A stretch of 33,686 nucleotides of DNA. Origin: Pararhodospirillum photometricum DSM 122. GTDB lineage: Bacteria; Pseudomonadota; Alphaproteobacteria; Rhodospirillales; Rhodospirillaceae. Shown here in pieces: positions 1 through 33,686 of the stretch (within the stretch, counting starts at the first letter, position 1; each line of letters begins with the position of its first letter). Under the pieces are notes generated by a model. It did no database searches, had not been told where the DNA came from, and saw only the letters and a list, made by a program, of their open reading frames with translations. The stretch spans positions 2,626,037 to 2,659,722 of the forward strand of contig NC_017059.1 in the NCBI RefSeq assembly GCF_000284415.1. The letters are read 5' to 3'. The position numbers were made by a program, and so were the translations under genes.

Positions 1-8
1 GGGGCCGG

Positions 9-344
9 TCAGGCGGCGGGCGGCAGGGCGGCCTTGGCGCCGGCCTTTTCCAGTTTTTTGAGCGAACTGGTGGTGGTGCGGTCGAGATCGCGCTTGAGGC
101 TGCGGATCTCCAAATCGCGGTTGTGCAGCCGCACGCGCAGCGCGACCGCATTGGTCCACATCATGAAGGCGCCGGCGATGAGGCCAACAGCCAGAGCGCC
201 CAGGACCAGCAGATAAACGGGCAGGTCCACGGTGAAAGGGGTCGGCCACAGGCTGACTTCGGCCACGGCCCGATTGTTCACGGCAAACACCGCGACCAAG
301 GCGGCCAGCGGCAGGCCGATCAGCCAGAAAGAAAGCTTCCTCAA
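9..344 (-). CDS. LapA-domain (DUF1049) membrane protein
   Basis: A small inner-membrane protein of 111 residues. Residues 6-24 and about 42-64 are hydrophobic and form two membrane helices, with the 'AVNNR' stretch between them that is typical of LapA/DUF1049 proteins. The last 45 residues are charged and heptad-like, so a cytoplasmic coiled coil is likely. The family is known from lipopolysaccharide assembly protein A; a specific role here is inference. The start is a TTG codon at 344, chosen because AGGAGG lies six bases upstream; no ATG is placed as well. It follows ihfB on the same strand by 34 bp and is probably co-transcribed, an order common in alphaproteobacteria. Confidence 0.8.
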   Translation of the reverse strand: MRKLSFWLIGLPLAALVAVFAVNNRAVAEVSLWPTPFTVDLPVYLLVLGALAVGLIAGAFMMWTNAVALRVRLHNRDLEIRSLKRDLDRTTTSSLKKLEKAGAKAALPPAA

Positions 345-378
345 CGGTTCCTCCTGCGGTCAACAGACCAGGGTCGGC

Positions 379-696
379 TTATTCCTCGTCATCATCGTCG
401 TCGTCGTCCTGATCGACGCCGCCGTTGAGCAGCTCTCGCAGCTGCTTCCCTGCCTTGAAGTAAGGGGCAGCCTTGGCATCGACGTCAACGGTCTCGCCGG
501 TACGCGGATTGCGTCCGATACGGGCGTCGCGCTTTTTGACAGAAAACGCGCCGAACCCGCGCAATTCAACCCGGTCCCCCCGGGCGAGCGCATCGGCGAT
601 TTCATCAAAAATGGTCGAGACAATCCGCTCAACGTCACGTTGATAAAGATGCGGATTGCGTTCCGCAAGACGCGCAATCAGTTCCGATTTGGTCAT
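379..696 (-). CDS. ihfB: Integration host factor beta subunit
   Basis: A DNA-bending nucleoid protein that pairs with IHF alpha and acts in recombination, replication and sigma-54 promoters. The 105-residue product begins [17 protein letters not shown] and carries the family signature ([22 protein letters not shown]) in the beta-arm that enters the DNA minor groove. It ends in an unusual run of about 10 Asp/Glu residues, longer than in enterobacterial IHF beta. I chose the ATG at 696 over the GTG at 720, since the family starts at MTKSEL. It lies downstream of rpsA, as in many proteobacteria, separated by a clear terminator, and 34 bp before the LapA-like gene. Confidence 0.95.
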
Positions 697-851
697 CGTC
701 CCGCCATCCTTGCCTGGCACGCCCCTCCCCAGGGTGTGGGCAAAGCGTGCCAGAGGGAGTCCCGTTCGTCAAGCAACCCGCTCATCTGCAAGCATTTTTT
801 CGCGCTCTCCATCCGCCTCGCCGCAAGGCCCGTCGTCGCGGTCTGTGGCAG

Positions 852-885
852 AAAAAAGAAGGGCGCCCCCGGAGGGACGCCCTTC
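852..885 (-). terminator. Rho-independent terminator after rpsA
   Basis: On the minus strand an 8-bp perfect stem (GAAGGGCG at 858-865 pairing with CGCCCTTC at 878-885) is followed by six T residues (852-857 on the complementary strand). It begins 26 bp after the rpsA stop codon and would separate rpsA from ihfB transcription. Confidence 0.85.
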
Positions 886-910
886 CCTGTCACGCCGACG
901 AAGACGTGGC

Positions 911-2629
911 TTAGTCTTCGGATTCGGCCTTCTGCTGCGCCTGCTTGAGAGCAGCGCCCAGAATGTCACCGAGCGAGGCGCCCGAGTCGGCAGAGCCGTA
1001 CTCGGCCATGGCCTGCTTCTCTTCGTCCATTTCGCGAGCCTTGATCGACAAGGTCATGCGACGGTTGGACTTGTCGATGTTGGTGACCTTGGCGTCCAAG
1101 GTGTCACCCACCGAGAAACGCTCGGGACGCTGGTCGCCGCGCTCGCGGGCCAGATCGGACTTGCGAATGAAACCGATGGCGCCGTTGACGTCCACCTCGA
1201 TGCCGTTTTCCTGCACCAGGGTGACAACGCACGAAACAATCTGGTTCTTGCGCAGCTCGGCGGTCGCCTCGCGGTAGGGGTCTTCGCCCAACTGCTTGAC
1301 GCCCAGGCTGATGCGCTCCTTCTCGATGTCCACATCGAGAACCTTGGCGCGCACCACGTCGCCCTTCTTGTAATCCTTGACGGCTTCGTCGCCCGGCCGG
1401 TTCCAGTCGAGGTCGGAGAGGTGGATCATGCCGTCGATGTCGCCGGTCAGACCGATGAACAGACCGAACTCGGTGATGTTCTTGATCTCGCCTTCGACCT
1501 CGGTGCCGATCGGATGGGTCTCGAGGAAGGACGCCCAGGGGTTGGACATGGTCTGCTTCAGACCCAGGCTGATGCGGCGCTTGTCCGGATCAACGTCGAG
1601 GATCATGACCTCGACTTCCTGGCTGGTGGAGACGATCTTGCCCGGGTGGACGTTCTTCTTAGTCCAGGACATTTCGGAGACGTGCACCAGACCCTCAACG
1701 CCCGGCTCTAGCTCGACGAAGGCGCCGTAGTCGGTGATGTTGGTCACGCGGCCCAGGAAGCGGGTCTGGACCGGATACTTGGCGGCAACGCCATCCCAAG
1801 GATCGGCTTCGAGCTGCTTCATGCCCAGGCTGATGCGCTGGGTCTCGGGATTGAAGCGGATGACCTGGACCTTGACGGTCTGGCCGATGGCCAGGGCTTC
1901 GGTCGGGTGGTTGATGCGCTTCCAGGAGATGTCGGTGACGTGCAACAGGCCGTCCACGCCGCCCAGATCGACGAAGGCGCCGTAATCGGTGATGTTCTTG
2001 ACGACGCCGTCGAGGATCTGGCCCTCCTTCAGCGTCTCCATCAGCTTGCTGCGTTCCTCGGCGCGGGTCTCTTCCAGCACAGCGCGGCGAGACACGACGA
2101 TGTTGCCGCGAGCGCGGTCCATCTTGAGGATCTGGAACACCTGCGGCTGGCCCAGGAGCGGCGAGATGTCGCGCACGGGACGGATGTCCACCTGGCTGCC
2201 CGGCAAGAAGGCGATGGCGCCGTTGAGATCAACGGTGAAGCCGCCCTTGACCCGGCTGTGGATGGTGCCGCGCACGCGCTGTCCGTCGGTGAAGGACTTC
2301 TCCAGCTCGTTCCAGGCTTCCTCGCGGCGCGCCTTGTCGCGCGACAGGACGATCAGGCCGTCCTTGTCTTCGTAGCGCTCGACAAAGACATCGACCTTGT
2401 CGCCCAGAACCACCTGGGCTTCCTCACCGGGACGGGTGAATTCCTTGACCGGGACCCGGCCCTCGGACTTCAAACCAACGTTGATGAGGTAGAAATCGCC
2501 GGAACGGCCGATCACGGTGCCCGTCAGCACCGAGCCTTCAAGGCCGCCCGCGTTGCCGAGCTGCTCGTTCAGGAGCGCCTCGAAATCCTCGTGGGCAGGA
2601 GCATCGTGGCCAGCATGAGCCATAACCAT
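911..2629 (-). CDS. rpsA: 30S ribosomal protein S1
   Basis: Binds mRNA on the small ribosomal subunit and helps start translation of structured messages. The 572-residue protein has six S1 RNA-binding repeats, beginning near residues 38, 118, 206, 291, 378 and 463; repeats 3 to 5 have the canonical 'NITDYGAFV'-type core and the first and last are divergent, as expected for S1. An AAGGAAG Shine-Dalgarno lies nine bases before the ATG at 2629; a second in-frame ATG at 2623 is possible. It follows cmk on the same strand by 138 bp, the classic cmk-rpsA-ihfB order. A strong hairpin terminator follows the stop. Confidence 0.97.
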   Translation of the reverse strand: MVMAHAGHDAPAHEDFEALLNEQLGNAGGLEGSVLTGTVIGRSGDFYLINVGLKSEGRVPVKEFTRPGEEAQVVLGDKVDVFVERYEDKDGLIVLSRDKARREEAWNELEKSFTDGQRVRGTIHSRVKGGFTVDLNGAIAFLPGSQVDIRPVRDISPLLGQPQVFQILKMDRARGNIVVSRRAVLEETRAEERSKLMETLKEGQILDGVVKNITDYGAFVDLGGVDGLLHVTDISWKRINHPTEALAIGQTVKVQVIRFNPETQRISLGMKQLEADPWDGVAAKYPVQTRFLGRVTNITDYGAFVELEPGVEGLVHVSEMSWTKKNVHPGKIVSTSQEVEVMILDVDPDKRRISLGLKQTMSNPWASFLETHPIGTEVEGEIKNITEFGLFIGLTGDIDGMIHLSDLDWNRPGDEAVKDYKKGDVVRAKVLDVDIEKERISLGVKQLGEDPYREATAELRKNQIVSCVVTLVQENGIEVDVNGAIGFIRKSDLARERGDQRPERFSVGDTLDAKVTNIDKSNRRMTLSIKAREMDEEKQAMAEYGSADSGASLGDILGAALKQAQQKAESED

Positions 2630-2767
2630 GGGGTTGTTCTTCCTTTCGTTCGTCGCAAACTGTTATCCGGCCAGCCGGTTGGGTCCGGCGGTCTTTTCAT
2701 CGCATCGGGCGCCGCCCCACCCGGGACGGCACACTCCTGGAAACTCAGGACGCGGCAACCAGCCCTT

Positions 2768-5164
<2,397 letters not shown>

Positions 5165-5518
5165 GTGTCCAAACCCGAATGGGGCGTCAAGCGGACCTGC
5201 ACAAGTTGTGGGGCGCGGTTTTATGACCTGCGGCGATCGCCTGCCGTCTGCCCCAAGTGTGAGGCGGTCCTGGAACTCGATTCCCCCGTCAAATTGCGCC
5301 GCGCCGAGCGCAAGAAAGAGCCCCCCAAGGTGGTACCCGTGGTGCCGCTTGATGAGGAGGATGTGGATCTCGGGGCTGGCATGGACGTCGATGACGCCCT
5401 GGAAGCCGACGACGACGACGAGGTGGCTGATCTGATGGAGGACACCTCCGACCTGGGCGAGGACGATACCGACCTCCACGAGGTCAAGGACCACCTGGAG
5501 CTTGACGAGTCCGAGTAA
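5165..5518 (+). CDS. TIGR02300-type acidic protein with N-terminal zinc ribbon
   Basis: A 117-residue protein of unknown function. The N-terminus has KRTCTSCGARFYDL and a second CPKC pair about 18 residues on, giving a CxxC-x(n)-CxxC zinc ribbon with the FYDL motif that names the 'FYDLN acid' family TIGR02300. From residue 55 the protein is dominated by Asp and Glu and is probably disordered. Start GTG at 5165, with GGAGG about seven bases upstream. In alphaproteobacteria this gene typically sits beside aroA and a tRNA-Ala gene, exactly as here. Function in the cell is not known to me. Confidence 0.85.
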   Translation: MSKPEWGVKRTCTSCGARFYDLRRSPAVCPKCEAVLELDSPVKLRRAERKKEPPKVVPVVPLDEEDVDLGAGMDVDDALEADDDDEVADLMEDTSDLGEDDTDLHEVKDHLELDESE

Positions 5519-5710
5519 CCCTCCCCGTCCTGGGATTTTTTCCGCCTTCTCGCATTTTCCTCTTGTCGAGACCGGCGGGACCTTGTAGACACCCGGGCCT
5601 CGGCGCTGATGACCGGCCCCCCGGAAGGCGGCGACGAGGTCCCAAGGTTCTGGCGGACACGCCAGAGCATCGTGATGTTGGCCTGGCAGGTCGGCGCATT
5701 ACCCCGGTGG

Positions 5711-5786
<76 letters not shown>

Positions 5787-5856
5787 AGGGTTCGTGAAGA
5801 GGTGCGTTGGTAAAGTTCCCAACGGCTTGGCCGCAAGGTCAAGCCATTCCCGGATG

Positions 5857-5932
<76 letters not shown>

Positions 5933-6001
5933 AGGGTTCGTGAAGAGGTGCGTTGGTAAAGTTCCCAACGGTTTGGCCGCAAGGTCAAGCCATTCCCGGA
6001 T

Positions 6002-6077
<76 letters not shown>

Positions 6078-6134
6078 AATCTTTAGGACCGTTGTTCCCA
6101 ACGGTTTGGTCGTAAGACCAAGCCATTCCCGGAT

Positions 6135-6210
<76 letters not shown>

Positions 6211-6221
6211 AAAGAAAAAAG

Positions 6222-6247
6222 CCCCGGCAGAAACGCCGGGGTTTTTC
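6222..6247 (+). terminator. Rho-independent terminator of the tRNA-Ala array
   Basis: Perfect 7-bp stem CCCCGGC/GCCGGGG with a six-base loop, followed by TTTTTC. It marks the end of the four-tRNA transcript. Confidence 0.92.
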
Positions 6248-6377
6248 TTTGCCTGTCCCCCTTTTCCTTTCGCCGGCTGGAAGCTCCTGGACGCGCGATC
6301 GCCCCAGCGGCATCTCATTGCATCCTTCCCCTCTCGCGGTGTCTCGAGGACGACACCACTCCTCGGGACACGATCGC

Positions 6378-6929
6378 GCAAACTGAACCGAAGGGGCCTG
6401 AAAGGCGTTAAACTGGTCATTTCAGACGCCGATGAAGGCATCAAATCCGCCGTTTCCAAGGAAATTTTGCGCCACTTGGCAGCGCTGTCGAGTCCATTTC
6501 ATGCGGACCATCTTTTATGCCGGCAAAAACGCTCGGCGCGTCGTGGCCGCCTTTATCGGAACGGCTTTCGCCCAAAACGATGTCGCTTCGGCCCGGGCGC
6601 AGTGGCGTCAGGTGGCTGACCAACTGCGCCCCAAGGTCCCCAAGCTTGCCGCAAGCGACGTCTTGGCGTACATGACCTTCCCCAAGGAGCATCGGGCCAA
6701 AATCCACAGCACCAATCCCATCGAACGCCTCAACGGGGAGATCAAGCGCCGCACGGACGTCGTGGGGATCTTTCCCAACGAAGCCGCCATCACCCGTCTG
6801 ATCGGGGCCATCTTGATGGAGCAAAATGGCGAATGGGCCGTCCAGCGTGCCCGCTATATGCCCCTGGAATCCGTCGCCCCCTTAGGCGATGATCCCCTCT
6901 CATGCTTGCCGCCCGTCACGGCGGCCTGA
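6378..6929 (+). pseudogene. IS256-family (Mutator-type) transposase, C-terminal remnant
   Basis: Only about the last 180 residues of a roughly 400-residue transposase remain. The frame containing RRGLKGVKLVISDADEG (about 6388-6440) holds the second catalytic Asp region; near 6455-6470 the reading shifts and continues as TWQRCRVHFMR, then STNPIERLNGEIKRRTDVVGIFPNE, the typical IS256 C-terminus with the catalytic Glu. The N-terminal half is missing and no terminal inverted repeats are recognisable, so the element is dead. It lies just after the tRNA-Ala array and before an integrase remnant, which suggests a decayed insertion region. Confidence 0.85.
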
Positions 6930-6961
6930 TCACTCCGGCCCAACCTCCCGGAGAGCAAACA

Positions 6962-7375
6962 GTGATCGCCCTGTTACACTACGTCCGGGGACACGATCTG
7001 GAAGCTATACCGGCCTGCGCCAGGGGGATGTCCCGATCCTGCCGTGGTCAGCCCTTGAAGACGGATGGATCCGGCACACCCAGGGCAAAACGCAAGAGCC
7101 GGTCTGGATCCCGATTCACAGCGACCTTGCCGCCATCTTGTCCACGATCGAGCGGCGCGCGCCGACTATCGTCATCGGCCCGCGCGACGGCAAGCCCTAT
7201 ACGGGGGATGGGTTTCGGACCTTATTCTTCCGGCTGGTTCGCGCCCTGGAAGCACAAGGAAAGATCGGCCCTGGCCTGATCTTCCACGGCCTACGCCACC
7301 CGCCTTGCGGATGCCGGCGCCGACGACCGAACCATGGACTTGCTGGAAGCCAAGACGGGAGGCGAAAAGGAGTAA
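6962..7375 (+). pseudogene. Tyrosine recombinase (phage-type integrase), C-terminal remnant
   Basis: The frame from about 7006 reads YTGLRQGDVPILPWSALEDG, then IPIHSDL and GLIFHGLRH, matching the catalytic domain of phage-type integrases: the first Arg (TGLR) and the HxxR box are present. Right after HGLRH (about 7297-7300) the frame shifts and continues TRLADAGADDRTMDLLEAKTG, then stops at 7375, before the catalytic Tyr. The N-terminal domain is also missing. The remnant ends 92 bp from the 3' end of tRNA-Thr, the usual place for an integrase of an island inserted in a tRNA gene. Confidence 0.8.
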
Positions 7376-7467
7376 AACCGTCCGATGGTTTGGAAAATTT
7401 TCTAAAGGACTTTGGAAAATTAGGACATGAAAGCTGACCCAATCACTTCATAACCCCTTGAAAAATC

Positions 7468-7543
7468 TGGTGCCGGATACAGGAATCGAACCCGTGACCT
7501 TCTGATTACAAATCAGCTGCTCTACCAGCTGAGCTAATCCGGC
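7468..7543 (-). tRNA. tRNA-Thr(TGT)
   Basis: 76-nt cloverleaf on the minus strand with encoded CCA: acceptor GCCGGAT/ATCCGGC, D-stem GCTC/GAGC, anticodon loop TTTGTAA (anticodon TGT), T-stem ACGGG/CCTGT. Its 3' end faces the integrase remnant. Confidence 0.95.
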
Positions 7544-7636
7544 GCCCTGGGGGACAGGTGCTTCTTCATACGAGGTGTGAAGGCCTCTGGCAAGAAGACT
7601 GTCAGGCAAAAAGCAGCGGCGGCGCGACCTGGGGGG

Positions 7637-8164
7637 TCAGGCGGCCACCGGGTAGGCCAAAGGGAAGGCCCGCGCCACCACGCCGCCATGGGTCAGCGCC
7701 TGGGCCCGGGGGCTGAGGGGAAGAGCCTGGACCCGGGGGGCCGACTCGTTGGGCATGGTAATCCCGAACTCGGCGGCCAGCCGGAAGCCAAACCGCTGGT
7801 AATAGACCGGATCCCCGACCAGCACGATGATGTCCACACCCTGCCGCGTCGCCTCCTGGATCGCCAGATGCATCAGCCGCCCACCAATGCCGGTCGCTTT
7901 CAAGCTGGGCTCCACGGCGATGGGCCCCAGCAAAACCGCCGTCATGCCTTGGGCCGCACCCTCAGCAAGCGCGATGGGCCAGTGCCGCACAGTGCCCAGC
8001 ACCCGGCCGTCCTCGACCGCCGTGAAGCACAGGCTGGGCAAGGGCGCGATCTCGTCCCGATACCGATACGAAGTTTTCAGCCACCGATCCGGCCCAAAGG
8101 CCCGATCCAGCAGATCCTCAATCACCAGCGCATCAGCAGCAGTTTCGACTTGAAGGGTCATCAT
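7637..8164 (-). CDS. GNAT-family N-acetyltransferase (YhbS-like)
   Basis: A probable acetyl-CoA-dependent N-acetyltransferase of 175 residues; the acceptor is unknown. It has the GNAT fold order: an N-terminal 'AADALVIEDLLDRAFG', central 'VLGTVRHWP' strand, and the acetyl-CoA loop LGPIAVEPSLKATGIGGRLM (motif A, Q/R-x-x-G-x-G/A form), then 'VGDPVYYQRFGF', typical of COG3153. The ATG at 8164 has GGGAG eight bases upstream; a second ATG follows at 8161. It stands alone between tRNA-Thr and tRNA-Ser. Confidence 0.85.
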   Translation of the reverse strand: MMTLQVETAADALVIEDLLDRAFGPDRWLKTSYRYRDEIAPLPSLCFTAVEDGRVLGTVRHWPIALAEGAAQGMTAVLLGPIAVEPSLKATGIGGRLMHLAIQEATRQGVDIIVLVGDPVYYQRFGFRLAAEFGITMPNESAPRVQALPLSPRAQALTHGGVVARAFPLAYPVAA

Positions 8165-8435
8165 GGCCGTTCTCCCGGCAAAAGGGCAATGTGGGGCACC
8201 TTTTTCCTGGCGCGCCACCCCTCGGGAGAAACAGACAAAGGGATGAAAAATCCCGGTCTTGATCCTCAGGTCCGATCCTCAGGCGACGCTGCGCAGCCGC
8301 GCCACAGCGCGGAAGCCAGTTCGTCGTCGGTTGCTGATCTGGACCATTTCATCCCCATTTGGGTCAGGAGACAAACACACGAGCCACGTATCTTCCTTCC
8401 TCAGAGGACCCTGTTTCCAGGGCTCCCGAAGGAAG

Positions 8436-8525
<90 letters not shown>

Positions 8526-8680
8526 GCTGGCTTGGCTCGGGGAGCGCCTATTTACGGAATTCCCCGGGGGCCCGCAAGCCCTTTTTTCACAAGACCTCAT
8601 TTTTTTCATGCGATGCCGTTGCTCCAAGATCGGGCCGGGGCTACCGTCCCTCTCCCGCCGTTCTCTTGCCGAGCCCCGCC

Positions 8681-9706
8681 ATGACCGCTCCCTCCGTTTG
8701 GGCCCTTACCACCGGCGAAGCCGGCAATATCAGTCAGGCCCATGGCTTGGCCGCCGCTTTGGGCCGCCCCTGGGTTGCCCGGGTGGGGCATATTCCGGCG
8801 CCCTGGCGCTGGCTGCCCTCGCCGTGGGGCGCGCGGGCCGGCCTGAAGCGGGTCCTGGGGCCGGGCTCGGATTCCCTGGCCCCACCGTGGCCCGCGATGA
8901 TCATCGCCTGCGGCCGCCGCGCCGCCACCTTGTCCCTTGCGGTGCGCGCGGCGGCTGGGCCAGACCGGCCGGTACTGATCCAACTTTTGGACCCCCAGGT
9001 CTCGCCCCGCCATTTCGATCTGGTCATCGCCCCCGAGCACGATGGGCTGCGCGGCCCCAATGTGCTCACCACCTTGGGCGCTTTGCACCGCCTGACCCCG
9101 GCCCGGCTGGCCGAGGGCGCCCGGGTCTGGGCCGAGCGGTTTGCCGCCCTGCCCTCGCCGCGCGTCGCCGTCCTGATCGGCGGGGCCAGCGGCGCCTACC
9201 GCTTTGGCCCCGAGGACGCCGACCGGCTGGCCAGCCAGTTAGCCGCCTTAGCCGCCGAGGGTGTGGGCCTGATGGTCACGCTGTCACGTCGCACCGGCGC
9301 CGCCAACGCCGCTCGGCTGCGCGCCGCCCTCGCCCCTCTGGGCGCCTATGTTTGGGACGGCAGCGGCCCCAACCCCTACGACGGCATGCTCGCCCTGGCC
9401 GATGCCGTCATGGTGACCGAGGAAAGCGTCTCGATGCTGTCCGAAGCGTGCTTCACGGGCAAACCGGTGCTGGCCCTTCCCCTGCCCGGCGGATCGGCCC
9501 GCTTCGCCCGCTTCCACCACGCCCTTATCGAGCGCGGCCACGTCCGCCGTTTCACCGGCACCCTTGAGCTCTGGACACCTCCCGCCCCCCTCGATGAACC
9601 GAGCCGCCTCGCCGAGGAACTGAACCGGCGGTTTCCGGGGGGAGGCAACGCGGGGCTGCCGCCCCCACCAGCACCTATCCTCCCCCCGGGCAACGCGCTA
9701 CGCTGA
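8681..9706 (+). CDS. ELM1-like (COG3660) GT-B-fold protein
   Basis: A 341-residue protein of the family named after plant mitochondrial fission factor ELM1. It starts WALTTGEAGNISQAHGLAAALG and contains IIACGRRAA, LDPQVSPRHFDLVIAPEHDGL, VAVLIGGASGAY and VTEESVSMLSEACFTGKPV, the conserved motifs that resemble a GT-B glycosyltransferase fold. Its biochemical role in bacteria is unknown to me. I chose the ATG at 8681 because the longer open frame upstream runs antisense through tRNA-Ser and the GNAT gene. The next gene starts 32 bp on and may be co-transcribed. Confidence 0.85.
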   Translation: MTAPSVWALTTGEAGNISQAHGLAAALGRPWVARVGHIPAPWRWLPSPWGARAGLKRVLGPGSDSLAPPWPAMIIACGRRAATLSLAVRAAAGPDRPVLIQLLDPQVSPRHFDLVIAPEHDGLRGPNVLTTLGALHRLTPARLAEGARVWAERFAALPSPRVAVLIGGASGAYRFGPEDADRLASQLAALAAEGVGLMVTLSRRTGAANAARLRAALAPLGAYVWDGSGPNPYDGMLALADAVMVTEESVSMLSEACFTGKPVLALPLPGGSARFARFHHALIERGHVRRFTGTLELWTPPAPLDEPSRLAEELNRRFPGGGNAGLPPPPAPILPPGNALR

Positions 9707-9738
9707 GAGTTTCCTTGGTCTCGGCGAGGGTATTCTGG

Positions 9739-10671
9739 ATGACGACGCCTTCCTCCCCTTCCGCGTTTTCCTTGCGGGCCCTGTGGGGACCGCAGCTTGT
9801 GGCTCACCCGGTGACCGCCGCCGGGCTGGGGCTGGCCCTGGTGGCGGTGGGTATTTTGCTTCTGAGCAGCCTGTGGGAGATCGTGATGGGCCGGGCGGGG
9901 CCAGCGCCGATCGCGGGGCTGATCGGCGGCGGGGCCGGGTTTGCCGCCACGGCGGTGGGGGCCTTGATCGGCATGGCCTTGCGCCGGCTCTCGACCCGGG
10001 TCGAGGATAGCCTGCTCGGCTTTGCTGCCGGGATGATGCTGGCGGCCAGCGCCTTTTCCCTGCTGCTGCCCGGTCTGGCGGCGGGCGAGAGCCTGACGGG
10101 CAATGGCTGGCTGGGGGCCTTGGTGGTGGTGGTGGGCCTGGGCCTGGGCGCGGCGCTCATGCTGGGGCTCGACACCCTGACCCCGCACGAACACCCCGAA
10201 ACCGGCCCCTGTGGCCCAGACTGCGAGCGCCTAAACCGGGTGTGGCTGTTTGTGCTGGCAATTGCCCTGCACAATCTGCCCGAGGGCATGGCGATTGGCG
10301 TTAGCTTTGCCGGGGGCGACCTCAAGGTTGGCATCCCCCTGACCACAGCCATCGCCCTTCAAGACATCCCGGAAGGCTTAGCGGTAGCGATGGCTCTGCG
10401 CTCGGCGGGGATCCGCCCGGGCCGGGCGGCGGCTCTGGCGGCGCTTACCGGACTGATGGAACCCCTGGGCGCCCTGCTGGGCATTGGCCTCTCGAGCGGC
10501 TTGGCCCTCGCTTACCCCATTGGCCTTGGCTTGGCGGCCGGAGCCATGATCTTTGTCGTCTCGCACGAAGTCATCCCAGAAACCCACCGCAACGGCCACC
10601 AAACCCCGGCCACCCTGGGCCTGATGGCCGGCTTCGCCCTGATGATGGTCCTCGACACCGTCCTCGGCTAA
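9739..10671 (+). CDS. ZIP-family divalent metal transporter
   Basis: An inner-membrane carrier of 310 residues with about eight helices. The two metal-site helices are clear: HNLPEGMAIGVSF (helix IV) and ALQDIPEGLAVAMAL (helix V), giving the H-N-x-P-E-G and Q-D-x-P-E-G metal-binding pairs; a further 'SHEVIPETH' stands in a late helix. A cytoplasmic loop with 'HEHPETGPCGPDCE' could bind metal. Family members import zinc or iron; the substrate here is not evident. The ATG at 9739 has GAGGG upstream and was preferred to the GTG-like start at 9715. It converges on azlD. Confidence 0.9.
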   Translation: MTTPSSPSAFSLRALWGPQLVAHPVTAAGLGLALVAVGILLLSSLWEIVMGRAGPAPIAGLIGGGAGFAATAVGALIGMALRRLSTRVEDSLLGFAAGMMLAASAFSLLLPGLAAGESLTGNGWLGALVVVVGLGLGAALMLGLDTLTPHEHPETGPCGPDCERLNRVWLFVLAIALHNLPEGMAIGVSFAGGDLKVGIPLTTAIALQDIPEGLAVAMALRSAGIRPGRAAALAALTGLMEPLGALLGIGLSSGLALAYPIGLGLAAGAMIFVVSHEVIPETHRNGHQTPATLGLMAGFALMMVLDTVLG

Positions 10672-10684
10672 CCCCTCCAGGACC

Positions 10685-10722
10685 GGAGGGGCTTAGGGAG
10701 GCCCGCCTCCCCAACCTTCCCT
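10685..10722 (-). repeat. Palindromic element, copy 2
   Basis: Minus-strand orientation (AAGG..TTGGGGAGGC / GCCTCCC). It sits between the convergent stops of the ZIP gene and azlD, 14 bp after the former. Confidence 0.75.
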
Positions 10723-10728
10723 TCTTTA

Positions 10729-11073
10729 TTAACCTCCAACGACGGCAAACACCCCACCATACGCCACAATCCCCGCCAATACCGCCGTGCCCAAATCCTT
10801 ACGCCAGATCAACACCCCCACCGTGACCGCAGCCCCCACCCCGTAGGGCAAAAGCCGCCCGGCCTCGATCGCCTTCACAGCATCTGGCCCCACGGTGACC
10901 GCAGCCAAGGCGGCAATCAGAGACGGGCCAAGGGCTTTCAGGACCGGCGAGCCCTCAATCCAACGCGACAAGGCATCGCCCCGCGCCCCCAGCAAAAACG
11001 GCAACACCCGGGTGCCATACGTCGTGAGACCAATCACCCCGATGGCCAACAGCAAGGATCCCGCATCGTTCAT
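10729..11073 (-). CDS. azlD: AzlD-family branched-chain amino acid export subunit
   Basis: A 114-residue membrane protein with three to four helices and the family features 'GLTTYGTRVLPFLLG' near the N-terminus and 'ALGPSLIAALAAVTVG' in the middle. AzlD works with AzlC to export branched-chain amino acids or analogues (known from BrnFE and AzlCD). The ATG at 11073 overlaps the azlC stop by four bases, so the two are coupled. Confidence 0.9.
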   Translation of the reverse strand: MNDAGSLLLAIGVIGLTTYGTRVLPFLLGARGDALSRWIEGSPVLKALGPSLIAALAAVTVGPDAVKAIEAGRLLPYGVGAAVTVGVLIWRKDLGTAVLAGIVAYGGVFAVVGG

Positions 11074-11750
11074 CGCCGTCCTCCCCAGGCGGCCACCAGC
11101 ACCCCGGCCAAGGCCCCGCCCAAAATCCCCCAAGCACTCTGGCCCATCAGGCCGAGCGGCAAGGCCACGACCAGTGCCGCCAGCATGGGCCGCAGCGTCG
11201 CCGCCGACAGGTTGGCCCAAGCGATGGCCAGGAACAGGGCCGGCAGAGCGAACCGACTGGCCTCGGCCGCCAGCGGCACGTGAGCGGCCAGCGCGTCGCC
11301 GAGATAGGCCCCCGTGGCCGTTCCCGCCACCCAGGCACCATAGGCCCCGAGCCCGAGACCCAGCAGCCATGGCGCGGCGAAGGGCTCCTCGCGATCTTGG
11401 GCGCGGGCCAGGGTCGAGGCGAAAACCTCGTCGGTCAGGGTGAAGGCATACAAGAACCGCAACGCGGCCAGCGGCGGCAGGCGGCTCATCAGGATGAGAC
11501 CATAGAGAAGGTGGCGTAGGTTGAGGCCCGCGCACAAGGCGACGACCAGGGGCAACGGGGTGCCGCCGCCCAGGGTGCTGAGAATGAGGAACTGGCTGGC
11601 ACCGGAATAGACCAGGACCGAAAGGAGAGTGACCAGCCAGGGGTCGAGGCCGAGAGCGCGGCCGGCGGTGCCGAAGGCGACGGCGACGGGGAAGTAGCCA
11701 ATCATGATAGGGAGGGCGGCGCGCAGGCCGGCTCCCAGGGACGCGGCCAT
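11070..11750 (-). CDS. azlC: AzlC-family branched-chain amino acid exporter
   Basis: The larger subunit of a two-component amino acid exporter, 226 residues with about six to seven helices. It has 'ALPIMIGYFPVAVAFG' at the start, 'VYSGASQFLIL', and 'NLRHLLYGLIL' followed by 'AFTLTDEVFA', all typical of AzlC. Start ATG at 11750 with a GGAGCCCTCTC leader. It is first in the azlCD pair. A possible promoter is TTGCCT at 11803-11808 and TATCCT at 11779-11784 (complement), 18 bp apart. Confidence 0.92.
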   Translation of the reverse strand: MAASLGAGLRAALPIMIGYFPVAVAFGTAGRALGLDPWLVTLLSVLVYSGASQFLILSTLGGGTPLPLVVALCAGLNLRHLLYGLILMSRLPPLAALRFLYAFTLTDEVFASTLARAQDREEPFAAPWLLGLGLGAYGAWVAGTATGAYLGDALAAHVPLAAEASRFALPALFLAIAWANLSAATLRPMLAALVVALPLGLMGQSAWGILGGALAGVLVAAWGGRR

Positions 11751-11778
11751 GAGAGGGCTCCTGAGAGGGGAAAGTTCT

Positions 11779-11808
11779 AGGATAAGGTGTTTTCAGGGCG
11801 TGAGGCAA
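11779..11808 (-). promoter_or_regulatory. Possible sigma-70 promoter of azlCD
   Basis: On the minus strand TTGCCT (11803-11808) and TATCCT (11779-11784) are separated by 18 bp, and the -10 lies 28 bp before the azlC start. The match is fair, not strong. Confidence 0.4.
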
Positions 11809-11994
11809 GGCGTTGGGATGAGCTGCTGGGGCAGTTTATCCGTTAAATAATCGAAACGATCTACAAAAACCATCTAAATATTCGTTATCTTTCTGTATCG
11901 ATTGAGCACTGTAATAGTAACTTTTCGAAATATTTCCTTATAACAAATTATTTTTCTGCGAAAAATAGAGGGGGCTGCCGCCCCCTTCCCCCCG

Positions 11995-12024
11995 CCTGGG
12001 AAGGCAAAGCCTCCCCAGACCCCT
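11995..12024 (+). repeat. Palindromic element, copy 3 (partial left arm)
   Basis: CCTGGGAAGGCAAAGCCTCC then CCAGACCCC: right arm intact, left arm weakened. It forms an inverted pair with copy 4. Confidence 0.65.
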
Positions 12025-12045
12025 TTTAAACCCACCAAAGGAACC

Positions 12046-12080
12046 GAGGGGTCTGGGGAGGCCGCGCCTCCCCAGCCTTC
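12046..12080 (-). repeat. Palindromic element, copy 4
   Basis: GAGGGGTCTGGGGAGGC then CGC then GCCTCCCCAGCCTT: perfect 10-bp arms. Positions 12048-12062 are the exact inverse of 12009-12023 in copy 3. Confidence 0.85.
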
Positions 12081-12137
12081 TCTTTTCTCCCTTCCCACCA
12101 TCCCCCTTGCACCCGGGGCGTAGAAAGCGCACATTAA

Positions 12138-12151
12138 TGACTGATCAGTCA
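12138..12151. promoter_or_regulatory. 14-bp perfect palindrome, likely TetR operator
   Basis: TGACTGATCAGTCA is self-complementary over all 14 bases and lies 22 bp before the ATG of the TetR gene. TetR-family regulators usually bind such palindromes in their own promoters, so autoregulation of the efflux operon is likely. A further TCAGTCA-like half repeats directly after it. Confidence 0.75.
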
Positions 12152-12172
12152 GTCACTAAAAGGACACCCACA

Positions 12173-12814
12173 ATGACCGAGGCAAGCCCACGGCGCCGCC
12201 GCAAGGAAGCCCGCCCGGCGGAGGTCCTGGAAGCGGCCCTCGAGACCTTCGCCCGCAAGGGGTTCAGCGCCACGCGCATGGACGATGTCGCGGCACGGGC
12301 CGGGATCGCTAAGGGCACCATCTACCTCTACTACCCCTCGAAGGAGGCGCTGTTCGAAGCCGTGGTGCGCGAATACCTCGTGGAGAACATTGCCCGAGCC
12401 GAAGCTGCCCTGGCCCACCCCGCCCCCACTCACGCCGAGCGGCTACGCCGAGCGGTGGGGATCATGGGTCAGGTGATCCTGGACCCCCGGCGCGCCGCGC
12501 TGCCCAAGCTGGTGCTGGCCGATGGCGGCATGTTCCCCGAGATCGCGCGCTTTTATCGGCGCGAGGTGGTGGGGCGGGGCCTGGGGCTGCTGGCGGGCAT
12601 CGTGCGCGCTGGGATCGCAGCGGGGGAGTTCCGGCCGGTGGATCCCGAGGCGGCGGTGCGGCTGTTTGTCTCGCCCATCCTGATCACCGCCCTTTGGCAG
12701 ATCACCTTCAGCCCGGTGGAAGAGCACTCCATGCCGCCGGAAACGCTGTTGGCCCTACACGCCGACTTGTTCCTACGCGGCCTGTGCGTGTCCCCCCCGG
12801 AAGGAGACCGGTGA
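12173..12814 (+). CDS. TetR/AcrR-family regulator of the downstream ABC exporter
   Basis: A 213-residue repressor. The N-terminal helix-turn-helix is typical: 'VLEAALETFARKGFSATRMDDVAARAGIAKGTIYLYYPSKEALFEAVV' in residues about 18-65. The C-terminal domain resembles the TetR_C group found with multidrug exporters. Start ATG at 12173 was chosen over the upstream GTG/ATG codons because the operator palindrome lies within the longer frame. Its stop overlaps the ATG of the next gene by one base, so it is the first gene of its own target operon, an arrangement like E. coli cecR (ybiH)-ybhGFSR. Confidence 0.9.
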   Translation: MTEASPRRRRKEARPAEVLEAALETFARKGFSATRMDDVAARAGIAKGTIYLYYPSKEALFEAVVREYLVENIARAEAALAHPAPTHAERLRRAVGIMGQVILDPRRAALPKLVLADGGMFPEIARFYRREVVGRGLGLLAGIVRAGIAAGEFRPVDPEAAVRLFVSPILITALWQITFSPVEEHSMPPETLLALHADLFLRGLCVSPPEGDR

Positions 12815-13782
12815 TGACCCCTCGCTCCCAACTCTGGTTTGTCCTAGCGGTGCTCGGGCTGGCCGGCTGCGACCCCGCTCCCGCACCATCCTCGGCCCAC
12901 GGCTACGTGGAAGGCGACATGGTCCATCTGGCGGCCCCGGCCGGGGGATGGCTGGAGCAGTTGGCGGTGGCCGAGGGCGAAACGGTGGCCCCGGGCGCCC
13001 TGCTGTTCCAACTCGATGCCACCCGCGAGCGCGCCGCCCTGGCCGAGGCCGAGGCCCGGGCCGATCAGGCCCGCCACACCCTCGCCGACCTGCGCACCGG
13101 CGAGCGGCCCGAGGCCCTGGCGGTGCTGGCCGCCCAGCGCGACGAAGCCGAGGCCGGCCAGACCCTAGCCCAGCGCGAATTGGCCCGCCAACAAGGGCTG
13201 GTGGGCAGCGGCGCCGCCTCGCGCACCCGGCTTGATCAAGCCCGAGCCGAGGCCGACGCCGCCCGAGCGCGGGTCGCCACCCTCACCGCCCGGCTGGCCG
13301 AAGCCCGCCTGCCGGCCCGCCCCGAAGCCCTGCAAGCCGCCGAGGCCACCCTGCGGGCCGCAGAAGCGGCGGTCGCCCAGGCGCGTTGGGCCTTAGCGCA
13401 ACGCCAGATCACCAGCCCGGTGGCCGGGCGTATCGACGACACGGTGCGCCGGGTCGGGGAATGGGTGCCGGCCGGCGGCACGGTCATCGCCTTGCTGCCG
13501 CCCGAGGCGGTGCGGGTGGTGTTTTTCGTGCCCGAGGCCGAGCGCGCCCGCTTCACCCCAGGCACCCCCCTCGCGGTGCGCTGCGACGGCTGCCCCGCCC
13601 CAGTGCCGGCCCAGGTAGCGCGGATCGCCGCCGAGGCCGAATACACGCCCCCCGTCATCTACAGCCAGGAAACCCGAGCCAAGATGGTGTTTCGCGTCGA
13701 GGCCCGTTTCATAGAGTCCCCAGCCCTCGCCCCCGGCCAGCCAGTCACCGTCGCCCCCGCCACCGGAGCGCCGGTGTCATGA
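12814..13782 (+). CDS. HlyD-type membrane fusion lipoprotein (YbhG-like)
   Basis: The periplasmic adaptor of an ABC exporter, 322 residues. The N-terminus is a lipoprotein signal with lipobox LAGC (Cys about residue 18). A lipoyl-type half (VHLAAPAGGWLEQLAVAEGETVAPGALLFQLD) is followed by a long Ala/Glu/Arg-rich coiled coil (residues about 70-200), a second lipoyl half (ITSPVAGRIDDTVRRVGEWVPAGG) and a beta-barrel. Start ATG at 12814 overlaps the tetR stop. Coupled to the ATPase by a four-base overlap. An outer-membrane partner is not in the window. Confidence 0.9.
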   Translation: MTPRSQLWFVLAVLGLAGCDPAPAPSSAHGYVEGDMVHLAAPAGGWLEQLAVAEGETVAPGALLFQLDATRERAALAEAEARADQARHTLADLRTGERPEALAVLAAQRDEAEAGQTLAQRELARQQGLVGSGAASRTRLDQARAEADAARARVATLTARLAEARLPARPEALQAAEATLRAAEAAVAQARWALAQRQITSPVAGRIDDTVRRVGEWVPAGGTVIALLPPEAVRVVFFVPEAERARFTPGTPLAVRCDGCPAPVPAQVARIAAEAEYTPPVIYSQETRAKMVFRVEARFIESPALAPGQPVTVAPATGAPVS

Positions 13783-14720
13783 GCGCGGCGGTCGCGGTCG
13801 AGGGCCTGACCAAGCGCTTTGGCCGGCGCACAGTGGTCGATAGCGTCAGTCTCACGGTGGCCGAGGGCGAGATCCACGGCTTCCTCGGCCCCAACGGCAG
13901 CGGCAAGACCACCACCTTGCGCATGCTGTGCGGCCTGCTGCGCCCGGATGGTGGGCGCGGCTCCTGCCTCGGCTTCGACATCGTGCGCGACAGTTGGGCC
14001 ATCAAAAGCCGGGTCGGCTACATGACCCAGCGCTTCAGCCTCTACGAAGACCTGACCATCAAAGAAAACCTCGACTTCGTCGCCCGCCTGTATGGCCTCG
14101 ATCGCCGACGCACGCGGGTCGAAAGCGCCCTGGAGCGCCTGGGCCTGGGCGAACGGCGAAACCAACTGGCCGGGACCCTATCAGGAGGCTGGAAACAGCG
14201 CCTCGCCCTCGCCGCCTGCATCCTCCACGCCCCCAAGCTGCTGCTGCTCGACGAGCCCACCGCCGGCGTCGATCCCAAGGCCCGGCGCGCCTTTTGGGAC
14301 GAAATCCACCGGCTCGCCGCCGAGGGCATGACCGTCTTGGTCAGCACCCACTACATGGACGAAGCCGAGCGCTGCCATCGCATCGCCTACATGGCCTACG
14401 GCCGCCTGCTGGCGAACGGCTCCGTCGCCGCCGTCATCAAGAGCGCCGGCCTCGCCACCTGGCACCTGGAAGGCCCGCCCGAGCCCCTCAACGCCCTGGC
14501 CCGCACCCTGGAAACCCAGCCCAACGTCGCCAGGATTACCCCGTTCGGCGCCACCTTGCACGTCAGCGGCCCCAATGCCGCCGCCCTCGAAGCCCTGCTC
14601 CGCCCCCTTCTGGCCTCGGGACCCATCACAGGACGGCGCGACCAGCCCAGTTTGGAGGACGCCTTCATCCACCTCATGGACGGCGCCCCCGACCCCTTCG
14701 GCCCCGGAGGACCGTCATGA
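13779..14720 (+). CDS. ABC exporter ATP-binding protein
   Basis: The 313-residue ATPase of the exporter. Walker A GPNGSGKTT (about residues 38-46), Q-loop YMTQRFSLYEDLT, signature LSGGWKQRLA, Walker B LLLLDEPTAGVDP and H-loop STHYMDEAERC are all intact. The signature has GGW in place of the common GGM/GGQ. A C-terminal extension of about 90 residues is typical of the drug-exporter (CcmA/YbhF) group. E. coli YbhF has two ATPase domains, this one has one, so a homodimer is expected. ATG overlaps the stop of the HlyD gene (ATGA). Confidence 0.93.
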   Translation: MSAAVAVEGLTKRFGRRTVVDSVSLTVAEGEIHGFLGPNGSGKTTTLRMLCGLLRPDGGRGSCLGFDIVRDSWAIKSRVGYMTQRFSLYEDLTIKENLDFVARLYGLDRRRTRVESALERLGLGERRNQLAGTLSGGWKQRLALAACILHAPKLLLLDEPTAGVDPKARRAFWDEIHRLAAEGMTVLVSTHYMDEAERCHRIAYMAYGRLLANGSVAAVIKSAGLATWHLEGPPEPLNALARTLETQPNVARITPFGATLHVSGPNAAALEALLRPLLASGPITGRRDQPSLEDAFIHLMDGAPDPFGPGGPS

Positions 14721-15856
14721 CCCACGCCCCCCTATCGTTCGGTCGCCTGTGGGCGGTGCTGCTCAAAGAATTCATCCAGATGAAGCGCGACCGCCTGACC
14801 TTCGCCATGATGATCGGCATCCCGGTCATGCAATTGTTTCTGTTCGGCTACGCCATCAACACCGACCCCAAGCACCTGCCCACCGCCCTCCTCGTCCGCG
14901 ATAACAGCGCCTTCGCCCGGGCCATCGTCAGCGGCCTCGAAACCAGCGGCTATTTCCGCATCACCGCCCACCCCAGCGACCCAGCCACCCTCGATCGCCT
15001 CCTGGCCCAGGGCACCGTCCAATTCGGACTGGAGATCCCCCCCGACTTCTCCCGCAAGCTCCTGCGCGGCGAGCGGCCCGCCCTCCTCATGATGGCCGAC
15101 GCCACCGACCCCGCCGCCACCGGCAACGCCCTCAACGCCATGGACCGTATCACCACCAGCGCCCTCGCCCCCCTCCTGCAAGGCAGTCTCGCCCCCCTCG
15201 CCCCCACCCCCAGCGCCGCCGACGTCCGCCTCCAGCGCCGCTATAACCCGGAAGGCCTCAGCCACTACAACGTCGTGCCCGGGTTGGTCGGCACCATCCT
15301 CACCATGACCATGATCATCATGACCTCCCTCGCCGTCACCCGCGAACAAGAACGCGGCACCATGGAAACCCTCCTGGCCATGCCCGTTCACCCCCTGGAA
15401 GTCATGCTCGGCAAACTCGCCCCGTTCATCCTGGTCGGCGCCCTCCAAGTCATCGTCATCCTTCTCGCCGCCCGCCTACTATTCCAAGTCCCCATGCTCG
15501 GCCCCGCCCCCGTCCTCGCCCTCGGACTCCTCATCTTCATTACCGCCAACCTCGCCGTTGGCTTCCTGTTCTCCACCCTGGCCCGGACCCAACTCCAGGC
15601 CATGCAAATGAGCTTCTTCTTCTTCCTCCCCTCCATCCTCATGTCCGGCTTCATGTTCCCCTTTCGCGGCATGCCCATCTGGGCCCAAGCCCTCGGCGAA
15701 ATCCTCCCCCTCACCCACTTCCTGCGCATCGTGCGCGGCGTCATGCTCAAAGGAACCGGCCTCGCCGAAGCCTGGCCCGACCTCTGGCCCCTCCTCCTCT
15801 TCCTCCTCGCCGTCTCCACCCTCGCGGTCAAACGCTACCGCCGGACTTTGGATTAG
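14717..15856 (+). CDS. ABC-2 type permease of the exporter (YbhS/YbhR-like)
   Basis: The membrane subunit, 379 residues. One helix near residues 28-48, an extracytoplasmic domain (about 50-200) and five to six helices in the C-terminal half match the ABC2_membrane_3 layout. 'NPEGLSHYNVVPGLVGTIL' and 'VTREQERGTMETLLAMPVHPLEVMLGK' are the conserved motifs of YhhJ/YbhR/YbhS-type permeases. It overlaps the ATPase stop by four bases. E. coli has two permease genes; here only one, so it probably acts as a homodimer. It closes the operon. Confidence 0.93.
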   Translation: MTHAPLSFGRLWAVLLKEFIQMKRDRLTFAMMIGIPVMQLFLFGYAINTDPKHLPTALLVRDNSAFARAIVSGLETSGYFRITAHPSDPATLDRLLAQGTVQFGLEIPPDFSRKLLRGERPALLMMADATDPAATGNALNAMDRITTSALAPLLQGSLAPLAPTPSAADVRLQRRYNPEGLSHYNVVPGLVGTILTMTMIIMTSLAVTREQERGTMETLLAMPVHPLEVMLGKLAPFILVGALQVIVILLAARLLFQVPMLGPAPVLALGLLIFITANLAVGFLFSTLARTQLQAMQMSFFFFLPSILMSGFMFPFRGMPIWAQALGEILPLTHFLRIVRGVMLKGTGLAEAWPDLWPLLLFLLAVSTLAVKRYRRTLD

Positions 15857-15898
15857 GGGGGGGACAGGGGAAGGAAGGGGAAGGTAAGGGAAGAAAGA

Positions 15899-15940
15899 AA
15901 GGCTGGGGAGGCGCGGCCTCCCCAGACCCCTCCCTTCCTT
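15899..15940 (+). repeat. Palindromic element, copy 5
   Basis: CTGGGGAGGC (15903-15912), GCG, GCCTCCCCAG (15916-15925): perfect arms, flanked by AAGG and ACCCC. It begins 42 bp after the permease stop, in the gene's orientation. Confidence 0.9.
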
Positions 15941-16367
15941 TAAGAAGGGGGGGAGATTCGTTGCGTTTGGTTCTTTGAGAATAAGAGGAAGAAAAGTCTC
16001 TTCAAGAGCTGATTCAGCGGCACGCTGTGCGTGAATTTCAGCCGAGGAGAAGGAATTAATTCAATCCGCTTCCAATCGCGGAACGGCTTTAGCCTTACCC
16101 CCTTTTAACGTGCTGTCAAGATTGAGAAGTTTGGGGCTTTTTCCACGGGGTGACGCGCAGGCCGGGTGATGGCTCTTCCTAGAGATCCGCAAAACGACCG
16201 AACACAGGGGTTTTTCTCTTTAATTTCAATAAGTTTCCGATTTTCCACGGGGTCCCCCTCCCAAACAACAACCAAAGACTTAATTAGCCTATAAAAACAC
16301 GCAAAAAAAACCACCAACCCGCCCCTGCTCCTATACTCCCCCCCATATCCACAAGACCAAAGAGCCC

Positions 16368-16404
16368 GAGGGGTCTGGGGAGGCCGCGCCTCCCCAGCCT
16401 TGCC
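16368..16404 (-). repeat. Palindromic element, copy 6
   Basis: Perfect 10-bp arms (16375-16397). It lies about 50 bp after the chemotaxis receptor stop and has that gene's orientation. Confidence 0.9.
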
Positions 16405-16452
16405 TTTATCCCTTCTCTCCCTCTTCCCTTCCCCTTCCACCCCCCCCACCCG

Positions 16453-18147
16453 TCAGGCGGCGTGTTCCTGGGTGGAGGTCCGCACCACTTCGACCAGAAC
16501 CTCACGCAGGGCTTCGACGCTGACGGAGACCTGGGTCATGAGGTCGCGCATGGACTGGGCGCGTTCGCCGGTGAGGCCGGCTTCGGCCGAGACCTGGGCG
16601 ATGCGGTGGGCCATGTCTTCGGCGGCTCGGGCGGCGTCGCCGACGGTGCGGGCGATTTCGCCGGTCGCGGCACTTTGTTCTTCGATGGCGGCGGCGACGG
16701 TGGTGGAGACGTTTTCGACGGCTTGGATGGCGTCGGTGATACCGAGGACGGCGCGCACGGCGTCGTTGGTGGTGGCGCGGACGGCTTCGATTTGGGTGGC
16801 GATATTTTCGGTGGCTTGGGCGGTTTGCTGGGCGAGGGATTTGACTTCGCCGGCGACGACGGAGAATCCCTTGCCGGCCTCGCCGGCCCGTGCGGCTTCG
16901 ATGGTAGCGTTGAGGGCGAGGAGGTTGGTTTGGGTAGCGATTTGGTGGATGAGACTGCTGAAGGCGTCGATGCGGGCGACGGCGTCGGTGAGGGAGGCCA
17001 AGGTGGCGCGGGCGCGTTCGGTAGCACCGACGGCGATGATGGTCGCTTCGCGCGCGGCGACCATTTGCGAGCCGATTTCGTTGATGGAGGCGTTGAGTTG
17101 TTCTGAGGCGGCGGCGACGGTGTGGGAGCTTTCCAGGGCGTTGGCGGCGGCTTGGGCGACGGAGCGGCTGTTGGCGCTGACGGTATCGGCGGAGGAGGCG
17201 ACATCGTGGGTGGTGGCGGCCATGGTGGCGGCGAGACGGGCCACCTGATCGACGGCGGCGCCGCTTTCGCTTTCGACGGTGCGGGCCATGGCGGTGAGGG
17301 CGCCTTGTTTTTCGCGCTCGGCCTGCTGGCGGTGTTTTTCTTGGGCGGCGCGCAGGGCTTCGCGCTCTTGGGCATTGACTTTGAAGACGTGGAGGGCTCG
17401 GGCCATGTCGCCAAGTTCATCGTTTCGTTCCCGACCGAGGACCGGGGTACTGAGGTCGCCGCGGGCGAGACGGGTCATGGCTTCGGTCATGCCGACCACG
17501 GGGCGGATGACGCGAGCGAGGAGACCCCACAAGGCGACGGCGAGGCCGGCCAGCATTGCCGCCGAGACGCTCCAGATGAGGGTCATGAAGAGGGATTCGC
17601 GCTGGGCGGCGTCGGCTTCGGTAGCGCTGTTCCAGGCGTTGGCGGTGACGACAAGGCGATCGACTTCTTGCCGGTGCTGCCCGTAGAGGGCGCTCACGCG
17701 CTGGTAGGCGGCTTCGGCGGCTTGGCGATCGCCCCGGCGCAGGGCGGGCAGGAAGGACCGCTCCACCTCGGTGAAGAGGGCGGCGGCGGGGGCGTAGGCG
17801 TCACGGGTGATGCCATCCTTTACCCCTTGTTCGAGGGCGGCGCCTTCCCAGAAGGCATGGCGGGCTTCGAAGTCTGTTTTCAGCCGGGCGATGGCCTGAG
17901 CATGTCCCTCGACCGAGGACGGATCTTGCAAGGCCAAGGTCGCCTCAAGGTAGGTTTCGATGACATAGGCCGGCGGCGGTAAAATATCGGCCAGAAGATC
18001 TTTCCCTAAAACAATGCGCTCATACAACGGTCCCCGCACTTTTAACTCGCCGAGCCCGACCATTTCCAGACCAACGACAGCAATAACCGATAAAAAAAGC
18101 ACGCCCGCCATCAGACGCACGACAAAGGAGAGGCGACCCCGCGACAT
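16453..18147 (-). CDS. Methyl-accepting chemotaxis protein
   Basis: A 564-residue inner-membrane chemoreceptor. Helix 1 lies at about residues 9-30, a periplasmic sensor of roughly 150 mostly helical residues follows, helix 2 at about 185-208, then a HAMP domain ('[22 protein letters not shown]') and the long cytoplasmic signalling coil. The hairpin tip is canonical: [26 protein letters not shown] followed by [20 protein letters not shown]. The ligand is unknown. Start ATG at 18147; the Shine-Dalgarno is weak. No other chemotaxis genes lie nearby. The 3' end is followed by a palindromic element. Confidence 0.93.
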
Positions 18148-18467
18148 TGGGCTGAATCCCGACCAAGAGAAAGGAAATAAGCTGCTAAAAATGTTCCTGA
18201 AGGAACGCCAGGGTGGAACCCTTCTCCTGGAAAGTCAACTCTATCTTCCCGTGGATTATTTTCCCAACTCTCTCCTGTAATACCCCTTCCTATTCTCTTC
18301 AGGAATGGAGGGGTCTGGGGAGGCTCGCTTCCCCAGCCTTCCCCCTGTAAAAAGCCTACCATTTAGGCATAAATCACGACAGCCCAATCTTTGTGCTGAA
18401 ATGTCAAACGCCCTCCCCCCACCCCCCGGCATGATGCCCAGCACTTCAGCCGAGGGAGAAAGGGCCG
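18148..18467. other. Divergent intergenic region between the chemoreceptor and eutB
   Basis: 320 bp with one palindromic element (18308-18344). I see no cobalamin riboswitch box before eutB, although its product uses B12. A good ribosome-binding site (GAGGGAGAAAGG) precedes the eutB ATG. Confidence 0.6.
18308..18344 (-). repeat. Palindromic element, copy 7
   Basis: GAGGGGTCTGGGGAGGC, then GCTTCCCCAGCCTT; arms with one mismatch (GGAGGC against GCTTCC). It lies in a divergent region and so follows no gene end. Confidence 0.75.
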
Positions 18468-19859
18468 ATGACGGGGTTTAAGGTGATCGCGGGCGGCGAG
18501 CGGCACGTTTTTTCCGATCTGACCACCGTGATGGCGGCGGCCTCGCCCCGGCGCTCGGGCGATGAGCTGGCCGGCATCGCCGCTGCCTCGGATGCGCAGC
18601 GAGTGGCGGCGCGCCGCGTGCTGGCCGACCTGCCCTTACGGATTTTCCTCGACCAGCCGCTGATTCCCTACGAGACCGACGAGGTCACCCGGCTGATCCT
18701 CGACACCCACGACCGCGCCGCTTTCGCCCCGGTCGCCTCGATGACCGTGGGCGAGTTCCGCGACTGGCTGCTGTCCTACGCCGCGACGCCCGAGGCCTTG
18801 CGCGCCCTGGCCCCAGGCCTGACCCCGGAAATGGTCGCCGCCGCCTCTAAGCTGATGCGCAACGTCGATCTGGTGAGCGTGGCCGCCAAGACGCGGGTGG
18901 TCACAGCCTTTCGCACCACCTTGGGCCTGCCGGGGCGCCTGGGCTCGCGCTTGCAGCCCAACCACCCGACCGACGACCCGATCGGCATTGCCGGCTCGAC
19001 CTTGGACGGCCTGCTCTATGGCATCGGCGATGCGGTGATCGGCATCAACCCGGCCACCGACAACGTGGGCGCCTGCATCACCTTGTTGGCGATGCTCGAC
19101 GAGTTGCGCGAGCGCTACGCCATCCCGACCCAGACCTGTGTGCTGACCCACGTCACCAACAGCCTGGAGGCCATCGAGCGCGGCGCTCCGGTCGATCTGG
19201 TGTTTCAGAGCATTGCCGGCACCGAGGCCGCCAACCGGAGCTTTGGCGTGAGCTTGTCCTTACTGGCCGAGGCCCACGAGGCGGCCCAAGCGCTCAAGCG
19301 CGGCACGGTGGGCCAAAACGTCATGTATTTCGAGACCGGCCAGGGGGCCGCCCTCTCGGCCGACGCGCACCACGGCCTCGACCAGCAAACGGTGGAGGCC
19401 CGAGCCTACGGCGTGGCGCGTGCCTTCTCGCCTCTGCTGGTCAACACGGTGGTCGGCTTCATTGGGCCGGAATACTTATTCGACGCCAAGCAAATCATCC
19501 GCGCCGGCCTGGAAGATCATTTCTGCGGCAAGCTGCTGGGCGTGCCGATGGGGGTGGATGTTTGTTACACCAACCACGCCGAAGCCGACCAGGATGACAT
19601 GGATATCCTGATGATGACGCTCGGCAATGCCGGTGTCACCTTCCTGATCGCCATCCCCGGGGCCGACGACATCATGCTCAACTACCAAAGCTTGAGCTAT
19701 CACGATGTCTTGACCCTGCGTCACCTCTTGGATAAGCGCCCCGCCCCCGAGTTCGAGGACTGGCTGGCCCGCATGGGCCTGCTCGATGCCTCGGGCCGCC
19801 TGCCTCCCCCGGCCCCCGATGCCGCCCCGGTTCGGCGCCTGCTGGCCCAAGGAGCCTGA
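18468..19859 (+). CDS. eutB: Ethanolamine ammonia-lyase large subunit
   Basis: The catalytic subunit of the adenosylcobalamin-dependent enzyme that splits ethanolamine to acetaldehyde and ammonia. The 463-residue protein has the usual length and motifs: LMRNVDLVSVAAK, GLPGRLGSRLQPNHPTDDP, GDAVIGINPATDN, CVLTHVTNSLEAIERGAPVDLVFQSIAGTE and MGVDVCYTNHAEADQDDMDIL. Start ATG at 18468 with a GAGGGAGAAAGG leader. eutC follows two bases after the stop but is truncated, and no eutA reactivase, permease or shell genes are present, so activity in vivo is doubtful unless a second eutC exists. Confidence 0.95.
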   Translation: MTGFKVIAGGERHVFSDLTTVMAAASPRRSGDELAGIAAASDAQRVAARRVLADLPLRIFLDQPLIPYETDEVTRLILDTHDRAAFAPVASMTVGEFRDWLLSYAATPEALRALAPGLTPEMVAAASKLMRNVDLVSVAAKTRVVTAFRTTLGLPGRLGSRLQPNHPTDDPIGIAGSTLDGLLYGIGDAVIGINPATDNVGACITLLAMLDELRERYAIPTQTCVLTHVTNSLEAIERGAPVDLVFQSIAGTEAANRSFGVSLSLLAEAHEAAQALKRGTVGQNVMYFETGQGAALSADAHHGLDQQTVEARAYGVARAFSPLLVNTVVGFIGPEYLFDAKQIIRAGLEDHFCGKLLGVPMGVDVCYTNHAEADQDDMDILMMTLGNAGVTFLIAIPGADDIMLNYQSLSYHDVLTLRHLLDKRPAPEFEDWLARMGLLDASGRLPPPAPDAAPVRRLLAQGA

Positions 19860-20514
19860 CGATGACCCACCCGCCCTCGCCGCCCGCCGCCCGCCCGGAT
19901 CCCTTCGCCCGCTTTCGCCCGGCCACCCGGGCGCGCATTGGCCTGGGCCGGGCCGGCGATGCCCTGCCGCTTGATGCCCTGCTCGACTTCCAGATGGCCC
20001 ACGCCCTGGCCCGCGACGCCGTCCACGGCGCGGTAGACTGGGACGCCCTGGAAGCCGCCCTGCCCCAGGGGCCGCCCCAATAGGGCGCCTGCGGCGGCTG
20101 CGGTGCCATGCCCCCATAAGGAGCCTGCGGCGGTTGCGGCGCCGCGCCCCAATAGGGCGCCTGCGGCGGCTGCGGTGCCATGCCCCCATAGGGTGCCTGC
20201 GGCGGTTGCGGCGCCGCGCCCCAATAGGGCGCCTGCGGCGGCTGCGGTGCCATGCCCCCATAGGGTGCCTGCGGCGGTTGCGGCGCCGCGCCCCCATAGG
20301 GCGCCTGTGGCGGTTGCGGCGCCATGCCCCCATAGGGCGCCTGCGGCGGGATGCCGGCCCACGGCGCCATATACGGAATGCCAAACGGCCCCGGATGCGG
20401 GGCAAAGGCATGGAGCGGCGGATGGGGCGGCTGCGGCGGGGCGGCGGGGGCGTTGGGATCGGACGCGGTGTTTTCCGGGGCCGAAGTATCGGCCGTCCCC
20501 GAGGAATGGGACAT
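19678..20514 (-). CDS. Pro/Gln/Tyr/Gly 12-residue repeat protein, 3' end probably lost
   Basis: The start is real: ATG at 20514 has a perfect AGGAGG about seven bases upstream. After a Pro/Ala-rich leader of 55 residues (with 'FGIPYMAPWAGI') come seven full copies and one partial copy of a 12-residue unit, PPQAPYGGMAPQ, alternating with PPQAPYWGAAPQ (residues about 56-147). From there (about 20070) the frame is merely the antisense of eutC and the end of eutB, as far as a stop at 19678, so the native C-terminus was probably deleted. Low-complexity, probably disordered; function unknown. It follows the MamC-like gene by 43 bp, on the same strand, and is likely in its operon. Confidence 0.6.
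   Translation of the reverse strand: MSHSSGTADTSAPENTASDPNAPAAPPQPPHPPLHAFAPHPGPFGIPYMAPWAGIPPQAPYGGMAPQPPQAPYGGAAPQPPQAPYGGMAPQPPQAPYWGAAPQPPQAPYGGMAPQPPQAPYWGAAPQPPQAPYGGMAPQPPQAPYWGGPWGRAASRASQSTAPWTASRARAWAIWKSSRASSGRASPARPRPMRARVAGRKRAKGSGRAAGGEGGWVIVRLLGPAGAEPGRHRGPGEAGGPRHRAGPCGPASPRTRGRGAYPRGDAGSRHRDSSSFGS
19862..20083 (+). pseudogene. eutC: Ethanolamine ammonia-lyase small subunit, truncated
   Basis: Only the first 73 codons remain of a protein normally about 250-290 residues long. 'DPFARFRPATRARIGLGRAGDALP' and 'LLDFQMAHALARDAVHGAVDWDALEAAL' are a clear EutC N-terminus. Near 20060-20080 the homology stops and the frame runs into the 36-bp repeats of the opposite-strand gene, where it ends at a TAG. 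The cobalamin-binding parts are gone. A deletion joining eutC to the repeat gene best explains it. Confidence 0.85.
20074..20349 (-). repeat. 36-bp tandem repeats (seven full, one partial)
   Basis: Each 36-bp unit codes for the 12-residue repeat. Over most of the array units alternate between a GGM and a WGA type, giving a 72-bp higher-order period; this indicates growth by duplication of pairs. The array coincides with the eutC break. Confidence 0.9.
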
Positions 20515-20557
20515 GATCACCCTCCTTTGGGCGTGGTATCGGAGGCCGGAAGCTTGC

Positions 20558-20929
20558 TTACGCGGCCGGCGTTGGCGCGGACTCAGGAGCGGCCTTGGCA
20601 GCCGGTTTTCCTTTAGAGTCCATGACATAAAGGGCAGCGGCCCCCGTGGCGATCACGGCGGTCGTGGTCAGCAAGGGCCCACCGCGCAAGGTGGCGGCCA
20701 CCACGGCGCCGAGACCTGTGGCGAGGCCGGTCTTGGCCGCGGTGCCGAGCACGCCGCGCACCGCCTGATCGCGGGTCAAGGTGCCGTCTTTCAGGCCGCG
20801 GGCATGCTCGGCCAAGGCCGCCGTGCCGCCGACCAAGGCGCCCAGGGCCCCGGCGCGCAGCAGGGTCTCGGCGAAGGCATACGTTCCCGGGACATAAGCA
20901 TCGGGAACATGAACCGGGAAATGAGACAT
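20558..20929 (-). CDS. Small glycine-rich membrane protein resembling magnetosome MamC (Mms13)
   Basis: A 123-residue protein with two hydrophobic segments, about residues 24-42 (LLRAGALGALVGGTAALA) and 72-105, and a Pro/Ala tail. Aligned from memory with MamC, it shares LGALVGG-AALA, a basic R-x-LK patch, GLAT-L-AV-AT and AA-Y--D, roughly one third identity over 80 positions. The MamC loop residues that contact magnetite (Glu66, Asp70) are not conserved. Composition bias could inflate the match. ATG at 20929 has AGGGAAG upstream. It lies 44 bp after an HMA_2-like gene and before the repeat protein. Confidence 0.6.
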   Translation of the reverse strand: MSHFPVHVPDAYVPGTYAFAETLLRAGALGALVGGTAALAEHARGLKDGTLTRDQAVRGVLGTAAKTGLATGLGAVVAATLRGGPLLTTTAVIATGAAALYVMDSKGKPAAKAAPESAPTPAA

Positions 20930-20973
20930 GGAGGTCTTCCCTCTCAGGGTGGGGTGTAGCGTGCTCCCGCGAC

Positions 20974-21327
20974 TCAGGGGGCCCGCATGCGCAAGGTGGC
21001 AGCGATCAAGGGGCCGAGTTGGTCCTCCGGGACCGATAGACATTCCCGCCAAAAGGCCTCGGGAATCACCGCCGGGTCATAGGTCACGATGGCGGACTGA
21101 GCCGCAGAATTAAGGCGAACCGACTCGATCCCCACGAACGTTGACAGGTCCGTCAGGGAAAAACGCGCTTTTCCCTGGTCGCGCCCCGCCACAACGCCCA
21201 GGGCTCCCAGCCCGATTTTCAGGCGAACCCGGCCCAAAATGTGATGGGCAATGGTTACATGGGACCGCAAGGATACCATAAGGGATGTAAGATCCTCAAG
21301 TCGGGAGGCGGTATCGGACGACGGCAT
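20974..21327 (-). CDS. HMA_2-like domain protein
   Basis: A 117-residue protein with one ferredoxin-like domain. 'VTIAHHILGRVRLKIG' matches the H-x-x-x-G-R-x-R start of the HMA_2 (heavy-metal-associated 2) family, and 'FVGIESVRLNSAAQSAIVTYDP' the middle strand. It lacks the CxxC of classic metal chaperones, as is usual for HMA_2, so metal binding is unproven. I chose the ATG at 21327, with GAGGG five bases upstream, over an ATG at 21279 without a ribosome site. It is first in a minus-strand set with the MamC-like and repeat-protein genes; the divergent promoter region lies upstream. Confidence 0.7.
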   Translation of the reverse strand: MPSSDTASRLEDLTSLMVSLRSHVTIAHHILGRVRLKIGLGALGVVAGRDQGKARFSLTDLSTFVGIESVRLNSAAQSAIVTYDPAVIPEAFWRECLSVPEDQLGPLIAATLRMRAP

Positions 21328-21683
21328 CAAGACCCTCAATGTGCTGTTGCAGTTGCCAGGGTAGAGGGGGGGGAGTCTCGGGACAAGCCTTACGGCGCCG
21401 AAACGTGATCCCATAATAACCCATTTGTCCTGTCGGAATAAGGGGGCGCGAGCCAATTTCCTAGAGATAAAACCGTTAGTTAGCGGCCGCCTTGGATTGA
21501 CATGAGAATGAGGAGCGTCCTCGCATTGAGTGTTGCGAATGACAACGGCTATCAATACCCTAGGAAACCAAGGGCCTCCCCGGGAAACGTTCCCCCGGTC
21601 CTTTGGAGTCCCAAACGCGGAACAGGCGGTCGATGGCCAGAGCGGTTATCGGCCCGGTTCCCCGGTCGAGGAAAGATGATCCG
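21328..21683. promoter_or_regulatory. Divergent control region of the HMA_2/MamC-like and zinc-ribbon operons
   Basis: 356 bp without a supported gene. It holds an imperfect inverted repeat at 21506-21528 (GAATGAGGA-GCG-TCCTCGCATTG) and a weak Fur-box-like match at 21535-21553 (12 of 19 bases of the consensus). Either could co-control both operons. Confidence 0.4.
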
Positions 21684-22223
21684 ATGCTGCCAACCTCCCA
21701 GGATCCGCTGCGGATAACCCGTGAGAGCCTGTTCGATGACACCGAGGCGGCGGAAAGCCTGCTGCACGCCCTGCGCTGGCCGCGTGGTCGCGCGTTGTGC
21801 CCCCATTGCGGGTTCCGGCACAGCTATCGCCTGACCAACGAACGCACCGGTGCCATCCGCTTTAAATGCGCGCGCTGCCGCAAACAGTACTCGGCGCGGC
21901 GCGGAACGGTTCTCGAGCGCTCCAATGTGGCGACGGGTCGCTGGATCGTGGCGCTGTGGCTGGCCTTGAGTGCGCCGGGGGTGGGGCTGGCCGGGCGCAT
22001 CCAACGCGCGACAGGCGTCAGTCACAAGACGGCCTGGGCCATCGTCAACCGCATTGGTGACCACCCGGAGGATCCGGTTTTCACCGCGTTGCGGCGGGAA
22101 ACGGAGCGCGGCGCTTTGGTCATGGATGCCTTGCTGATCGGCGACGCCGAGACCGCATCACCGGCGCTGCCCCGCCGCCGGGTTCTGCTGGCGCAGGCCG
22201 CCTTGCTGGAGAGCACGCCATGA
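21684..22223 (+). CDS. IS1595-type zinc-ribbon and HTH protein without transposase core
   Basis: A 179-residue protein. The N-terminal half matches the IS1595/ISXO2 transposase zinc ribbon and linker: CPHCGFRHSYRLTNERTGAIRFKCARCRKQYSARRGTVLE (two CxxC pairs), then 'GLAGRIQRATGVSHKTAWAIVNRI', the helix-turn-helix part. The DDE integrase-like domain that should follow (another 150 or so residues) is absent, and no terminal repeats are seen. Since its stop overlaps the next ATG, it looks like a domesticated DNA-binding protein rather than a decayed element. Start at ATG 21684; AGGAAAG lies about 9 bases upstream. Confidence 0.65.
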   Translation: MLPTSQDPLRITRESLFDDTEAAESLLHALRWPRGRALCPHCGFRHSYRLTNERTGAIRFKCARCRKQYSARRGTVLERSNVATGRWIVALWLALSAPGVGLAGRIQRATGVSHKTAWAIVNRIGDHPEDPVFTALRRETERGALVMDALLIGDAETASPALPRRRVLLAQAALLESTP

Positions 22224-22531
22224 GCCAAACTCCCTTGCGGGCGGTAGCCTCCCCCGTCGCAGCGGCCGCCTCTCCCATCGCCGTGGCCAAGCCGACAAAG
22301 ACCGCCAAGTCCGGCGGCATCAAGCAGGAACGGACCTGGGCCAAGAATGCCATGGTCGGGTCGCTGGGGGCCCTGGTTCTGACCGGCTTCATGCTCACCG
22401 GCGGCGGGCGGCGCGACAAGAGCACGCGGCTCGCCCACATTGTGGCTGGGGTGGCTTTGCTGGGAACGTCATACTGGCACACCACGCTCTATGGCCCGGG
22501 GGCCCAACGGCGGCCGGACAGTATTCCATGA
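22220..22531 (+). CDS. Small two-helix membrane protein with H-x13-H helix
   Basis: A 103-residue protein I do not recognise. Residues 1-44 are Ala/Pro/Lys-rich and probably cytoplasmic; hydrophobic segments lie at about 46-62 (VGSLGALVLTGFMLTGG) and 70-86. The second contains His-13 residues-His (LAHIVAGVALLGTSYWH), the same spacing used for stacked haem ligands in b-type cytochromes; a haem role is speculation. It overlaps the genes on both sides by four bases, so all three are translationally coupled. Confidence 0.55.
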   Translation: MSQTPLRAVASPVAAAASPIAVAKPTKTAKSGGIKQERTWAKNAMVGSLGALVLTGFMLTGGGRRDKSTRLAHIVAGVALLGTSYWHTTLYGPGAQRRPDSIP

Positions 22532-23313
22532 CCATGCTCCAGCCCTGGGCGTGGATCGACGCCGTGCGCGATCTTTTTGCCGTGAAGACTATCGGCGTTG
22601 TCTACCAGCCGCTGGTCGATCCGCGCACCGGCGTGGTGGTGGGGCACGAGGCGCTGGCCCGATTTCGCGACACGCAAGGCCGCGCCATCGCGCCGGATCG
22701 GGTGTTCGATGCCTTGCATGGGGCCGGGCCGGGGATTTTGTTCGCCGCCGAGGTGGCCCTCAAGCGCTTTCAGATCCGCTGTGCTCCCGCCGAGGGCCTG
22801 TTGTTCGTCAACTTCGACCCCTGTGCCCTGGCCGGTCTGGAGGCCGGCCGGGCCCAGCGGGTTCTTGATGATCTGCTGGCCTTGCGGCCGCGCGTGGTGG
22901 TGGAACTGATCGAAAACACCCACACCGCCCACGTCGATCTCGTGGAACGGACCACCCGGGATCTTCATGCCCGGGGCATCCCCCTGGCCCTTGACGACAT
23001 TGGGGCGCCGGGGACTTTGCTGTCCTTGTATCAGATGTCGCTGGCTGGCTTTTTGAAGTTCGACCGCCAGTGGCTTCAGCACTGGGGGAAGGATCGTCCC
23101 TTGCTCGACAGCTTGCTGGCCTATGCCCAGGCCACCCGCAAGCGTACCGTCTTGGAGGGCGTGGAAACCGAAGAACAGCTAAAAATCGCCTGCGACAGCG
23201 GGTTTGACCTGATTCAAGGATTTTTGTTCCGCGAGCGCTTTTTGGGATTCGAGGGCCCGCTCAGTGCCTTGAGCCAGGGCCCTTCTTGCCTGCGCTCGGT
23301 GGCGGTCGCCTGA
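22528..23313 (+). CDS. EAL-domain protein, probable c-di-GMP phosphodiesterase
   Basis: A 261-residue protein consisting of little more than an EAL domain. Catalytic elements are present: HEALAR (the EAL), FVNFDP, ELIEN, LALDDIG, LKFDRQW, EGVETEEQ and QGFLF, so hydrolysis of cyclic di-GMP is plausible. The usual DDFGTGYS loop 6 is DDIGAPGTL, a departure that may affect activity or dimerisation. No GGDEF or sensory domain is attached; the N-terminus has only 30 residues before the domain. It closes the three-gene overlapping operon. Confidence 0.85.
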   Translation: MTMLQPWAWIDAVRDLFAVKTIGVVYQPLVDPRTGVVVGHEALARFRDTQGRAIAPDRVFDALHGAGPGILFAAEVALKRFQIRCAPAEGLLFVNFDPCALAGLEAGRAQRVLDDLLALRPRVVVELIENTHTAHVDLVERTTRDLHARGIPLALDDIGAPGTLLSLYQMSLAGFLKFDRQWLQHWGKDRPLLDSLLAYAQATRKRTVLEGVETEEQLKIACDSGFDLIQGFLFRERFLGFEGPLSALSQGPSCLRSVAVA

Positions 23314-23321
23314 AGGAAGGG

Positions 23322-23354
23322 AAGGCTGGGGAGGCGCGACCTCCCCAGGCCCCT
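23322..23354 (+). repeat. Palindromic element, copy 8
   Basis: AAGGCTGGGGAGGC, GCG, ACCTCCCCAGGCCCC; one mismatch in the right arm. Begins 9 bp after the EAL gene stop, between convergent genes. Confidence 0.8.
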
Positions 23355-23365
23355 CACGTCTTCTT

Positions 23366-24016
23366 TTAAACGAGATCAAACGCCCGGCTGCGCACCGCGC
23401 GCAAGGGGCGGGGCGGGGCAAGGCCGGCCAACGCCGGATCGGGGTGGCGCACGGCGAGCCAAGCGGCGGCTCCCAGGGTCTCAATCGCCTCCTCGGGCAA
23501 AGAGGCGGCGCGGCCGTGGGCGCGTTCGCGCAGATAGGCCTCAGCCGGGCCCAGGATCAAGGCGCGCATGAGGTCGGCCGGCAGCACGCGGGTTTCGCCC
23601 GACGTATTAAGGCCACGCAAAATGCGTTCCTGGGCGAGACGGGCCTCCATCATCACGTCGATCAAGTCGGAGTTCTGGGCCGCAGTCGGGGCCAGGAATT
23701 CGCTTTGCATCATGAAACGGTGCAGGCGCTCGTTGTCGAGGGCCCAGCACACCATGCCGGTGACCATGGCGCGGACAATCTGTTCCGGGGTACCGTTGGC
23801 GGGCACGACACAGACCGCCGCCGCCCAAGACTTCAAGCCCTCGGCGCACAACGCGAGGGCGAGGCTCTCTTTGCCATCAAAGAAGTGATAAATGCTCCCG
23901 GTGCTGGCCTTCGACCGCGCCCGGATATCCGCGATCGACGTGCCGGCGAACCCCTGGGCCAAAAAACACTCCAGCGCCGCGTCAAGGATGATCTGCCGGG
24001 TATTGCTGCGAGCCAT
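23366..24016 (-). CDS. TetR/AcrR-family transcriptional regulator
   Basis: A 216-residue regulator with the N-terminal HTH 'RQIILDAALECFLAQGFAGTSIADIRARSKASTGSIYHFFDGKESLALAL'. The C-terminal ligand domain has no recognised partner. Start ATG at 24016. It is oriented as the last gene of a minus-strand run with the cyclic-nucleotide-binding protein and isochorismatase-like genes, but 119 bp separate it from them. Target genes are not evident. Confidence 0.88.
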   Translation of the reverse strand: MARSNTRQIILDAALECFLAQGFAGTSIADIRARSKASTGSIYHFFDGKESLALALCAEGLKSWAAAVCVVPANGTPEQIVRAMVTGMVCWALDNERLHRFMMQSEFLAPTAAQNSDLIDVMMEARLAQERILRGLNTSGETRVLPADLMRALILGPAEAYLRERAHGRAASLPEEAIETLGAAAWLAVRHPDPALAGLAPPRPLRAVRSRAFDLV

Positions 24017-24135
24017 GAGGCTTTCCTTAAGACTTCTGTGACAAAATGATCGAGAATGGTCGAGAAGGCACCCTGCGGTCTAGAGTCGGACTCCAGGGAA
24101 CCGAAGGCCACGAAGGAAAAGAACTGAATGCAAGA

Positions 24136-24741
24136 TCAGGTTTGCAATCCGGGCCTTCCGGCCAGGGGATCAGGACCCTCCAGGGCGCGGCCCACCCCCT
24201 GGGCAGCCAAGGCCTCCAGGGCAGCGACGGCCTGTGTCACGGCGGCGAGAGCGTGTGCCACCTCAGGGTTGTCCTGACCCAGCCCGGTGTCCTGACAAAA
24301 ACGGGCCAAGGACTCCGAGGTTTCGCGAAACTGGGTCGCGTGGTCGTCAAACGAGCGCGGCACCTTAAGGTAGACCCGATGGACGGTGCGCAAGTTTTCC
24401 ATCAAAATTTTGATCACGCCGCGCACGAAGGGGTCAATGCCCTGGAGCTTGGCCCGCAACATTTCGGCCGGAATACACAAGACCACGCTGGGGTCACGAA
24501 CGATGGCGGTCGCCATGCGCGGACTGCCGTCGATGACCGACATCTCGCCAAAGAGGCAGCCCCGGGTCATGGTGCCCAGGTGGATTTGCTGGCCGACCTC
24601 GTTGACGTGGTACAGGTCGATGGCTCCGCTTTCGACGATATAAGCCGCATCCCCCGGCGCTCCCTGAACGAACAGGGTCTCCCCTGCCAAGAAAGGTACC
24701 TTTTCCACCGCCTGAGCTCCCTGGACCGGGGCAACGACCAC
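24136..24741 (-). CDS. Cyclic-nucleotide-binding-domain protein
   Basis: A 201-residue protein with one cNMP-binding beta-roll: 'FLAGETLFVQGAPGDAAYIVESGAIDLY' then 'LGTMTRGCLFGEMSVIDGSPRMATAIV', where the phosphate-binding cassette FGEMSVIDGSPRMATA has the Arg that contacts the cyclic phosphate. There is no CRP-type HTH, so it is not a DNA-binding regulator; the C-terminal half is helical. The start is uncertain: GTG at 24741 has no clear ribosome site, and the frame stays open upstream to about 24807. It follows the isochorismatase-like gene and may be coupled to it. Confidence 0.8.
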   Translation of the reverse strand: MVVAPVQGAQAVEKVPFLAGETLFVQGAPGDAAYIVESGAIDLYHVNEVGQQIHLGTMTRGCLFGEMSVIDGSPRMATAIVRDPSVVLCIPAEMLRAKLQGIDPFVRGVIKILMENLRTVHRVYLKVPRSFDDHATQFRETSESLARFCQDTGLGQDNPEVAHALAAVTQAVAALEALAAQGVGRALEGPDPLAGRPGLQT

Positions 24742-24807
24742 GACACACTTGTCGATTCGAAGAAAACGGCGGGGAAAAAAGAGAGGCCTCTTTTTCCCGG
24801 ACGCTGC

Positions 24808-25371
24808 CTAGCGAATCAACGTGGTCGAAATTTCCTTGAACGCCGGATGGTCCTTGGTTGCCAGCCATTCAAACAGAGCCATCTCAACGTTAACCAGAGG
24901 GATCCCCTGCGTGGCGAGACGCTGTTTTGCCTGGGCGACGCTCTCGGGCGAGCGCGACGAACAGGCATCTTCAACAACGAACACCGACCAGCCCTGATCC
25001 TTGAGACCCAGGGCGGTCTGAGTGACGCAAACGTGCATCTCGATTCCACAAAGAACCGCCTGCCGGCGCCCCAGAGACTCCAGGCGCTCCCGGACGGCGG
25101 GCTCCAGGGCTGCCGAGAAGAATCTCTTTTCCACCATCGCTCCCTGCGGCATGTCAACCCTGATATCATGCATGGTGGGACCGAGGCCTTTGGGATACTG
25201 CTCGGTCACGACAACAGGAACCCCCAGGCGATTGGCCGCACGCAAAAGGCGCGACCCGTTCAGCAGAACGCGGCGCGGGTCCGCCATAACCGGACACAGT
25301 TTCTCCTGAACGTCGATGATCACCAGCACACTCTCGTCGGCTTTGATCAGCGAGGGTACGGGGGCGGTCAT
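24808..25371 (-). CDS. Isochorismatase-like cysteine hydrolase
   Basis: A 187-residue enzyme of the isochorismatase superfamily, close in motif to YcaC. It has the catalytic Asp in 'VLVIIDVQEKL', a Lys in 'MVEKRFFSA', and the nucleophilic Cys in 'AVLCGIEMHVCVTQTAL' with the preceding cis-peptide region. Substrate unknown; hydrolysis of a small amide or of isochorismate is possible. The ATG at 25371 has GGAG upstream and was preferred to the upstream in-frame ATG at 25392. Diverges from the helicase gene. Confidence 0.85.
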   Translation of the reverse strand: MTAPVPSLIKADESVLVIIDVQEKLCPVMADPRRVLLNGSRLLRAANRLGVPVVVTEQYPKGLGPTMHDIRVDMPQGAMVEKRFFSAALEPAVRERLESLGRRQAVLCGIEMHVCVTQTALGLKDQGWSVFVVEDACSSRSPESVAQAKQRLATQGIPLVNVEMALFEWLATKDHPAFKEISTTLIR

Positions 25372-25442
25372 GGGCAGCTCTCCGAAAGGCATGGGACGAA
25401 AGACATGGTGTCCTTAACCCGCGCGTCCCGCAAGTCATGTCG

Positions 25443-25470
25443 TTGACAGAAAACGTGCCGGGGATATAGT
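25443..25470 (+). promoter_or_regulatory. Sigma-70 type promoter of the DEAD-box helicase gene
   Basis: TTGACA (25443-25448), 16-bp spacer, TATAGT (25465-25470): both boxes near consensus. Transcription from about 25477 would leave a 5' leader of roughly 160 nt, a length seen for cold-shock helicases. Confidence 0.7.
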
Positions 25471-25636
25471 GCCCTCGCTCGCACGCGGAACCCGTGCCCC
25501 GGTCGTGCTGAACTTCACATGCCCGGCTTCCCTTGAGACGAGGCCCCGCGACTATGGAAACCACCCCCGGGGGATGCCCCAGGTGAGGGTGCCGTCGTTT
25601 GCAGAGGAGCCCCTCCAACCCGTGGACCGATTGTTC

Positions 25637-26989
<1,353 letters not shown>

Positions 26990-27943
26990 CGGGCGTAAGG
27001 GGCGCTGGCGCGATGATCCCCAGTCCGAGGTCATGGAGTTGGATATCGAGGATGGGGTGATTGGCTTTGGCGCCTATCCGCCCGCCTTCATCCTGACGCC
27101 GTGTCTCCTTCCCCCGGAGATCCCGATCGAGGACGACGACGCTGATCTGGACCTTGGCCCCAGCGCACGGGCCGAAATCACCGAGGTGATGGAAACGCCC
27201 CTCGACGATGACGAGACCGCCCTGGATCTAGCCGGTGAACCCCGAATCGAGGACGCCCCCCCTGCCCGCTCGCGCCGGCGTCGGGACCGGGGCGAACGGG
27301 GTGACCCTGCTTGGCGCTCGGCGGCTCCGGCCGTCGAGGAGGTCCCGGTCGTCGAAGAAGAGAGGGCCGTCGAAGAGACGCGGGTCGTTGGGGAAGTAAG
27401 CGTCGAGGAAGAGAAGGGAGCCTCCCCCTTTGGTGACCTCCCCGACACCCCTGAGGAAGCCGGGGAAGCCCTGCCCGACGAAATCGCGGTTGCCCCACGG
27501 CAAGGCGAAGAGCTGGCGCCCGTCGCCCCGACCGAGCCCGAGGAGACCTCCCTCGCCCCGGTGCCCGACGTGGTCTTGGACACCCCCCAGCCCCCTGCCC
27601 TGCCCCCGCTGATCGTGCAAGAAGCCCCAGCCGCGGCGGAAGAAGTCGCGCAAGCGCCCGTTGAGCCCGAGGCCAAGCCCAAGCGGCGCCGCGCCGCCCC
27701 TAAGCGCAAAGCCGCCGAGGACACGCCGGCCGAGGACACGCCGGCCAGCGCCCCGGGAGAAGAGGCGCCCAAGCCGAAGAAGCGGGCCACACGCGCGCGC
27801 AAGACGGCGGAGCCTGCGGCCGAAGCCCCGCAAACGGAAGGCGAGGCTGGGGAAGAGGCCAAACCCAAGCGCCGTCGCACCACCAAGCGCAAAGCCGCGG
27901 AGGAAGCGCCGGTCGAGGCTCCTCAGGATCCCGAGGAGTAAAA

Positions 27944-27974
27944 AACTGGGGAGGCGGCGGCCTCCCCAGACCCT
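27944..27974 (+). repeat. Palindromic element, copy 9
   Basis: CTGGGGAGGC, GGCG, GCCTCCCCAG-type arms with a four-base centre. Begins 3 bp after the helicase-tail stop. Confidence 0.85.
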
Positions 27975-28089
27975 CGTTCTGGCCTCCCCTGCTCTCCCTC
28001 AGGGCGTGTCATCAAACCATCCCTGTCCCAATCCCCACCCGTGGGTTAATAGCCTCCCATGAAGCCGGCGTTTCGCTTGCCTTCCAAGC

Positions 28090-28108
28090 GAGAATGACTA
28101 TCATTATC
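28090..28108 (+). promoter_or_regulatory. Fur box upstream of the second HMA_2-like gene
   Basis: GAGAATGACTATCATTATC matches the 19-bp Fur consensus GATAATGATAATCATTATC at 16 positions. It lies 36 bp before the ATG of the gene at 28145. Strong match, so iron control of that gene is likely. Confidence 0.8.
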
Positions 28109-28144
28109 CATAGTCGTCACGGCCTCTCAGACGGGAGACAGGGA

Positions 28145-28558
28145 ATGGCCTATATTCACAGTGTGCCGGGTCGCCTGCGCGTCAAGACCCGCTCATTTCG
28201 CGCGGTGGAAGAGACCCGGCAGCTGTGCCGGAGCCTGGCGACCTGGGACGGGGTGGAGGAAGTCACCTTTAACCCGCGCTCCAACAGTCTCGTCGTGATC
28301 TATGACCCCGCGCGGGTGGTCGAGGACGATCTGCTGGCGGCGATCCGGGCCCAGGGTCATCGGCTACGCCCCGGCACCTCCTTGCTTCACCTGCCCGCCC
28401 CGGTGCCGGCCCCGCCGGCCAAGCTCCCCCTATCCCCGCTGGTGGGTACGGCGGCGGCGGCTTTTGGCGGCGCCTTGGGCAAGGCTCTCGCCGGCGCCTT
28501 GATCAAAAGCACCATCGAACGCGGCGTGGTCGGCTTGGTGAGCGCCGCCATCCGCTAA
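28145..28558 (+). CDS. HMA_2-like protein with glycine-rich hydrophobic tail
   Basis: A 137-residue protein. Residues 1-70 match HMA_2: 'YIHSVPGRLRVKTRSF' (the PGRxR start), 'WDGVEEVTFNPRSNSLVVIYDP' and no CxxC. After a Pro-rich linker (residues 83-98) comes a glycine/alanine-rich amphiphilic tail (LVGTAAAAFGGALGKALAGA..), probably membrane-associated. Start ATG at 28145 with GGGAGA upstream; the ATG at 28094 lies inside the Fur box and is rejected. The Fur box implies expression under iron limitation. It shares its domain with the HMA_2-like protein at 20974-21327, 7 kb away. Confidence 0.78.
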   Translation: MAYIHSVPGRLRVKTRSFRAVEETRQLCRSLATWDGVEEVTFNPRSNSLVVIYDPARVVEDDLLAAIRAQGHRLRPGTSLLHLPAPVPAPPAKLPLSPLVGTAAAAFGGALGKALAGALIKSTIERGVVGLVSAAIR

Positions 28559-28573
28559 AACCCAGGAAGTCGC

Positions 28574-28607
28574 GGGATCTGGGGAGGCCGTGCCTCCCCA
28601 GCCTTTT
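28574..28607 (-). repeat. Palindromic element, copy 10
   Basis: TCTGGGGAGGC, CGT, GCCTCCCCAGCCTT: perfect 9-10-bp arms. Between convergent genes, 4 bp before the aminotransferase stop on the other strand, whose orientation it has. Confidence 0.85.
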
Positions 28608-28610
28608 CAT

Positions 28611-29807
28611 TCAGGCCACCACACGCGCAAAAGCCTGCGCCACCCGATCAACATTCCCCAGGTTAAGGCCAGCCACACAAATCCGGCCACTGCGCACCAG
28701 ATAAATGGCGAACTCGTCGCGCAGGCGATCCACCTGCTCGGGACTCAGACCGGTGTAGCTGAACATGCCGCGCTGCTGGACCAAGTGATCGACATTGACC
28801 GCCGGCAGGGCTTCCTTCAACGCGACAACAAGGCTCTCCCGCATGGCCACGATGCGCGCGCGCATGGCTGCGACCTCGGCGATCCAGGTGGCCTTGAGGT
28901 CGGGGTCGTGCAAGACGATCTCGACCAGGGTCGCGCCCCGGGTCGGCGGGCTGGAATAGTTGCGCCGCACGGCGGCCTTGAGCTGGCCGAGCACGCGCTG
29001 GGCCGTTTCCTCCGTATCGCACACCACGGACAGCCCGCCGACGCGCTCCCCATAGAGGGAGAAGATCTTGGAAAACGAGTTGGAAACCAGGAAGGTCAAG
29101 CCGGCCGCCGCCAGGGCACGCAGGGCGTAGGCATCCTCCTCCATGCCTTCGGCAAAGCCTTGATAGGCGATGTCGAGGAAGGCAATGAGCCGGCGCTCAC
29201 GCACGACCTCGACCACTTGGTCCCACTGGGCGTTGGTGAGGTCGGAACCGGTCGGGTTGTGGCAACAGGGATGCAACAACACGATGGCCTGGGGGGGCAA
29301 GGTGGCGAGGCAGGCCAACATGCCTGTGAAATCAACGCCCCGGGTCGTGGGATCGAAATAGGGATAGGTGTGGGTACGAAAGCCGGCGCCCTCGAAAATC
29401 GCGACGTGATTGTCCCAGGTTGGCGCACTGACCCACACTTCGGACTGGGGGAAATAGCGATGCAAGAAGTCGGCGCCCACCTTGAGGGCGCCGGAGCCGC
29501 CCAGCGTTTGGAGGGTGGCGACGCGGCGCTCGGCCCGGACAGCGCTGTCTTCGCCGAACAAAAGGGCCTGGATGGCATCGCGGTAGGAGGCCAAGCCTTC
29601 CATGGGCAAATACAACTTGGCCTCGGGTGGCCGGGCGTCGAGACGGGCTTTGGCCTCGGCCAGGGCCCGCAGCAAGGGCACCTTGCCGTCTTCGTCATAA
29701 TAAAGGCCGATGCTCAGATTGACCTTTTCCGGCCGAGGGTCAGCCTTGAACCGTTCCATGAGCGAGAGAATGGGATCTCCCGCATACGCATCGACATGCT
29801 CGAACAT
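28611..29807 (-). CDS. tyrB: Aromatic/aspartate aminotransferase (class I, PLP)
   Basis: Transfers amino groups between aromatic amino acids or aspartate and 2-oxoglutarate. The 398-residue protein has the Iγ-type aspartate aminotransferase layout: [70 protein letters not shown], and the PLP lysine in [17 protein letters not shown]. TyrB and AspC are hard to tell apart by motif; I favour TyrB. The start is ATG 29807 or GTG 29819. It follows the YitT gene by 28 bp and may be co-transcribed. Confidence 0.88.
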
Positions 29808-29835
29808 CGTTCCGTCCACGTGGGGATGAGGGGCC

Positions 29836-30453
29836 TCAGGCGAGATAGCGATAGGGCCGATGGTTCATGGCGATCATGATGTTCAAGATCACAGCCCCCA
29901 CAACGGAGGCGATCAGAACGGGCACGGGCACCAGGACCACGGACGCCAGCAAAATAGCCAGATCCAGCACCAGCTGGACCGAGCCGGCGCGAATACCGTA
30001 GCGATCTTGCAGGTAAAGGGCCAACATATTGAAGCCCCCCAGGCTGGCCCGGTGCCGAAACAAGACGATAAAGCCAAGCCCCATGATCACGCTGCCGATC
30101 ACCGTGGCATAAAACGTTTCCAGACCCGCGATCTGGATAAACTGGGGGTGCAGTTCGGCAAAGCCCGAGACCAGGGCGATGGCACAAAATGTTTTAAGGA
30201 CAAAAACCTTCCCCAAGGTACGCCATGCCAAATAGTAAAAAGGCATATTAAGAAAAAAGAACAAAACACCAAAGCGTATGCCGGTCATATGATGAAGAAG
30301 AATGGAGAGACCGGCCATTCCTCCGGTCAGGGCTCCCACTTTTTGCAGCAAGGTGACCCCAAAGGACACCATGAGCGTTCCCACGACCAGGGCCACCGCA
30401 TCTTCCAAGCGACTATGAGGCACCCGGGTGTCCTTCAAGCCCTCTGCATCCAT
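29836..30453 (-). CDS. YitT-family membrane protein
   Basis: A 205-residue inner-membrane protein with about five to six helices. It has the '[36 protein letters not shown]' block and '[11 protein letters not shown]' that define the YitT/DUF161 domain. Function in bacteria is not established. ATG at 30453 has AGAAGGG upstream and was preferred to longer frames. It is first of a pair with the aminotransferase. Confidence 0.88.
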
Positions 30454-30596
30454 GATCCCTTCTCCCCTTTTTTCCAGAAGGACAGCGCCCCACGTCCAGT
30501 CCCCTGGAGAGGCCTTCGTCACACACCCACTGTCGCGACGAACAGAACAAAAATCAAAGGGGATCGCCACTCAGCTCTGGGGTCCATACCCCAAGC

Positions 30597-30621
30597 AAAA
30601 AGGCCCGGTCTAAACCGGGCC
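30597..30621 (-). terminator. Rho-independent terminator after tRNA-Glu
   Basis: On the minus strand GGCCCGGT, loop TTAG, ACCGGGCC is followed by TTTTT. It begins 15 bp after the tRNA end. Confidence 0.9.
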
Positions 30622-30635
30622 TCTTGAAGTCAGCG

Positions 30636-30711
30636 TGGCGTCCCCAAGGGGAATCGAACCCCTGTTTTCAGCGTGAGAGGCTGACGTCCTGGACCGCTAG
30701 ACGATGGGGAC
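30636..30711 (-). tRNA. tRNA-Glu(CTC)
   Basis: 76-nt cloverleaf on the minus strand with encoded CCA: acceptor GTCCCCA/TGGGGAC, anticodon stem TCAGC/GCTGA around CTCTCAC (anticodon CTC), T-arm AGGGG/CCCCT. Confidence 0.95.
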
Positions 30712-30814
30712 AGCGGTGCCGCCGAGGAGTGGGTTTATACGCGGGGTTTGCCGGGGTGGCAAGGGCTTTTTCTTCCCTTGGAGCGTTTTTTAACTAGGGG
30801 GGGCGGGAAGAGAG

Positions 30815-30846
30815 AACGCTGGGGAGGCGGGCCTCCCCAGCCCCCT
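30815..30846 (-). repeat. Palindromic element, copy 11
   Basis: GCTGGGGAGGC / GCCTCCCCAGC arms sharing a GGG centre. Begins 7 bp after the metQ stop, upstream of tRNA-Glu; orientation nearly symmetric. Confidence 0.85.
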
Positions 30847-30852
30847 CCTTCC

Positions 30853-31638
30853 TTAGAAGACGGGAATCACGGCACCCTTGAACTGGTCCAGGATATACTG
30901 GCGGATGGGATCCGAGTTATAGCTCTCCACCAGCAGCTTGACCCAGGGGGCATCCTTGTCCTTGGTCCGGGTGACAATGATGTTGGCGTAGGGGCTCTCC
31001 TTGCTTTCGATCGCAATGGCATCGCGGGTCGGGTTCAAGCCGGCTTCCAAGGCATAGTTGGTGTTGATGGCCGCCGCGTCCACATCGGGGAGGGAGCGTG
31101 GAAGTTGGGCCGCGTCGATCTCGACAAACTTCAGCTTCTTGGGGTTGGCCACCACATCAAGCACACCGGGCGTCAGCCCCGTCCCCTCCTTGAGCGTCAC
31201 CAACCCCTTGGACTGGAGCAGCAAAAGAGCGCGGCCGCCGTTGGTGGGATCGTTGGGCAGGCCAAACCGCGCACCGTCTGGCAAAGACTCCAGGCTCTTG
31301 ACCTTCTGAGAGTAGATTCCCATCGGCGTAACAAAGTTTTTGCCGACCACCGTCAGGTCGTAGCCCCGGTCCTTGATCTGATTGCGCAGGTAGGGCTCGT
31401 GCTGAAAGCTGTTGGCGTTGAGGTCGCCATCGTTGAGCGCCTGGTTGGGCAGGACGTAATCGCTGAAGGTCACAATCTGAATGTCGAGCCCCTTTGTCTT
31501 GGCCACGGCCTTGACCTGCTCCATCACCTGCTCATGCTCGCCAGCCGTCACCCCCACCTTGATGGTTTCGGCGAGAACAGGGGTCGCCAGGGCCGACACG
31601 GCCACCAAAGCCGACGCCAGGGTCTTCAGAAAGCGCAT
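30853..31638 (-). CDS. metQ: Methionine ABC transporter substrate-binding protein (NlpA family)
   Basis: Binds methionine in the periplasm for an MetNI-type importer. The 261-residue protein has a secretory signal peptide cleaved by signal peptidase I (about residue 23, PVLA-ET), then TIKVGVTAGEHEQVMEQVKAVAK, YVLPNQALNDGDLNANSFQHEPYL and IPNDPTNGGRALLLL-type motifs of NlpA. No lipobox Cys is seen, unlike most MetQ. The ATG at 31638 has AAGGAG seven bases upstream. metN and metI are not in the window. A strong 5' hairpin precedes it. Confidence 0.9.
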   Translation of the reverse strand: MRFLKTLASALVAVSALATPVLAETIKVGVTAGEHEQVMEQVKAVAKTKGLDIQIVTFSDYVLPNQALNDGDLNANSFQHEPYLRNQIKDRGYDLTVVGKNFVTPMGIYSQKVKSLESLPDGARFGLPNDPTNGGRALLLLQSKGLVTLKEGTGLTPGVLDVVANPKKLKFVEIDAAQLPRSLPDVDAAAINTNYALEAGLNPTRDAIAIESKESPYANIIVTRTKDKDAPWVKLLVESYNSDPIRQYILDQFKGAVIPVF

Positions 31639-31659
31639 GAAACTTCTCCTTGACGGCAC

Positions 31660-31681
31660 CCCCCGGAGCACTCCCCGGGGG
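31660..31681 (-). other. Hairpin in the metQ leader
   Basis: CCCCCGG (31660-31666) and CCGGGGG (31675-31681) make a perfect 7-bp stem with an 8-base loop, 22 bp before the metQ ATG. No U-tract follows. It may be an attenuating or stabilising structure; I do not recognise a SAM riboswitch class. Confidence 0.5.
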
Positions 31682-31840
31682 CTTCTGGACCAAGGACACC
31701 ACAACACAGTTAGTCTGTCAAATTAGTTCCATTCATGCACTTCCCTTCCATCCCCTCGCCCTACCCCTCCAGCTTGACGTTGACGTAAACGGAAAATATC
31801 CTTAGCGTGGCCCTCTCAAAAAAAACACAGGGAGGACACC

Positions 31841-32647
31841 ATGGAGGTGACGGGCGTATCCGCTCTGGTAACGGGAGCGGCCTCGGGCTTGGGAGCGGCC
31901 ACCGCCGGCGTTCTGGCGGCCGCCGGCGCCCGGGTCGCCCTGCTCGATCGCGACGAAGACCGCGTCGTGGCCCAGGCCCACGCCTTGGGCCGCGAGGCCC
32001 TGGGGTTGGCCTGCGACGTGACCGACGAGGCCCTGGGGTTGGCCTGCGACGTGACCGACGAGGCCTCGGTCGAGGCCGCCCTGGCGGCCGTGGCGGCGGC
32101 CCATGGCCCAGCGCGTTTGGTGGTCAACTGCGCCGGCATCGTTTCTATCGGGCGGTTGGTGGGGCGCGAGGGGCCGCTTGACATGGCCGGATTTCGCCGG
32201 ACCATCGAGGTCAATCTGATCGGCACCGCCACCATGATGAGCCGGGCCGCCCACCACATGGCGGGACTTGCCCCCCTGGGGCCCGATGGCGAGCGTGGAC
32301 TGATCGTCAACACCGCCTCCATCGCCGCCTTCGAGGGCCAGATCGGGCAGGCGGCTTATGCCGCGTCCAAAGGCGGCGTCGCGGCCCTGACCTTGCCGGC
32401 GGCCCGCGAGTTCGTCAGGCTGGGCATTCGCGTGATGGCCATCGCGCCCGGGGTGTTTGAGACCCCCATGGTCTCCGACGGGCTGCCCGAAGAAGTCCGC
32501 CAGGCCCTGATTGCCAAATGCCAGTTTCCTCCGCGCCTGGGCCGGCCTGAGGAGTTTGGCCGGCTGGTTCTAGCGCTGGCGGAGAACCCCATGCTCAATG
32601 GTGAGATCATTCGCCTGGATGGGGCGCAGCGCCTGGAGCCGCGTTGA
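31841..32647 (+). CDS. Short-chain dehydrogenase with internal 11-residue duplication
   Basis: An NAD(P)-dependent oxidoreductase of 268 residues, close in pattern to 3-hydroxyacyl-CoA dehydrogenases of the HSD17B10 type. Cofactor motif TGAASGLGAA, VNCAGIV, the catalytic Ser in 'VNTASIAAFEG', and YAASK (Tyr and Lys), then 'APGVFETPM'. Residues 52-62 (EALGLACDVTD) are repeated exactly as residues 63-73, at the adenine-binding strand that should occur once. The ribosome site GGGAGG is well placed before ATG 31841. Activity is uncertain because of the insertion. Confidence 0.9.
   Translation: MEVTGVSALVTGAASGLGAATAGVLAAAGARVALLDRDEDRVVAQAHALGREALGLACDVTDEALGLACDVTDEASVEAALAAVAAAHGPARLVVNCAGIVSIGRLVGREGPLDMAGFRRTIEVNLIGTATMMSRAAHHMAGLAPLGPDGERGLIVNTASIAAFEGQIGQAAYAASKGGVAALTLPAAREFVRLGIRVMAIAPGVFETPMVSDGLPEEVRQALIAKCQFPPRLGRPEEFGRLVLALAENPMLNGEIIRLDGAQRLEPR
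31994..32059 (+). repeat. Exact 33-bp tandem duplication in the SDR gene
   Basis: Two identical 33-bp units, 31994-32026 and 32027-32059, in frame, starting GAGGCCCTGGGGTTGG. A third partial GAGGCC follows. The duplication keeps the frame. Confidence 0.95.
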
Positions 32648-32648
32648 C

Positions 32649-32680
32649 AAGGCTGGGGAGGCGCGGCCTCCCCAGACCCC
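32649..32680 (+). repeat. Palindromic element, copy 12
   Basis: CTGGGGAGGC, GCG, GCCTCCCCAG, followed by ACCCC: identical in core to copy 5. Begins one base after the SDR stop. Confidence 0.9.
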
Positions 32681-32696
32681 ACGGTCCCTGAGAGGA

Positions 32697-33044
32697 CTAA
32701 TCCCAGGTGAAGCCTTCATCTTGCATATAGATATTCGTGACCTTGCACCAGTCGGCCTGGAATTGCTCGGTTTCATACCCCTTCCAGCCCACGCGGAACG
32801 GCACGACGCAATCGCCCTCATCGCTATTCCATTCCATCACGGCGGTCTCGCCCGGCTGGATCGAGGAGTTCAGCCAGTTGGAACTCCACACCCCGTTTTC
32901 CTTGGTCTTAAAGCTCGTGATGACGTACTGACTGGTGCTGTTGTGAAGGTTGAAGCGATAGCTCCCCGCCTCAGCCCCCGTGCTGATCAAAAGGGCGGCC
33001 GCCCCGACCAGAAGGGCTGTCCAGTGGTTTGTCCGTGCCATCAT
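32697..33044 (-). CDS. Small secreted protein of unknown function
   Basis: 115 residues. Residues 1-25 form a signal peptide (basic N-terminus, LLVGAAALLIS core, cleavage near GAEA-GS). The mature part begins SYRFNLHNSTSQYVITSF and has two Cys ('GDCVVPF' and 'ADWCKVT'), spaced so that a disulphide is possible, and many Trp/Asn/Ser residues; a beta-rich fold is likely. I do not recognise the family. ATG at 33044 has GGGGAG eight bases upstream and was preferred to GTG 33053. It stands alone, convergent with the SDR. Confidence 0.75.
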   Translation of the reverse strand: MMARTNHWTALLVGAAALLISTGAEAGSYRFNLHNSTSQYVITSFKTKENGVWSSNWLNSSIQPGETAVMEWNSDEGDCVVPFRVGWKGYETEQFQADWCKVTNIYMQDEGFTWD

Positions 33045-33133
33045 GAGTGTCACTCCCCTGAAAAAAGCATCGTCCTAAAGGATGGGTGGGGTCCTTTGGT
33101 GAGACAAGATGCTTTTTTGAAAGGGCAAAAAAG

Positions 33134-33167
33134 GAAGGCTGGGGAGGCGCCGCCTCCCCAGCCTCCT
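33134..33167 (-). repeat. Palindromic element, copy 13
   Basis: GAAGGCTGGGGAGGC, GCC, GCCTCCCCAGCC-type arms. It lies between the secreted-protein start and the flavin reductase stop, about 18 bp after the latter. Orientation nearly symmetric. Confidence 0.85.
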
Positions 33168-33184
33168 GGGTTTCGGGGAGGGGC

Positions 33185-33686
33185 TCAGGCGGCGAGGAAC
33201 GGGTAGTCCGTGTAGCCCTTGGCTTCGCCTTGAAAGAAGGTGCTCGGGTCGGGGGCATTGAGGGGAGCGCCGCGGCGCAGACGCTCGACCAGATCGGGAT
33301 TGGCAATATAGGGGGTGCCGAAGGCGATCAGGTCGGCGTGCCCGGCCAGGGCTTGGCCGGCGCGTTCGGCGTCGTAGCGGCCGGCCGCGATATAAGGTCC
33401 GCCAAAGCGCCGCTTGAACCCCGCGAAGTCAAAGGGCTGCTCGCCCAGTTCCACCCCATGCAAATAGGCCAGCCCATAGCGTGACAGCAGGTCAGCGGCC
33501 GCGCCGAAGGTCGTGGCCGGGTCGCTGTCGTGGATCGAAAAGACCTCGAACACCGGCGACAACCGCACCCCAACCCGGCGAGGGCCGACTTCGGCGCTGA
33601 CCGCTTCCACCACCTCCTGCAAAAAGCGCAGGCGATTCGCCACCGAGCCGCCGTAGGCATCAGTGCGCTGGTTGGTCCCGTCGCGC
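33185..33686 (-). CDS. Old Yellow Enzyme-type alkene reductase, C-terminal part
   Basis: The last 167 residues of an FMN-dependent ene-reductase of the NemA group; the gene runs off the window edge. 'RTDAYGGSVANRLRFLQEVV' is the conserved Y-G-G-S-x-x-N-R-x-R-F motif of the family, 'RVGVRLSPVFEVFS' holds the FMN-binding Arg and 'GRYDAERA...ADLIAFGTPYIANPDLVERL' the C-terminal phosphate-binding region. Reduces activated alkenes or nitro compounds with NAD(P)H in this family. Stop at 33185. Confidence 0.9.
   Translation of the reverse strand, partial: RDGTNQRTDAYGGSVANRLRFLQEVVEAVSAEVGPRRVGVRLSPVFEVFSIHDSDPATTFGAAADLLSRYGLAYLHGVELGEQPFDFAGFKRRFGGPYIAAGRYDAERAGQALAGHADLIAFGTPYIANPDLVERLRRGAPLNAPDPSTFFQGEAKGYTDYPFLAA

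What the first reader, a model, noticed from the sequence alone, without database searches (positions are those of the whole stretch)
20074..23313. Candidate iron- or organelle-linked module: HMA_2, MamC-like, repeat protein, zinc-ribbon, bis-His membrane protein, EAL
Two divergent sets share one control region. The minus set encodes an HMA_2-like protein, a small glycine-rich two-helix protein that resembles magnetosome MamC over about 80 residues, and a Pro/Tyr/Gly repeat protein with an excellent ribosome site. The plus set has three four-base-overlapping genes: a zinc-ribbon HTH protein, a small membrane protein and an EAL protein. HMA-type and small glycine-rich membrane proteins are known around membrane iron compartments (magnetosomes; ferrosomes with the P1B-6 ATPase FezB). 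Here none of the hallmark genes (FezB, MamB/M) is visible, so a new, perhaps reduced, compartment or membrane-patterning system is inference.
Basis: partly seen in the sequence, partly recalled or inferred. Interest (0 to 1): 0.75.

Follow-up and report, generated by a model that had tools for sequence, protein, structure and literature searches.

The report
Split ferrosome-type iron-organelle gene cluster
These genes look like most of a bacterial iron-storage-organelle (ferrosome-type) gene set whose pump gene sits elsewhere in this genome sequence, and one of them is a distant relative of a protein of magnetic organelles in other bacteria.

Summary
HMA_2, MamC-like and repeat-protein genes lie on the minus strand; divergent from them, zinc-ribbon, bis-His membrane and EAL genes overlap by four bases. 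The MamC resemblance is real (36.8 bits to NCBIfam MamC, below its cut-off of 100; hhalign probability 98.4).

The statement that FezB is absent fails for the genome. The repeat gene is cut inside its 36-bp array; its other half lies at G000:C1:1333.6k, directly before a P1B ATPase with an HMA_2 N-terminus and a D-F-S-C-A membrane motif. In Pararhodospirillum oryzae, Rhodospirillum rubrum and five other genomes the order HMA_2, MamC-like, YtxH-like protein, ATPase is uninterrupted. A further HMA_2/glycine-rich gene usually lies nearby; this window's copy is at 28145-28558. The bis-His protein resembles the ferrosome cytochrome FezC.

Best reading: a fez (ferrosome)-type iron-compartment cluster, split by a chimeric join or rearrangement that also cuts eutC and virJ. 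Most likely new: a MamC-related protein is a conserved part of proteobacterial fez-type clusters, so ferrosomes and magnetosomes would share a membrane component. Organelle formation and iron response are untested, R. palustris fez genes could not be compared, and the window has no significant Fur-like site.

The parts
20974..21327 (-). HMA_2-like protein, 117 aa, first gene of the minus set
   Evidence: Pfam HMA_2 21.1 bits, below cut-off; homologues at the same place in P. oryzae, R. rubrum and G020 (57, 46 and 40% identity)
20558..20929 (-). MamC-like glycine-rich membrane protein, 123 aa
   Evidence: NCBIfam MamC 36.8 bits; hhalign of the family against MamC probability 98.4
20074..20514 (-). 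5' part of the Pro/Tyr/Gly repeat gene (start 20514, 36-bp array 20074-20349); the YtxH-like 3' part is at L023:5614-6093, elsewhere in the genome
   Evidence: TRF; repeat search of the own genome; one uninterrupted gene in P. oryzae, L033:5843-6616
21328..21683 (.). shared divergent control region
   Evidence: sequence; the same divergent HMA_2 / zinc-ribbon layout in R. rubrum and G020; no significant Fur-like site here
21684..22223 (+). zinc-ribbon (IS1595 type) HTH-like protein, possible regulator
   Evidence: Pfam PF12760 E 3.2e-12; hits in 7 of 12 ATPase-bearing genomes
22220..22531 (+). FezC-like bis-His membrane protein, 103 aa, two predicted helices (34-60, 67-91; mean pLDDT 62)
   Evidence: DUF4405 matched by 14 of 16 family members at E up to 0.1, this member at 0.093, best 3.4e-5; His73 and His87 invariant; low-confidence model
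22528..23313 (+). EAL-domain protein, seen in the same order in P. oryzae only
   Evidence: Pfam EAL; tblastn over loci held
28145..28558 (+). HMA_2 plus glycine-rich helix protein, further fez-type component outside the finding
   Evidence: the R. rubrum homologue follows the ATPase gene directly
19862..20083 (+). eutC cut at the array: marks the chimeric join
   Evidence: EutC model positions 2-56 here and 40-235 at G000:C1:133350-133919; the two pieces share 28 exact bases

Best explanation
This is most of a ferrosome (fez)-type gene cluster of a Pararhodospirillum. A FezB-like P1B ATPase would load Fe(II) into membrane vesicles; HMA_2 proteins would dock or pass metal; the MamC-like protein and the YtxH-like protein with its Pro/Tyr/Gly-rich arm would pack into and shape the organelle membrane; a dimer of the FezC-like bis-His protein would move electrons to keep stored iron in the right redox state. 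In this genome sequence the cluster is cut inside the repeat gene, so the ATPase sits 1.3 Mb away. Shown here: gene content, homology, conserved order and the cut. Inferred: substrate, organelle, the role of each protein, and whether the cut is an assembly error.
For: The repeat array occurs at two places only (8 and 4 matches); the second leads into a TM segment and the ATPase. HMA_2, MamC-like, YtxH-like and ATPase genes are contiguous in P. oryzae, R. rubrum, G020, G454, G455, G456 and G061. A MamC-like profile made only from 14 proteins like the window's finds a member in 6 of 80 named P-type ATPase loci, all 6 among the 27 with a D-[FY]-[SAT]-C motif and none among the other 53. FezC is a DUF4405-like homodimeric cytochrome (PMC10979944, passages), and 14 of 16 members of the window's bis-His family match DUF4405 at E up to 0.1. 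The Firmicutes loci with the motif that I examined have DUF6110 proteins just upstream. Iron genes flank two of the four plasmid copies read: TonB receptors and FeoA in Cereibacter, an iron ABC transporter in Azospirillum.
Against: The R. palustris and Desulfovibrio fez genes were not available for comparison (none). The YtxH-like protein is only weakly like the Firmicutes DUF6110 proteins (probability 13.5). The window's own bis-His protein matches DUF4405 only at E 0.093, and its model is poor. No significant Fur-like site in the window. In R. rubrum the FezC-like gene lies away from the cluster, behind another ATPase. Loss of function by the cut is possible if the cut is real. Assignment of the D-F-S-C-A motif to the P1B-6 class is from recall.
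Confidence: 0.68

Rival explanations
1. A metal-efflux platform without an organelle: the ATPase exports iron or another metal at the cytoplasmic membrane, and the small glycine-rich proteins and the repeat protein cluster it, as PacL proteins do for CtpC.
For: Same logic of small TM proteins with repeat-rich cytosolic parts beside a P1B ATPase (PMC9374683, start of abstract in a listing). The small proteins carry no catalytic domain.
Against: The FezC-like cytochrome and the D-[FY]-S-C-A motif point to the fez type; the MamC likeness points to an organelle membrane.
Confidence: 0.22
2. The split is a genuine chromosomal rearrangement, so this strain carries a broken, perhaps dead, cluster.
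For: Two foreign genes, eutC and virJ, are cut at the array joins and their remainders lie elsewhere.
Against: The two eutC pieces share 28 exact bases at the break, which suits a misjoin of short overlaps; three intact genes would have been broken at once. Not decided here.
Confidence: 0.15
3. One reading: a new, reduced compartment without a P1B ATPase.
For: No ATPase lies in the window as assembled.
Against: The ATPase follows the repeat gene's other half in the same genome and is contiguous with the module in relatives.
Confidence: 0.03

Closest known systems
Ferrosome (fez) clusters: Desulfovibrio magneticus, Rhodopseudomonas palustris RPA2333-2338, Clostridioides difficile fezA-fezB
   Same: P1B ATPase with small membrane proteins and, in the D. 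magneticus type, a FezC-like DUF4405 cytochrome (passages)
   Different: MamC-like protein, Pro/Tyr/Gly repeat arm on the YtxH-like protein, zinc-ribbon and EAL genes; split in this genome sequence. Whether the R. palustris operon has the first two could not be checked
Magnetosome protein MamC (NCBIfam NF038051)
   Same: Significant profile similarity over 84 columns; NCBI already names the P. oryzae and R. rubrum homologues 'magnetosome protein MamC'
   Different: Scores below the family cut-off; stands beside a P1B ATPase in relatives; the K-E pair invariant in five MamC proteins is not kept
PacL-CtpC metal-efflux platforms of mycobacteria
   Same: Small TM protein with a repeat-rich cytosolic region beside a P1B ATPase (start of abstract in a listing)
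   Different: No sequence comparison made; here also FezC-like and MamC-like parts

Membership tests
Ferrosome (fez) cluster | FezB-type P1B ATPase in the cluster | tested here: met
   D-F-S-C-A-x-K ATPase contiguous in relatives and attached to the other half of the split gene in this genome; that FezB is of class P1B-6 with this motif is recalled
Ferrosome (fez) cluster | FezC-like DUF4405-type bis-His cytochrome | tested here: inconclusive
   14 of 16 family members match DUF4405 at E up to 0.1, best 3.4e-5, own member 0.093; two invariant His; heme binding not tested
Ferrosome (fez) cluster | FezA-like small membrane protein | tested here: inconclusive
   YtxH-like protein against DUF6110 proteins of Firmicutes loci: probability 13.5; YtxH matched by 4 of 18 members
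Ferrosome (fez) cluster | Same gene set as a proven operon (R. palustris RPA2333-2338) | not testable with these tools
   No named Rhodopseudomonas locus was returned; primary paper not held
Ferrosome (fez) cluster | Forms iron-filled membrane compartments; iron-regulated | not testable with these tools
   Needs microscopy and expression; the Fur-like site scan in the window was not significant (144 of 300 shuffles as good)
Magnetosome MamC | Reaches the NCBIfam MamC cut-off of 100 bits | tested here: not met
   36.8 bits
Magnetosome MamC | Common descent with MamC (profile level) | tested here: met
   hhalign probability 98.4, E 4.7e-15, 84 columns; controls 0.4 and 0.7
Magnetosome MamC | Loop residues conserved in MamC | tested here: not met
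   K48-E49, invariant in five MamC rows, align with G-T here; a role of acidic loop residues in magnetite binding is recalled
Magnetosome MamC | Lies among magnetosome genes | not tested
   Other mam genes were not searched genome-wide; neighbours in the window are not recognisable as such

The most novel reading that the evidence does not exclude
A MamC-family membrane protein is an ancestral, conserved component of proteobacterial fez-type iron compartments, so magnetosomes and ferrosomes share a homologous membrane protein: MamC would be a ferrosome protein recruited to magnetite, or the reverse.
Probability: 0.5. Interest if true: 0.8.

Novelty: new variant of a known kind. Interest (0 to 1): 0.62.

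Why it matters
If right, Rhodospirillum-type phototrophs carry a ferrosome-type system, and two lipid-bounded iron organelles treated as separate share a homologous membrane protein. R. rubrum, a laboratory strain with HMA_2, MamC-like, YtxH-like and ATPase genes uninterrupted, would make the origin of MamC and its role in membrane or mineral control directly testable. The case also shows how one cut in a repeat hid a hallmark gene.

Tried and rejected
Rejected: an ATPase-free reduced compartment (the ATPase was found through). Rejected: the repeat ORF below 20074 as coding (antisense to eutC). Rejected as filing: the protein as MamC proper (cut-off not met).

Controls and results against the reading: FezC-like and YtxH-like profiles against MamC gave probability 0.4 and 0.7. 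Of 4600 shuffled sequences (4599 reported) the best reached 15.3 bits; the 7 P0015-type members of 23 do not exceed it, so their link to MamC is indirect: all 38 P0015-type proteins match the profile of the 14 window-like proteins at 18.2 bits or more, and both sets carry the precomputed Pfam label PF26373 (14 of 14, 37 of 38), a family the copy here does not hold. In the NCBIfam scan 5 of 23 members also gave a weak dihydroorotase match (best E 1.5e-4), taken as chance. The hits in P. oryzae, R. rubrum, G061 and the other Rhodospirillaceae are partly hits to the profile's own seeds; the repeat with a profile without the G061 seed still finds G061 (5e-7) and the six named loci (1e-12 to 0.003), but no longer Azospirillum. 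A PDB sequence search with the MamC-like profile found nothing convincing (best E 0.052). Promoter scan: none found. Fur-like palindrome: shared by G020, G454, G455 and G456, from which it was derived (0 of 300 shuffles as good in each), 7 of 300 in R. rubrum, not significant in the window (144), P. oryzae (205) or G061 (59). FezA identity: inconclusive. In one search two MamC rows (L027, L028) were on the wrong strand; one search has them right. No fold search was run because the models are of middling and low confidence (mean pLDDT 73.5 and 62.4).
Full report
Setting. The window is G000:C1:2626037-2659722 of a one-contig genome of 3,876,289 bases. Its same-genus relative G001 has the cluster on a 98,683-base contig, and the homologue P0002 on a contig of that length is named Pararhodospirillum oryzae; so the genus is Pararhodospirillum (the size fits P. 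photometricum DSM 122, from recall). G027 is Rhodospirillum rubrum by the same reasoning (contig of 4,352,825 bases). G456 fits Rhodospira trueperi (114,599 bases).

What is in the stretch. Minus strand: HMA_2-like (21327-20974), MamC-like (20929-20558), and a repeat gene starting at 20514 that runs into a 36-bp array. Plus strand: an IS1595-type zinc ribbon, a 103-residue bis-His membrane protein and an EAL protein, with two four-base overlaps.

The cut. With up to two mismatches the array pattern occurs at two places in the genome: the window (8 matches) and G000:C1:1333559-1333685 (4 matches). At the second place it leads into a transmembrane-plus-coil segment and then a P1B ATPase with an HMA_2 N-terminus. 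In P. oryzae one gene holds both halves (L033:5843-6616). On the other side of each join a foreign gene is broken: eutC in the window (the rest at 133350-133919) and virJ at 1333550 (the rest at 1146387, with one stop inside). The two eutC pieces share 28 exact bases at the break; R. rubrum has the start of eutC directly behind eutB. A misjoin is the likeliest cause, but reads are needed.

The cluster in relatives. HMA_2, MamC-like, YtxH-like and ATPase are contiguous in P. oryzae, R. rubrum, G020, G454, G455, G456 and G061. Of 73 family genomes 11 have the ATPase at E up to 1e-120; of 387 class genomes 3 at E up to 1e-150, the own genome included. Of the 12 ATPase-bearing genomes pooled from these, 8 have a clear MamC-like gene in the cluster (the own genome, split, counted), G450 a weak one (E 0.004), G004 none found, and in G006 and G012 the contig ends next to the ATPase. 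Among 80 named P-type ATPase loci, a capped list, the MamC-like profile made without any of them hits 6: Hahella, Rhodomicrobium, Desulfarculaceae, Sulfurospirillum, Rhodobacter capsulatus and a gammaproteobacterium (E 1e-12 to 0.003). All 6 are among the 27 loci whose ATPase has a D-[FY]-[SAT]-C motif; the other 21 of these, with Mailhella, many Firmicutes and some archaea, have no hit, and neither do the other 53 loci. Four of the 12 plasmid records were read: the same layout is in Cereibacter and Vibrio (3e-5 and 3e-14 with the stricter profile), weakly in Arcobacter (0.008), and in Azospirillum only with the wider profile (0.011).

MamC. A profile of 23 fez-associated proteins against five true MamC proteins gives hhalign probability 98.4, E 4.7e-15, over 84 columns, while two other small membrane families of the same cluster give 0.4 and 0.7. 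NCBIfam MamC is matched by 17 of 23 at E up to 0.01. In 61 genomes the MamC model found 9: five above the cut-off and four below it (own, P. oryzae, G020, R. rubrum); each of these four belongs to an ATPase cluster, split in the own genome. None of 14 control genomes rang. A model of the window's protein has helices 17-48, 53-80 and 87-105 (mean pLDDT 73.5). NCBI already labels the P. oryzae and R. rubrum proteins 'magnetosome protein MamC', so the label is not new; the context is what I add.

FezC and the rest. PMC10979944 (passages) reports that the ferrosome protein FezC is a DUF4405-like homodimeric cytochrome. The window's bis-His protein belongs to a family in which 14 of 16 members scanned match DUF4405 at E up to 0.1, the window's own only at 0.093, and two His are invariant. 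Hits to it occur in 9 of 12 ATPase genomes, those in G006 poor and with a stop; it is beside the cluster in G020, G454, G455, G456 and G061, on another contig in P. oryzae and far away in R. rubrum. In A. brasilense an HMA_2 and FezC-like fusion stands in the cluster. A further component, HMA_2 plus glycine-rich helix, is in the window at 28145-28558; its homologue follows the ATPase in R. rubrum, G454, G455, G456 and G061, and lies near in G020. In P. oryzae zinc ribbon, FezC-like and EAL stand in the window's order, next to that HMA_2-glycine gene, on another contig. EAL was found in no other genome among the loci held, so it looks genus-specific.

Mechanism. Most likely the ATPase loads Fe(II) into a membrane compartment, the HMA_2, MamC-like and YtxH-like proteins build or organise it, and the FezC-like dimer handles iron redox. 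These roles are inferred from homology. An efflux platform like PacL/CtpC is the main rival. Regulation by Fur is not supported in the window, although some relatives share a palindrome. The R. palustris fez genes rpa2333-2338 fell at low light together with many iron genes (PMC6879726, passage).

Literature. The 2022 ferrosome paper is not held and the 2023 one was not sought. Papers used were seen as passages or listings. Searches for ferrosome with MamC (4 listed, 1 read in passages, where MamC is only a fluorescent label), for MamC with R. rubrum and P-type ATPase (none), for fez-cluster terms (3 listed) and for MamC with non-magnetotactic and Rhodospirillum (3 listed, not read) showed me no statement of the MamC link. 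This is no proof that it is unpublished.

Noticed in passing
window 19862-20083; L021; L023: eutC and virJ are each cut at the repeat array, with their remainders elsewhere in the contig: other chimeric joins may exist in this genome sequence.
   Followed up: partly
   Followed up: yes
L024:5556-7718: A second HMA_2-bearing P1B ATPase with a CPC motif; its P. oryzae homologue is next to the FezB-like gene.
   Followed up: partly
L034, L050, L051, L052 upstream of HMA_2: A palindrome like ATTGCGA-N5-TCGCAAT in the shared control region of four relatives, absent as a significant site in the window.
   Followed up: partly
L138:3064-3540: In Azospirillum brasilense an HMA_2 domain is fused to a FezC-like bis-His segment.
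   Followed up: partly
L174:5598-5885: In R. rubrum the FezC-like gene is directly behind another HMA-type P-type ATPase, a few kb from eutBC and away from the fez-type cluster.
   Followed up: no
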